NCBI GenBank assembly: GCA_030833925.1
Contig: JAURGE010000012.1
Coordinates: 1-55,525 of the forward strand
DNA from: Alphaproteobacteria bacterium
GTDB taxonomy: Bacteria > Pseudomonadota > Alphaproteobacteria > Bin95
Length of the DNA: 55,525 nt
Direction: 5' to 3'
Shown: piece after piece, positions 1 through 55,525 of the stretch
How the letters are laid out: each line of letters begins with the position of its first letter
Position numbering within the stretch: the stretch's first letter is position 1
Translations under genes and position numbers: made by a program
Notes under the pieces: generated by a model
The model's input: only the letters and a program-made list of their open reading frames with translations
What the model was told of the DNA's origin: nothing
Database searches by the model: none

Positions 1-31
1 ACTATTGAGAGAGAAGGCGTCTAAGTTTTCT

Positions 32-640
32 ATGTTTGGTCGCCAAAAGCCCCGTTCAAAATTTGCAAGGGTACGGTCCCTGGTGTGGCCCGCCGGCGGG
101 CTTGAACGAGGCATGAAATATATCTTGCGACGTCTGCAGAGGATGAGAGGTTCACCTCACGCTCTTGCCAGTGGTTTTGCGTGTGGTGCTGCTGTCAGCT
201 TTCTTCCTTTGCCTGGTCTACACTTCATTATGGGAGGACTTCTGGCCGTCGCAATGAGAGGCAGCATTATTGCTTCTGCGATTGGCACCATTATTGGGAA
301 CCCATGGACCTTTCCATTAATCTGGATATCCAGTTTTCGTTTTGGTCATCTTCTTGGCTTTGGTGAGAAGGGTGACATTACAGAGGGATCGCTGTCTAAA
401 ATTCTAAAAGGTGTTGCTGATGATGTGTGGCGGGGAAACTTTCTAGAAGCAGCTCTAGATAGTTTGCCGGTATTCGAACCGATGTTCGTTGGGGGTTCGA
501 TTATGGGTGTTATAGTTTGGTTGGCATTTTATTTCAGTCTGCGTCGAATCATTCGAACCTATCAAAGAAAGCGTCAGGAGCGGATCGATGCAAACAGGGC
601 AGCCCGAGCGGCTCGTCTGCGCACGGTAGGAGAGGGCTAA
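32..640 (+). CDS. DUF2062 domain membrane protein
   Basis: The protein has about 202 residues and matches the DUF2062 family. It has a basic N-terminus, then a Gly/Ala/Pro-rich hydrophobic stretch (the ASGFACG, FLPLPGLH and GNPWTFP motifs typical of the family) and a second membrane segment near residues 150-170, followed by a strongly basic tail. The biochemical function of DUF2062 proteins is not established. I chose the ATG at 32. A TTG at 5 is in frame and the frame stays open to the window edge, so the true start could lie further left. The stop lies 2 nt before pdxJ, and DUF2062 genes are often found near pdxJ/acpS in alphaproteobacteria, so co-transcription is likely. Confidence 0.8.
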   Translation: MFGRQKPRSKFARVRSLVWPAGGLERGMKYILRRLQRMRGSPHALASGFACGAAVSFLPLPGLHFIMGGLLAVAMRGSIIASAIGTIIGNPWTFPLIWISSFRFGHLLGFGEKGDITEGSLSKILKGVADDVWRGNFLEAALDSLPVFEPMFVGGSIMGVIVWLAFYFSLRRIIRTYQRKRQERIDANRAARAARLRTVGEG

Positions 641-642
641 GT

Positions 643-1383
643 ATGACCATTAGAAGGCTTAGACTGGGTCTTAATATTGATCATGTAGCGACTGTTAGAA
701 ATGCCCGCGGTGGAGCTCATCCAGATCCGCTCAGAGCAGCATTACTCGCTAAGTCGGCAGGAGTTGACAGTATCACGGCCCATCTTCGTGAAGATCGTCG
801 GCACATTCGTGACGCAGATGTAGCGCAGCTGATGAATGATGTCGGCCTGCCTCTCAATCTAGAGATGGCACCAACTGCAGAGATGGTTGGAATAGCGACC
901 AAACACGCCCCTCATGCTGTCTGCCTGGTTCCGGAAAATCGTGAAGAGATTACCACCGAGGGTGGCCTTGAGGTTGCGGGTTTACAAGACCGTCTTGGGC
1001 CAATGGTAAGGCAGCTCATGTCAGCAGGATGTCGGGTCTCACTATTCATTGAGGCTGATATTGCGCAACTTAAAGCCGCTGCTGCATTGGGAGTTCCAGT
1101 GGTTGAATTGCATACGGGTCGTTACTGTGAAGCGAAAGGGGCTTCACGCTCCCTGGAACTTGAGCGTATTCGTTCGTCCGCAAAAGAAGCAGCTTTGCTC
1201 GGTCTCGAATGTCATGCTGGCCACGGTTTGGCGTTTGATAATGTAAAGCCAATTGCTGCTATTCCTGAGATTGTGGAGCTTAACATAGGGCACTTTCTTA
1301 TTGGTGAAGCCGTGTTCATCGGCCTTAAAGAGGCGATTTCTGAAATGCGGCGTCTGATGGACGAAGCGATGGCTGTGTCATGA
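643..1383 (+). CDS. pdxJ: Pyridoxine 5'-phosphate synthase PdxJ
   Basis: PdxJ condenses 1-deoxy-D-xylulose 5-phosphate with 3-amino-2-oxopropyl phosphate to make pyridoxine 5'-phosphate, the last step of DXP-dependent vitamin B6 synthesis in the cytosol. The 246-residue product has family hallmarks in order: NIDHVAT near residue 11, HLREDRRHI near 47, NLEMAPT near 72, LVPENREE near 95, ELHTGRY, HAGHGL and ELNIGH. The frame is open well upstream, but the ATG at 643 gives the normal N-terminus and length and is preceded by a purine-rich GGAGAGGG stretch. The stop overlaps the acpS start (ATGA), so the two genes are translationally coupled. Confidence 0.97.
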
Positions 1384-1790
1384 TCATAGGGATAGGTAAT
1401 GATCTAATTGATATCACTCGAATACAGGTGACCCTGGATCGTTTTGGTGATCGTTTTCTTGATCGTGTGTTTACTGAGGTTGAGCGTGAGAAGTCGGATA
1501 GGCGTGCAGCGCGTGCGGCCTCTTACGCAAAACGTTTCGCGGCAAAAGAGGCTTGCTCAAAGGCGCTTGGAACTGGACTTCGCAAAGGTGTATTTTGGCG
1601 CGACATGGGCGTTATTAACCTTCCAGGCGGCAAGCCCACCATGCGGCTTACCGGCGGTGCTGCAGCACGTCTTGCCCAATTGACGCCAAGTGGAATGGAA
1701 GCGGTTATAGATCTTACCATAACCGACGAACCCCCTTTGGCAGAGGCATTTGTTATCATTTCAGCCCGTTCGGTGGTGACCACTATTTGA
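1380..1790 (+). CDS. acpS: Holo-[acyl-carrier-protein] synthase AcpS
   Basis: AcpS transfers the 4'-phosphopantetheine arm of CoA onto the serine of apo-ACP, activating fatty acid synthesis. The 136-residue protein is of normal length. It carries the Mg-binding Asp8 in GIGNDLIDI and Glu57 in the KRFAAKEA motif, followed by the conserved SKALGTG segment. It overlaps pdxJ by 4 nt. In many alphaproteobacteria the next genes are lepB, rnc and era. Here a convergent catabolic gene follows 77 nt later, so that conserved run is interrupted. Confidence 0.97.
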
Positions 1791-1867
1791 TTTTTATTGC
1801 TAATTCGGACAAGCACCCTTTGGCTAAAATCACACCAAATGGCTGCAACAAGAATCCCAAATATGAC

Positions 1868-3535
1868 TTAGCTGATCATTGCCTCAATTAAGTATGGGCC
1901 ATCATAAGCTAGGGCATTTGCAAACGCAGTTTCGAATTGATCGGGACTAACTGCTCGTTCTCCCGCAACTCCAAACCCTTTAGCCAGAGAAACGCAGTCG
2001 AGTGGCGGATCGTTGAAGTCCATTCCGATTGGAGTGTCATTATTATGGAAAGACTTCAGGCGCTGTTTTAAAACGGAATATCCCTGATTGTTGCAGATAA
2101 TGAAAACCGTCTGTTGCTTAAGGTTTGCCGCGGTCCAGAGTGCTTGGATTGCATACATAGCACTTCCATCGCCGATCACGGCAACCACTTGCCGATCTGG
2201 TTGTGCTGCCTGAACGCCTACCGAGGCAGCTATACCCCAGCCAATGCCGCCTGAAGAATTGCCAAAGTAGCTGTATTTGTCTGTATAGGGGAGAAAGTCG
2301 TTGATAGATCCAGTTGTAGTGATGCCCTCGTCTACAACTATCGCGTCCTTAGGTAATAACTCACTAAGTCGCATCATCAGCCAATCGGGCTTTAATTTTC
2401 CAGTGTCACGAAGAGGTAATGTCGCTTTAACCTTGGCTATCTTCTTTGCCGTCCAATTGTGAGGTTTAATTTTCTCAAGCCGGTCTCGCGCCTTTGAAGC
2501 CAGTGCTGAGCCCCCTTTTTCCTTGAGAACGGGAATAAGTGAGTTCAATGTCTCCTTCACGTCAGCTCGAATTGCTAACTCGCACGCATAATTTTTAGCT
2601 ATTTCCCAGTCTCGTTGACCAATTTGAATAACGCGCATCCCAGGAGGCATTGGCTCGACCTCACTATAAACAGACATCTTTAGTGCGTCGGATCCGATAC
2701 AGATCATTAAATCATGCGGCTCCAATCGCTCACGAACTACGGGTTGAAAGCGAGTGATAGAACCCATGTAAGCAGGGTGATCAGAAGGAAAATGCGCACC
2801 ATCTATTATTGTCTGTTGCCATACAGGCGCGCCCAAGAGGTGCGCAAAATCAGCGGCGCAATCGAATGCATTGCTTCGAACTATCTCGTGCCCAGCTATG
2901 ATTACAGGATTTTCAGCACTGATAATTTTCTCAGCGAGTCTAGTGAGTGTTTCATCATTTGGGCGGACTGCAACGTCTATTCGAGTTGCTTCGCCAAGGT
3001 CAACAGCCCCTTGCATATTTAAGATATCGCCTGGAAGAGATATAAAAACAGGCCCTGTAGGAGGAGTCATTGCCACCTTAGCTGCTCTATGAAGCACTCG
3101 AGTCAGGTCTTCTAGCCTAGTGACTTCCGTAGCCCATTTGACTTGAGACTGAGCGATTGGAACAAGAGGATCGTAGAGTAGCGGTTCTGTAAGGCCATGC
3201 CCTTGTTCTTGCTGGCCTGCAGTCACAATCATAGGAATGCCAGCAATTTTAGCAGAATAGATAGCGCCCATAGCATTACCTAGCCCCGGCGCTACATGGA
3301 CGTTGCAAGCAACCAATTCTCCAGAAGCTCTTCCAAAACCGTCAGCGATACCGATAACGACGCTTTCTTGCATTGCAAGCACATAGCCCATCTCTGGATA
3401 GTTGGAGAGGGCATGCATAATCGGAAGTTCAGTGGTGCCAGGATTGCCAAACATGCGCGAGACACCTTCTTCAAGAAGGCAAGCAATAAAGGCGTCACGA
3501 CCATAGGTCATGTTGGTGACAGAGCTTTTGGTCAT
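1868..3535 (-). CDS. ThDP-dependent decarboxylase, benzoylformate decarboxylase-like
   Basis: A thiamine-diphosphate enzyme of about 555 residues from the acetolactate synthase/benzoylformate decarboxylase superfamily. The N-terminal Pyr domain has FGNPGTTELP and the activating Glu57 in AMQESVV. A central domain follows, then a C-terminal PP domain with the ThDP motif starting GDGSAMY and ending CNNQGY. The FGNPG..ELP and GDGSA..ALWTAA signatures resemble benzoylformate decarboxylase more than acetolactate synthase, and no regulatory subunit gene is nearby. The likely reaction is decarboxylation or carboligation of a 2-oxo acid; the substrate is unknown. I chose the ATG at 3535 (an AGGA lies 11 nt upstream) over the in-frame start at 3619. 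It diverges from a dioxygenase gene, which suggests shared regulation. Confidence 0.82.
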   Translation of the reverse strand: MTKSSVTNMTYGRDAFIACLLEEGVSRMFGNPGTTELPIMHALSNYPEMGYVLAMQESVVIGIADGFGRASGELVACNVHVAPGLGNAMGAIYSAKIAGIPMIVTAGQQEQGHGLTEPLLYDPLVPIAQSQVKWATEVTRLEDLTRVLHRAAKVAMTPPTGPVFISLPGDILNMQGAVDLGEATRIDVAVRPNDETLTRLAEKIISAENPVIIAGHEIVRSNAFDCAADFAHLLGAPVWQQTIIDGAHFPSDHPAYMGSITRFQPVVRERLEPHDLMICIGSDALKMSVYSEVEPMPPGMRVIQIGQRDWEIAKNYACELAIRADVKETLNSLIPVLKEKGGSALASKARDRLEKIKPHNWTAKKIAKVKATLPLRDTGKLKPDWLMMRLSELLPKDAIVVDEGITTTGSINDFLPYTDKYSYFGNSSGGIGWGIAASVGVQAAQPDRQVVAVIGDGSAMYAIQALWTAANLKQQTVFIICNNQGYSVLKQRLKSFHNNDTPIGMDFNDPPLDCVSLAKGFGVAGERAVSPDQFETAFANALAYDGPYLIEAMIS

Positions 3536-3631
3536 CTTATTTGGCGTCCTGCTATGATAATTTGACGTGTAGGAATCTACTGTGGAGGATAGCTGCGAAC
3601 TGAATAACATGGAATTCATAAGGAGTAAGAG
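3536..3631. promoter_or_regulatory. Divergent promoter region with candidate plus-strand promoter
   Basis: This 96-nt gap separates the divergent ThDP enzyme and dioxygenase genes. On the plus strand a TTGACG at 3562-3567 is followed after 18 nt by AGGATA, a weak but possible sigma-70-type promoter. Between them lies a small inverted repeat, GTAG-GAAT-CTAC, that could bind a regulator; it contains a GANTC site. The strong AGGAG at 3621 sits 6 nt before the GTG start at 3632. No regulator gene is adjacent. Confidence 0.3.
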
Positions 3632-4705
3632 GTGGAAGGACTCATAGAAAACCCAAAATCTCTCTCACCTGTTGTGGGTCCAGAAGCCTGGATTGGGTGT
3701 GATATGGCTTCTTTACAGTCAGAGTGGTGTCATGAATGGACGGTTGCAGAAATCGCTGAAATTCAAAGTGCAGTCGATAAAGTTTGCCGCAGTGGGTTAG
3801 ATTTTTTGCAGCTTACCAAGGCAGACTTCCCTTTACCGACTGTTTCAAAGCGAATTTTGTATATGCGACAATATTTGTTGGAAGGTCCGGGTTTCTATCT
3901 TTTTCGAGGTTTTCCCTTAGACGGATTGTCTCTTAGAGAAGCTGCAACAGCATTTTGGGGTATTGGTTTATATATTGGCCGCCCTTGTTCCCAGAATGGC
4001 AAAGGCCACGTGCTTGGGCATGTTAAGAATCTTGGCCTGGATTATAGGGATCCATTGGCACGTGGATACCAGACGTCAGCAGCATTACCATATCATACTG
4101 ACTCAAGTGATCTAGTTGGGCTTATGTGTTGGCAGCCTGCAAAAGCCGGAGGGCTTTCCTCAATAGTCAGTTCCACAACGGTTTTTAACGAAGTTCTCAA
4201 GCGTCACCCCGAAGCAATGACAGAATTGGTAAAGCCTTTCTATCGAACTCGCTGGGGTGAAATTCCAGAAGGGAAAAACTCTTGGGCGGAGGTACCTGTC
4301 TTCATGCCGCATGATGGGCGTGTAATTTCTCACTACGTTCGAAGCGCCATTCGAAAGGGGCAGTTACTTCCGGGAGCTCCCCCTCTCACCGATCACCAGT
4401 CTAGTGCCCTAGATATTGTTGACAGGATTGCTAACGAAGATGGCATTAACCTGAAGATGGACTTCCAGCCAGGTGACATGCAGTTCGTATGTAATCACTT
4501 CACCTGGCATAGCCGAACCGCTTTTGAGGACTTTGATTTGCCAGAAAAACGCCGTCACCTATTGCGCCTTTGGTTAGCATGCGCAGATGGCCCATCACTA
4601 CCAAGCTGGATGACTAATGCCTACGAAGGTGTTACCGAAGACGGAAGACCGAATGGCATTCAGGTTCCTGGAGTGCCGCTGATTGCTCCCCTGGAGGCTG
4701 AATGA
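3632..4705 (+). CDS. TauD/TfdA-type Fe(II)/2-oxoglutarate dioxygenase
   Basis: A 357-residue protein of the TauD/TfdA fold. These enzymes couple decarboxylation of 2-oxoglutarate to hydroxylation of an organic substrate. The HTD facial-triad motif is at residues 155-157 (YHTDSSD). The distal histidine is near residue 293 in TWHSRTAF, and a downstream arginine near 312 could bind 2-oxoglutarate. The protein is longer than taurine dioxygenase (about 280 residues) and resembles the group with an extended N-terminus. The start is GTG at 3632, set by the AGGAG Shine-Dalgarno just upstream. The gene overlaps the SDR gene by 4 nt (ATGA), so the two form an operon. The substrate is unknown. Confidence 0.82.
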   Translation: MEGLIENPKSLSPVVGPEAWIGCDMASLQSEWCHEWTVAEIAEIQSAVDKVCRSGLDFLQLTKADFPLPTVSKRILYMRQYLLEGPGFYLFRGFPLDGLSLREAATAFWGIGLYIGRPCSQNGKGHVLGHVKNLGLDYRDPLARGYQTSAALPYHTDSSDLVGLMCWQPAKAGGLSSIVSSTTVFNEVLKRHPEAMTELVKPFYRTRWGEIPEGKNSWAEVPVFMPHDGRVISHYVRSAIRKGQLLPGAPPLTDHQSSALDIVDRIANEDGINLKMDFQPGDMQFVCNHFTWHSRTAFEDFDLPEKRRHLLRLWLACADGPSLPSWMTNAYEGVTEDGRPNGIQVPGVPLIAPLEAE

Positions 4706-5472
4706 CTAAAACTCTGTTTAGGCTGGATAATCGTGTAGCTATGGTGACTGGTGCAAGTCGTGGTCTAGGTCGCCGTTTTGCGCTGGCGCTAGCGAATGCG
4801 GGCGCAGACGTTGTGCTAGCTGCGCGGGATGGCAAGCGATTGGATGAGGTTGCTGCAGAGATAACCTCTCTAGGCACTAGAGCGCTGCCGGTTGTGATGG
4901 ATGTCACCGATCGATCCAGCATTGAGAAGGCGTATGAAGCTGCAGAAGCGGCGTTTGGACCAATCCGTGCTGTGGTTAACAATTCTGGAATTGCGATAAC
5001 CAAGCGTCTCCTGGATGTATCAGAAGCTGAATGGAATCCGGTGATCGATGTAAACCTTACAGGGGCGTGGGTTGTGGCTCAGACGGCTGCGAAAGCTATG
5101 GTTGCTCATGGGTTAGGGGGATCTATTGTTAATATTTCTTCAATCTTAGGCCAGCGGACCAATCCAGGAATTATCGCTTACAATGCTGCAAAAGCAGGGC
5201 TTGATCATGTTACGCGAGAAATGGCTGCAGAGTTGGCTAAATATGGAGTTCGTGTGAATGCCCTGGCACCTGGCTATATTGAAACAGATATGAACCGAAG
5301 TTACTGGGAAACTCCGCCTGGTAAGGCGCTGATAAGCAGGGTTCCTATGGGGCGTTTAGGGCAAGAAGAAGATCTAGATGGTCCTATTGTTTTTTTAGCT
5401 TCGGATGCGTCTGCTTATATAACAGGTCAAGTCCTTGGCCTTGATGGTGGCCATGCTGTCGGATTTATATAG
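4702..5472 (+). CDS. Short-chain dehydrogenase/reductase (SDR)
   Basis: A classical SDR of 256 residues. The nucleotide-binding motif VTGASRGLG is at residues 15-23, NNSG at 93-96, the catalytic Ser near 146, and Tyr160/Lys164 in the YNAAK motif. The C-terminus has the ITGQ..DGGH signature of FabG-like and sugar/alcohol dehydrogenases. It probably oxidises an alcohol or reduces a ketone with NAD(P). It is translationally coupled to the upstream dioxygenase, so it may act on the hydroxylated product (inference). Without acpP or fabD next to it, it is unlikely to be the housekeeping FabG. Confidence 0.87.
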   Translation: MTKTLFRLDNRVAMVTGASRGLGRRFALALANAGADVVLAARDGKRLDEVAAEITSLGTRALPVVMDVTDRSSIEKAYEAAEAAFGPIRAVVNNSGIAITKRLLDVSEAEWNPVIDVNLTGAWVVAQTAAKAMVAHGLGGSIVNISSILGQRTNPGIIAYNAAKAGLDHVTREMAAELAKYGVRVNALAPGYIETDMNRSYWETPPGKALISRVPMGRLGQEEDLDGPIVFLASDASAYITGQVLGLDGGHAVGFI

Positions 5473-5555
5473 AAGTGGGTGTTAATGTCTCTTGATCAGT
5501 ATTTTTTGCTTCCAACCTTAATCGACATCCAAGCAGCCACAGGAACAGATTGCAC

Positions 5556-6257
5556 ATGACAGAAGTCGCCGCGCCCAGATATCCCGTCACTTCCCGTAAT
5601 CGCCTCAAGCGACGGCATGATAGGGGCCACTACGACCATGCCAGTGTGCACGCAATCCTCGATTCTGGTATTCTGTGCCATGTTGCTTACGTCATCGATG
5701 GACAGCCCTACGCTACACCGACCCTGTATTGGCGAGAGGGCACGCGGCTTTACTGGCATGGTTCCTCTGCCAGCCGAATGCTGCGCTTACACCAGGGCGG
5801 CGTGCCTGTCTGCCTGACTATGGCGCATCTTGACGGGCTGGTGATGGCTCGCACGGGGTTCAACCACTCGGCCAATTACCGGTCGGTAATGTGCTTTGGC
5901 CAGGCGCATCTGATCGAGAGCGATGAGAAGGTCAGCGCGCTCCACGCAATGATTGAGCGCTTCTATCCGGGTAGGGACGCCGGGCTGCGGCCCTTCTCAG
6001 CACTGGACATCAAGGCGACCAAGGTGATTGGCATGGAGATAGAAGAAGCTTCGGCCAAGATCCGTGCGGCGGGGAATCTCGACGAGCCCGAGGACATGGA
6101 TAACCCGAGTTGGGCCGGCGTTATTCCGGTCGCAACCGTTATCGGCGCGGCGCAACCTTGCCCTAACAACCCGTTACATCCCATCTTCGAGGGCCTTGAG
6201 CGCTATGTCGAGGGTGCACACCTCGATGAGGTCCTCGCCGCCGTCGCGCCCCGTTGA
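5556..6257 (+). CDS. Pyridoxamine 5'-phosphate oxidase-like flavin-binding protein
   Basis: The 233-residue product matches the pyridoxamine 5'-phosphate oxidase-related split-barrel family (Pfam Putative_PNPOx/Pyridox_ox_2), with the N-terminal RHDRGHYD segment, the HVAYVIDGQPYATP strand and the WHGSSASRM flavin-phosphate loop. Such proteins bind FMN, F420 or heme; the ligand cannot be chosen here. The ATG at 5556 follows an AGGAAC at a good distance. Sampled lines of the gene are about 60% G+C with G/C-rich third codon positions, more than most neighbours, which suggests recent acquisition. It lies 83 nt after the SDR gene and may be transcribed with it. Confidence 0.75.
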   Translation: MTEVAAPRYPVTSRNRLKRRHDRGHYDHASVHAILDSGILCHVAYVIDGQPYATPTLYWREGTRLYWHGSSASRMLRLHQGGVPVCLTMAHLDGLVMARTGFNHSANYRSVMCFGQAHLIESDEKVSALHAMIERFYPGRDAGLRPFSALDIKATKVIGMEIEEASAKIRAAGNLDEPEDMDNPSWAGVIPVATVIGAAQPCPNNPLHPIFEGLERYVEGAHLDEVLAAVAPR

Positions 6258-6416
6258 TTAACTGCCAGAGCAGGTTGGCATGCCCTAAAAGGAAGATCCG
6301 TATTCATAAAGCATTATCTGACGTGCAGAAGACGCTCGGATAGCTCATTTCATAGGTTGTTATCGAGGCAAGAAATGTCGATATGGGCTTATTTCTTTCT
6401 GAAAACTGAAACGTCG

Positions 6417-7703
6417 TCAGGTGTTTTTGCGCAGCCTTGCAGCAAAGAACCCATCTATCCCTCCTTTATTGCCCCACATGGCTGGGTGAGTGCGGAGATC
6501 ACCGGCACTTGTTATGGCCTCGGGAATACCGGGTAGATCTGAGGCAGTAATTGTCTGCCGTGAGAATTCGTGATGATTTTTTAAAAATTGCTGAACTTGG
6601 CGTTCGCCTTCCTCCGGCTGAAGGGAACAGCATGCATAGATCAGAAGGCCTCCTGGTTCGAGCATCTCACTTGCCGCTTGCAGCATTTGCGCCTGGATTG
6701 GCAGAAGAGCTTTGACCTCAGAGGTCGATTTGATCCAGGGGAGATCAGGGTGGCGGCGAATAGTACCTGTAGAAGAGCATGGTACATCCAAGAGCACACC
6801 TTGCACCGGTGTCTTTGGTCTCCAATCCAATACGTCAGCTACAACTGTTTTAGCTGTTAATTCCAAACGTTGAAGATTGGCCTTTAGCCGATTTAGGCGT
6901 CGCTCATTTGCATCAACAGCAGTCACATAAGCGCCAGCTGCAGCAAGTTGGGCTGTTTTGCCTCCAGGTGCTGCACAAAGATCTAAAATCTGCTTTCCTG
7001 TTACTTCACCGAACAAAAGAGCAGGGAGTGCCGCCGCTGCATCTTGGGGTGCCCATTCCCCATCATGATAACCGACCATTGACTCGATCCTGCCACCATT
7101 TGAACGACGCACGGTTCCTGTTGGTAGAAGCTCGCCTTCGAGAATTTCTGCCCATTTTTTAGATGTTTTGGCAAATATTGTTAAATCAAGAGGGGCTTCT
7201 GTCATGTGAGCACTAGCAATCTCGTATGCCAAATTGCGTCCGTATGATTTAACCCAGCTCTCCCATAGCCAGCCAGGTGTATTAAGCCGGGCGGCATCTT
7301 GGTCCTGCAGCGATGATGCGCCAGCCTCAGCGACCCTTCGCAAGACAGCGTTGATTAATCCCTTGTAGTTAGCTGTTGCTCTACTGGTTGCTAAGGCAGT
7401 TGTCTCACCTACCGCAGCATGTGCTGGCGTTTTTAGAAATAAAAGTTGCGCCACTCCCAGTCGAAGGATGTTCCTTGCAGTGAGCGCCTTTTTTGGAATC
7501 GGTCGTTTTAGATGTTTTTCAAAAACACTGTCGATTTGACCTAGGCGACGCAGAGTGGTTGCAACTAATGCCCTGACAAAAGCCCTGTCTCGGCCCTCAA
7601 GGTTTGTTGCTGCCTCATCGAATGCTCTATCTAGAGGAAACTTTCGACCCAAGCATGCGTCCAGGGTTTGGAGTGCAACACGCCGAGGATTATCTATGCC
7701 CAT
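6417..7703 (-). CDS. rsmB: 16S rRNA (cytosine(967)-C(5))-methyltransferase RsmB-like
   Basis: A 428-residue RNA m5C methyltransferase of the RsmB/Nop2/NSUN class. An N-terminal NusB-like RNA-binding domain (about residues 1-140) precedes the SAM-binding Rossmann domain with [13 protein letters not shown]. Two cysteines of the family are present: [15 protein letters not shown], which helps product release, and [12 protein letters not shown], which holds the catalytic nucleophile. By family it methylates C967 of 16S rRNA during small-subunit assembly. The start overlaps the htpX stop by 10 nt, so it is the second gene of an htpX-rsmB operon. Confidence 0.9.
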
Positions 7704-8569
7704 GGGTTTACTCGACGGCTGGCTATTCCCATTTCCACTGCTAGTGCTTCAAGCCTCGCAATACGCTCTTCCATCGCCGGGTGGGTTGAGAAGAGCCCAT
7801 CGATGGCTCGACTGTGAAGTGGGTTCACAATGAACATATGTGCTGTTTGAGGGTTTGCTTCAGCAGGTTGATTGTCAACCGTTGACGCGCTTCGGTCGAG
7901 TTTTGCGAGCGCCGAAGAAAGCCACAGCGGGTTGCCGCAGATTTTGGCTCCCATCAAGTCTGCTTCATACTCGCGTGTACGGCTTATTGCCATTTGAACA
8001 ACTGCAGCTGCCATTGGTGCGAGAATCATCATTAGCAAAGAACCGATAAGGCCTAGAGGATTGTTCCGATTGCCCCCAAAAAAGATCGCAAAATTCGCAA
8101 TTATTGAAATCGCCCCCGCAATGCTAGCCGTGATTGTCATGATGAGCGTGTCACGGTTTTTAATGTGTGCTAGTTCATGCGCCATAACGCCCGCAACTTC
8201 TTCATGAGATAAATTTTTTAGTAAACCCGTTGTTGCGGCAACGGCTGCATTATTCGGATCTCGGCCTGTCGCGAAGGCGTTAGGCTGCGGATTGTCGATA
8301 ATGTAAACACGGGGCATTGGCAAACCAGCTCTTGATGACAAATTTTCGACAATGCTGAAAAGGTTGGGTGCTGTTAATTGATCAATTTGCCTCGCTGAAT
8401 AAACCCTAAGGGCTAGTTTGTCTGAATTCCAATAAGCAAAAACATTCATTGCTGCCGCGAGGATGAGAGCAATCAACATTCCCTCAGTGCCGCCTATTAA
8501 AAGGCCAATACTTCCGAATAGTGCAGTTAAAACCGCGAGAAAAACAAAAGTCTTAAACAAGCTAGACAT
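7694..8569 (-). CDS. htpX: Zinc metalloprotease HtpX
   Basis: An inner-membrane M48-family protease of 291 residues that degrades misfolded membrane proteins. Two N-terminal membrane segments (about residues 5-25 and 30-48) precede the catalytic HELAH motif at 131-135. Two more hydrophobic segments follow (about 145-190), then the downstream zinc ligand in the REYEADLMG motif. The active site should face the cytosol, as in E. coli HtpX. It is the first gene of an operon with rsmB. A hairpin lies in its 5' region (8601-8625). Confidence 0.95.
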
Positions 8570-8863
8570 GGCTGAAATCTCATTAAAGGGTGCCGTAGTT
8601 GGTCATCCGGCAAGTGAGGATGATCGTTATCAGTATCAAGATTGAATCTATAAACAATTCGCATTTCGTCTGATTAATATCAAAACCGCAAGGTAGCTTT
8701 AGTCATATAAATGAAATCGAAATATGAAACTATGAGCTAAACAATGGCGTGTTGGCAGCTGAAATTTCTATCTTTTTGTTTGGTGATGTAAGCTTTTGGA
8801 AAGAGACTGGTTCATCATAAACTGCTTGCGGGCAGGCTTTTAAATCTGCTACCGGAAGCGTCA
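8570..8863. promoter_or_regulatory. Divergent intergenic region htpX/kdsD with a hairpin
   Basis: A 294-nt gap between divergent genes that must hold both promoters. The clearest structure is an inverted repeat at 8601-8625, GGTCATCC and GGATGATC around a 9-nt loop; with one G-U pair the stem is 8 bp. It lies 32-56 nt upstream of the htpX start, probably in its leader. A GANTC site (GAATC) is near 8644. I could not find a convincing heat-shock sigma-32 consensus for htpX. GGAAG at 8853 serves kdsD. Confidence 0.35.
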
Positions 8864-9841
8864 ATGTCGATCTCGTTAGAAAATAATTCCCGTTCTGCCA
8901 TTGAGGTGGCGCGCAACTTGATTGCAACTGAGATCCGTGGCCTTGACGCTTTAAGCGCTGGGTTAGGCAAAAGCTTTGCCTTGGCAGTTGATATTATTGT
9001 TAAAAATAAAAGCCATTGTGTTGTGACGGGCGTTGGAAAATCTGGACACATCGGCTCGAAAATTGCTGCCACTTTTGCTTCAACTGGAACCCCTGCCTTC
9101 TTTGTTCATCCGACTGAGGCCAGTCATGGTGACCTTGGGATGCTGAACGGGGCCGGCGTCTTATTAGCCATTTCTAATTCTGGGGATACTCGCGAGATGC
9201 GGGATATTCTCACCTACGCTCGTCGAGTCAAAATGCCTGTGGTTGGCATTACCAAGCGCCACAATAGTTTTCTAGGCACGATCTCTACCATCCTACTGGA
9301 GTTGCCAGACGTTGAGGAAGCGTGCCCAAACGGGCTTGCGCCGACCACTTCAACAACAGCAACTCTTGCCCTGGGCGACGCTCTTGCAATTGCAGCAATG
9401 GAAAGGCGGGGTTTCACGCCTGAAGACTTTGGTATGGTTCACCCAGGAGGGAAGCTAGGCCTACAACTGCAACTCGTTTCAGATTGGATGGTTGATCAAC
9501 CACCACCGCCTATTGTCAATCTATCGATGAGTGCTGGTGACGTAGTCTCAGCTATTGCCGATGGTGGAATGGGCTGTGTGGGTGTGGTTGGAAAAAATGA
9601 CGAACTACTAGGCTGTATTACTGATGGTGACCTTCGTCGTGCTTTCGACACTGGTTTCTTCGAAAAAACAGCAGCTGACATTATGAGTAGAAGTCCAGCT
9701 ACGGCTACTCCAGATATGCGGATGGCTGATGCTATAGGTATTATGACAGAAAAACGGATTTCTAATCTGCTTGTGGTTGAGGATAAGTCCTTGGTAGCCA
9801 TCATTCACATGAAGGATCTGCTTAAAGCTGGTTATTTGTGA
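8864..9841 (+). CDS. kdsD: D-arabinose 5-phosphate isomerase, KpsF/GutQ/KdsD family
   Basis: The enzyme interconverts D-ribulose 5-phosphate and D-arabinose 5-phosphate, the first committed step to the lipopolysaccharide sugar Kdo. The 325-residue protein has an N-terminal SIS domain, with VTGVGKSGHIG near residue 50 and HPTEASHGDLGML near 85, and two C-terminal CBS domains (about residues 210-325) ending IHMKDLLKAGYL. This is the full-length family architecture. In many genomes kdsD sits near lptC, lptA or kdsC; none of these is adjacent here. Confidence 0.93.
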   Translation: MSISLENNSRSAIEVARNLIATEIRGLDALSAGLGKSFALAVDIIVKNKSHCVVTGVGKSGHIGSKIAATFASTGTPAFFVHPTEASHGDLGMLNGAGVLLAISNSGDTREMRDILTYARRVKMPVVGITKRHNSFLGTISTILLELPDVEEACPNGLAPTTSTTATLALGDALAIAAMERRGFTPEDFGMVHPGGKLGLQLQLVSDWMVDQPPPPIVNLSMSAGDVVSAIADGGMGCVGVVGKNDELLGCITDGDLRRAFDTGFFEKTAADIMSRSPATATPDMRMADAIGIMTEKRISNLLVVEDKSLVAIIHMKDLLKAGYL

Positions 9842-10117
9842 TATCCAAAATCCTCTTAATTTTTTTTGCTAAAAATAGCGATTATGGCAATTGGTTCTTA
9901 GGTCCCGGGATTTCTTAAGTATTGAGAGACGTAGAGAGACCGATTTTTCTAATCTAATTCGTTGTTAATTATCTGATAGGAATAGAAAAAATTTTCTGTT
10001 CAAATCCTAGCTTGCGGGTAGGTTTAAACCTAAGAACAAATCTGTGAATGGTTTTTCTGCCTTAGATGGTAGGATGGTGTTTTGAACCTAGTTACTTTTG
10101 CGCTTTGGAGTGGGGTG
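9842..10117. other. Intergenic region with a long-range inverted repeat
   Basis: This 276-nt A+T-rich gap follows kdsD. GTTCTTAGGT at 9894-9903 and its exact complement ACCTAAGAAC at 10028-10037 form a 10-bp inverted repeat enclosing about 124 nt. Inside are a small palindrome (AGAAAA-AA-TTTTCT) and a possible CCTA/TAGG hairpin. It could be a structured transcript or chance. A T-run at 9860-9868 follows the kdsD stop but I see no strong stem before it. Confidence 0.3.
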
Positions 10118-11656
10118 ATGACCCAAACGATTTTTGATTTGATCGAGGCACAGAATAACGAGGCTATTGCCGTTTCTATGCCGCCAAGTGAGGCTGAAGG
10201 CCGCGTTCCGCTGAACTTTCAGGGCCTTAAGGCGCTAATCAATAACGTTCATACTGATCTCAATACATTCGGTATAGGTCGTAACGATAGGGTGGCGATC
10301 GTCCTTCCGAATGGGCCAGAAATGGCGACTGCTTTTGTTTCAATTGCTTGCTCTGCAACGACTGCACCGCTCAATCCAGCCTATGGGCAGCAAGAGTTTG
10401 AATTTTATCTTTCGGATCTGAAGGCTAAGGCAATTATCCTTGCTGAAGAGGAGCAAGGGCCAGTCGTTGGAGTCGCACAGTCATTAGGGATACCAGTGTT
10501 GCGTCTGGCACCAAATCCTGGGGACTCAATTGGAACATTTAGGCTATTTTCCGAAGCTGCTCGAAGCGGGGAGAGGGCTGCAACAACTGGCTTTGCGGCT
10601 CCTGCAGATACAGCTCTTGTTTTGCACACGTCTGGTACGACATCTCGTCCAAAGATAGTGCCACTTAGCCATGAAAACCTCACGGCATCTGCCCGTCATA
10701 TTGGAAGTACTCTAAATCTCTCTCCGCAAGACCGTTGTCTCAACATAATGCCTCTGTTCCATATCCATGGTTTGATTGCAGCGGTTTTATCTTCTCTTGC
10801 CGCCGGAGCCTCGGTCTCATGTGCACCTGGATTCAACGCGCTGAAAGCTTTCGGCTGGTTAGAAGAGGTTGATCCCAGCTGGTATACAGCCGTGCCAACG
10901 ATGCATCAGGCAATTCTTGCAAGAGCTCCACGGAATCACGCCATCGTTGAAAAACTGCGGCTGCGGCTGATCCGATCTTCCTCATCAAGTCTGCCGCCTC
11001 AGGTAATGAATGCGCTAGAGGAAACCTTTGGCGCTCCAGTTATTGAGAGCTATGGAATGACAGAGGCTGCACATCAGATGGCCTCCAATCCACTGCCGCC
11101 AGCAACCCGCAAACCAGGCTCCGTAGGGATCGCTGCCGGACCCGAGGTTGCTATTATGGACGATGCCGGAGTGCTTCTGCCCAGCGGGGAAATTGGTGAA
11201 GTTGTAATCCGGGGCCCTAACGTCACTAAAGGATATGAAAATAATCCCGAAGCTAACGCCACTGCCTTTATAAATGGCTGGTTTCGAACTGGTGACCAGG
11301 GGATGATTGATGACGAAGGTTACCTCCGCCTTACTGGCCGCCTGAAGGAGATCATCAATCGTGGTGGGGAAAAAGTAAGCCCGTTGGAGGTGGACGAAGT
11401 CATTATGGACCATCCGTCTGTTGCGCAATGTGTGACATTCGCAATGCCACATAAGTCCTTAGGCGAGGAGGTAGCCGCAGCGATTGTTCTTCGCGAGGGG
11501 CATGAAGCTACTGAGGCTGAAATCCGGGAATTTTTGCAATCGCGCCTTGCAGATTTCAAAATTCCTCGAAAAGTCGTGATCCTTGATGAAATCCCGAAGG
11601 GGGCGACTGGCAAGCTGCAGCGTATTGGTTTGGCCGAAAAGCTTGGTTTGGCCTGA
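10118..11656 (+). CDS. AMP-forming acyl-CoA synthetase, Pcs60/AAE3-like
   Basis: An ANL-superfamily ligase of 512 residues that activates a carboxylic acid via an acyl-adenylate and loads CoA. The P-loop is HTSGTTSRPKIVPLS, followed by MPLFHIHGL, YGMTEAAHQM (A5), the WFRTGDQG motif (A7), GRLKEIINRGGEKVSP (A8) and the C-terminal Lys in PKGATGKLQR (A10). The TSRPK P-loop and the FHIHGL motif recall the Pcs60/AAE3 group, whose characterised members act on oxalate, but substrate assignment is inference. The ATG at 10118 has a GGAG 7 nt upstream; the earlier TTG at 10082 has none. The stop overlaps the start region of the downstream transporter. Confidence 0.83.
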   Translation: MTQTIFDLIEAQNNEAIAVSMPPSEAEGRVPLNFQGLKALINNVHTDLNTFGIGRNDRVAIVLPNGPEMATAFVSIACSATTAPLNPAYGQQEFEFYLSDLKAKAIILAEEEQGPVVGVAQSLGIPVLRLAPNPGDSIGTFRLFSEAARSGERAATTGFAAPADTALVLHTSGTTSRPKIVPLSHENLTASARHIGSTLNLSPQDRCLNIMPLFHIHGLIAAVLSSLAAGASVSCAPGFNALKAFGWLEEVDPSWYTAVPTMHQAILARAPRNHAIVEKLRLRLIRSSSSSLPPQVMNALEETFGAPVIESYGMTEAAHQMASNPLPPATRKPGSVGIAAGPEVAIMDDAGVLLPSGEIGEVVIRGPNVTKGYENNPEANATAFINGWFRTGDQGMIDDEGYLRLTGRLKEIINRGGEKVSPLEVDEVIMDHPSVAQCVTFAMPHKSLGEEVAAAIVLREGHEATEAEIREFLQSRLADFKIPRKVVILDEIPKGATGKLQRIGLAEKLGLA

Positions 11657-12392
11657 TCTACTTTTTTCTGATGACTTCGTTTTAGCGGGGTTTGCTGTCC
11701 TAGTAGCTGGCACGGTTCGAGGTTTTTCTGGTTTCGGGGCCGGGCTTGTAATGATAGGGCCGCTCTCAATTATCTATGGCTTGACTGGTGCCGTCGTGAC
11801 CGTCGCTGTCTGTGACGCTTGTGCGGCTCTTACCTTGTTGAGAGGTGTGTGGGCCATAGCCGACCGTAAGCGGGCATTAGCAGCGGCAATATCGGCGGCT
11901 ACTTTGCTGCCATTAGGAACATATATCCTCCAGGTAATAGATGCTGAATTGCTGCGGCGTATTGCAGGAGTTCTAATCCTTTTTTTTATTGCTTCCATCG
12001 CAGCTGGAGTGCGCTGGCGTGGAGGTGGATTATCCGGTTCGATCGCCGTTGGGGCAATTGGTGGTTTAGTTGGAGGCGCTACAAGTTTAATCGGCCCACC
12101 AATGGTTCTTTATATGTTAGCCCGAGATGAAGACGCCATCCGAACACGTGCTACTTTAGCCCTTTATATTTCAATCGTAGTTGTCAGTCAGGTTACCTTA
12201 TTGGCTATATTCGAGGTTTATGGGCAGCTCGCAGGAGGGACTTCATGGGCGATTGCCGCATCCTTTATACCTGTGTACGCCGCTGGAATTCTCCTGGGTA
12301 AAAAACTGTTTAACCTGGCCCCAGCCTATTTCTATCGCCGTCTGACAATTTTTTTGGTCGCTTTCTCTGGGTTTTTGGCTATAGCAGCGTAA
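11643..12392 (+). CDS. TSUP (TauE/SafE) family permease
   Basis: A polytopic membrane protein of about 249 residues with roughly eight hydrophobic segments. It has the TSUP motif GTVRGFSGFGAG near the N-terminus and the second half-repeat GGLVGGATSLIGPPMVLY. TSUP proteins move small organic or sulfur-containing anions such as sulfite, sulfoacetate or taurine derivatives, often outward. No good ATG starts the gene. The frame is open back to 11583, and the most sensible start is a TTG at 11643, overlapping the synthetase stop by 14 nt, so start confidence is low. The overlap suggests co-expression with the acyl-CoA synthetase. Confidence 0.78.
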   Translation: MVWPDLLFSDDFVLAGFAVLVAGTVRGFSGFGAGLVMIGPLSIIYGLTGAVVTVAVCDACAALTLLRGVWAIADRKRALAAAISAATLLPLGTYILQVIDAELLRRIAGVLILFFIASIAAGVRWRGGGLSGSIAVGAIGGLVGGATSLIGPPMVLYMLARDEDAIRTRATLALYISIVVVSQVTLLAIFEVYGQLAGGTSWAIAASFIPVYAAGILLGKKLFNLAPAYFYRRLTIFLVAFSGFLAIAA

Positions 12393-12465
12393 AACTAAAA
12401 ACTTGCTCTATCTGAAAATAATAAAGGGCATAGTGTGTGTTTCAATTCACTCAACTATTGCACCT

Positions 12466-13104
12466 TTACAGTCCCTGAAGAAAAGGATTGGTTCGACGTT
12501 CCTGACCCACTGTCGATGTAGGACCATGCCCTGGCAGAAAGCCCCAATCATCCTCTAGTGTAAGGATCTGATCACGGATCGATGTGAGGAGCTGGTCATG
12601 ATTGCCAAGTGGCAGATCCGTTCTGCCTATTGAACCCTGAAAAATTACATCGCCGACGATCGCTATTCTTTGTGGATGGTATAAAAACACAACATGACCT
12701 GGCGTATGACCAGGGCAATGTCTCACCTCTAATTCTAGCTCACCTATAAAAACTTTATCGCCGTTAGAAAGCCAACGGCTAGGATTGGCAGGTCTGGCTG
12801 GAATTCCCCATTTTTTTCCTTGTTCAGGGAGGTTTTGAAGGAAACTTTCGTCGGCTTTGCCTGGGCCTTCGATTTTGACATCATATCGCTCAGAAATTTC
12901 TGTTGCGGCAGCGGCATGGTCTATATGTCCATGTGTCAAAAGAACTTTTTCTACTGTTACGCCCACTTGTTCCACCGACTGTTCTATAAGATGAGCATCG
13001 CCACCCGGATCGATGATGGCAGCTTTCATTGTCTCTTCGCACCACAAGATGGAACAGTTTTGCTGGAGAGGAGTAACAGGCAGGACAGCAAGTTTTATGG
13101 CCAT
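12466..13104 (-). CDS. MBL-fold metallo-hydrolase (glyoxalase II-like)
   Basis: A 212-residue metallo-beta-lactamase-fold protein of the small glyoxalase II/YcbL-like group. The THGHIDHAA motif at residues 57-65 provides His58, His60, Asp62 and His63. It is followed by the metal-ligand histidine in CPGHTPGH, the bridging aspartate in IVGDVIFQGS, and PGHGP near the C-terminus. It lacks the long C-terminal substrate domain of classical glyoxalase II. It may hydrolyse a thioester; persulfide dioxygenase is a less likely alternative. It is the third gene of the helicase/S4/MBL minus-strand run, with 31 nt separating it from the S4 gene. Confidence 0.85.
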   Translation of the reverse strand: MAIKLAVLPVTPLQQNCSILWCEETMKAAIIDPGGDAHLIEQSVEQVGVTVEKVLLTHGHIDHAAAATEISERYDVKIEGPGKADESFLQNLPEQGKKWGIPARPANPSRWLSNGDKVFIGELELEVRHCPGHTPGHVVFLYHPQRIAIVGDVIFQGSIGRTDLPLGNHDQLLTSIRDQILTLEDDWGFLPGHGPTSTVGQERRTNPFLQGL

Positions 13105-13135
13105 AGGTAATCCTTATTGATTGCCAGATAAAAAT

Positions 13136-13426
13136 CTAAGTTATGTCTTCGTACAAATAGGCAGCTTCTTTGGCAGGTCCACGTCTCTCTGCAAGACCAA
13201 GAACGCGGATTACCCTGATCGCGGATCCTTGCGGAAATGTAAGGACATCACCCACGCGGATTTGGCGACTTGGCTTTTGGACTCGATCACTGTTCAGGCG
13301 CACTCGTCCTTTTGTAACTATGGCTGTCGCAATCCCTCGGGTTTTAAAAAACCGAGCTCTCCAAAGCCATGAATCAAGGCGCTGGGCATCCTCCTCAGCC
13401 AAGGGTAGCCTCTCGGAGGCTTGCAA
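13136..13426 (-). CDS. Small S4-domain RNA-binding protein (Hsp15-like)
   Basis: The 96-residue protein has a single S4 domain (about residues 14-60: RLDSWLWRARFFKTR..A..I..GRVRLN) and a basic tail, similar to Hsp15/HslR. Hsp15 binds stalled 50S subunits carrying nascent chains. It overlaps the 3' end of the upstream helicase gene by 32 nt in another frame, which implies tight coupling. Helicase-S4 pairing is common in alphaproteobacteria, usually followed by a ferredoxin and a CarD-like regulator; neither is present here. Confidence 0.87.
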   Translation of the reverse strand: MQASERLPLAEEDAQRLDSWLWRARFFKTRGIATAIVTKGRVRLNSDRVQKPSRQIRVGDVLTFPQGSAIRVIRVLGLAERRGPAKEAAYLYEDIT

Positions 13427-15938
13427 AAGGCGAGTCAGGATTTATTGGCTTTGTATCCTTCTTAAAACTAGCAGAATGTTTAGGTTTTGATTTTTTTGTG
13501 AATGTTCGAAGTTTGAAAGACTGAATCCCTTTTTCATTTGTAGTCTGCCTAAGACCTAGGCCAATCAAAAGTTCAGGGAGAGTCAATTCATCTAGTCCTA
13601 CTTTTATTGCCAGTTTAGACGGAATGATTTCTTGGCCTTTGTGGGCGAGGCTAAATGCAAGGGAAGCCAACCTCTCGGCTTTGTCAATTCTAAGTGCTTG
13701 CTGCCCTAGGATCACGAACCCTGCGAGAGCCAACGCCTCAGTTTCAGCCTGTGCCTTAGGACTTTTTATGAGAAAAGAACGCTTAGGTGGGCGGGTGATT
13801 TCTTTGCCATGGAGACGCGCTAACAACTGACGGGTTTTTGCAGCCCTACCTAGCATTAGAGGTGGAGACCATATGGCTAGGTGCCCGATACGAAAGCCTG
13901 CTGTTTTTAGAACCTGTCGGTCACTTCTGGTCAATGCTTTGATTTGGATCCCTGCTTGCCTGCGATCAAGCCATCCAAATTGTTCTTCAAGTTGAAAGGC
14001 AAGGCCGCGACCTGCAGGGGAGAGGTTTTCAGTTTTTAGGCGGATAAGCGGCGCAAGCGTTATAGAGCACCATGCGTCCAGCCAAGCTTTGATGCGCAAT
14101 TCAACATCTCTTCGGGCTTGATGATTCAGGGCATCAGCGCTGAAAAGCTCAATTTCCGGACGTGTCTGCACTTTGCCAGGTTTGAGCTTGGCTACAGGTC
14201 CCCCTGCCCAATGGATGCGAGCTTTATCATCGAGAGTGAACTGTTCATCCTGGGCTTCTACGCAGCGTGAGGCGAGTTCTGAAGCGGCTGATTGTACAAT
14301 TCGCAACGCGGCGCTTCTTAGTGTGCGACGATCCTCCATGAAACCTTCATTTTCGTCGAGGCTCAGTTGAAAGCCGTTCAGTCTCCCAACCGGTTTTCCC
14401 TCAACAATTACGCAACCCTCAGCGTCAACTCCGCCCAGTAATTCCGAGCCGTCAGCAAGTTTTCTAACGATAGAAGCAGACCTGCGGTCGACAAAACGTT
14501 GCGTAAGTCGATCATGGAGTGCATCTGATAGTCGATCTTCGATGGCTCGGCTCCGCTCCTGCCAATGTATTGGGTCGTCAAGCCATCCCACTCTATGGCT
14601 GATATACGTCCACACTCGAATTCCTGAAATGCGAGCCATCAGTAGGTCGATGTCACCATCAGGTTTATCTAATCGATCTATGTGTCGGGCAATCCAAGTT
14701 GCATCAAGACGCTGATGTGAGAGTAGCCTTAGGTAAATTTCACTCAGTAAACGAGTGTGGCTGTCAGTTAGCGTTTTGCGAAAATCTGGAATTTGGCAAA
14801 CATCCCATAAAAGGCTGACTGCTGACTTGCTAGTTGCTTTTGCCAACACTTCCTCATCCCGCATCAACACGGTGAGGGCTGCCGCATCATCTCCTTCTCT
14901 GCCACGGGCAAGTAGAGGTGAGGGTGGGGGAAGTTCTAAACTTTGCTTCAGTTGCTTAATAGTTTGGAAATCTAGATCTGGATTTCGCCAGAAGAACCGC
15001 TTGAGATTTTGAAAGCGGTGTTCTTCTACTCGCTCAATTATATCTTGATCAATTTCTAGAATTTCTCCAGTTGGACCAAATCCGCCATCTCGCATATTGC
15101 GACCGGCTCGTCCTGCAATTTGTCCGATTTCGGAGGCGGCCAGGCGTCTAGGCCGATTGCCATCGAACTTTGAGAGGCCGGCGAATGCGACATGATTTAC
15201 ATCCATGTTCAGGCCCATACCAATCGCATCCGTGGCGATCAGATAGTCGACCTCTCCTTCTTGGTAGAGAGCTACTTGGGCATTTCGAGCTCTTGGGCTT
15301 AACGCCCCCATAACGACGGCAGCACCGCCACGCTGTCTGCGTGTCATTTCAGCCAGCCGGTATACCTCATTTACTGAAAATGCGACGACTGCCGAGCGTC
15401 GAGGCAATCGAGAAATCTTTCGATATCCTTGGTAACTAAGCTTGGAAAGCCTGGGGCGACTCAGTATCTCAACCCTTGGTACGAGTGAATGAACCAGGGA
15501 CTTGGCTGTTTCGGCGCCCATAAAAAAGGTTTCTACCTTTCCGCGGGCATAAAGGAGACGTTCAGTGAAGATATGGCCGCGCTCCGGATCCGATGCCATT
15601 TGAATTTCGTCTACAGCCAGGAAGTCCACCTCTAATTCTAGAGGCATCGCTTCTACGGTGCAGATGTAATACTTGGCAAAAGGGGGTGTGATCTTTTCTT
15701 CGCCTGTAATTAAGGCGATAGCGCCTTTGCCCTTAATAGAGACTGCTCGATCATAATTTTCTCGCGCAAGTAAGCGCAGAGGAAAGCCAATCATCCCCGA
15801 CGGATGGGCAAGCAGCCTTTCCATGGCAAAATGAGTTTTTCCAGTATTAGTCGGTCCCAAAAGCGCCACTATCTTTCCGCCGGGTGGTGCGGCGCGCCCT
15901 AGAGGGGGGCTGGTGGCTTTCTGTTCCTCGAAAAACAA
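13395..15938 (-). CDS. SUV3-like DEXH RNA helicase
   Basis: An 847-residue superfamily 2 helicase resembling mitochondrial SUV3. The N-terminal core has Walker A GPTNTGKTH (about residues 28-36), the DEIQMASD motif II and the ATDAIGMGLN / QIAGRAGR motifs V and VI. The SUV3 C-terminal region follows, then a long lineage-specific extension ending in a Lys/Ser-rich tail. SUV3 unwinds RNA for degradation in mitochondria, and the bacterial homologue probably acts on structured RNA. It leads the three-gene minus-strand cluster and is co-directional with the S4 RNA-binding protein, whose start it overlaps. Confidence 0.87.
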   Translation of the reverse strand: MFFEEQKATSPPLGRAAPPGGKIVALLGPTNTGKTHFAMERLLAHPSGMIGFPLRLLARENYDRAVSIKGKGAIALITGEEKITPPFAKYYICTVEAMPLELEVDFLAVDEIQMASDPERGHIFTERLLYARGKVETFFMGAETAKSLVHSLVPRVEILSRPRLSKLSYQGYRKISRLPRRSAVVAFSVNEVYRLAEMTRRQRGGAAVVMGALSPRARNAQVALYQEGEVDYLIATDAIGMGLNMDVNHVAFAGLSKFDGNRPRRLAASEIGQIAGRAGRNMRDGGFGPTGEILEIDQDIIERVEEHRFQNLKRFFWRNPDLDFQTIKQLKQSLELPPPSPLLARGREGDDAAALTVLMRDEEVLAKATSKSAVSLLWDVCQIPDFRKTLTDSHTRLLSEIYLRLLSHQRLDATWIARHIDRLDKPDGDIDLLMARISGIRVWTYISHRVGWLDDPIHWQERSRAIEDRLSDALHDRLTQRFVDRRSASIVRKLADGSELLGGVDAEGCVIVEGKPVGRLNGFQLSLDENEGFMEDRRTLRSAALRIVQSAASELASRCVEAQDEQFTLDDKARIHWAGGPVAKLKPGKVQTRPEIELFSADALNHQARRDVELRIKAWLDAWCSITLAPLIRLKTENLSPAGRGLAFQLEEQFGWLDRRQAGIQIKALTRSDRQVLKTAGFRIGHLAIWSPPLMLGRAAKTRQLLARLHGKEITRPPKRSFLIKSPKAQAETEALALAGFVILGQQALRIDKAERLASLAFSLAHKGQEIIPSKLAIKVGLDELTLPELLIGLGLRQTTNEKGIQSFKLRTFTKKSKPKHSASFKKDTKPINPDSPFASLREATLG

Positions 15939-16131
15939 GAGTTTCCGCTCGCCTCTTTCATTCGGGACTTAACATCAATTTATTTTTATTGTGTCTCTCG
16001 ATTACAGCGACAAACACAATTCATTGATAAAACTAGCTTGTGGTTCATAGTTTGGCGAGGGTTGCGAGCAGCGATCTGTGTACCAATATTCCTAAAAGAT
16101 TGACTAAATTTACATTTAAAGGACACCTAGG

Positions 16132-18000
16132 ATGAGCGGTGCAGCGGAAACCATGGAATTTCAAGCTGAGGTTGGTCGTCTCCTAAGATTGATGGCGCAC
16201 TCCGTATATTCAGAGAAAGAAATTTTTCTTAGAGAACTAATTTCCAATGCGTCTGATGCATGCGACCGACTACGTTATGCTGCGATTGCTAACCCCGCAT
16301 TGGTTGATGGTAATTCGAATTTTGAAATCCGCATTAGCATTGATAAGGAAAATCGTCGCCTAATCATTTCTGACAATGGCATTGGAATGGATCGAGATGA
16401 TCTTGTTAAATATCTCGGATCGATTGCCAAGTCTGGCGCCTCTGATTTTTTAGCGACACTTGAAGCTACAAGTGCGTCGGATAAAGCAAGTGCTCACATT
16501 ATTGGTCAGTTTGGGATTGGATTTTACTCAACCTTCATGGTGGCTGATACCGTGGAAGCGCTTACACGGAAGGCTGGAGATAGCCAGGCATGGCTTTGGA
16601 AATCTGATGGCGAAGGGGCTTATACGGTTGAGCAATCAGAAAAGGCCTCACGTGGAACCGACATCATCCTTACTCTGAAAGAAGAAGAGGGCGAGTTTCT
16701 TGAGGCTTTTCGGCTGCGGCACATTATCAGATCCTATTCTGACCATATTCCGATCCCAGTTCTGCTCTCGGAAGATCTGAACGGAGATGGCGAACAAGCG
16801 AACGCTGGCCGCGCAATTTGGACACTTTCAAAAACTGAAGCGACAGATGAAGCGCACAGAGAATTCTACTCTCACGTGGGTGGCATGGGTGAAGGGCCAT
16901 GGCGAACTATACATTGGAGAGCTGAGGGATCGCTGGAATATTCAGGATTACTTTATTTGCCCTCTTCGAAGCCCTTTAATCTTTTCAATCCAGAGAGGAA
17001 GAGCCGGGTAAAACTGTACGTACGACGCGTTTTCATAACGGATGAGGCTGAAGAACTTCTACCAGGATACCTCCGCTTTCTGGTCGGAGTGATTGATTCC
17101 GAAGATCTGCCTCTTAATGTCAGCCGTGAAATGTTACAGCGGAATGCTGTTCTTCGACAAATACGGACAGGCGTGGTTCGACGTGTCCTTCGAGAAATAG
17201 AAGAAGGTGCTAAAGCAGACCCTGAAGGTTATCAGGGTTTTTGGAATAACTTCGGTCCAGTCCTTAAGGAAGGAGTTTACGAGGATATAAATAACAGAGA
17301 GGCGCTTTTGAAATTGTGTCGTTTTCAATCAACAGAAAGCGACGGATTAGTCAGCCTGGAGGATTATATATCGCGCATGAAGGATGGTCAGGAGGCGATA
17401 TATTTTATAACTGGTGAAGCGGGTCGGAACTTGGCAGGCAGTTCGCAGTTAGAAGGCTTCAAGGCAAGGGGTATCGAAGTTCTGCTGTTAACAGATCCAG
17501 TTGATGACTTCTGGCCAGCAGCGGTCGGTATATTTAGCGATAAGCCAATACGCTCTGTAACTCAGGGCGGAGAAGATCTCGATAAAATTCAGAAGACTGA
17601 GGCAGAAGAAGAAACAGCGGCCAGCGACATAGACCCATTATTGTCACGATTTAGAGAGGTGCTTGGCGAAGCGGTCAAGGATGTCAGAGTTAGCAAGAGG
17701 TTAACGGATAGTCCTGTTTGCATTGTTGCTGACGATGGCGATCTTGATTTGCATCTCTCTAGAATGCTTCAGCAGCATGGTGAGACGGTGCCGAGGTCGG
17801 CTCGCATTCTAGAACTCAATGCAAGGCACCCACTCATTCAAGGACTGTCAGGGAAGCTGGCACAGAAGTCTTTTAGTGAGGAGGTAGAGATTTATGCGAG
17901 AGTTCTCTTGGACCAAGCTCGTATTGCCGCCGGTGAGCCGTTGGAAGATCCATCCGTCTATGGACGCAGAATAGCGGAACTCATGGTGCGAGGTCTTTGA
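16132..18000 (+). CDS. htpG: Molecular chaperone HtpG (Hsp90)
   Basis: The bacterial Hsp90, 622 residues, is of normal length. The N-terminal GHKL ATPase domain shows ELISNASDACDRLR, the SDNGIGMDRDDL nucleotide site and the GQFGIGFYSTFMVAD lid glycines. The middle domain has the RVFITDEAEELLPGYLRF segment and SREMLQRN, and the C-terminus is a dimerisation domain. It uses ATP to remodel client proteins in the cytosol. It is monocistronic, with a 193-nt upstream gap. An AAAGGAC precedes the ATG. I could not identify a confident sigma-32 promoter. Confidence 0.97.
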   Translation: MSGAAETMEFQAEVGRLLRLMAHSVYSEKEIFLRELISNASDACDRLRYAAIANPALVDGNSNFEIRISIDKENRRLIISDNGIGMDRDDLVKYLGSIAKSGASDFLATLEATSASDKASAHIIGQFGIGFYSTFMVADTVEALTRKAGDSQAWLWKSDGEGAYTVEQSEKASRGTDIILTLKEEEGEFLEAFRLRHIIRSYSDHIPIPVLLSEDLNGDGEQANAGRAIWTLSKTEATDEAHREFYSHVGGMGEGPWRTIHWRAEGSLEYSGLLYLPSSKPFNLFNPERKSRVKLYVRRVFITDEAEELLPGYLRFLVGVIDSEDLPLNVSREMLQRNAVLRQIRTGVVRRVLREIEEGAKADPEGYQGFWNNFGPVLKEGVYEDINNREALLKLCRFQSTESDGLVSLEDYISRMKDGQEAIYFITGEAGRNLAGSSQLEGFKARGIEVLLLTDPVDDFWPAAVGIFSDKPIRSVTQGGEDLDKIQKTEAEEETAASDIDPLLSRFREVLGEAVKDVRVSKRLTDSPVCIVADDGDLDLHLSRMLQQHGETVPRSARILELNARHPLIQGLSGKLAQKSFSEEVEIYARVLLDQARIAAGEPLEDPSVYGRRIAELMVRGL

Positions 18001-18161
18001 CTTTTGTACGTCAACCTATGTGACTGCTTAGCTGCAGGATTTGCTATCGGCTCAGCTTTCTCTGTTGAGGGTTTGGAATTTTAGGACCGTTTCTTCGCTT
18101 GACAGCTGATAAAAGAGACGGCGTTGTCTATCTAACCAAGATTCTTTCGAAGAGATAAAAA

Positions 18162-19100
18162 ATGGTTCGAGCTTTTGTTTTTCCTGGGCAGGGATCGCAG
18201 ACTGTCGGAATGGGTAAGGAACTAGCCGAGGCTTTCCCAGCCGCTAGAGAAGTTTTTCAAGAAGTTGATGATGCATTGTCACAAAAGCTGTCCGCTCTAA
18301 TGTTTGACGGGCCGATGGAGGATCTAACTCTTACAGAAAATACTCAGCCCGCACTGATGGCCAATAGTGTTGCTATAATTCGTGTCCTCGAAGCCGAGGC
18401 GGGCTTTGATCTTGGTTTGTCAGCAAAACTCATTGCTGGTCACTCCCTTGGCGAATACTCAGCATTAGCAGCAGCTGGTGCTTTAGGGCTTGCCGATGCA
18501 GCTAGGCTATTGAAATTGCGTGGACAGGCGATGCAAACAGCTGTGCCACCCGGAGAAGGGGCAATGGCCGCACTTCTTGGTCTCGATCTTGATGCTGCAA
18601 AGGAGGCAGCTGAGGAGGGGGGGCAGGGTGAAGTGTGCGACGTAGCCAACGATAATGCCCCGGGCCAAGTAGTTGTGTCTGGCGCCAAAGCAGCCGTGGA
18701 GCGTGCTGTAGAAGCTGCTAAGGCTAAGGGGGCCAAGCGGGCAATAATGCTCCCGGTCTCTGCGCCATTCCACTGTTCGCTGCTGACCAAAGTAGCAGAT
18801 GTTATGGCTGAAGCACTTGATAATATTCCAATGTCGCCTCCTGTAGTTCCTCTAGTTTCTAATGTTACAGCTGCCCCTGTTGCGGACCCGCATGAGATTA
18901 AGAATCTTCTGGTTCAGCAGGTGACGGCAACAGTGAGGTGGCGTGAATGTGTGATATCAATGGGCGATATGGGTATAGAGGAATTAGTAGAGGTAGGCTG
19001 CGGTAAAGTTCTTTCTGGCATGGTCAAACGGATCAACCGCGATATGGCAGCGTTAAATGTGGAAACTCCCTCAGACATAGAGGCTTTCTTAAAAACATAA
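18162..19100 (+). CDS. fabD: Malonyl-CoA:ACP transacylase FabD
   Basis: FabD moves malonyl groups from CoA to acyl carrier protein to feed fatty acid elongation. The 312-residue protein has FPGQGSQTVGMG at the N-terminus, the nucleophile Ser95 in GHSLGEYS, the malonate-binding Arg in KLRGQAMQ and the catalytic His in SAPFHCSLL near residue 206. In most alphaproteobacteria fabD is followed by fabG, acpP and fabF, but here the next gene is on the opposite strand. A perfect TTGACA lies at 18099-18104, but the matching -10 box is unclear. The gene is probably transcribed alone. Confidence 0.96.
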   Translation: MVRAFVFPGQGSQTVGMGKELAEAFPAAREVFQEVDDALSQKLSALMFDGPMEDLTLTENTQPALMANSVAIIRVLEAEAGFDLGLSAKLIAGHSLGEYSALAAAGALGLADAARLLKLRGQAMQTAVPPGEGAMAALLGLDLDAAKEAAEEGGQGEVCDVANDNAPGQVVVSGAKAAVERAVEAAKAKGAKRAIMLPVSAPFHCSLLTKVADVMAEALDNIPMSPPVVPLVSNVTAAPVADPHEIKNLLVQQVTATVRWRECVISMGDMGIEELVEVGCGKVLSGMVKRINRDMAALNVETPSDIEAFLKT

Positions 19101-19146
19101 TCGTGTTGGTAAAAATGTTATAATCTTTAGGGTTTTTAGGCACCCG

Positions 19147-20760
19147 CTAGGCACTTGCTTTCGAATCCTCGGCAATCATATCCGCCGCTTTTTCCGCAAT
19201 CATAATGACCGGTGCATTGGTATTTCCTGAGACAAGTTGGGGCATTATTGAAGCATCAACAACTCGAAGTCCCGTAATACCTTTAACGCGTAGCCTGTCG
19301 TCAACTACGGCCATTTGATCACCATCTGGCCCCATTTTTGCGGTACCAACCGGGTGATAGACGGTCTGGCCAGTTATGCGTACGTAGTCCAGAACTTCAT
19401 CATCGGATCGACAGTCTGGTCCAGGATTCATTTCAAAAGAAAGATAAGGCTGAAGGGCGGGTTGTTCGGCAATTTTTCTGATCATTCCAATTGCTGCAAC
19501 AAAAGTATCGCCATCGTTTTTTACGGTCAGGAAATTTGGTCGTATAGAAGGCGAACTATGTGGGTCTGCTGATTTAATGTGGATAGTTCCTCTACTTTCT
19601 GGTCGCAGTTGGCATGGTCCCACGGTCATACCTGGCTCAGCGTCAAGCACCCGATCTCCTGCATTTTTAAAACTGGCCGGAGTCATGAAGAATTGAACAT
19701 CTGGCGTCTCGAGCTCTGGTCGTGTTTTGGCAAACCCCATGACGTTTGCTGCAGTATTGGCTAGGAGGCCTTGTCTCGCGGTGAGGTAGCGGAAGCCCTC
19801 CCAGAGTTTCCGGGCTCCATGTGCTCGCTCATTGAAAGTGCGAATATTCTTTACGCGCCAATTAACACGGCATGCGAAGTGATCTTGGTAGTTCGCGCCA
19901 ACACCAGGAAGCGCATGCAGGACTTCTATTCCTGCGTCTTTTAGAATTGCTGGATCCCCTATGCCGGAAAGCTCAAGAAGTTGAGGCGACTGGACAGCTC
20001 CTGCAGAGAGGATGACTTCCACTCTGGCTCTTGCTTCCATTGGTTCTGCGTTTACCTGGTACTTAACACCAACAGCGCGACTACCCTCAGAAATCACTTT
20101 TTCGGTTAATGCATTCGTTTGGATTTTTAGGTTTGGCCGATTGCGTACGGGATCTAGAAAGGCAACGGCTGTGCTGCGGCGTTTGTTTCCGTAAGTGGTT
20201 GACTGACTTTTAGTGAAACCTTCTTGCGATGCTCCGTTATAGTCGTGGCCTATTGTATGCCCGGCCTGGTCGCATGCCTCCAAAAATATCCGGTCCAGTG
20301 GGTGGTCCTCAGCCGGTTCGGAAACTGTTAAAGGTCCTTCTGCCCCATGGAAATCATCTTCTCCGCCGAAATAATTTTCGGAACGTTTGAAGTAAGGTAA
20401 AATATCCTGAAATGACCACCCTCTATTACCGAGCTGAGACCATCCATCATAGTCACGAGCCTGGCCACGCACATATAGAAGGCCATTTATCGATGATGAC
20501 CCACCTAAAACTTTTCCGCGTGGAATAGGAATTTTTCGATTGCCTGTTGCCGGGTGCGCCTCTGTTTCAAACAGCCAATTAAACTTTGGGTCATTCATTA
20601 GTTTGGCGAACCCGCTAGGAGCGTGGATCCAGAAGTTTTTATCAGCGCCACCTGCTTCGAGCAGCAATACAGATGTTTTTGGATCTGCCGAAAGTCGGTT
20701 CGCTAAAACGCAGCCGGCTGAGCCAGCGCCCACGATTATGTAATCGAAAGTCTGAACCAT
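19147..20760 (-). CDS. GMC-family FAD oxidoreductase (choline dehydrogenase-like)
   Basis: A 537-residue glucose-methanol-choline oxidoreductase. The FAD-binding GAGSAGCVLANRLS motif sits at the N-terminus, followed by GGSSSINGLLYVRG and the second GMC signature GAVQSPQLLELSGIG. The catalytic His is in VYHPVGTAKMG and the conserved Asn in SGNTNAPVIMIAEKAADMI. It is soluble, with no signal peptide. By family it oxidises an alcohol such as a primary aliphatic alcohol, choline or a polyethylene glycol fragment. No betaine aldehyde dehydrogenase or choline transporter is adjacent, so choline itself is unsupported. It converges on fabD with 46 nt between the stops. Confidence 0.87.
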   Translation of the reverse strand: MVQTFDYIIVGAGSAGCVLANRLSADPKTSVLLLEAGGADKNFWIHAPSGFAKLMNDPKFNWLFETEAHPATGNRKIPIPRGKVLGGSSSINGLLYVRGQARDYDGWSQLGNRGWSFQDILPYFKRSENYFGGEDDFHGAEGPLTVSEPAEDHPLDRIFLEACDQAGHTIGHDYNGASQEGFTKSQSTTYGNKRRSTAVAFLDPVRNRPNLKIQTNALTEKVISEGSRAVGVKYQVNAEPMEARARVEVILSAGAVQSPQLLELSGIGDPAILKDAGIEVLHALPGVGANYQDHFACRVNWRVKNIRTFNERAHGARKLWEGFRYLTARQGLLANTAANVMGFAKTRPELETPDVQFFMTPASFKNAGDRVLDAEPGMTVGPCQLRPESRGTIHIKSADPHSSPSIRPNFLTVKNDGDTFVAAIGMIRKIAEQPALQPYLSFEMNPGPDCRSDDEVLDYVRITGQTVYHPVGTAKMGPDGDQMAVVDDRLRVKGITGLRVVDASIMPQLVSGNTNAPVIMIAEKAADMIAEDSKASA

Positions 20761-21000
20761 TGCTCGAATTCACCTTAGTTAAGAACTGTTCTGAGCCAGC
20801 TTATCCCAATTTTTTTAGATAAAAAGGGACAGCGTGAAAAGTTAACGGAAGTCAGCCGTACACTCGACATTTTTGGTGAGCTAATCCCCGAAAACACTGT
20901 ATCATTTTTTATTTTGGACTAGCGCCCCTTGGCTCATCGTAGTGCATCCGGCTAGAGTTCAAGTGCTTATGAGCATGCGTCATGCCCTGGAGGGATTGAA

Positions 21001-22239
21001 ATGGAGTTTGAGTATTCGGACCAGACAAAGGAAGTCTGTGCTCGTGTGGAAGATTTTATGGTTCGGTATGTCTATCCAAACGAGCAGAAATATTATGACC
21101 AACTGGATGAGGGTGGGGATCGGTGGAAAGTCGTCCCAATTCTGGAAGAGGTGAAGCAAAAGGCAAAAGATGAGGGTCTTTGGAATTATTTTTTACCAGA
21201 GAGCTTAAATGGTGCCGGGCTGACTAATTTGGAATATGCACCAGTCTGCGAAATCATGGGAAAGGTTCATTGGGCTCCCGAAGCCTTCAATTGTTCGGCT
21301 CCTGATACTGGCAATATGGAGGTGCTTGAACGTTACGGTACGGCTTCTCAAAAAAAGGAGTGGCTTGAGCCTCTGTTGAATGGCGAAATGAGATCAGCCT
21401 TCGCAATGACAGAGCCAGCCGTGGCGTCCTCAGATGCAACCAATATAGCCTGTAGAATTGAGCGTGATGGTGACGAATACGTTATCAATGGCAGGAAGTG
21501 GTGGACCAGCGGTATTGGTGATCCGCGCTGTAAGATATTGATTTTAATGGGAAAAACGGACCCATCTGCCCCGACTTATCGCCAACAGTCGATGATATTA
21601 GTTCCTCGCGATACACCTGGCATAACAGTAGAGAAAATGCTCCTTGTAATGGGGTTTGATGATGCCCCACACGGCCATGGTCAGGTTTTGTTTGATAATG
21701 TGCGCGTGCCGGCGGAAAACATGCTTTTGGGCGAGGGAAGAGGCTTTGAAATTGCCCAAGGTCGTTTAGGTCCAGGTCGAATTCATCATTGTATGCGTAT
21801 CATCGGCGTTGCTGAGCGGGCGCTTGAAATGATGTGCCATAGAGGTACCGAGCGTGTCACTTGGGGTAAGCCTTTGGCCGAGCGAGACAATTTTATGGAA
21901 CGCGTTGCCAACGCGCGTATTAACATTGAGATGTGCAGGCTCTTAACGCTTAAAGCGGCTCACATGATGGACACAGTCGGCAATAAGGCCGCAAGGCAAG
22001 AGATCGCTATGATTAAGGTTGCAGCACCAAATATGGCTCTGCAGGTGATTGACGATGCAATGCAAGCTCATGGTGGTGGCGCTATGAGTCAGGCATTCAA
22101 GCTTTCTTATATGTGGAGCCGGATGCGTGCACTTCGCTTTGCGGATGGTCCTGACGAGGTGCATCGTCAGCAAATTGCGCGTCTTGAACTTCGTCGTCAG
22201 GTGGATTGGCCTCCCCGAGCTGCAAAAGCTGCCCAGTAG
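21001..22239 (+). CDS. Acyl-CoA dehydrogenase, ACAD10/11-like
   Basis: A 412-residue acyl-CoA dehydrogenase with the usual N-terminal helical, middle beta and C-terminal helical domains. It shows [15 protein letters not shown] (FAD/substrate signature 1), the [15 protein letters not shown] helix and [10 protein letters not shown]. The NGRKWWTSG segment and a C-terminal [17 protein letters not shown], rather than the WEGT active-site loop of short-chain enzymes, point to the ACAD10/11-like group (inference), which handles long or branched and possibly hydroxylated acyl-CoAs. The ATG has a GGAGGGA immediately upstream. rnhB starts 14 nt after its stop, so it may share a transcript with rnhB. 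Confidence 0.87.
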
Positions 22240-22252
22240 CGCCTGGTAGCTC

Positions 22253-22894
22253 ATGCCAGATTTCTCTTTAGAGGAAGCGGCACGTAGGAATGGCGTCTCT
22301 GGAATGATCGTCGGTGTGGACGAAGTGGGACGGGGCCCATGGGCGGGCCCCGTCTTTGCTTGTGCGGTTTGTCTTTTTGACCGCAATGCGCCGCAGGATT
22401 TTTTGAATCGGCTAGATGATTCTAAAAAATTAAACAAAAACAAAAGAGAAAGACTTTTTCTTGAGATAAAATTTTACTCAATCGTGGCGCTTGCTGAAGC
22501 GAGTGTTGAGGAGATTGATAAGTTTAATATTCTAGAGGCAACCAAACTCGCAATGGTTCGTGCAATTGCTAATTTGGAAATTGCAGCCAAACAACCTGTG
22601 GAATTGGCTCTCGTCGATGGTAACCAGCCCTTAGATCTTTCATGTTCTGTCCAAAATGTAGTGAAAGGTGACGGAATTTCGGCATCTATTGCAGCTGCGT
22701 CAATTTATGCAAAGGTTGCCCGAGATAGGTACATGGCAATGCTCGCAACTCAACATCCTGGATACGGCTGGGAGCGAAACGCAGGATATGGGGTGGTGGA
22801 GCACAGCCAAGCCCTGAGGCAATTAGGGCCAACGATTCATCACCGTAAAACTTTCAGACCAGTCGCCAAGCTTTTGACTCCAATAGATTCTTGA
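22253..22894 (+). CDS. rnhB: Ribonuclease HII
   Basis: RNase HII nicks DNA at embedded ribonucleotides and removes RNA from RNA-DNA hybrids. The 213-residue protein has the GVDEVGRGPWAGPV motif with catalytic Asp-Glu, DDSKKLNKNKRE, the third acidic residue in ALVDGNQ, and the SIAAASIYAKVARDRYM segment. It is of normal length. It is directly upstream of ccrM, a pairing recurrent in alphaproteobacteria. Its last 60 nt contain three GANTC sites that belong to the ccrM regulatory cluster, and its stop codon lies inside the candidate -35 of ccrM. Confidence 0.95.
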   Translation: MPDFSLEEAARRNGVSGMIVGVDEVGRGPWAGPVFACAVCLFDRNAPQDFLNRLDDSKKLNKNKRERLFLEIKFYSIVALAEASVEEIDKFNILEATKLAMVRAIANLEIAAKQPVELALVDGNQPLDLSCSVQNVVKGDGISASIAAASIYAKVARDRYMAMLATQHPGYGWERNAGYGVVEHSQALRQLGPTIHHRKTFRPVAKLLTPIDS

Positions 22895-22918
22895 CGTGAG
22901 TCAGATTGTGGATAACTT
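22834..22918 (+). promoter_or_regulatory. GANTC cluster and candidate ccrM promoter
   Basis: Four GANTC sites lie at 22834-22838 (GATTC), 22876-22880 (GACTC), 22886-22890 (GATTC) and 22898-22902 (GAGTC). The last three fall within 27 nt. A TTGACG at 22891-22896 with TAACTT at 22913-22918 (16-nt spacer) is a plausible promoter, with the fourth site inside its spacer. GANTC is the target of the enzyme encoded just downstream. In Caulobacter, ccrM transcription is known to respond to GANTC methylation in its promoter region. Confidence 0.5.
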
Positions 22919-22931
22919 TGTGCTCTTCTAA

Positions 22932-24017
<1,086 letters not shown>

Positions 24018-24054
24018 ACTTATTCTGATCCAAGCATTGAATGTTTGAAACGTT

Positions 24055-24624
24055 TCAGGCCGAGCCAGATTGACTTGATAGTTTGCCAAGGTCGATGCCA
24101 ATTTTGGCAAGCGCCTGATCCCATTTCTCTTCCAGTTCGGGGCCAAAAACTAACTCTGGGTCTGCATCAACAACTAACCAGCCGTTTTGTTTGATCTCAT
24201 CTTCGAGTTGTCCTGGCGCCCAGCCGGAATAACCGAGGGCAAAGATGTGATTTTTGGGGCCATTGCCAGCGGCTATCGCTTTAAGAATATCGACCGATGC
24301 ACTTAACGAAATATCTCCAGAAACTGTTGATGCTTCATTTGGCTTGTATTCCGCAGAGTGCAGTACGAAACCACGTGTTTCTTCAACCGGGCCTCCGTAT
24401 TGTATTGGTAGGCGATCTATAGAGATTTCGCTGATTTCCAGTTGCTCAAATAATTCTCGGAAATCCATTCCATCAACCGTTTTATTAACCACAATTCCCA
24501 TTGCGCCGCCTTCATGGGAATGGGCGCACATATAAATGACAGTTCGTTCGAAGCGCGGATCTCCGATTGCCGGCGAAGCAATGAGAAGGCGCCCCTGAAG
24601 GCTAAGGGTGTTTTCGAATGACAT
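24055..24624 (-). CDS. YqgE/AlgH family protein (DUF179)
   Basis: The 189-residue product matches the UPF0301/DUF179 family: the N-terminal LQGRLLIASPAIGDPRFERTVIY segment (split here by its Ser-Pro), AHSHEGGAMGIVVN, the YGGPVEETRGFVLH motif and the LGYSGWAPGQLEDEI motif. AlgH was described as affecting alginate genes in Pseudomonas, but no biochemical activity is agreed. It converges with ccrM, with 37 nt between the stops. The start has no strong Shine-Dalgarno but fits the family N-terminus. Confidence 0.92.
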   Translation of the reverse strand: MSFENTLSLQGRLLIASPAIGDPRFERTVIYMCAHSHEGGAMGIVVNKTVDGMDFRELFEQLEISEISIDRLPIQYGGPVEETRGFVLHSAEYKPNEASTVSGDISLSASVDILKAIAAGNGPKNHIFALGYSGWAPGQLEDEIKQNGWLVVDADPELVFGPELEEKWDQALAKIGIDLGKLSSQSGSA

Positions 24625-24726
24625 TCCGTAAAATTAGGTAACAGGCACGGGGGAAGCAAGCTTTTGCTTTTTTAAAGAGCCAGCAGGACTAGTATCCTTT
24701 TTAACTTGGTTTATATCCCTGGGTTG

Positions 24727-26769
24727 ATGATGAGATTTCTCTATTTTATTGCAGCCCTAGCAACGGTTTTGTTTAGCGTTACCGCGGCGCATGCAGCAGA
24801 GTCTGAGTGGGTTTCAACGTCAGAATCGAGATCACGATTGATTTCAGGGGTTTCAGCGACTGGTTTATCTGCCGCAGCTCCTATGGGTTTTGAGATCGAA
24901 CTTAAAGATGGCTGGAAAACCTATTGGCGAGCTCCTGGTCCTCAGGGTTATCCCCCACGTTTTAGCTGGGGCAATTCCAATAATGTGAAATCGCTGGAAG
25001 TCACTTGGCCGTCCCCAAAGCGCTTCTCTGTACTCGGATATGATTCGATTGGCTACGCAGGTAGTGTGGTATTGCCATTAAGCGTTGTTTTCGAAAATTC
25101 GAGCAAACCCGCTACATTGGAACTTGAGGTGGACTATCTCACATGCAACGAAATATGCGTTCCTCAACTAGCCAAGCACAGCATTGTTATTTCAGCAGGG
25201 ACCCCAAAACCAACCACGCATGCTTTTAAGATAGATAAGGCAAGAGGGCTTGCTCCTGCTCCTGCAGGAGCGGGTTTTAGCGTAAAAAAAGTCTGGCTTT
25301 CAACAAACCCAGATAAGACTGAAATTACAGTGGAGGGAGAAGCTCCTGTAAATGTAATTCAAGCGGATCTCTTTATTGATGAACTGCCGGGATACTTTTT
25401 TGGCGCTCCTAGGGTTGAAAAATTAACAGGCGATCGCTTTCGCCTCACATCAGTAGCAGCAGCAAGACCATCAGCGGCAATTTTGCCAGGCCATGAAGCG
25501 ATCTATACCTTAACGTTAAATGGCCAAACATTTCAGCAACAGGTACCTCTTTCAGCTCCTCCTAACACGAGGGTGGGCTCGCAATTTCTTCTTATTATTG
25601 CAATCGCCCTTTTGGGTGGGTTCGTTCTTAATTTTATGCCCTGTGTCCTTCCGGTCTTGGCTATCAAACTCACCAGCGCGCTAAACCATTCTGATAGGGA
25701 TCGTCGTTCGGTCCGGTTGGGCTTCTTGGCAACTTCTTTAGGCATTTTGCTGACTTTTTGGGTGTTGGCAGTTGGAGCTATCACCCTTAAGAATTTTGGT
25801 GTCGCCGTTGGGTGGGGGATGCAGTTCCAAGAGCCGATGTTTGTGGCTTTAATGAGCCTTATTATGGCCCTTTTCTCAGGCAATCTTTTTGGTCTTTTTG
25901 AATTTACTGCTCCTCAGGCTTTAAACAGCGTTTCAGAGGCCAGGCCATCGGCAGGGATTGTTGGGGCCTTTTGGACTGGAGTGTTGGCGACTCTACTTGC
26001 GACGCCTTGCTCTGCTCCCTTCGTGGGCACTGCTATAGCTTTTGCCTTGTCCAGGGGCTTCTTTGAAATTATCGCTGTTTTTACGGCGATGGCGGTTGGA
26101 CTTGGTGTCCCATATCTGCTCACTGCGCTATTCCCAGCAGCAGTGAAAATATTGCCACGCCCAGGTCGATGGATGCATGTCGTTAGGATAATGATGGGAT
26201 TGTCGGTGGCATTGACCGGCATTTGGCTGCTTTGGATTTTATTTCGCCAAGCCAGTTTTACGGCCGTTCTATCCACGGTAGTGGCTTCGATAATAATAAT
26301 CTGTCTTGCTCGATTATTTCATTCGCCAGTCCGCTGGTGGACCATTGGAATCACTCTGAGTGCTGCACTTGCGGTTGTATGGTTAACGGCAACGCCCCCT
26401 CGGGCTAAGGAAGTTGGGACAGCGAACTGGGTCAAGTTTGACGAGTTAGATCTAATGCGGCGCGTTCAGGCTGGGGAGACGTTGCTAGTTGATGTTACTG
26501 CGGACTGGTGCGTCACCTGCAAGTGGAACAAAGCCGCTGTTCTAAACCGTGATCCAGTTAGCAGTATCCTGACGAAGGAGGTGACGCCAATAAAGGCAGA
26601 TTGGACACGACCAAATACCAATATTGCAGATTATTTAGCTAGGCATAATCGGTTCGGAATACCATTCAATATTGTATACGGTCCTGGCGCCAAAGAAGGG
26701 ATTATTTTACCAGAATTGCTTTCGACAGATGTTGTAATGAAGGCAATAATGCAAGCCCGTGGCAGATAA
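24727..26769 (+). CDS. DsbD/ScsB-like thiol:disulfide interchange protein
   Basis: A membrane reductase of about 680 residues that should carry electrons from cytoplasmic thioredoxin to periplasmic thiol proteins. A signal peptide (hydrophobic core then AHA-AE) precedes a periplasmic DsbD-alpha-like domain with the cysteine pair LTCNEICVPQ. About eight membrane segments follow, with the redox cysteines MPCVLPVLAIK and ATPCSAPFVG, then a C-terminal thioredoxin-like domain with DWCVTCK. The larger N-terminal domain resembles ScsB more than E. coli DsbD. The ATGs at 24727 and 24730 are both possible starts; the in-frame TTG at 24706 seems less likely. Confidence 0.88.
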   Translation: MMRFLYFIAALATVLFSVTAAHAAESEWVSTSESRSRLISGVSATGLSAAAPMGFEIELKDGWKTYWRAPGPQGYPPRFSWGNSNNVKSLEVTWPSPKRFSVLGYDSIGYAGSVVLPLSVVFENSSKPATLELEVDYLTCNEICVPQLAKHSIVISAGTPKPTTHAFKIDKARGLAPAPAGAGFSVKKVWLSTNPDKTEITVEGEAPVNVIQADLFIDELPGYFFGAPRVEKLTGDRFRLTSVAAARPSAAILPGHEAIYTLTLNGQTFQQQVPLSAPPNTRVGSQFLLIIAIALLGGFVLNFMPCVLPVLAIKLTSALNHSDRDRRSVRLGFLATSLGILLTFWVLAVGAITLKNFGVAVGWGMQFQEPMFVALMSLIMALFSGNLFGLFEFTAPQALNSVSEARPSAGIVGAFWTGVLATLLATPCSAPFVGTAIAFALSRGFFEIIAVFTAMAVGLGVPYLLTALFPAAVKILPRPGRWMHVVRIMMGLSVALTGIWLLWILFRQASFTAVLSTVVASIIIICLARLFHSPVRWWTIGITLSAALAVVWLTATPPRAKEVGTANWVKFDELDLMRRVQAGETLLVDVTADWCVTCKWNKAAVLNRDPVSSILTKEVTPIKADWTRPNTNIADYLARHNRFGIPFNIVYGPGAKEGIILPELLSTDVVMKAIMQARGR

Positions 26770-26859
26770 GGTCTTTTATTCCGTGCAGAAGCGATTAAGT
26801 ATTCCAGTATGAACGGTTCGAAATCCGTACCGTCAAACTAACTCACTTGGAGATCGAGT

Positions 26860-27342
26860 ATGGCCATTAAAGCTGGAGATAAAGCTCCATCCGTAACTTT
26901 TAAAACTATGGGTGCAAACGGTCCAGAAAACCTAACCAGTGAAGCTCTCTTTGCTGGTAAGAAAGTGGTTCTGTTTGCAGTTCCTGGTGCTTTCACACCG
27001 ACTTGTTCGGCAAAGCATCTTCCGGGTTTCGTCGAAAAAGCAGCGGCAATCAAGGCTAAGGGCGTTGATGAAATAGCGTGTGTTGCTGTTAATGACGCTT
27101 TTGTTATGGGTGCTTGGGGCAAGGATCAAAACGTTGGTGACAACGTGAAAATGGTTGCTGATGGTAACGGAGATTTTGCCAAGGCTTGTGGCTTAGTGAT
27201 GGACGGTTCTGGCTTTGGGCTTGGTACTCGCATGCAGCGTTGTGCCATGATCGTTGATAACGGAACGATTAGCCAAGTATTTGTGGAAGAGCCAGGCCAA
27301 TTCGAAAAATCTACTGCTGATAATGTACTGGCAAATCTCTAG
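26860..27342 (+). CDS. Prx5-type peroxiredoxin
   Basis: A 160-residue peroxiredoxin of the Prx5/type II group, which reduces hydrogen peroxide and alkyl hydroperoxides. The peroxidatic Cys49 is in FAVPGAFTPTCS with the family Pro and Thr, and the conserved Arg is in LGTRMQRCAMIV. Prx5 enzymes draw electrons from glutaredoxin or thioredoxin; no fused glutaredoxin is present. GGAGAT precedes the ATG. It lies 90 nt after the DsbD-like gene and ends in a strong terminator, so it may be its own unit or the end of a redox operon. Confidence 0.93.
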   Translation: MAIKAGDKAPSVTFKTMGANGPENLTSEALFAGKKVVLFAVPGAFTPTCSAKHLPGFVEKAAAIKAKGVDEIACVAVNDAFVMGAWGKDQNVGDNVKMVADGNGDFAKACGLVMDGSGFGLGTRMQRCAMIVDNGTISQVFVEEPGQFEKSTADNVLANL

Positions 27343-27366
27343 AAAAACATAAGATAAAGTTATATG

Positions 27367-27400
27367 CCTCGCTTTCATTTAATGAAAGCGAGGTATTTTT
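27367..27400 (+). terminator. Strong Rho-independent terminator after the peroxiredoxin
   Basis: A perfect 13-bp inverted repeat, CCTCGCTTTCATT and AATGAAAGCGAGG, around a single T (in practice a shorter stem with a 3-5 nt loop) is followed by TATTTTTATT on the plus strand. It sits 24 nt after the peroxiredoxin stop and 13 nt before the convergent uvrA stop. The stem could also stop uvrA transcripts, but no U-run follows on that strand. Confidence 0.88.
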
Positions 27401-27412
27401 ATTAGGTATAGC

Positions 27413-30307
27413 TCAAGCTAGATTTTGTTTTTTTGATTTCTTCGCGTTTACAAAATGGGCAAGAAATTTTCCGGTGTGACTGCCGCGGGTGCCGGCGACC
27501 TCTTCTGGCGTTCCCGCAGCTACGACTTCGCCGCCCCCGTCTCCGCCTTCCGGGCCAAGATCAATTACCCAATCAGCGGTTTTGATTACTTCTAGATTAT
27601 GCTCAATAACAATAATGCTGTTCCCTTGGTCTACAAGCGTCTGAAGTACCTCTAAAAGCTTGCGGACGTCCTCGAAGTGAAGCCCGGTGGTCGGCTCATC
27701 TAGGATGTAGAGGGTCCTACCAGTAGCCCTTCGGGATAATTCTTTTGCAAGTTTGACGCGCTGGGCTTCGCCTCCTGAGAGAGTGGTTGCGCGCTGCCCA
27801 ATCTTTACATAGCCCAAGCCAACTTGTTCCAGAGTTACTAGCTTATCGCGAATTGATGGTACTGCGGAAAACTCTTTCACGCCCTCTTCTACGGTAAGGT
27901 CTAAAATGTCCGCGATTGATCGGCCATTATACTTCACCTCAAGAGTTTCGCGGTTGTAGCGCTTCCCCTTGCAGACGTCACATTCAACATAGACATCTGG
28001 CAAGAAGTGCATCTCAATTTTTATTACACCGTCTCCTTGGCATGCCTCGCAGCGCCCCCCTTTGACATTAAAGCTAAAACGACCTGGCTTGTAACCTCGT
28101 GCTTTTGCTTCCGGAAGGCCGGCAAACCAGTCACGTATTGGTGTGAAAGCACCGGTATAAGTAGCAGGGTTGGAACGTGGCGTTCGACCTATGGGTGATT
28201 GATCAATATCAATGACTTTATCAATATATTCAGCTCCTTCGATGCGATCATGGCTCTCTGGAGCGGCGCGAGCATTCATCACCCGACGGGCCAAAGCCTT
28301 GTAAAGAGTATCAATAACCAGAGTGGACTTTCCGCCTCCGGAAACTCCAGTCACCGCTGTTAGCACCCCTAATGGAAATGAGGCGTCAATCCCTTTTAGA
28401 TTATTGCCGCGTGCACCTCGCACAGTGAGGATGCGACCATCACCTATTCGCCGAATTTTAGGAACAGAGATTTTTCTAGTTCCCATTAGGTATTGGCCTG
28501 TAAGACTTTCAGGGTGAGCCATTACATCTTCAGGAGTGCCGCAAGCGACCACTTGACCACCATGCACCCCAGCTAATGGACCCATGTCCACTACATAGTC
28601 GGCGCTGCGGATGGCATCCTCATCGTGCTCTACAACAATTACTGTATTACCCAGGTCTCGCAGACGATTTAGTGTCTGAAGAAGGCGTGCGTTGTCGCGT
28701 TGGTGAAGTCCGATAGACGGTTCGTCTAGAACATACAAAACGCCCGTTAAGCCAGATCCAATTTGTGATGCCAAGCGAATTCTCTGGCTTTCTCCTCCAG
28801 AAAGACCCCCAGACCCTCTTGATAATGTTAAATAACCCAGCCCGACATCCACTAGAAAGCCTAGTCGCTCGTTTATCTCCTTAAGTATTCTCTCACCGAT
28901 TTCGAGTTGCTTTGCAGACATTGCTTTCGGAAGAGTAAGAAACCAATCCCTCGCTCTGGTTACGGAAAAATCTGTGACTTCCGAAATATCAAGAAAATCG
29001 ACTTTTACAGCCAAAGCTTCTGGCTTCAGGCGCTTTCCATGGCAGGTTCCGCACGCCGCCGCAGACATGAATTTTGAAAGCTCCTCTCTTACCCACGAGC
29101 TGTCTGTTTCGCGCCATCTTCGTTCCAGATTGTTAACTACACCCTCAAAAGGTTTTTTAACGGTATAGCTGCGAAGGCCATCATCATATTTGATGGGTAT
29201 AACTTCTTCTTTTGATCCAAAAAGAATAGCTTCACGGACATCTTCGGGCAGCTCGCCGAATGCGGTCTTCATACTCACTTTGTAATGTTTGCAGATACCA
29301 TCAAGGGTTTGTTCGTAATAAGACGAGCTTGATGTCGCCCATGGTGCGATCGCACCGTCACGCAGCGACATTAATGGATTGGGAACTACCAGTTCAGCAT
29401 CACAATGCTGTTCTGTGCCTATCCCATCACAGACCGGACAGGCGCCAAAAGGATTATTAAAGGAGAAAAGCCGTGGTTCTATTTCTGGGATTGTAAACCC
29501 GGTTTCCGGGCATGCAAAACGGCTTGAAAAGATAGTGATAGAACCGTCATCGGCATTTTCAACAGCAGCTAGACCATCGGTCAAACCAAGCGCAGTTTCT
29601 AGGCTATCTGCTAGACGTGCTGATGCTTCTTTGCGAACAACAAACCTGTCAATCACAACATCGATATCATGTTTAAAATTCTTTTTAAGGAATGGTGCTT
29701 CCTCAATTAGGGTCACTGCCCCATCTATCTTGACGCGTTGAAACCCCCGTCGGGCGAGATCAGATAATTCTTTTCTAAATTCACCTTTTCTTCCCCTAAC
29801 GATTGGCGCGAGCAGGTACAGGCGGGTACCCTCGCCCATAGCCATAATCCGGTCCGCCATCTGACTAACAGTTTGACTTTCTATTGGTAGACCTGTTGCC
29901 GGAGAGTAGGGGATACCTGTGCGAGCCCAAAGCAATCGCATGTAGTCGTAAATTTCAGTTACAGTCCCAACCGTAGACCTTGGGTTTCGACTTGTTGTTT
30001 TCTGTTCTATGGAAATGGAAGGGGAGAGACCTTCAATAAGATCAACATCTGGTTTTTGCATCATTTCAAGGAATTGCCGAGCGTATGCAGAGAGGCTTTC
30101 TACGTATCTTCTCTGACCTTCAGCATAGATAGTATCAAACGCGAGCGAGGATTTTCCTGACCCCGAAAGTCCCGTGATTACGATCAACTGATCTCGTGGT
30201 AGGTCAACGTCGACATTCTTAAGATTATGCTCTCTCGCTCCACGAACGGATATGCTCCGTAGAGTTCCACCAGAGCTTTTATTTCTTTCGTTCGGCGCTT
30301 TCATCAT
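27413..30307 (-). CDS. uvrA: Excinuclease ABC subunit A (UvrA)
   Basis: UvrA recognises bulky DNA lesions and loads UvrB in nucleotide excision repair. The product has 964 residues, the normal size. It shows Walker [10 protein letters not shown] near residue 46, paired ABC signatures ([12 protein letters not shown] and [12 protein letters not shown]), the second Walker [10 protein letters not shown], and zinc-finger cysteines in [10 protein letters not shown] and [17 protein letters not shown]. The frame is open 219 nt further upstream to 30526, but that segment is unlike UvrA and runs into ssb; the tandem ATGs at 30307/30304 give the correct N-terminus. It diverges from ssb, the classic arrangement. 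I saw no alphaproteobacterial LexA box (GTTC-N7-GTTC) between them. Confidence 0.97.
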
Positions 30308-30500
30308 CGGTATTCTTCTACCTCTCCAGGCGCGGGTATAGAGCCTCACCACAGATTTCGGAGTACTGAAGCTGTGGACAAAATTGATAAGTCTTCGGGT
30401 CGCCGAATCCCAGTTGATGCGGGTATTGTGATATCGTTTAAAAAAGATAACGAGTTTAGGTGGATCAGAATGTAGATCTGCCTTGTTTGGAGACAAGCCT

Positions 30501-31001
30501 ATGTCCGGCAGTGTTAATAAAGTCATTCTTGTTGGAAATCTTGGCCGTGACCCAGAGTATACCCAGACCCAGGATGGCCGTCGGTTTGCCCGTCTTTCTG
30601 TGGCTACTTCTGAGCGGTGGAGAGATCGTCAATCTGGTGAGCGGCGCGAGCAGACAGAGTGGCACCGTGTCGTGATTTTTAATGAAAATCTTGTCGATGT
30701 TTCGGAGCGTTTCTTGCGCAAGGGCAGTAAGGTTTTCATTGAAGGCCAACTCCAAACAAGAAAATGGCAGGACCAATCTGGCGCAGATCGTTATTCCACA
30801 GAGGTCGTACTAAGTCGTTTCCGTGGCGAGCTGACAATGCTGGATGGTCGAGGCGATGGAAGTGATTCAGGAGAACCCGGTGGGGATTACGGTGGGGACT
30901 ATCAGCGGGGCCAACAAGGCTCTGGCGGTATGGGCGGAGCTCGTCAAGTCGAGGGTGGCAGGCCCGCGCCGATGGACTTGGATGATGATATTCCGTTCTA
31001 G
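30501..31001 (+). CDS. ssb: Single-stranded DNA-binding protein
   Basis: SSB coats single-stranded DNA in replication, recombination and repair. The 166-residue protein has the OB fold from [19 protein letters not shown] to about residue 110, a Gly/Asp/Gln-rich flexible linker, and the acidic C-terminal tip LDDDIPF that recruits partner proteins. The ATG at 30501 has a GGAG about 9 nt upstream; the frame continues back to 30483, but this start matches the family. It is followed by a 327-nt gap before gyrA. The uvrA/ssb/gyrA/coaD order matches many alphaproteobacteria, except that no marC gene lies between ssb and gyrA. Confidence 0.97.
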
Positions 31002-31328
31002 TATCGGACTATCAGGCCATTGTCCGAGTTAAGGAAATTTGGGCAGAGCATGCGCTGATCTAAAAATAGATTTTGATTAAGTTAAATAACTCTCATTCAG
31101 AGGGGCTAACTGCAGGTTCCGTTCATTAAATTTTAGTTGTGTAGTTAGTGGCTACAAGTGCTGCAGCGGATGCTGACTTATGGCTCCATACAGATCCGGT
31201 CTGATGAAGCAAACAAGTCTTTGAATGCGTAAAATAACAGGCTTTTTGGTTCCATTCTGCACAAAAATTAGCTATAAAACTGTGATTCTAGGTTATTCTT
31301 ACTTTATCAATTTTTCGGGAGTTTTTGC
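31002..31328. promoter_or_regulatory. ssb-gyrA intergenic region (gyrA promoter region)
   Basis: A 327-nt gap that should contain the gyrA promoter. Just after ssb, TCGGAC and GTCCGA (31004-31027) form a 6-bp stem with a 12-nt loop but no U-run, so it is a weak terminator at best. Nearer gyrA the DNA is A+T-rich with a TATAAA-like box near 31273 and a GATTC (GANTC) near 31284. GGGAG at about 31317 is the gyrA Shine-Dalgarno. I see no convincing ORF or known RNA here. Confidence 0.35.
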
Positions 31329-34010
31329 GTGTCAGACACCTCGCCACCGCGATCAGACGAGGTGCGCGCCGTCTCCATAGAAGAGGAGATGCAGCGCTCT
31401 TATCTCGACTACGCTATGAGCGTAATCGTAGCTCGAGCAATTCCCGATGTCCGCGACGGACTCAAGCCGGTTCACCGACGCATTCTCTATGCAATGAGAG
31501 AGGGTGGCTATGATTGGAGCCGTCCTTTTAGGAAGTCCGCACGCATCGTTGGTGACGTTATGGGTAAATATCATCCCCATGGCGATTCAGCGATATACGA
31601 TGCATTGGTGCGCATGGCGCAAGATTTTTCTATGCGGCTGCCGTTGGTATCGGGCCAAGGGAACTTTGGTTCCATGGACGGCGATCCACCAGCTGCCATG
31701 CGCTATACTGAGGCTCGGTTAGCCAATTCTGCAGAGGCTCTGCTCGCCGATATTGATAAAGATACTGTAGATTTTCAGGCTAATTACGATGAGTCGGACC
31801 AAGAGCCTGCTGTTTTACCGGCTCAATTTCCTCACCTCCTGGTAAATGGCGCTGGTGGTATTGCCGTTGGTATGGCGACTAATATTCCGCCACACAACCT
31901 AAGTGAGGTTATTGATGCAACTCTGGCGCTCATTGATAACCCGGCTATAGATCTCGACGGCCTGCTAGAAATTATGCCAGGCCCAGACTTTCCAACTGGT
32001 GGGCTTATCATGGGCCGTGGTGGCATCCGGCAGGCCTTCGCCACTGGCCGCGGGTCTGTGATTATGCGGGCAAAGACGGAGATAGACCTCCGCCGGAATG
32101 CTATCCTCGTTCACGAGATTCCGTATCAGATCAACAAGTCGCGACTGGTTGAAAGAATTGCAGAAGTTTCTTCCCTTAAGCTTGTTGAGGGTATCTCTGA
32201 GCTGCGGGACGAAAGTGACCGGCATGGGGTTCGGATTGTGGTGGACCTCAAGCGTGACGCTAACGCTGAAGTCGTACTGAATCAGCTTTTCAGACATACC
32301 GCTCTTCAAACGAGCTTTGGCGTGAACATGTTAGCTCTTAATGGCGGACGCCCAGAGCTTCTATCCATCAAATCCGTGCTTGAGGCTTTTGTAGCATTTC
32401 GCGAGCAGGTTATCGCGCGACGAACTCAACACGAACTCGCCAAAGCCCGTGCCCGTGGTCATGTACTGCTCGGCTTGGTCGTTGCAGTAGCTAACATTGA
32501 CGAGGTGATAGCAGTAATTCGGGCCGCACCCGACCCTCAGGCAGCCCGGGAAGCGCTGTTTTCGCGCGCATGGCCAGCGGCTGATGTGGCGCCATTAGTT
32601 GCCCTTTTGGGTCCAGAAGAAAGTGGAGCCTTGACCGATGCGGGTTACAGGTTCTCTGAAATTCAGGCGCGTGCAATTCTTGATCTCCGTTTGCATCGGT
32701 TGACCGGTCTTGAGCGTGAAAAAATCACCGAAGAGTTGGATGAAACTGCGGCTAACATTCGAGAATATTTAGAAATACTGGGTAATCGAGTGCGTTTACT
32801 CGAGGTTATGCGTGGTGAGCTCACCAATTTGAAAGAAAGGTTTGGAACACCGCGTCGCACACAGATTGAAGAAGGTGGAGCTGATCAGGACGACGAGGAT
32901 CTGATACAGCGAGAAGAGATGGTGGTGACTGTTTCCGCGAATGGCTATGTCAAACGTTCAGCGTTAGCAGAATATCGTGAGCAGAAGCGCGGTGGTAAAG
33001 GCAGATCGGGTATGTCGACCCGTGATGAAGACGTGGTTCGTGATGTTTTTGTGGCTTCCACGCATGCTCCTGTGTTGTTTTTCACGACAAAAGGCATTGT
33101 TTACAAGTTGAAGGTATACAAGCTGCCTCTCGGAGGACCAAACTCGCGTGGCCGTCCATTAGTGCAGCTTCTGCCTCTGGACGATGGTGAAACGATCTCT
33201 GCTGTGCTCCCTCTTCCTGAGGATTCAGAAGAGTGGGGCAAGATGAACGTTATGTTTGCGACGCAATCTGGAAACGTGCGTCGCAATCTTCTCTCTGATT
33301 TTTCCAACGTCATGGCAAATGGTAAAATTGCCATGAAACTTGGTGAATCAGACGCGTTGATAGGTGTTGCCTTATGTGAGCCAGGTGATCACGTTCTGCT
33401 GTCTACGGCTCGAGCACGTTGCATTAGGTTCCCCGTTGAAGAAGTTCGTGTGTTTGCTGGCCGCAACTCAACCGGCAATCGCGGTATTGACTTGGCGTCT
33501 GAAGATGGAGTGATTTCACTGTCGATCATTGACGGTGCCGAATTTGGTGCCGATGAACGTGATGCGTATCTCAAACAATCAACCGCATTGCGCCGGGGTG
33601 AATCTGCGGAAGATGGTGGTCTACCCGCTGAAATATTTGATGAATTTAAGGGACGAGAGCAATTCATCCTAACGCTTGCATCTAATGGTGTTGGTAAGCG
33701 GACCTCATCATATGATTATCGTGTCACCCGCAGGGGGGGCAAAGGCATCGAGCTGATGAGTCTTGATAAAGGTGCTGAGGTTGTTGGTGCCTTCCCAATT
33801 TCAGATCAAGATGGGCTGGTACTTGTTACTAATGGCGGACAACTCATTCGATGCCCAGTTGATGAAATCCGAATAGCTCGGCGTTCGACCCGCGGGGTGA
33901 AAATATTCGATGTTGCAGATGGTGATCGTGTTGTGTCTGTTTCACCACTGCACGAGCAGGAAGAGGTCGCATCTTCGGGTGCAGCCGAAGCCTCTGTCGA
34001 AAAAGAATAA
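31329..34010 (+). CDS. gyrA: DNA gyrase subunit A
   Basis: GyrA is the DNA-breaking subunit of gyrase, which introduces negative supercoils. The 893-residue protein has the catalytic Tyr126 in [10 protein letters not shown], the quinolone-pocket residues Ser87 and Asp91 in [10 protein letters not shown] (the susceptible-type residues), a coiled coil, and a C-terminal beta-pinwheel with a GyrA-box-like KRGGKGRSG near residue 556. It starts at GTG 31329, supported by GGGAG upstream. Local G+C is somewhat above its neighbours. coaD begins 24 nt after its stop and is probably co-transcribed. Confidence 0.97.
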
Positions 34011-34034
34011 GCGAAGCGCTAGGAGATTAGTCCT

Positions 34035-34577
34035 ATGTCTAGTGTTGTGGGTTTGTATCCCGGAACGTTCGATCCCCCCACGAACGGACACTTTGATATA
34101 ATACTGCGTGGTGCAAAATTGGTTGACCGTTTGATAGTTGGAGTGGCTATCAATGCGGGGAAGGGACCGATGTTTGATATCGATCAACGGGTTGGCATGG
34201 TTCGCGAATGGGTGAGCAATTTAGAGGATGTTGAATTAGCAAAGCGTATTGTCGTTCAGACGATGGATGGATTGCTAGTACATTATGCGGAAGAGAACGG
34301 AGCGAGTTGCATCGTTCGCGGACTTCGTGCGGTTTCAGATTTTGACTATGAGTTTCAAATGGCCGGTATGAACAGTCGTTTGAATGATGATATCGAGACA
34401 ATATTCCTTATGGCATCGGAGCGATGCCAATTCATTTCCTCACGGTTTGTTAAAGAAATTGGCGGCCTTGGGGGTGATATTTCCACGTTTGTTCCACCGC
34501 ATGTAAAAGCCGCTTTACATGAGCGTCTCGCTAAAGGTGCTCAGGTACTTTCCGGTGCGGCATCTAAAGCTTATTGA
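34035..34577 (+). CDS. coaD: Phosphopantetheine adenylyltransferase CoaD
   Basis: CoaD transfers AMP from ATP to 4'-phosphopantetheine, the penultimate step of CoA synthesis. The 180-residue protein has the nucleotidyltransferase motif GTFDPPTNGH at residues 10-19 and the later IVRGLRAVSDFDYEFQMA and SSRFVKEI motifs typical of CoaD. AGGAG precedes the ATG. It follows gyrA by 24 nt, the usual alphaproteobacterial order. The 3' end is followed by the promoter of a tRNA gene. Confidence 0.96.
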   Translation: MSSVVGLYPGTFDPPTNGHFDIILRGAKLVDRLIVGVAINAGKGPMFDIDQRVGMVREWVSNLEDVELAKRIVVQTMDGLLVHYAEENGASCIVRGLRAVSDFDYEFQMAGMNSRLNDDIETIFLMASERCQFISSRFVKEIGGLGGDISTFVPPHVKAALHERLAKGAQVLSGAASKAY

Positions 34578-34595
34578 TAGGCAAATAAGAACGGC

Positions 34596-34624
34596 TTGAC
34601 CCGCCAGCCTTAGCGCCATAGTTT
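34596..34624 (+). promoter_or_regulatory. Promoter of tRNA-Lys
   Basis: A TTGACC (34596-34601) and a TAGTTT (34619-34624) are separated by exactly 17 nt, a good housekeeping sigma-factor promoter. Transcription would start near 34631, leaving a leader of about 28 nt before the mature tRNA at 34659. Confidence 0.55.
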
Positions 34625-34658
34625 CCCGTCAACTCCTTGCCGAGTTTGGCATTTCGGA

Positions 34659-34730
<72 letters not shown>

Positions 34731-34734
<4 letters not shown>

Positions 34735-34770
34735 TTTTATTCAGAAAATTGAATGTAAATGGTGGTGTTT
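34731..34770 (+). terminator. Candidate terminator overlapping the tRNA-Lys CCA end
   Basis: ACCATTT at 34731 pairs with AAATGGT ending at 34763, and an inner ATTC/GAAT extends the stem past a small internal loop around an 8-nt loop. A GGTGTTTT follows, an imperfect U-run. Because the stem includes the encoded ACCA end, it could serve as terminator and processing boundary for the tRNA. Confidence 0.4.
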
Positions 34771-34796
34771 TGGTAACACTTTAACAGGGCTTGCCA

Positions 34797-36737
34797 ATGC
34801 GGTTTGACGGCCGAGTTTTGATTCTTGGAACTACCAGTGGTGCTGTGGCTAGGCAATTAGCTGGTGAGGAAATATCACTCGATGAAGCCGGCATTCTAAG
34901 AACAGACGTATCGACGGATGAAATCACACCGTTACAGGTGATGCTCAATTATGATGATAAATTAGCGCGCTTTGCCCATACTGGTTTAGTTATAAACGGT
35001 GAGCGTCCAGTCGCTGAGAATGCACTTGTCGAAGCAGGTATTTCTGTAATTGTTGCTGGCCGTCGTTATGGCAAAGGCTCTTCTCGTGAGCATAGTCCCT
35101 TCGCCGAGCTCTCTGCTGGTGTAAAGCTAGTGATAGCTGAGAGCTTTGAACGCATCTATCGTCAAAATTGCGATAATCTGGGCATCTTTACTTCGACCGA
35201 TTTTGGTTTGATTGACCGCATCCGCGCTGGCGAAGATATTCCTGTTGATGAGTTGGTAGCTGATAGAGATCATCTTGCTGCTTCCATTTTAAGAGCAGGT
35301 GGGCTGCTAGCTTATGGTCAAGTCAAATTAAAGGGAGCAAACAGACTCTCCGTTAATTGTATAGGGCCGCAAACCTTGGCCCAAAAAATTATTTCTCGAT
35401 TTGCTTTGGATGTAGCGGATCTTGATTGGGACATGGCCTCAGGAACCGGAGGTTTTGTGCGTGCGGACTACCGGTTCATCATCGAATATTATTGCCCTAT
35501 GGCCGTTCACATGCTGGACAAGGCGTTCGGCCATCCTCTTGAACTCGAAGCACCTGAGACGATCATTCTATTTGAGGATCACCTCTCTTATGCACATCGC
35601 TCGCCAACGCATGTAAGGCTTGGCCTGTTAGACGGCGTCAAAAATCTATCTGAAGCTCACCGACGTTTTGCGAAAACCTATGGTTTAAAGAATCATGGCT
35701 GGCTTGTTGGTGAGGAGGGGTCAGAGGGTATCAGTCATGCCATGATGATCGAACGATACGCTCTGCCGGGAAGAATTGTTGTTGGCACAGATAGTCACAC
35801 ACCGCATTCGGGAGCACTTGGTTGCTTCGCTTTTGGTGTGGGAACTACCGATATGGCTAATGCCTTCATGACTGGTGCTATTCGTCTAAATATGGCGGAC
35901 AGTCTTCTAGTACATCTTAAGGGCCAACGCCGGATTGGGGTTACTGCGAAGGACATAGCGCTAACTCTTCTTTCAATGCCGTTCATCAAAAAAGGTGGTG
36001 GGCTGGGAAAAATTTTTGAATTTACTGGCCCCATAATTGAAGCCATGTCAATCGATGAACGGGCAACATTAACTAATATGGTGGCAGAGCTTGGAGGACT
36101 AACTGGAATCTGTGCACCAGATGAGGAGACCATTCGTTTTCTAAAGGAGCGACGTGGCATTAATTTTGAAATTGAGGATTGGATGCAATCAGATGAAGGC
36201 GCACCCTATGCGCATGAAATAGTTCTAGATTGCAGCGACTTGGGGCCCATGCTTGCCCGTCCTGGTGATCCTGGTAACGGTGTTGCGCTAGCTGAATTAG
36301 AGAAACCTGTTCCCGTTCAAATTGCCTACGGAGGATCTTGTACAGCGGGAAAGCGGGAAGATTTTGATCATTACTTTGAAGTCGCTAAATGGGCTAGGGA
36401 CCGGCAGATGCGAGTAGCCGATGGCGTCAAGCTATACCTGCAGTGTGGTACCCTTGATGTTCGTCAGTACTGTATCGATAAAGGGTATTTGGAGACTTTT
36501 GAGGCAATAGGTGCAGAGTTGCTGGGGCCTGCGTGTGGCGCTTGCGGCCAGTGTGGTCCTGGGGTCACTGAAAACGAAAATCAGACCGTAATTTCAGCGA
36601 TTAACCGCAATTTTTCGGGTCGTGGTGGTCCAGGCGAAGTATGGCTTGCTAGTCCGCCGACTGTTGTTGCAAGCGCTCTGGCTGGAGAGATTTTGTCTTT
36701 TAATGATTTGAAGGCGCGACGATTTGAGGGCGAATAG
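34797..36737 (+). CDS. Aconitase/isopropylmalate dehydratase family fusion, swivel domain first
   Basis: A 646-residue [4Fe-4S] hydro-lyase. Residues 1 to about 185 form the small swivel domain (LeuD-like, with RRYGKGSSREHSPF and VIAESFERIYRQN). The catalytic LeuC/aconitase large domain follows, from PQTLAQKI, with VGTDSHTPHSGALG and the cluster ligands in GGSCTAGKR and GPACGACGQCGPG. This order is the reverse of AcnA and matches AcnB without its N-terminal HEAT-like domain. The usual SCTNGR substrate loop is SCTAGK. It could be an aconitase, isopropylmalate isomerase or a related hydro-lyase. No leuB or citrate-cycle gene is adjacent. The ATG at 34797 was preferred to the TTG at 34791. Confidence 0.8.
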   Translation: MRFDGRVLILGTTSGAVARQLAGEEISLDEAGILRTDVSTDEITPLQVMLNYDDKLARFAHTGLVINGERPVAENALVEAGISVIVAGRRYGKGSSREHSPFAELSAGVKLVIAESFERIYRQNCDNLGIFTSTDFGLIDRIRAGEDIPVDELVADRDHLAASILRAGGLLAYGQVKLKGANRLSVNCIGPQTLAQKIISRFALDVADLDWDMASGTGGFVRADYRFIIEYYCPMAVHMLDKAFGHPLELEAPETIILFEDHLSYAHRSPTHVRLGLLDGVKNLSEAHRRFAKTYGLKNHGWLVGEEGSEGISHAMMIERYALPGRIVVGTDSHTPHSGALGCFAFGVGTTDMANAFMTGAIRLNMADSLLVHLKGQRRIGVTAKDIALTLLSMPFIKKGGGLGKIFEFTGPIIEAMSIDERATLTNMVAELGGLTGICAPDEETIRFLKERRGINFEIEDWMQSDEGAPYAHEIVLDCSDLGPMLARPGDPGNGVALAELEKPVPVQIAYGGSCTAGKREDFDHYFEVAKWARDRQMRVADGVKLYLQCGTLDVRQYCIDKGYLETFEAIGAELLGPACGACGQCGPGVTENENQTVISAINRNFSGRGGPGEVWLASPPTVVASALAGEILSFNDLKARRFEGE

Positions 36738-36948
36738 AGGCCTTTGTCGTATTTACAGTCTTTTATTAAAATTCTGATTGATTTTAACGAGACCTTATTT
36801 GGAAACCCATTTTGGGTTCTAAGAAAAATATTCTTAAAATTAGAAAAAATGGAATTAAGAGCACGTGCCTTGAACTCGACTTAATTATTTAAACTTTTGG
36901 GCACGATAATGTGCAAAGATTTTCCGGTGGTTTTTGGGGAGATGGTAA

Positions 36949-38007
36949 ATGCGATTAGGGCTTTCGATTGGGTATTCCGGGGCTAATCTTGAGATACCCA
37001 TTGATCGTATTAAGCGAGCTGAGGCTTTGGGTTACGATGCTGTTTGGACTGCAGAAGCCTATGGATCTGATGCTGTAACGCCATTGGCCTATATTGCTGC
37101 TCATACAAGTCGTATTCGTTTAGGCACAGCAATTATGCAGCTTGCAGCCCGAACTCCCGCTAACGCTGCAATGTCTGCTGCAACAGTAGATGCGATGGCG
37201 GGAGGCGGCCGCTTTATCGCTGGCCTAGGAGTTTCAGGACCGCAGATTGTCGAAGGTTGGTATGGCCAACCATGGGGTCGTCCCTATTACCGCCTGAAGG
37301 ATTACGTAGAAATAATGCGAAAGGTTTTTCGGCGTGAGTCCCCAGTTTCTCATGATGGTCATGAGATAAGTCTTCCTTATCATGGCCCTGGAGAAGCGGG
37401 TGTTGGTAAACCCTTAAAGTCTATTTTGCATATGAACCCAGATATCCCGATCATGATAGGCGCGGGTAACGAAGCAACGGTTCGTTTAACTGCGGAAATT
37501 TGTGACGGCTGGTTACCGCTTGGACTGACCCCTGATGCTGCAAAAGAGTATCTTCCCTGGGTAGAGGAGGGCTTCGAGCGCGCCCGAGCAAAGGGTATCG
37601 ATAAAGGATTTCATAATTTTGAGGTCGTTGCATCAGCCCACGTGGATGTAGACAGTGATGTTAAGGCAGCACTTGATCGATTAAAGCCAGAAGTTGCTTT
37701 GTACGTTGGAGGTATGGGGCACCGTAATAAAAACTTCCACAATGATATGATGGTGCGCAGAGGGTTTGGTGATGCGGCCCGCAGGATACAAGAGCTCTTT
37801 TTAGCTGGGCATAAGGATGAGGCAGCATCTGCCGTTCCAGACGAGTGGGTAGATGAAAAGGCGCTTGTTGGGCCACCAGCCCGGATTAAACAGCGTTATA
37901 GGCGATGGGAGGATACCGAGATGATTGACTCTCTGTACGTCAGATCAAATCAGGATGAAGCCGTCGAGGTTATGGCAGAAGCCGCTAGGCTGAACGCACC
38001 TCGTTGA
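36949..38007 (+). CDS. Luciferase-like (LLM) flavin/F420-dependent oxidoreductase
   Basis: A 352-residue TIM-barrel protein of the bacterial luciferase-like family (PF00296). Features are [11 protein letters not shown], the [19 protein letters not shown] motif, [38 protein letters not shown] and the [21 protein letters not shown] phosphate-binding segment (cofactor site by family). The pattern is closest to the F420-dependent subgroup, but FMN cannot be excluded. Its 3' end overlaps the convergent cysE by 23 nt. A 211-nt A+T-rich gap precedes it, containing a weak hairpin (AACCCA-TTT-TGGGTT at 36804-36818) that might end the upstream aconitase-family transcript. The substrate is unknown. Confidence 0.83.
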
Positions 38008-38671
38008 TTGCTTGTTGCCGTTCTGCTTCTAACTCGTTTACCCGCGTCCTCAAGGATTCCAGTTCTGTTTGTATCTCTGCAAGAGATTTAGCAAGTGGGT
38101 CGTTAATCTCGAGTCCCACGGCATATGCCGCAAAATCTTCAGGTTCAGAGGCTGGTTTGGAACGCTGTGCAATGGTGGCTGGTATGCCCACTACTGTTAC
38201 GCCAGGTGGTACTGCTTCTAGAACGACTGCATTAGCACCTATTCGAGCGCCAGCTCCAACTGTAAATGGGCCCAATATTTGCGCTCCAGAGCCGACGATA
38301 ACGCCATCTTCCAGAGTTGGGTGCCGTTTGCCTTTGGCTAGAGAAGTCCCACCAAGAGTAACTCCTTGATAAAGGGTTACATCGTCTCCAATTTCTGCGG
38401 TCTCGCCTATCACCACACCCATGCCATGGTCGATAAAAAGGCGTTCGCCTATTTTCGCTCCAGGATGAATTTCAATTCCCGAGAGCATCCTTCCGAGGTG
38501 CGAAACAAAACGCCCAACGGTAAAGAGCTTGTGCCGCCATAGCCAACTTGAAAGTCGATAGCATGTCAGGGCATGGAAGCCAGGATAAGACAGTACAACG
38601 TCCCAGCGACTTCTAAGCGCTGGGTCACGAGCAACATACGAGTCTATTTCCTGGAACAATCGGTTGAACAT
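37985..38671 (-). CDS. cysE: Serine O-acetyltransferase CysE (EpsC-type)
   Basis: This enzyme makes O-acetylserine from serine and acetyl-CoA, feeding cysteine synthesis. The 228-residue protein has the short N-terminal helical region of the EpsC type rather than the longer E. coli one, then a left-handed beta-helix of hexapeptide repeats with [13 protein letters not shown], the [16 protein letters not shown] loop and VVGIPA. Residues from about 190 form a heptad-like charged helix ([21 protein letters not shown]). It ends in Ser-Ala, not the C-terminal Ile that CysE normally inserts into CysK. It diverges from cysK and overlaps the LLM gene at the 3' end. Confidence 0.93.
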
Positions 38672-38869
38672 TTGCCTCGCTACCGCAGGAAAAACGGAAT
38701 TGAATTCCTAAAAGTTAACACAAACAGAGATATGAGTTTACGCAGAAAAAGGGAATAGGTCTTTTATAGCTCATATTTTTGCAAAAAAAGCAAAGATTGG
38801 CTGTCGGCAACACTTAACTTTCATTGTAAGGAATGTGTGAGGTTAATTTAATCTGAGGATTGTTAGTTT
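38672..38869. promoter_or_regulatory. cysE/cysK divergent promoter region
   Basis: A 198-nt gap between the two cysteine-biosynthesis genes, A+T-rich, holding both promoters. A 12-bp palindrome, TTTTTGCAAAAA, lies at 38776-38787 about midway. GAGG-type purine tracts precede the cysK ATG. I see no recognisable CysB, CymR or other regulator site and no riboswitch. Confidence 0.35.
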
Positions 38870-39871
38870 ATGGAGTACCGCCGCGACTTTATCGACGCCA
38901 TAGGCAACACCCCACTTGTGCGGCTTACTCGTGCTAGTGAGGAAACTGGCTGCGAAATTTTAGGTAAGTGCGAATTTATGAATCCAGGCGGGTCTGTGAA
39001 GGATCGTGCGGCCCTCGCAATTATCTTAGACGCGGAAGAAAAAGGATTGTTAAAACCCGGTGGTTTGGTCGTTGAGGGTACGGCTGGCAATACTGGAATT
39101 GGGCTTGCTCTTGTAGGGAATGCTAGAGGCTATAAGACGGTAATTGTCATCCCAGAGACGCAGTCTCAGGAAAAGAAGGATATGTTGATTCTCGCCGGTG
39201 CAGAGCTGATCCAAGTACCAGCTGCTCCATACAAAGATCCTAATAACTATGTTCATGTTTCCCGTCGATTGGCCGAAGAAAGAGCACAAACTGAGCCAGC
39301 TGGCGCGATATGGGCTAATCAGTTTGATAACGTCGCGAATAGGGAAGGCCATCGCCGGACAACCGCCGAAGAAATTTGGCGTCAGACAGAAGGCAAGGTT
39401 GATGGTTTTATCTGCGCTGTTGGAACAGGGGGCACCCTTGCTGGTACGGGCATGGGACTAAAATCGAAGAATCCGGATATCGTGATTGGGCTCGCTGACC
39501 CGCCCGGAGCTGCATTGTACGAATATTATAGAAATGGCACTTTAAAGGCCGAAGGATCTTCCATCACAGAAGGTATTGGGCAGGGACGGATAACAGCTAA
39601 CCTAGAGTCAGCACCAATTGAAAAAGCTTACCAAATTCCTGATGAGGAGAGCCTCAAAATTGCATTTGACCTTCTTCAACATGAGGGCTTCTGTTTAGGT
39701 GGGTCCTCTGGTGTAAATGTTGCAGGTGCGATACGTCTAGCAAAAGATCTTGGCCCAGGTAAAACCATTGTAACCATTCTTTGTGATGCTGGCGCTCGCT
39801 ATATGAGTAAAATGTACAATCCAATTTTTTTGGCTGAAAAAGGACTGCCAATACCACCCTGGATGAGTTGA
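38870..39871 (+). CDS. cysK: Cysteine synthase A (O-acetylserine sulfhydrylase)
   Basis: A fold-type II PLP enzyme of 333 residues that forms cysteine from O-acetylserine and sulfide. The PLP Lys44 is in MNPGGSVKDRAA, followed by the substrate loop EGTAGNTGIGLA (in place of the E. coli TSGNTG) and the phosphate-binding GTGGTLAGTG. The C-terminal PLP-ring contact is in GGSSGVNV. The family includes long alphaproteobacterial CysK forms of this length. It is transcribed away from cysE, a functional pair; cystathionine beta-synthase is excluded by the absence of heme and CBS domains. Confidence 0.92.
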   Translation: MEYRRDFIDAIGNTPLVRLTRASEETGCEILGKCEFMNPGGSVKDRAALAIILDAEEKGLLKPGGLVVEGTAGNTGIGLALVGNARGYKTVIVIPETQSQEKKDMLILAGAELIQVPAAPYKDPNNYVHVSRRLAEERAQTEPAGAIWANQFDNVANREGHRRTTAEEIWRQTEGKVDGFICAVGTGGTLAGTGMGLKSKNPDIVIGLADPPGAALYEYYRNGTLKAEGSSITEGIGQGRITANLESAPIEKAYQIPDEESLKIAFDLLQHEGFCLGGSSGVNVAGAIRLAKDLGPGKTIVTILCDAGARYMSKMYNPIFLAEKGLPIPPWMS

Positions 39872-39970
39872 GCTTGATTTTCATTAGGATGACGGTTGGG
39901 GAGGTAATTAAGTGGCTAATAACTGCTGCGTTTTGCTCGGTTTAAAACAAGTGAATAAGTAGTTGCGAGA

Positions 39971-40426
39971 CTATTTTTGGCCGCGGAGTGGGACGATATT
40001 GAACGTCACCTCAACATCTCCAGCCATTTCAAAGTGTAGTTTACTCTTGATGGTATCTCCCTGAACAAATTGATGTTTGAGGCCGATGAACATGAGATGA
40101 AGTCCACCGGGGGCAAGACTTACTTTTTCTCCCGCTGAGATGCGCAAGCCTTGCTCTAATTGCTTCATAGCCATAATGCCATTCTTGTGCGTCATTTGGT
40201 GAATTTCGACTGCATCGGCACATTCGCATTGAATAGATAACAGGGTGTCGTTCTTGGCACCATTATTCTGAAGGGTGAGGTAGCCTCCCGCGACCCTTGC
40301 GCCTACGGGGGTTGCCTTGGCGTATGGGGCTAAGATTGAAATATCGCCAATCTTAATATTTTCAGCGTTGCCAAAACTAGATGTGGCAAACGATAAAGCC
40401 ATTGCAAACAAAAAAAGCCTTATCAT
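39971..40426 (-). CDS. Periplasmic copper chaperone PCu(A)C
   Basis: A 151-residue periplasmic protein with an N-terminal signal peptide (MIRLFLFAMALSFATSS core) and the PCu(A)C fold. The Cu(I) motif is visible as EIHQM, then a Met about ten residues on (GIMAMKQ), and later GGLHLMFIGL. Such proteins deliver copper to the Cu(A) centre of cytochrome c oxidase. It lacks a Sco partner nearby. Its start overlaps the stop of the upstream hydratase subunit (ATGA), so it is the last gene of the accA-hydratase-PCu(A)C run, an odd functional mix. Confidence 0.9.
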   Translation of the reverse strand: MIRLFLFAMALSFATSSFGNAENIKIGDISILAPYAKATPVGARVAGGYLTLQNNGAKNDTLLSIQCECADAVEIHQMTHKNGIMAMKQLEQGLRISAGEKVSLAPGGLHLMFIGLKHQFVQGDTIKSKLHFEMAGDVEVTFNIVPLRGQK

Positions 40427-40845
40427 TCTTCGCTAAATCTCACAGTTGCGGATCCTGGCGCAATGATTTCGCCAGCTTCATTCCGAATGCCAAGTCGAAC
40501 ATTTACCGTGCCAGCAACCTCGTCTTTCTCAGTTATTTCGCCTGTTGCTGTAAGCGTTTCACCAAGGTAGGAAGCTCGGCGGTTTGCATAACTGAAGGTG
40601 ACTAACTCGCCATCTTGCCCTAACCAGTCTGTAACACATTGAGCAAGCCAGTCGCCCTGCAGCGGTCCATCGATCACGATAGCCGGATGTTTTTCAATCT
40701 CTAACGTATACGGTGCATCGTAATGAATTCGATGTGGGTTCCAAATTGCGGCGTTATATAAGAATAGTGAAATTTCTGTTGCCGTATGATTCTTCTCAGG
40801 GAGACGGTCGCCAACTTTAATATTTGCGAAGCGGCTCATCGGCAT
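40423..40845 (-). CDS. MaoC-like acyl-CoA hydratase, catalytic subunit
   Basis: A single hot-dog domain of 140 residues. The segment WNPHRIHYDAPY resembles the hydratase-2 catalytic motif, with the conserved Asp replaced at the first position by Asn. It should hydrate or dehydrate an enoyl-CoA or enoyl thioester. It overlaps the other hot-dog gene upstream by 10 nt, and together they resemble the two halves of the double hot-dog hydratases. Mesaconyl-CoA hydratase and (3R)-hydroxyacyl-ACP dehydratase are possible functions; the substrate is unknown. Confidence 0.78.
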   Translation of the reverse strand: MPMSRFANIKVGDRLPEKNHTATEISLFLYNAAIWNPHRIHYDAPYTLEIEKHPAIVIDGPLQGDWLAQCVTDWLGQDGELVTFSYANRRASYLGETLTATGEITEKDEVAGTVNVRLGIRNEAGEIIAPGSATVRFSEE

Positions 40846-41294
40846 ATCCTCGTTGAGCGTTCTTTAACCACAGGCTTTCCATCTACATCGACAACATTAA
40901 GTGTGTAGTGCAGGAAGATTAGAGGCCCGGTCTTGCCCTGTTTTTCCTCAATGCCTGATAGCGTTTTTGTTGCAGTCAGAACATCTCCAGGGCGGATGGG
41001 CCTAGACCAGATCATCTCTGTTCCGCCGGCCATCACTCTTTTAAGCGGAAGATCTGGTAACGAAGCGTCCCGTGCAATGCCATCGGGGCCCAGTTCATCT
41101 ATGGGTGTCAATGGTCGTAGAAGACCAAATAAAAACATTGGGGGTGCTTCGTCGCCGTCCAAGTATTTTTGCTGTACTTGTTGGGTGGCAAGAGAATATT
41201 TTTGGATTTCCCGGCGCGAAACTTCAACGGTAATTGGGGGCTGAGATTGCCCTATAGCAGACCTTGCTGCGTCGGTGATCAAGCTTTCGGACAT
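40836..41294 (-). CDS. MaoC N-terminal-type (FAS1_DH) hydratase subunit
   Basis: A 152-residue hot-dog protein of the MaoC_dehydrat_N/FAS1-dehydratase type. It has the SREIQKYSLATQQVQQKYLD N-terminus and the later segments KRVMAGGTEMIW and RPIRPGDVLTATKTL. Members of this type form the non-catalytic half that completes the substrate tunnel of the MaoC partner. The ATG at 41294 follows a clear GGGAGG; the TTG at 41306 does not. It lies 45 nt after accA on the same strand and overlaps the catalytic partner. Confidence 0.78.
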   Translation of the reverse strand: MSESLITDAARSAIGQSQPPITVEVSRREIQKYSLATQQVQQKYLDGDEAPPMFLFGLLRPLTPIDELGPDGIARDASLPDLPLKRVMAGGTEMIWSRPIRPGDVLTATKTLSGIEEKQGKTGPLIFLHYTLNVVDVDGKPVVKERSTRICR

Positions 41295-41339
41295 TCTGCC
41301 TCCCAAAACAAAAACGCTAAAAGCCGAAGATTAATAAGA

Positions 41340-42290
41340 CTAACCGCCCATGGCGAGGAAGCGTTCACGCCGCCGATGTCGTAATGCAGGTCCGGGAAGC
41401 CCATCAGCATCAATCTGTCTTAGCGCAATTTCGACGGCATCGCCCAATGCATCTATACTAATTCCAGGATTGCGATGCGCGCCACCAACAGGTTCTTTTA
41501 CTACCGCGTCAATCACTCCAAGTCTGGATAGATCTGCTGCCGTCAATTTAAGAGCCTCGGCTGCATCTGAGGCATGTTCCGCTGACCTCCAAAGGATAGA
41601 GGCACACCCTTCCGGAGAAATTACTGAGTAAACAGCATGTTCAAACATTAAAACTTTATCAGCTGCTGCCACTGCAACGGCACCACCAGAACCACCTTCA
41701 CCCAGGACTGCCGCAACGAAAGGGGTTTCAAGCTCAAGTCCACGTTGCAGGCATCTTGCTATTGCTTCAGCCTGACCGCGCTCTTCCGCTTCGATGCCTG
41801 GGTAAGCTCCTGGGGTGTCAACAAAGCTAATTACCGGCAGATGAAATTTGTCCGCAAGGTCCATCAGCCGCATGGCTTTCCTGTAGCCCTCCGGATGCGC
41901 CATACCAAAATTACGCTTTACACGGCTAGCGGTATCACCACCTTTTTCCTGACCTATAATAACTGCGCTGCGTCCACGAAAACGCCCCAAACCTCCCACA
42001 ATTGCTTGATCTTCTCCAAAGAGACGGTCACCAGCCAGCGGCGTGAAATCTTCAATAAGCCGATTAAGGACATCGAGCGCCCGAGGTCTATTGGGATGTC
42101 TGGCTACCTGCACTCGCTGCCACGGGGTGAGTTTGGTGTAGATTTGACTGAGGCTCTTATCTATTCGCTGCTGAAGACGACGGGTCTCTTCTGCAATATC
42201 TAGACCATCGTTTTCAGCTAGTTGGCGCAAATCTGCAATTCGCGCCTCCAGCTCTAGTATTGGTTTTTCAAACTCGAGGGGAGTTAGCAT
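41340..42290 (-). CDS. accA: Acetyl-CoA carboxylase carboxyltransferase subunit alpha
   Basis: AccA with AccD transfers carboxyl from biotin to acetyl-CoA, giving malonyl-CoA. The 316-residue protein has an N-terminal helical region (LEFEKPILELEARIADL), the TPWQRVQVARHPNRP motif, the RNFGMAHPEGYRKAMRLM segment, and the oxyanion glycines in FVDTPGAYPG and GEGGSGGAVA. It is of normal length. The first in-frame start is TTG at 42305, but ATG at 42290 matches the family. It heads a minus-strand run with a hydratase pair and a copper chaperone. Confidence 0.96.
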   Translation of the reverse strand: MLTPLEFEKPILELEARIADLRQLAENDGLDIAEETRRLQQRIDKSLSQIYTKLTPWQRVQVARHPNRPRALDVLNRLIEDFTPLAGDRLFGEDQAIVGGLGRFRGRSAVIIGQEKGGDTASRVKRNFGMAHPEGYRKAMRLMDLADKFHLPVISFVDTPGAYPGIEAEERGQAEAIARCLQRGLELETPFVAAVLGEGGSGGAVAVAAADKVLMFEHAVYSVISPEGCASILWRSAEHASDAAEALKLTAADLSRLGVIDAVVKEPVGGAHRNPGISIDALGDAVEIALRQIDADGLPGPALRHRRRERFLAMGG

Positions 42291-42305
42291 CAGCGTGTCA
42301 CACAA

Positions 42306-42665
42306 TCGCTAAAAAACGTTAACAGTGCATAGCTGATTGTATGATCTAGTTAAACCCGATGATTGTCTCATCGTTGTGCGTAAAGTTCGGTTTTTGGTTC
42401 TTTAAAACAGGCAGAAATGACAATTTCTAAATAGGTAAAAACAAATTAATACAAAGTATTACGGAGTTTTTAGGGTAGGTTAAATCTCGATTTCCAGCTT
42501 AGATGCTCTTTTGGCTGTACTTTTGGGTGCATTCGTATTTTGGTTGTTTAGGTGTGGATCCAAAAGCTTTATGTGATCTTTAGATTCGCTGATCTGCAAC
42601 AATCAACGACAAGTTGGAAAAGTACATCTTTAAGATTCAGGAGATGGGATCGAGGTGAAGCAAGG
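42306..42665. promoter_or_regulatory. accA/hydrolase divergent intergenic region
   Basis: This 376-nt gap (counted from the chosen start codons) carries both promoters. A perfect hairpin CGATGA-TTGTC-TCATCG at 42357-42373 lies 67-83 nt upstream of accA, followed on the plus strand by CGGTTTTTGG. It could regulate the accA leader, or stop plus-strand read-through. Two GANTC sites (GATTC) lie near 42580 and 42634. A frame is open from 42552 into the hydrolase gene, but the extra 38 residues do not resemble the family, so I treat them as non-coding. Confidence 0.35.
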
Positions 42666-43562
42666 ATGTTAGAATTTGAGGAACCATCTGACCTTGTCCA
42701 CCATGACGTTGAGGTAAATGGTCATCGGCTGCATGTTGCCAGCATTGGCGAAGGAGCAACTTTGTTATTTCTTCATGGATGGCCAGAATTTTGGGCGACA
42801 TGGCTGCCTTTGATGCAAAGATTAAAGCGTCATTTCAAAATAGTTGCGCCGGATTTCTATGGTTTTGGGCGTAGTGATAAATCAATCGGTGCACGGGACG
42901 ATGTCGATGCTGAATTTCACGCACGCGATCTGGCCGCGCTAATCCCGAAATTTACCTCAGACGCCCCGATTATTGTGGCGCATGACGTTGGAGCTTTTGT
43001 TGGCCAGTGTTTAGCGCAGCGAAATCCATCTTCTGTGCGGGGATTGTTTTTTTTTGATTGTCCAACTGCGGCGGTTGGGCGGGGTTGGATTGAGGAAGGG
43101 CAGATTAACGAGATTTGGTATCAATCATTTCATCAAACAAGTCTCGCAGAACAGCTTGTTAGCCATAATAAGCAAACCTGTCGTCTCTATTTCCAGTACT
43201 TCCTTCAGCACTGGTCACACAAAAAGGAAGCTTTTAATGAGGCACTAGACCTTTGGGTTGAAAATTTCAGTGCGGAAGGTGCTTTAGCCGGGGGGTTTAA
43301 TTGGTATCGCAGCTATAATGCGCGGCGCCTCCGAGCATTGGCGGGTGAATTGGCAGAGATTAATCCCTTGATTCCACATAAAACACGGGTGTGGTGGGGG
43401 CGGCATGATCCAATTTGCCGTTCAGAGTGGTCTAACACACTGAACCGTGTATTTGCCGATTTTACCGTCGCTTTTGCAGAAGAAGCTGGTCATTTTCCGC
43501 ACGTGGAGATGCCAGATGCAGCTGCTGCAGAAATCATGCAATTTGCTAAAACTTTAGGATGA
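42666..43562 (+). CDS. Alpha/beta hydrolase, epoxide hydrolase/haloalkane dehalogenase-like
   Basis: A 298-residue alpha/beta hydrolase. The oxyanion motif is HGWPEFW near residue 37, followed by GFGRSDKS, and the nucleophile elbow AHDVGA places Asp107 where esterases have Ser. The catalytic His lies in AGHFPHVE near the C-terminus. An Asp nucleophile is the mark of epoxide hydrolases and haloalkane/haloacetate dehalogenases, but the residue after it is Val, not Trp or Arg as in most characterised members. The ATG at 42666 has a GAGG upstream. It overlaps the transporter gene by 4 nt, suggesting one operon. Confidence 0.82.
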   Translation: MLEFEEPSDLVHHDVEVNGHRLHVASIGEGATLLFLHGWPEFWATWLPLMQRLKRHFKIVAPDFYGFGRSDKSIGARDDVDAEFHARDLAALIPKFTSDAPIIVAHDVGAFVGQCLAQRNPSSVRGLFFFDCPTAAVGRGWIEEGQINEIWYQSFHQTSLAEQLVSHNKQTCRLYFQYFLQHWSHKKEAFNEALDLWVENFSAEGALAGGFNWYRSYNARRLRALAGELAEINPLIPHKTRVWWGRHDPICRSEWSNTLNRVFADFTVAFAEEAGHFPHVEMPDAAAAEIMQFAKTLG

Positions 43563-44431
43563 CGTCGCTGGCCTTATCACGAAACATGGTTGCAGTGAGT
43601 TGGATGGCGGGGGCCGCTATTTCGTTCACGGTCCTAGTCGTTGCAGTTCGAGAACTCTCAGATAGTTTGCCAACCGCCGAAATATTATTTTTCCGCGCCG
43701 CATTTTCTGTGGCGTTGTTGTTGCCGTGGTTGATGAGAGCGGGAGTTGGTGCATTAAGAACTAAGCGCTTCTTTGGTCATACTGGACGTTGTTTAGCCAC
43801 GTTTACTGCGATGATGCTTTGGTTCCATGCCGTCGGACTTTCGACGTTGGCAGACGCTGTTGCAATTCAATCTACCTATCCACTTTTCACCATTCTGCTG
43901 GCTGCTCTTCTACTTGGTGATAAACCAAAGGCAATCCGCTGGATTGCAACAGGTATCGGGTTCATAGGCATGCTAATCATCGTCAGACCGGGAGTTATTC
44001 CGATTAACACGGCAACGTTGATGTTGCTTGGAGCGAGCATTTTCTATGCACTCTCTAATACTTTTGTGAAGTGGATGTCTGATACGGAGCCAGCAAATCG
44101 ACTGGTATTTATTCAAAATGCGAGCTTGGCATTACTTTCCGCAGGCCCTGCTGTTTACTTCTGGGTTGATCCTCCTCTTCATGAGATCCCATGGATAGTT
44201 GCATTGGCACTTTCAGGACTCTCGGCGCATATGTGCTTAACTCGTGCTCTAGGTGCTGGTGACGCCAGCCTTGTAATGCCGTTTGATTATCTCCGTCTCC
44301 CATTTGCTGCGGTCCTTGGATATCTTCTCTATTTAGAGATGCCGGACGTTCCAACTATGGGCGGCAGCGCAATTATCGTTTTTGCAATGAGTGTGATTGC
44401 CGCTACTGAGCGCAAGCGGAAGCAAGAATAA
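43559..44431 (+). CDS. EamA/DMT-family transporter
   Basis: A 290-residue membrane protein with about ten predicted segments in two EamA repeats. The first runs from SWMAGAAISFTVLV to FIGMLIIVRPGV, the second from LMLLGASIFYALSNTFVKWM to VPTMGGSAIIVFAMSVIA. The RAAFSVALLLPW and PFDYLRLPFAAVLGYLLYLE segments are typical of RhaT/YdcZ-related drug/metabolite exporters and S-adenosylmethionine-type carriers. The substrate is unknown. Overlap with the hydrolase gene (ATGA) suggests it moves a related metabolite, but that is inference. Confidence 0.87.
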   Translation: MTSLALSRNMVAVSWMAGAAISFTVLVVAVRELSDSLPTAEILFFRAAFSVALLLPWLMRAGVGALRTKRFFGHTGRCLATFTAMMLWFHAVGLSTLADAVAIQSTYPLFTILLAALLLGDKPKAIRWIATGIGFIGMLIIVRPGVIPINTATLMLLGASIFYALSNTFVKWMSDTEPANRLVFIQNASLALLSAGPAVYFWVDPPLHEIPWIVALALSGLSAHMCLTRALGAGDASLVMPFDYLRLPFAAVLGYLLYLEMPDVPTMGGSAIIVFAMSVIAATERKRKQE

Positions 44432-44499
44432 AAGTTAATTTTGATGGACTTTTCGTATCGTCATAAAGTCGCAAAGCGCGATAAGAATTACCTTAAGAG

Positions 44500-44528
44500 T
44501 TGACCGCTTTGAATATGAGGGCATTTAT
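44500..44528 (+). promoter_or_regulatory. Candidate promoter for the DUF1467 gene
   Basis: TTGACC (44500-44505) and ATTTAT (44523-44528) are 17 nt apart. The start codon at 44565 lies about 30 nt after the expected transcription start, a sensible leader. The -35 matches the one before tRNA-Lys. Confidence 0.35.
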
Positions 44529-44564
44529 CGTCCTAAAGGTTTACTAACACTAAGGTAGTTATAG

Positions 44565-44801
44565 ATGTCGATAGCCTCGATCGTTGTCGTTTTTGTTTTA
44601 TCTTGGTGGTTTTGTTTTTTTCTTGCTCTGCCTTTTGGAGTAACGAGAGCAGAACGCCCGCAGTCCGGACATGACGGTGGCGCTCCCGCGAAAGCTCGGA
44701 TTGGCATGAAGGCAATTTATGCAACAATCGGTGGAGTATTGATGACGGTAGCAATTCGTTACGTTGTTATAGCGGATTTAATCTCTTTTCAGCCTGGTTA
44801 G
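44565..44801 (+). CDS. DUF1467 family membrane protein
   Basis: A 78-residue protein with two hydrophobic segments, about residues 3-24 (SIASIVVVFVLSWWFCFF) and 50-72. Between them is LPFGVTRA and a Gly/Ala-rich loop GGAPAKARIGMK. This matches DUF1467, a small inner-membrane family largely confined to alphaproteobacteria, with no known function. The LPFGV motif after the first helix is characteristic. It is the only gene in its unit and converges on DUF1178. Confidence 0.83.
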   Translation: MSIASIVVVFVLSWWFCFFLALPFGVTRAERPQSGHDGGAPAKARIGMKAIYATIGGVLMTVAIRYVVIADLISFQPG

Positions 44802-44866
44802 CACAAGCCTTCCGGAAAGGAGAGGAAGGCACCTCTTATTTGTAAAAATTTCCCCAGCTTGCCAGC

Positions 44867-45289
44867 TTATGCGTCGGTGCGAGATGGACCGGGTAGGGGC
44901 GCAATTTCGACGCCTTCTTCGACTAGCTCGCGTGCTTCATCTGGTGAAGCTTCACCATAAATGTCGCGCTGCTCCGTCTCACCATAGTGAATCCGGCGTG
45001 CTTCTTCTGGAAATCGATCACCAACGTTTTCAAAATTGTTTTCAACGTGCTGTCGGAGCTTGGTCATCATTGCTTGTTGGGCGGCCATAACCAGCTGACG
45101 CTTGTCAGCGCCGTCATCTTTCTTTTTCGTTGCAACTGCTGGGGCCATAAGCGCTTTGCGGACTTTTTTTGAATTGCAATCTGGGCAACTGACTAGCCCA
45201 GCCGCGAGCTGCTTGTCGCAAGCTTCTATACCTGGGAACCAACCTTCAAAATCATGGTTCTTATCACATACCAACGTGTAACGGATCAT
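44867..45289 (-). CDS. DUF1178 family protein
   Basis: A 140-residue protein of the DUF1178 family. It starts MIRYTLVCDKNHDFEGWF and has a CPDC element at about residue 35, which with upstream Cys8 and Cys24 could bind zinc. A helical middle follows, with the conserved VGDRFPEEARRIHYGE motif near residue 90. The C-terminal EGVEIAPLP segment is also typical. No biochemical role is known. It is transcribed alone, separated by 160 nt from the divergent CoA-transferase gene. Confidence 0.9.
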   Translation of the reverse strand: MIRYTLVCDKNHDFEGWFPGIEACDKQLAAGLVSCPDCNSKKVRKALMAPAVATKKKDDGADKRQLVMAAQQAMMTKLRQHVENNFENVGDRFPEEARRIHYGETEQRDIYGEASPDEARELVEEGVEIAPLPGPSRTDA

Positions 45290-45449
45290 CTGTAAACGGT
45301 TCCTAGCCTCCTAAAACACGGTGTGTTTAACACAAAATGCTTATCAGTGCGCAAGCAAAGTTTAGTCCTTCGAGATTGACGAGGTTTGCGGCTAACGATT
45401 AAATCGCGTTGTTTAAAAGATAAGAAATAAACTGGAGGGAATTTCGCCG

Positions 45450-46658
45450 ATGAGCGCCCAGCGTTTGCCTTTTGAAGGCTTTAAGGTTTTGGACATGACT
45501 CAGGGCGTAGCAGGACCGCACTCGACGATGTTGCTCGCACAACAAGGAGCAGAGGTCACTAAGGTCGAGCCGATCGATGGTGATTGGGGCCGTACGCTTG
45601 GGAAAATGTATGGAGATACCTGCGCTCACGCGATTATCTTCAACCGAGGAAAACGCTCAGTTTCTCTCAATATGAAAGAGAAGAAGGCGCAGGAACTTGT
45701 TCAGAAAGCTGCAGCAGAAGCTGATGTGATAGTAGAGAGTTTCAGGCCGGGAGTTATGGGACGGTTTGGGCTTTCCTATGATGACGTTAAGAAGGTCAAT
45801 CCAAATGTTATCTATCTGTCAGTCACAGGTTTTGGTCAGCAAGGGCCTTATAATAAGTTGCCTGTTACCGACTCTGTTATTCAAGCATTCTCTGGTTGGA
45901 TGTCGATCAACCGTGATGAAGAAGGGACCCCGCAGCGTATTGGAATGATCGCGGTCGATGTCATGACAGGCCTTTATGCTTTTCAGGCAATCTCTTCAGC
46001 TCTAATGCGAAAAGTTCGTTTTGGTGAAGGTGCTTACATCGATTGTTCCCTAATGCAGTCGGCTGCCGCATTTCAGGCGGCGAAGGTAATGGAACACTAT
46101 CTGGAAGGCGGGCAGCCTCAAGTTCTATATGTGCCTGTTGGTACGATGAAGACTTCAAATGGATATATCAATGTAACAGCTATGCGCGAGCATCATTACG
46201 TTGGTCTTTGTAAGGTTCTTGGGAAAGAAGAATGGGCAACAGACCCACGCTTTGACAGCCGTGAGAAACGGATAGACCAAGAAAAAGTGCTGATGCCAAT
46301 GGTTCGCGCCGAATTTTTGAAGAAAACAACTGAAGAATGGGCGGAGGCACTTACTGAAGCTGGCGTCATGAATGCGCCCGTTTCCACTTATGACAATTTC
46401 ATGGCGGATGAACATGTTAAAGCGGTTAATTCGATTTCCTGGATCGCCCATCAAGGAATGCAGGGTGACCTCCCCATGTGCAACATTCCGGGTTTCCGCA
46501 AGATCGAAGGTAATCACGATTTGGATGAAGCGCCTTCAATTGGGCAACATACGGATGAAATCCTCACCAAATGGGGGCTAAGTCATAAGGATATTTCAGA
46601 GCTTGTGGCTGGCGGTGTTGCCGGTCGTGGTATGCCAAACACGGCTGCGGCCGAATAA
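45450..46658 (+). CDS. Class III (CaiB/BaiF) CoA-transferase
   Basis: A 402-residue family III CoA-transferase that moves CoA between carboxylic acids through an aspartyl-CoA anhydride. It has the LDMTQGVAGPHSTMLLAQQGAEVTKVE N-terminus (split by its Gly-Pro), the GKRSVSLNMK motif, VIVESFRPGVMGRFGLSY, and the probable catalytic Asp in VTDSVIQAFSG near residue 150. The long C-terminal domain ends KWGLSHKDISEL. FRC-like (formyl), carnitine and bile-acid CoA-transferases share this fold, so the substrate is unclear. GGAGGGA precedes the ATG. It lies 12 nt before the FAH-family gene, so they share an operon. Confidence 0.92.
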   Translation: MSAQRLPFEGFKVLDMTQGVAGPHSTMLLAQQGAEVTKVEPIDGDWGRTLGKMYGDTCAHAIIFNRGKRSVSLNMKEKKAQELVQKAAAEADVIVESFRPGVMGRFGLSYDDVKKVNPNVIYLSVTGFGQQGPYNKLPVTDSVIQAFSGWMSINRDEEGTPQRIGMIAVDVMTGLYAFQAISSALMRKVRFGEGAYIDCSLMQSAAAFQAAKVMEHYLEGGQPQVLYVPVGTMKTSNGYINVTAMREHHYVGLCKVLGKEEWATDPRFDSREKRIDQEKVLMPMVRAEFLKKTTEEWAEALTEAGVMNAPVSTYDNFMADEHVKAVNSISWIAHQGMQGDLPMCNIPGFRKIEGNHDLDEAPSIGQHTDEILTKWGLSHKDISELVAGGVAGRGMPNTAAAE

Positions 46659-46670
46659 GGATCTAATTAG

Positions 46671-47519
46671 ATGAAATTACTTCGTTATGTAGCGGGCGAC
46701 GAAATTCGTCCTGGCATTCTTGATGCTTCTGGTGCCATTCGTGATCTGGGGGGCATAGTTCCCGACATTGACTCCGAGGCCATCTCGCCAGAGGGATTAG
46801 CATTGATTGGTTCAATCGATACTGAGAGCCTGCCAAAGGTTAAGGGCGAGCCCGCGCTTGCGGCGCCAGTTGCCGATCCTTCTAAAGTCGTTTGTATTGG
46901 ATTAAATTATTCTGATCATGCGGCTGAAGTTGGAATGCAACCTCCTTCGGAACCGATCATCTTCCTCAAATCATCTACGGCCTACACTGGCCCAAGTGGG
47001 CCGGTAATAAAGCCACCTCATTCGACGAAACTCGATTGGGAGGTGGAACTGGTTATCATTATTGGAACAGAAGCGTCCTTTGTTTCAGAAGACGAGGCTT
47101 TGCAACATGTCGCTGGGTATGCGGTTGGTAACGATATATCTGAACGTGAATTCCAAACCGAAAGGCCAGGGGGTCAATGGACCAAGGGTAAGTCAGGAGA
47201 TAATTTTGCTCCGGTCGGACCTTGGCTGGTTACTAAGGACGAGGTCCCAAACCCTGAGAACCTCTCAATATGGCTCGAGGTTAACGGTAAGCGAGTGCAG
47301 GATGGCAGCACCTCAACATTAATTTTTGGTGTAAAGAAAATTGTCAGTTTTGTTTCTGAATACATGACCTTGCTACCAGGCGATGTGATAATGACAGGAA
47401 CCCCACCAGGGGTTGGTGCGGGCATGAAACCACCACAATTTTTGCAAGTTGGTGATGAAATGCGTCTTGGAATTGAAGGTCTTGGAGAGCAAAGACAGAC
47501 TGTTGTTGCTAGAAACTGA
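46671..47519 (+). CDS. Fumarylacetoacetate hydrolase-family protein
   Basis: A 282-residue protein of the FAH fold. Features include VCIGLNYSDHAAEVG, FLKSSTAYTGP, the metal-binding LDWEVELVIIIG motif, NDISEREFQTERPGGQW, SGDNFAPVGPWLVTKDE, and GDVIMTGTPPGVGAGM. Members hydrolyse C-C bonds in 3-oxo acids, or isomerise or decarboxylate such compounds (5-oxopent-3-ene-1,2,5-tricarboxylate decarboxylase and acylpyruvases). It is co-directional and 12 nt from the CoA-transferase gene, consistent with breakdown of an aromatic or sugar-acid derived intermediate. Confidence 0.92.
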   Translation: MKLLRYVAGDEIRPGILDASGAIRDLGGIVPDIDSEAISPEGLALIGSIDTESLPKVKGEPALAAPVADPSKVVCIGLNYSDHAAEVGMQPPSEPIIFLKSSTAYTGPSGPVIKPPHSTKLDWEVELVIIIGTEASFVSEDEALQHVAGYAVGNDISEREFQTERPGGQWTKGKSGDNFAPVGPWLVTKDEVPNPENLSIWLEVNGKRVQDGSTSTLIFGVKKIVSFVSEYMTLLPGDVIMTGTPPGVGAGMKPPQFLQVGDEMRLGIEGLGEQRQTVVARN

Positions 47520-47739
47520 TTTGCTTGAATTCTGCCTAAAGCTTAAGCCTGTTCGTTCTGTAAGATAATAATAGAAACGACACCTCAAAACGGGTGTCTA
47601 TCAAATTATCTATCGTACTTGCACGAAACGGGGGGGTTGTTTTGCTGAGCCTCCAAGGTCTCAGTACGGTTTTGCACATGGCTGTATCGCATCTGTATAA
47701 AAGCTAGATAATTAAATTAGGTTATTAACGAGGACACCA

Positions 47740-48519
47740 ATGGACGATTTATTTGACTTGTCTGGTCAGACAGCTCTTATCACTGGCTCTACTAAGGGTA
47801 TTGGCAAGGCAATCGCTGCACGTATGGCTCAATATGGAGCTAAGGTTGTAGTTTCCAGTCGAAAAGCAGACGTATGCGATGCTGTTGCAGATGAAATCAA
47901 TAAGAATTATGCGGGCAGAGGAGGCAAGGCTATAGCAATACCTTGCCATGTTGGTCACAAAGATCAGCTGCAGTCACTTGTTAGCCAAACTGAGCAAGAG
48001 CTTGGACCAATTGATATCCTCGTTCCCAATGCAGCCGTTAACCCCTACTACGGTCCTTCAAAAGATATGCCCGACTCTGCTTGGGATAAAGTAATGGAGA
48101 CCAATGTCCGGTCAACTTTTTGGCTCTGCAACATGGTCATTCCCGGTATGGCAGAACGAGGTAAGGGAGTAGTGACTATTATCGCTTCGATTGCAGGTTT
48201 GCAGGGTTCCGTGGAACTTTTTGCTTATGCAGTCTCCAAGGTTGCGGAACATCAAATGGCACGTAATTTCGCGCTCGAATATGGTCCGCAAGGAGTTCGT
48301 GTGAATGCCATTGCGCCAGGAGTTATAAAAACAGATTTTGCCAAAGCACTCTGGACCGACCCTGTCCGGCTTGATCAGATGAATAATAAACTACCACTTC
48401 GCCGTTTTGGTCATCCTGACGAAATTGCTGGTGCAGCCCTCTTTCTATCATCAAAGGCAGGGGCATACATGACTGGTCAAGTGCTAAGCATCGATGGTGG
48501 TGCCGCAATTACTCCGTGA
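47740..48519 (+). CDS. Short-chain dehydrogenase/reductase
   Basis: A 259-residue classical SDR with GSTKGIGKAIA at 16-26, VPNAAVNP near 95 (NAA replacing the usual NNAG), Ser150 and the YAVSK motif with Tyr163/Lys167. It ends with MTGQVLSIDGGAAITP. It resembles dehydrogenases/reductases of the DHRS4 or 3-oxoacyl type. It follows the FAH gene after 220 nt. Its stop is immediately adjacent to the stop of the convergent deaminase gene. Its role in the surrounding catabolic cluster is inferred, not shown. Confidence 0.88.
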   Translation: MDDLFDLSGQTALITGSTKGIGKAIAARMAQYGAKVVVSSRKADVCDAVADEINKNYAGRGGKAIAIPCHVGHKDQLQSLVSQTEQELGPIDILVPNAAVNPYYGPSKDMPDSAWDKVMETNVRSTFWLCNMVIPGMAERGKGVVTIIASIAGLQGSVELFAYAVSKVAEHQMARNFALEYGPQGVRVNAIAPGVIKTDFAKALWTDPVRLDQMNNKLPLRRFGHPDEIAGAALFLSSKAGAYMTGQVLSIDGGAAITP

Positions 48520-49032
48520 CTATTTGCGGGAATTTGCAAAGGACTTGAAGATTAAAACAGCTTCGCGCTGGCCCATTCGTTCTGTGAGCATGTCGCGTTC
48601 TTCAGGAGGCTTTGCTACCTGCTCTCTGAGTTGAACCAAATTGTAGCGCCTTTTTAGCGAGGGCTGGTCTGCAGCCATTTCACTCATGAAGGATGTTGAG
48701 TCCTTCCAGTCTGCTGCATAAACAAGCTTGGATATATTAGTAAGGATCATCGTCGCGACGCACATAGAACACGGCTCTGCTGTTGTGTAGATTGCAGCCC
48801 CGGATAAATCTGTGGTCTCAAGACGCTTGCAAGCATCTTTTATTGCCTCAACTTCGCCGTGAGACGTCGGATCGAACAACCGTGGCGCCTGGTTAATTCC
48901 TTCCCCGATAATTTTACCGTCAAGTACTACAACCGCTGCGTAAGGTAGTGTTCCAGACTGATTTTGAGCTGTGGCGGCTATATCTAAGGCGCGTTGCATG
49001 AATTTATCTAGCAGCACAGATTTCCCCATCAT
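48520..49032 (-). CDS. Cytidine deaminase-fold nucleoside/base deaminase
   Basis: A 170-residue zinc deaminase of the CDA superfamily. The catalytic His-Glu is in TSHGEVEAI (H58, E60) and the other zinc ligands in AEPCSMC (C88, C91), close to the guanine deaminase/TadA/ComE-like group. The C-terminal region is longer than in TadA and the basic tRNA-binding C-terminus of TadA is not obvious, so a free base or another amidine is a likelier substrate. It is translationally coupled to the flavin monooxygenase-like gene (4-nt overlap). Confidence 0.82.
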   Translation of the reverse strand: MMGKSVLLDKFMQRALDIAATAQNQSGTLPYAAVVVLDGKIIGEGINQAPRLFDPTSHGEVEAIKDACKRLETTDLSGAAIYTTAEPCSMCVATMILTNISKLVYAADWKDSTSFMSEMAADQPSLKRRYNLVQLREQVAKPPEERDMLTERMGQREAVLIFKSFANSRK

Positions 49033-50207
49033 AAAAATGCGGTCGATCCAGGATCTAAATCTAAGAGGATGCGTCCAAGATTTACAAAATTTTCTGCTCT
49101 AGCTTGTGTTTGCTGTGAAGCAGATAGAGCGTCCCGAAGTCTGCGTTCGAATGGTCCGGATTTAAAGATTGCAGTAGACCCTGCAGCCCTATACGCCTCA
49201 TGAACAATATCCACTCCTTCATGAATACAGTGTACGGAGGCAAGTTTAAGTCGGGCCCTTTCGTCAAGTGTAATGGCGCCGCGTGCTGATACGGTTTCTT
49301 GTGCAGACAGAGCCTCGGTCATCAAATATGCGCGAGCAGACCTGAGGCGGGCTTCTAGTCTTGATAATAACTGCTGGAAGACAGGATTTTCCCGCAACGA
49401 GACAGCAACACCGCGAGGAGTCTTAGTCATGGCTAGGCTTCGGAGTTCCGTCAGCATTCGTCGCGCAATGCCAAGCTGTAGCGCTGAAAATCCTACGCCA
49501 TACACGACAGTACCCGGAAAGAGATATATCGAAGCGGTCTCTTGCAATTCTTCGAGGTTTTCTCTGTCAATTGTATCCTCTTCTGAAACAAACATATCCT
49601 TCAGTTCGAAGGTATCGCTGCCAGTCCCCGAAAGGCCCATAACCTGCCAATTGTCCTCGATTTTTGCTTGTTCACGCCTTATTAGCACCGTGCGGTCTAG
49701 CTTTGTGCCGTTTGCCCGAAAAATAGGATTGCCTGCTTCATCAACTACAAAAGAATGGCCACCAAGAATTGTTGCATGCCTGCTTCCACTATTGAACATC
49801 CAGCGCCCAGAAACTCGATAACCTCCATTAACTTTAACAGCTTGTCCTTGAATACCGGCCCCCCAGGCTAAAACGGCGTTGGCTGGTCCGAACCACTTCT
49901 GTCGTGCAATGGGCGTCAGGAAAGCTGCAGCTAAAGCACACCCGCCTCCCTGGCCAGAAACCCAAGCAGCGCTTGCGTCACCCTGCGCTAATGTTTCAAT
50001 TGTTTCTGCAAATGTGACGAGATCTGCTTCGTCACCACCTACAGACTTAGGCAAAAGAACTCGAAAAATCCTAGCTTTGTGCATGGCTTCGAGTACATCT
50101 GGCGGCATTTCACGGGCGGCCTCTATCCTTGAGGCTGCCGCATCAAGAATGGGAACGAGGGTCTCAGCTCGTTCTGGTGCAGTTATGTAATGAGTGGCGT
50201 CAGGCAT
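49029..50207 (-). CDS. Acyl-CoA dehydrogenase-fold flavin monooxygenase-like protein
   Basis: A 392-residue protein of the acyl-CoA dehydrogenase superfamily, in the branch of two-component flavin monooxygenases (HsaA, DszC, 4-hydroxyphenylacetate monooxygenase). It has LLPKSVGGDEAD, the GDASAAWVSGQGGG core, GRWMFNSGSRHATILGGH and the MGLSGTGSDTFELKDMFV motif. The C-terminal helical domain has an Acyl-CoA_dh_2 pattern, and the Glu of true acyl-CoA dehydrogenases is not visible. It probably needs a flavin reductase, not encoded nearby; the G+C-rich PNPOx-like protein at 5556 is too distant to link. Its gene overlaps the deaminase and follows the cupin gene by 7 nt. Confidence 0.8.
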   Translation of the reverse strand: MPDATHYITAPERAETLVPILDAAASRIEAAREMPPDVLEAMHKARIFRVLLPKSVGGDEADLVTFAETIETLAQGDASAAWVSGQGGGCALAAAFLTPIARQKWFGPANAVLAWGAGIQGQAVKVNGGYRVSGRWMFNSGSRHATILGGHSFVVDEAGNPIFRANGTKLDRTVLIRREQAKIEDNWQVMGLSGTGSDTFELKDMFVSEEDTIDRENLEELQETASIYLFPGTVVYGVGFSALQLGIARRMLTELRSLAMTKTPRGVAVSLRENPVFQQLLSRLEARLRSARAYLMTEALSAQETVSARGAITLDERARLKLASVHCIHEGVDIVHEAYRAAGSTAIFKSGPFERRLRDALSASQQTQARAENFVNLGRILLDLDPGSTAFL

Positions 50208-50214
50208 TTGAAGA

Positions 50215-50484
50215 TTAGACCATCCGGCGGCCTGCTATGTAAGTGACTCCTTCCATCCCCACCCGTTCCTTATGCGGAATATTAGCGGACAAAGCGAATG
50301 TATCACCTGGCCCACAGGTGCTAATTTTGCCCTGATGTTCAATGATTAACTGGCCAGTAAGTACGTATAGCCTTGCGTCAAAAGGATGTGAATGCTCCTC
50401 GTTGATATGCCCTGGCTCCATTGCCGCTTCTCGCATTTCAAAGCCATCACGAGCGAGGCTAGACTCAAACTCTTCACGATTCAT
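50215..50484 (-). CDS. Small cupin-domain protein
   Basis: A single-domain cupin of 89 residues. The first cupin motif includes EEHSHPFDARLYVLTG with the His-x-His pair, and the second is CGPGDTFALSANIPHKERVG with a His. It likely binds a divalent metal. Such small cupins can be regulatory, chaperone-like or catalytic. The ATG at 50484 has GGGAG about 9 nt upstream; the in-frame alternative at 50502 is a poorer candidate. It lies between the hydrolase and the monooxygenase-like gene in the operon. Confidence 0.82.
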   Translation of the reverse strand: MNREEFESSLARDGFEMREAAMEPGHINEEHSHPFDARLYVLTGQLIIEHQGKISTCGPGDTFALSANIPHKERVGMEGVTYIAGRRMV

Positions 50485-50535
50485 TTGATATTCTCCCAGC
50501 AAGACTGATTTAAAATGGCATATGCTCCTCTAACT

Positions 50536-52557
50536 TCAAAGCCCTTGAACATCATGCAGTGGTCGTCCCCAGTTCTCCGCTTCTGCCATGCAACGGCTAA
50601 CATCTTCCTCTAACATAAACCCCGTCATCACGAGGGTCTTGGCTGCCTTTTCGATAGCTTTAATGTAGCCGTCATTATCTTTATAGCGTGCCAAAATAGA
50701 TATTCGGCTATCACCAGTTGCTGCCTGAATTTCTGGTGTCTCGGGCAAGGGAATATAGCTCCCAGAAAATTCATGCATGGCTCCATGGGCTGTTCCACGC
50801 TTCCTAACATTCCAGCCCGTATAAGTGCCGAGTGGCGCTTGAACCATTGGGCATCGCACCCCGGCTATTTCGTTACCGTCTGAGTCCACAGCAGGAACAA
50901 GGATTTTGTAGGCGGCTTCATTGATTACTTCAGGGGGTTCTTGGGCTAGAATTCCGAGCGTTTCTTCTGGGCCAAAATCCATTAACGGAAGCTGATTTGG
51001 TCCACTGGGAATTAACTGACCGGGAATAGTTGGGAATTGTTTTCTCCATTCATCATAATCCAGGAGTGTACCCGTTACCCTAGTTGGTATGGCAGAAGGT
51101 GGTGGAGCAGTTCCTTCCCGAACCCAGGTATCCATTGCGTCTAACATAGCCCGAAAAAGCATCGAGGTCTGGGCGATGTTTAGGTAATTTAATCCAATGC
51201 TTGTTTGAGGCCTTTCTAAGTTTGGATCTGAGGTGTGCTGGGTTGACGCCCATGCGTAAATCCGAACATTTTCAGGGATAGCGAGGTCATTACCAAGAGT
51301 ATCTGTATGCACAAGGCTTCCTCGTCGTTGCCAATATTCTGTAGCTGTCTGTGTATGAATTATGAGAGGATCCGTTAGGGGTCTTTTTAGAATTGAGTCA
51401 GTTTTACCTGTGTTATGGTCTGTTGTTTCTGCATAAGCGAAGGGGAACCGGTCGGCAGGGCAGTAATGGTCCTCATGCTGCTGGCCGCCCGCAACTACTG
51501 CGTTAGCGAAGCGTTGATTAAGCCATTTACCTCCCGCGCCGGATACATGTGGTAGGGCTCCATCAAACACTTTTCTGCCAGAAGCATCTTCGTTAAAGCC
51601 GCGCCAAATAAAGTCTCGAATTAGTCGTCCTGTTTGTGAGCGACCGTAAATGTAGGCCCTCTCAATTCCTTGTTCGAGCGGATTAGATGTATTTACCTCG
51701 TCTTTTTGGCCGTATTTTAAGAAGCTTACAAAGTCGCGAATGGCAACATGACCAAGACCCATTACAAGGGGGTCCTTTGCCTCATAAACAATTTCGTATA
51801 TCCAACCAGGCTCGAAACCTCCTGGCAGATAGATGTGTTCCAGGCTTGGAGCAAACCCGTATTCAGAACCAGTGGCATGCAGACCGCCCCCTTGATCGAT
51901 CCTTGCAAAACGCCATTGAGAATGAGGAATAATTTGGCGGGCATCGGTCTGATATTGGCGACGTGTTAGAGTGGCGTGCTCTTGTTCCAGGGAGACAGCA
52001 GGATGAGAACGGGTAGAAGATCGGCCAGACAGCGGAAAACAATATACTCCAGGTTCGCTTGCGATAAACTCTGTCCGTACTTTGCCTGTGATGGGCTTAT
52101 CACCATCCTTCGCTATTGGGAGATCAAGTAACATTCGCCCTTGACCTGGTAGAAGGTCACCCTGCCATGCCGCCGCGACTATTGTGTAGCCTCGCCGGAA
52201 TAAAAACCCATTACCAGCATGGGCAACTGTCAGTGGGGTATTTGTAGCTGGAGCATCACAATAGTATTGGATTGCTCTCATATTTCCCCGATTTCCAGTG
52301 TCAAAGAATAAACCCCCGTTTCCTCTAGTCATGTCGGTAGGCTTTAAAATGCAGAAGTCTGTCGTAAACTTAATCAGCCCATTGGCATCTCGCTCCGCCT
52401 TATCTATGTCAACAACATCTGCTTGCGCCGCAGCTAGTGGGTCAACGCGAAAATGAGCTCTTCCTGTGAGCCTCTCATAGCTGCCAACGCTATCAAACTT
52501 CATTCCTCCAGCAAAAGCTTGGCGGTCTTGGACTTCGATACGAATAAGGTTTGTCAT
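50536..52557 (-). CDS. Alpha/beta hydrolase domain protein (PF20091-type)
   Basis: A large hydrolase of about 673 residues matching the alpha/beta hydrolase domain family PF20091 (recalled, not searched). The catalytic serine lies in YGRSQTGRLIRDF, and the LFFDTGNRGN, RGYTIVAAAWQGDLLP and QTATEYWQRRGSL segments are typical of this family. There is no signal peptide, so it is cytosolic. The ATG at 52557 has AGGAG 8 nt upstream; the frame extends upstream to 52614 without support. It is the first gene of the operon hydrolase-cupin-monooxygenase-deaminase and diverges from the acyl-CoA dehydrogenase at 52663. Confidence 0.72.
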   Translation of the reverse strand: MTNLIRIEVQDRQAFAGGMKFDSVGSYERLTGRAHFRVDPLAAAQADVVDIDKAERDANGLIKFTTDFCILKPTDMTRGNGGLFFDTGNRGNMRAIQYYCDAPATNTPLTVAHAGNGFLFRRGYTIVAAAWQGDLLPGQGRMLLDLPIAKDGDKPITGKVRTEFIASEPGVYCFPLSGRSSTRSHPAVSLEQEHATLTRRQYQTDARQIIPHSQWRFARIDQGGGLHATGSEYGFAPSLEHIYLPGGFEPGWIYEIVYEAKDPLVMGLGHVAIRDFVSFLKYGQKDEVNTSNPLEQGIERAYIYGRSQTGRLIRDFIWRGFNEDASGRKVFDGALPHVSGAGGKWLNQRFANAVVAGGQQHEDHYCPADRFPFAYAETTDHNTGKTDSILKRPLTDPLIIHTQTATEYWQRRGSLVHTDTLGNDLAIPENVRIYAWASTQHTSDPNLERPQTSIGLNYLNIAQTSMLFRAMLDAMDTWVREGTAPPPSAIPTRVTGTLLDYDEWRKQFPTIPGQLIPSGPNQLPLMDFGPEETLGILAQEPPEVINEAAYKILVPAVDSDGNEIAGVRCPMVQAPLGTYTGWNVRKRGTAHGAMHEFSGSYIPLPETPEIQAATGDSRISILARYKDNDGYIKAIEKAAKTLVMTGFMLEEDVSRCMAEAENWGRPLHDVQGL

Positions 52558-52662
52558 GGATGCGGCTCCTGGTGGTCCAATTAGTATGGTTGCGCGCATC
52601 AGAGGGCTCGGCAACAGGTACCTTTCGTTTTATTCTATTAGAATTATGACGGAGCATATTTG

Positions 52663-53829
52663 ATGAGAGTTTTTGAGCGTTTGGATGCAGGCCATGACTG
52701 GGCTGAAGATGAGGCAGCTGTGATAGAGACAGTTGCCCGTTTGGCGAGGGAAGAAATAGCACCTCGTGCATCTGAGTTCGACAAAACGAAGGCTTTTCCC
52801 TGGGTTAATGTCCAGGCAATAAATGCTCTGGGTTTAAACGGTTTATTTATTCCTGAAGTCTATGGCGGCGCTGGTATGCGCTACGCTGTTTATATTGAGT
52901 GCGCTAGATTGGTGGCAGCTGCTTGTGCTTCTACCGGTATAATTTGGTCTACCGTTTTTCATGCAATTAAGCCGATTATCGATTTTGGGACAGCCGAGCA
53001 AAAGCAGCGTTTTTTACCTAAAATCGCTGCAGGAGGTCTTGCTGCTTTATGCATAACGGAGCCGGATGCAGGATCAGATGCAACAGGCATGCGTACCCGG
53101 TTTATCCCCGAAGGGGATAGAATTCGCATTGAAGGGGGTAAACGCTTTATCTCTAATGGAGATGTTGCGGATGTTTTTCTTGTATTTGGAAAGTGGTCTG
53201 AAATTGACGACCCGAAGGCGTCTATTTCTGCGCTAGTTATCGAGAAGGGCGCAGAAGGCTTAGAAACGGTTAGACTTGAAGAAAAGCTTGGGCACAGAGC
53301 TGCCTCTACGGCCGAACTCGCTTTTAATGGGGTGTCCGTCTCTCGTGACAATTTACTCAAAGAGCCTGGACAGGGCCTTTCAATTCTCTTCGCTGCTCTC
53401 AACAAGTCTCGGCCAAGTGTAGCCGCACATGCCCTGGGCATAGCTCGTGCGGCGTTTGAGACAGGGGTTAATTATATTAACGATCGTCGTCAGTCTGGTC
53501 GGAGGATTGTCGACTTCCAGGGTATTCAATTCATGCTAGCTGATCTCGCGACCGATCTTGCAATGTGTGAACGCTGGCTGTTTCACGTATCTGAAATGCT
53601 AGATAATGGTGAGACCGATGTTGGCATCGAGGCAAGCATGCTAAAAATGCGCGCCTCTGATCTAGCCATGCGCGCAGCAGACATGTGCGTCCAACTGCAT
53701 GGCGGGTATGGTTACGTCGAAGACTACGCTGCCGAACGATATTTTCGAGACGCTAAGATCACCCAAATTTGGGAAGGAACTAATCAAGTTCACCAACAAC
53801 TCATTGGCCGAAGCTTTGCTAGGAGGTAG
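52663..53829 (+). CDS. Acyl-CoA dehydrogenase
   Basis: A 388-residue acyl-CoA dehydrogenase. It has GGAGMRYAVYIECARLVAAACAS, the FAD motif ITEPDAGSDATGMRT, and the C-terminal catalytic Glu in QIWEGTNQVHQ preceded by QLHGGYGYVEDYA. These are the usual features of short- to medium-chain or branched-chain acyl-CoA dehydrogenases, which also require ETF. ATG at 52663 with GGAG 8 nt upstream is preferred to TTG 52660. It diverges from the hydrolase gene and precedes the dioxygenase gene by 2 nt. Confidence 0.92.
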   Translation: MRVFERLDAGHDWAEDEAAVIETVARLAREEIAPRASEFDKTKAFPWVNVQAINALGLNGLFIPEVYGGAGMRYAVYIECARLVAAACASTGIIWSTVFHAIKPIIDFGTAEQKQRFLPKIAAGGLAALCITEPDAGSDATGMRTRFIPEGDRIRIEGGKRFISNGDVADVFLVFGKWSEIDDPKASISALVIEKGAEGLETVRLEEKLGHRAASTAELAFNGVSVSRDNLLKEPGQGLSILFAALNKSRPSVAAHALGIARAAFETGVNYINDRRQSGRRIVDFQGIQFMLADLATDLAMCERWLFHVSEMLDNGETDVGIEASMLKMRASDLAMRAADMCVQLHGGYGYVEDYAAERYFRDAKITQIWEGTNQVHQQLIGRSFARR

Positions 53830-53831
53830 CA

Positions 53832-54662
53832 GTGGACATTCTCCCGCTCAGTAACGTTATGGGTGCTGAGGTCTTGGGCCTCGACCTCTCTCATGATGTT
53901 TCAGAAGACCTTGTTGCGGACTTGTCCAAAGGACTTTCAAAATACCTAGTCCTTTGTGTACGGGGTCAAAAACTAGCACCCGAAACCTTCGTGCGTGTGG
54001 CTCGGCGGTTTGGACGGCCCAAGGCGAGCTTGTTGAGGCAAGACCGATTATCGGAAACGCCAGAAGTTTCGATTGTGTCAAATAGGCAGGCCTCTATGGG
54101 CGGAAAGCCAATGGTTCATGCAAAGGCTTGGCACACTGACGACAGTTATTTTGCCAAACCTGCTATGTTTACTATGCTTCAGGCGATCACTCTTCCCAAG
54201 CGCGGTGGCAACACAGATTTTATTAATACTTGTGCGGTCCTTGAGGCCATGCCTTCAAATCTCCGTCAAAGGATAGAAGGTTTGAGGGCCATACACACTT
54301 ACCAAAGTCGGAGAAATCTCTCTGCTGTGGCAAGGCGTTCTGACCAAGAGATTGCTGAGACGCCCGCAGTTGATCATCCATTAGTAAGAACATTACCAGG
54401 TAGTGGTCGACAGGCCCTGTATATTAACCCAAATCGTATTGAACGGATCCTCGGTTGGAATGAACCAGAGAGCGATGCTTTGCTTGATGAGCTTTATGAC
54501 TTCGCGTTTAGATCCGAATTTCAATATAGTCATGAATGGCGCGATGGTGACCTCGTAATTTGGGACAACCGCTGCACTATGCATAAAGCGAATGCCGATT
54601 ATGACATCGCGCAGCTTCGGGTCATGCATCGGGTGATGTTAGAGGGGGAAGTTCCAGTATGA
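53832..54662 (+). CDS. TauD/TfdA-type 2-oxoglutarate dioxygenase
   Basis: A 276-residue Fe(II)/2-oxoglutarate dioxygenase of near-canonical TauD length. It has the N-terminal GAEVLGLDLS signature, HTD at residues 101-103 (AWHTDDSY), and the distal His251 in NRCTMHKANADYD. The 2-oxoglutarate Arg is in RVMHRVML near 263-267. The nearest families are TauD/TfdA and 2,4-D-type dioxygenases, which hydroxylate sulfonates, carboxylates or aryloxyacetates. It starts at GTG 53832, 2 nt after the acyl-CoA dehydrogenase stop, so the two are coupled. Confidence 0.9.
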   Translation: MDILPLSNVMGAEVLGLDLSHDVSEDLVADLSKGLSKYLVLCVRGQKLAPETFVRVARRFGRPKASLLRQDRLSETPEVSIVSNRQASMGGKPMVHAKAWHTDDSYFAKPAMFTMLQAITLPKRGGNTDFINTCAVLEAMPSNLRQRIEGLRAIHTYQSRRNLSAVARRSDQEIAETPAVDHPLVRTLPGSGRQALYINPNRIERILGWNEPESDALLDELYDFAFRSEFQYSHEWRDGDLVIWDNRCTMHKANADYDIAQLRVMHRVMLEGEVPV

Positions 54663-54819
54663 TTAATTCGTTTTTTTAATGAAAGAAAATAGGGTGAGAA
54701 AAGCAGGAAAGCCGAATTATTTTTGTAGCTTTGAAACTCTTCTAGATCTCGCGCATGCGAGTTAAAAATGTATTTGCCGAAAATTAAAACTGAAGTATCT
54801 ACTATAAACATGATTTCTT
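54663..54819. other. Convergent intergenic region with a small hairpin
   Basis: A 157-nt A+T-rich gap between convergent genes. The hairpin CTCGC-GCAT-GCGAG at 54748-54761 has a 5-bp stem and is followed on the plus strand by TTAAAAATG, which lacks a U-run. It could be a weak terminator for either side. No ORF or RNA is recognised. Confidence 0.3.
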
Positions 54820-55479
54820 TTAATTTTTTGAATTTAGAATTGTGTATGCATCAATCAGATCCTCTATGTCTTCGAAATATCTGATCTGATTACCCTCCAG
54901 AAGCAGGCCACAATCGCAGTATTGTTTGATTGTGCCCGCTGAGTGCGAAATCATGATGATCTGGCTCTTGTTCAGCTTTTCCTGAAACACTCTTCTGCTT
55001 TTTTTTCGAAAGTCTTCGTCCCCAACCGCGATGATTTCATCAATCAGATAGACGTCAAAATCAATTGCCATGCTGAGGCCGAAGGCTAGGCGAGCCTTCA
55101 TGCCACTGGAATAGGTCTTGATAGGTAGTCTGAGTGAAGAACCCAGCTCTGCAAATTCTGTCACATAGGCAATAACCTTGTCAGTATTCTGCCCATAGAT
55201 GCGTGATACAAAGCGAATATTTTCAATGCCGGTCATGCTCCCGTTGAAGCCGCCAGAGAAACCGAGTGGCCAAGAGACGCGTTTTGTTCGGTAGACATGG
55301 CCAAGGTCAGGCGGCTCAATCCCTGCCATGAGCCGCATCATAGTAGATTTACCAGAACCATTCTTGCCCATGATGCCTATGTTGCGGTCCGTGGGAAACT
55401 CAAAGGAAAAATCCGAGAGGATTGTCTTTTTAACCCCTTTGGCGCGATAGAATTTTGTGACCCTATCAAATACGAGCAT
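54820..55479 (-). CDS. ABC transporter ATP-binding protein, capsule/O-antigen export (KpsT/Wzt-like)
   Basis: A 219-residue ABC ATPase: Walker A GKNGSGKST at 38-46, signature YSSGMKARLAF, Walker B YLIDEIIAVGD and a switch His in MISHS. The FNGSMTGIENI segment and the lack of the extended C-terminal domain of Wzt point to the KpsT group, which powers export of capsular or teichoic-type polysaccharides with a KpsM permease. The start follows directly after the stop of the upstream permease fragment. It is translated from the minus strand near the right edge of the window. Confidence 0.9.
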   Translation of the reverse strand: MLVFDRVTKFYRAKGVKKTILSDFSFEFPTDRNIGIMGKNGSGKSTMMRLMAGIEPPDLGHVYRTKRVSWPLGFSGGFNGSMTGIENIRFVSRIYGQNTDKVIAYVTEFAELGSSLRLPIKTYSSGMKARLAFGLSMAIDFDVYLIDEIIAVGDEDFRKKSRRVFQEKLNKSQIIMISHSAGTIKQYCDCGLLLEGNQIRYFEDIEDLIDAYTILNSKN

Positions 55480-55525
55480 CTAGTACCTCGCTCGCCGGAA
55501 TAACCGCTCGGCTGCAAGCCCAAGA
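55480..55525 (-). CDS. C-terminus of ABC-2 type permease (KpsM-like), partial
   Basis: On the minus strand the frame immediately upstream of the KpsT gene ends LGLAAERLFRRARY and stops with TAG at 55482-55480, adjacent to the ATG of the ATPase gene. This short basic tail is what one expects of an ABC-2 permease. Only the last 14 residues are visible, so the identity rests mainly on synteny with KpsT. Confidence 0.45.
   Translation of the reverse strand, partial: LGLAAERLFRRARY

Follow-up and report, generated by a model that had tools for sequence, protein, structure and literature searches.

Gene content and layout of the locus

The window, that is, the whole 55,525-nt stretch of DNA that was analysed, contains four minus-strand open reading frames at 48520-52557, which encode a deaminase, a flavoprotein, a cupin and a PF20091 hydrolase. 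Flanking genes were identified by Pfam/NCBIfam matches and by comparison within the genus, which included genome G004. The features are as follows.

45450..46658, plus strand: family III CoA-transferase (CaiB), in a block common to G004
46671..47519, plus strand: FAH-family hydrolase, in the block common to G004
47740..48519, plus strand: SDR dehydrogenase, convergent with the operon
48520..49032, minus strand: deaminase of 170 aa, cytidine/guanine-deaminase fold (Pfam PF00383, dCMP_cyt_deam_1)
49029..50207, minus strand: flavoprotein oxygenase of 392 aa, ACAD-fold two-component type (Pfam, NCBIfam, alignment, structure matches)
50215..50484, minus strand: single-domain cupin of 89 aa (Pfam PF07883, Cupin_2; alignment of 5)
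50536..52557, minus strand: PF20091 alpha/beta hydrolase of 673 aa (Pfam, alignment of 23, predicted structure)
52558..52659, no strand: intergenic spacer that separates the divergent hydrolase and dehydrogenase genes; the consensus scan gave no promoter better than chance
52660..53829, plus strand: acyl-CoA dehydrogenase, the divergent neighbour
53832..54662, plus strand: TauD-family dioxygenase, separated from the dehydrogenase by 2 nt

The original prediction described an all-minus operon with spacers of 51 and 7 nt and one overlap of 4 nt. ORF coordinates bore this out, with 51 nt between hydrolase and cupin, 7 nt between cupin and flavoprotein, and the overlap between flavoprotein and deaminase; the four family assignments also hold by Pfam/NCBIfam matches. 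Such a short-gapped, co-directional quartet is an ordinary operon layout. The hydrolase starts with an ATG at 52557, with an in-frame TTG further upstream at 52614; the same MTN start is used by the ORFs of hydrolase homologues at loci L029, L030 and L031 and by the annotated gene at L094. The cupin ATG at 50484 agrees with the starts of its homologues and gives the 51-nt gap. Compared with G004, synonymous sites were saturated in all four genes (pS 0.72-0.80) while pN was low (0.08-0.14), and the four genes are therefore real. A consensus scan for promoters and terminators returned 5 and 8 matches compared to 8.0 and 7.9 in shuffles, none above chance.

The flanks were absent from the gene list of the original prediction: a divergent dehydrogenase and TauD gene (52660-54662) and a convergent CaiB-FAH-SDR group (45450-48519). 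The divergent hydrolase/dehydrogenase pair was kept in all five genus genomes compared, window included, and no TauD-family match was found beside the dehydrogenase in G004. The SDR stop abuts the deaminase stop in both the window and G004.

Active sites and structural relatives of the four proteins

The flavoprotein matched Pfam Acyl-CoA_dh_2, and its best NCBIfam model was HsaA, with a score below the HsaA cut-off. Its structure placed it among the ACAD-fold two-component monooxygenases, the best Foldseek match being 7f72 (E 7.7e-27, TM 0.88/0.93). Superposition on Rv3094c (7f74) gave a VIA Z of 50.4 across 369 residues, and HsaA and p-hydroxyphenylacetate hydroxylase C2 showed a like fold (Z 45.7-46.0 and 45.1). 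The FMN-contact residues of Rv3094c (W80, F136, S138, W174, L179, S184) are kept in the window protein as W82, F138, S140, W187, L192 and S197; over 20 aligned rows there was a single exception at 138 and a single exception at 192. The proton donor differs. Rv3094c has His351, which we equate with C2 His396, and HsaA also has His there, whereas in the window oxygenase Gln366 (49110-49112) occupies the place of the catalytic His. Gln was found at this position in 19 of the 20 aligned oxygenase sequences, window included; the sole His came from a Variovorax protein with 34-35% identity.

In the Rv3094c paper, C2 His396 is marked, Rv3094c of Mycobacterium tuberculosis is given as an ethionamide S-oxygenase, and Rv3093c, a predicted FAD/FMN reductase, is co-transcribed with it (PMC9904262). 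Unlike Rv3094c, the window oxygenase has no reductase gene of the PF01613 family, the one family searched, on its contig (C33); the two PF01613 genes of the genome lie on contigs C181 and C97.

The hydrolase scored 126.6 bits for PF20091 (Abhydrolase_10; curated cut-off 23), and no leader peptide was seen by eye. Ser307, Glu407 and His441 were invariant in 23/23 aligned hydrolases and are placed after predicted strands, making them a candidate catalytic triad. The predicted structure (pLDDT 85.4) matched the fold of esterases. MHETase/tannase-type esterases were its best Foldseek matches (E 9.4e-4, TM under 0.2); the tannase CbTan2 was among the structure matches (Z 12.0). The hydrolase also has the GxSxxGR nucleophile motif, a feature of tannases. 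Single-sequence search found no solved relatives at E 1, and the profile gave only two matches to solved structures (E about 1, over a short C-terminal stretch), neither significant. Annotated PF20091 copies carry only the name 'alpha/beta hydrolase domain-containing protein', and no assigned substrate was found for these hydrolases.

The cupin has the HxH pair and later His of a metal site, with His31, His33 and His71 invariant in 5/5 aligned sequences. The first motif of canonical metal cupins includes a Glu ligand; read by eye in this alignment, Glu is absent at that place. The one named relative examined, out of six matched records, had no informative neighbours.

The deaminase carries the zinc motif H58-G-E60 ... 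P87-C88-x-x-C91. In zinc motif and overall sequence profile it resembles the CDA-fold nucleobase deaminases, its profile being closest to guanine deaminase 1wkq (GuaD). However, GuaD has HAE where the window protein and its relatives have HGE, together with PCxxC, in 18/18 aligned sequences, window included. The TadA model scored 79.7 bits, far under its cut-off of 150.

Conservation and distribution of the gene set

Domain statements in the genomes compared were based on Pfam/NCBIfam matches or on identity to proteins carrying such annotation; genes in GC-rich contigs were picked by a custom script, and some were mis-picked. The complete four-gene order was found in G004. G002 keeps cupin, flavoprotein and deaminase together, the cupin being at a contig end, with the hydrolase on a different contig, and in G001, G003 and G006 the hydrolase, flavoprotein and deaminase are present but apart. 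Flavoprotein and deaminase orthologues occurred in the same six of nine genomes searched in family f1. Since hydrolase, oxygenase and deaminase lie at separate places in three of the five f1 relatives with both orthologues, linkage is not required. A contig scan gave six loci, and only one (L021) was from a close relative.

More widely, the oxygenase, a VOC protein and a PF20091 hydrolase were found in the same order and on the same strand in 20/20 loci examined in f67, a second family of the class, none of which had a cupin or deaminase match. Because this order is so well kept, an oxygenase, a small metalloprotein and a PF20091 hydrolase look like a real module. In the window version, the three-His cupin is in the VOC protein's place and the deaminase is added. 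The objection anticipated by the original prediction, that the genes never co-occur in other genomes, fails on G004, G002, the f1 orthologues and f67.

Among 385 genomes of the class, the oxygenase was found in 33, PF20091 in 37 and both in 16; the oxygenase was also present in six of the nine genomes with the deaminase. With all 385 genomes treated as independent and shared ancestry ignored, Fisher tests gave p 7e-10 for oxygenase and PF20091, p 2e-5 for oxygenase and deaminase, and p 6e-4 for PF20091 and deaminase. Without the five f1 genomes, and again ignoring ancestry, oxygenase (28) and PF20091 (32) shared 11 genomes (p 2e-6), oxygenase and deaminase (6) shared three (p 0.006), and PF20091 and deaminase shared two, which was not significant (p 0.08). 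The oxygenase and PF20091 genes were on no shared contig in 12 of the 16 genomes with both. At 12/23 oxygenase loci the search for cupin, VOC and hydrolase genes returned nothing, and some oxygenase loci had unrelated-looking neighbours (Complex1_51K-type, DHDPS-family, cyclase or nitronate monooxygenase genes).

A phylum-wide deaminase search at E 1e-33 matched one of 339 genomes, the window's own. Unlike GuaD, relatives of this deaminase lie near importers and enzymes of N-compounds. ABC importers were near them in 6/6 named plasmid regions read, which also held amidohydrolases (three regions), creatininase (two), flavin reductase (two), and hydantoinase with isochorismatase (one). In family f128, the deaminase relatives of G140 and G773 have ureidoglycolate-lyase-like and AtzD/TrzD genes beside them, and other loci have an amidase, hydantoin racemase or TauD nearby. 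Such surroundings, among them an AtzD-type ring opener, are consistent with attack on an N-heterocycle. A regular partnership with AtzD was rejected, as it accompanied the deaminase in only two of the seven f128 genomes that have the deaminase; for the remaining five, it was absent from the stretches fetched, which included short contigs. As for the reductase and transporter genes that the original prediction advised looking for, importers recur near the deaminase relatives, and the four operon genes include no transporter and have no PF01613 gene on their contig.

Proposed function and alternative explanations

Confidence is about evenly balanced in the reading we prefer, that the operon is catabolic, probably cytoplasmic, and serves a small aromatic or heteroaromatic molecule bearing an amino substituent. 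The oxygenase, given reduced FMN by an unlinked reductase, would hydroxylate or N-oxygenate the ring, and the deaminase would swap an exocyclic amino group on an amidine-type carbon for a carbonyl. The cupin, like the f67 VOC protein, may open or isomerise the oxidised ring at its three-His metal site, and the PF20091 serine hydrolase would then cleave the ester, lactone or enol ester so formed. Genes of the flanks, namely the CoA-transferase, dehydrogenases and FAH hydrolase, could feed the carbon skeleton into central metabolism; the divergent acyl-CoA dehydrogenase is likely, though not certain, to belong to the pathway. Of the original proposal of stepwise breakdown of an N-containing compound, the general idea gains from the co-occurrence and from the clusters of the deaminase relatives, and the separation of the parts in three relatives speaks against a tight four-step pathway. 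So do the three g2 genomes with a hydrolase and no oxygenase or deaminase orthologue, the absence of a PF01613 gene from the contig and of a transporter from the quartet, and the photolyase-related neighbour of the deaminase in G001 and G003. The preferred reading also has against it the 12 genomes with oxygenase and PF20091 on no shared contig, the oxygenase loci that gave none of the partner genes, the f67 loci with neither cupin nor deaminase, and further deaminase neighbours: an SDR and an ABM protein in G001 and G003, and a TPR protein in G006.

Two known pathways offer parallels. HsaA-HsaC-HsaD combines ring hydroxylation, metal-dependent ring cleavage and an alpha/beta hydrolase, and the same kinds of parts recur here as oxygenase, VOC or cupin, and alpha/beta hydrolase, the VOC form being conserved in f67. 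It differs in that the hydrolase here is PF20091, a cupin takes the place of VOC and there is an additional deaminase; the annotated neighbourhood showed no steroid genes. The nicotinate pathway NicC-NicX-NicD-NicF proceeds by flavin hydroxylation, metal-dependent ring opening, an alpha/beta hydrolase and nitrogen loss, steps like those proposed, with enzymes of other families. Unlike that pathway, the nine annotated genes in and around the operon include no isochorismatase-family gene. In agreement with the original prediction, titles and abstract starts in the open-licence literature, including that on homarine and nicotinate/maleamate, yielded no pathway described for this combination of genes, and no paper was found on creatinine deaminase or on barbiturase with a nucleoside deaminase.

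More tentatively, and with somewhat less than even confidence, we suggest that Alphaproteobacteria have a catabolic module, so far undescribed, whose VOC and cupin are interchangeable and whose oxygenase, with Gln for the His donor, perhaps performs N-oxygenation or other flavin-oxygen chemistry; the window version would have gained the HGE deaminase, opening the module to an amino-heterocycle. The conserved link between a PF20091 hydrolase and a flavin oxygenase of altered active site gives PF20091 a testable pathway context. Such a pathway would be a further route for nitrogen heterocycles, and it would provide a natural case of cupin and VOC proteins exchanging inside one gene set.

The four genes might instead serve two separate functions joined in a small genome, hydrolase with divergent dehydrogenase and cupin-oxygenase-deaminase, co-transcribed without forming one pathway. 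We give this perhaps one chance in a handful or slightly better. The assembly that contains the window and that of G004 are 2.6-2.8 Mb, whereas the three further assemblies of the genus reach 3.3-4.3 Mb; in the three g2 genomes searched, the hydrolase occurs with no oxygenase or deaminase orthologue; and the separate hydrolase of G002 and the scattered genes of G001, G003 and G006 point the same way; the recurrent oxygenase-hydrolase pairing in f67 argues against it. A peptide-like or ester substrate with no ring, for which the hydrolase would be the entry enzyme, seems improbable. It is favoured by the plasmid collection, where the hydrolase's nearest relative (56%, Roseicitreum antarcticum) has an oligopeptide/dipeptide-type ABC importer on one side and, on the other, a gamma-glutamyltransferase-family gene and then a flavin reductase, but in both f67 and the window the hydrolase accompanies an oxygenase of aromatic-hydroxylase fold.

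Marginally less probable still is modification rather than breakdown: a cofactor-like heterocycle would be tailored, detoxified or salvaged, and the deaminase would serve in repair or salvage. The CoA-transferase, dehydrogenases and FAH hydrolase flanking the operon speak against it, as do the importers and amidohydrolases in the clusters of deaminase relatives. In its favour, an oxygenase relative (50%) in G024 lies beside a TenA/thiaminase II gene preceded by TctC and TPP-enzyme genes, and the deaminase of G001 and G003 adjoins a photolyase-related protein.

Organization of the four-gene operon

The original prediction described a catabolic operon of four closely spaced minus-strand genes. 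Gene coordinates agreed with the predicted spacing, and the family of each gene was backed by Pfam. The genes lie on contig C33 of a 181-contig, 2.78-Mb assembly and are listed here with one gene further out:

48520-49032, minus strand, deaminase (Pfam family)
49029-50207, minus strand, flavoprotein oxygenase (Pfam family)
50215-50484, minus strand, cupin (Pfam family)
50536-52557, minus strand, PF20091 hydrolase (Pfam family)
54820-55479, ABC-type ATP-binding protein, beyond the TauD-family gene

The deaminase and flavoprotein matched NCBIfam models, both below the model cut-offs, and no NCBIfam model matched the cupin or hydrolase. By Pfam, the operon is flanked on one side by convergent CaiB-FAH-SDR genes and on the other by a divergent acyl-CoA dehydrogenase gene followed by the TauD-family gene. 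The SDR and deaminase stop codons abut without a gap at 48519/48520, as they do in the congener G004 (L027, 8064/8065).

The four-gene operon is real and conserved, and is probably catabolic. The description of the gene set was correct, while the stepwise pathway stays conjectural; no described pathway with this gene set was found in the open-licence full-text literature.

Conservation among related genomes

G004 was collinear with the window from a partial contig-end gene (matching 43559-44431) through the dehydrogenase, with 78.7-96.5% identity over the eight proteins compared and saturated synonymous sites. Within the family of the window genome (f1), PF20091 was present in 13 of 14 genomes examined, two of the 13 as fragments at contig ends. 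Genomes G001, G002 and G003 kept the divergent dehydrogenase with the hydrolase, but not the other three operon genes. In G002 the cupin, oxygenase and deaminase genes were clustered at a contig end, the stretch before the cupin lying beyond the contig; in G001, G003 and G006, the orthologues of the oxygenase and the deaminase (56-66%) were on separate contigs with differing neighbours. G005, G007 and G008 yielded only 38-42% oxygenase matches and no deaminase match above 47%. Thus the four-gene clustering is either recent or was lost in relatives, which share the gene content.

Across G004, G002, G001, G003 and G006, identities of the oxygenase (90, 70, 64, 63 and 56%) and hydrolase (81, 73, 72, 73 and 65%) dropped in near-identical genome order, as expected from vertical descent. 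Deaminase identity was 81% in G004 and flat at 64-66% in the other four.

A class-wide survey of 385 genomes (thresholds E 1e-60 for oxygenase, E 1e-30 for deaminase) found, in counts uncorrected for kinship, the oxygenase in 33, PF20091 in 37, both in 16, and the deaminase in nine, six of which had the oxygenase. Listed oxygenase and PF20091 sites were at most 1.2 kb apart in four of the 16 (G000, the window genome, and G079, G291 and G368) and shared no contig in the remaining 12. An ApbA-type gene lay downstream in G079 and G368. In a second family, f67, 57 of 61 genomes had a PF20091 relative, and all of the best-scoring 20 loci had the order oxygenase, VOC metalloprotein, hydrolase on one strand; neither cupin nor deaminase was matched within about 1.5 kb on each side of these 20.

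Among 23 oxygenase loci, some of which supplied queries and some of which lie near contig ends, an alpha/beta hydrolase (PF20091, BD-FAE or Abhydrolase_6) was within 4 kb in eight and a cupin or VOC gene in nine (on the opposite strand in G216); 12 had none of these within 4 kb. Further neighbours of oxygenase relatives were luciferase-like, TenA, isochorismatase, radical-SAM, cyclase and nitronate monooxygenase genes. Luciferase-like genes adjoin oxygenase relatives in G001, G003 and G024, and one (PF00296) is at 36949-38007 of the window, about 10.5 kb from the operon.

Predicted activities of the encoded proteins

The AlphaFold model of the oxygenase (pLDDT 90.9) superposed on the two-component flavin monooxygenase Rv3094c with Z 50.4 and rmsd 1.9 over 369 residues, followed by HsaA, XiaF and C2 (Z 45-46). 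FMN contacts of Rv3094c were retained. Rv3094c His351 is described as the proton donor that stabilises the hydroperoxyflavin (PMC9904262); the aligned position is His in HsaA but Gln366 in the window protein. Gln occupied this site in 19 of 20 aligned rows, with His only in a Variovorax sequence (34%). The window flavoprotein is therefore likely a flavin oxygenase, of uncertain chemistry. Two PF01613 flavin reductase genes are located elsewhere in the genome. In the window genome (L143, G000:C95), a paralogue of the oxygenase (39-40%) has, about 3 kb away, genes 63-72% identical to a LIV-type ABC transporter and an AMP-binding enzyme of G006, where this transporter set comes directly after the PF20091 gene (L031, G006:C188).

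DxTxHGE and PCxxC motifs were present in all 18 aligned deaminase sequences. Of 175 plasmid records with a deaminase match, six were examined, and all six had an ABC importer nearby. Amidohydrolases were also close by in Paroceanicella, Alloyangia and Terrarubrum, creatininase in Terrarubrum and Ancylobacter, both hydantoinase and isochorismatase in Ancylobacter, and flavin reductase in Agrobacterium and Variovorax. In family f128, G140 and G773 had consecutive genes for ABC permeases, the deaminase, a ureidoglycolate-lyase-like protein and an AtzD/TrzD-family ring opener; elsewhere in this family the neighbours were an amidase, a hydantoin racemase, or TauD together with a solute-binding protein, except at two loci that had an enolase-family gene and FliG instead. 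Such importer and nitrogen-compound enzyme neighbours support a deaminase that would act on a small molecule and disfavor a tRNA enzyme. However, contrary contexts were found in G001 and G003 (photolyase-related protein, SDR, ABM protein), G006 (TPR protein) and G292 (GFA and GST genes). At L136 and L137, the order SDR, photolyase-related (DPRP), deaminase orthologue, ABM adjoins a LIV-type ABC transporter.

The hydrolase was predicted to have an alpha/beta hydrolase fold (pLDDT 85.4, pTM 0.89), with Ser307, Glu407 and His441 invariant in 23 aligned rows. The best Foldseek match was MHETase (E 9.4e-4, low TM) and the best Z was about 13, with esterases and peptidases; these matches thus point to the fold but not to the substrate. 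Three His residues of the cupin were retained in 5/5 rows, and its closest solved profiles were quercetinase and TM1459-type cupins.

On Roseicitreum antarcticum pRA01 (L094), a PF20091 relative (56%) is flanked by an oligopeptide/dipeptide ABC importer and by gamma-glutamyltransferase-family and flavin reductase genes. Relatives from Terrarubrum and Methylobacterium (L095, L096) start with an apparent signal peptide, judged by eye, which those of f1 lack. One on a Sinorhizobium meliloti M162 plasmid (L097) runs in six match pieces to the record's last base and is apparently broken.

Elsewhere in the window, 22932-24017 encodes a protein with N6_N4_Mtase and RAMA domains, the domain combination of CcrM-type DNA methyltransferases. 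A tRNA-Lys(TTT) at 34659-34734 is the window's only ARAGORN tRNA and only Rfam match at gathering scores.
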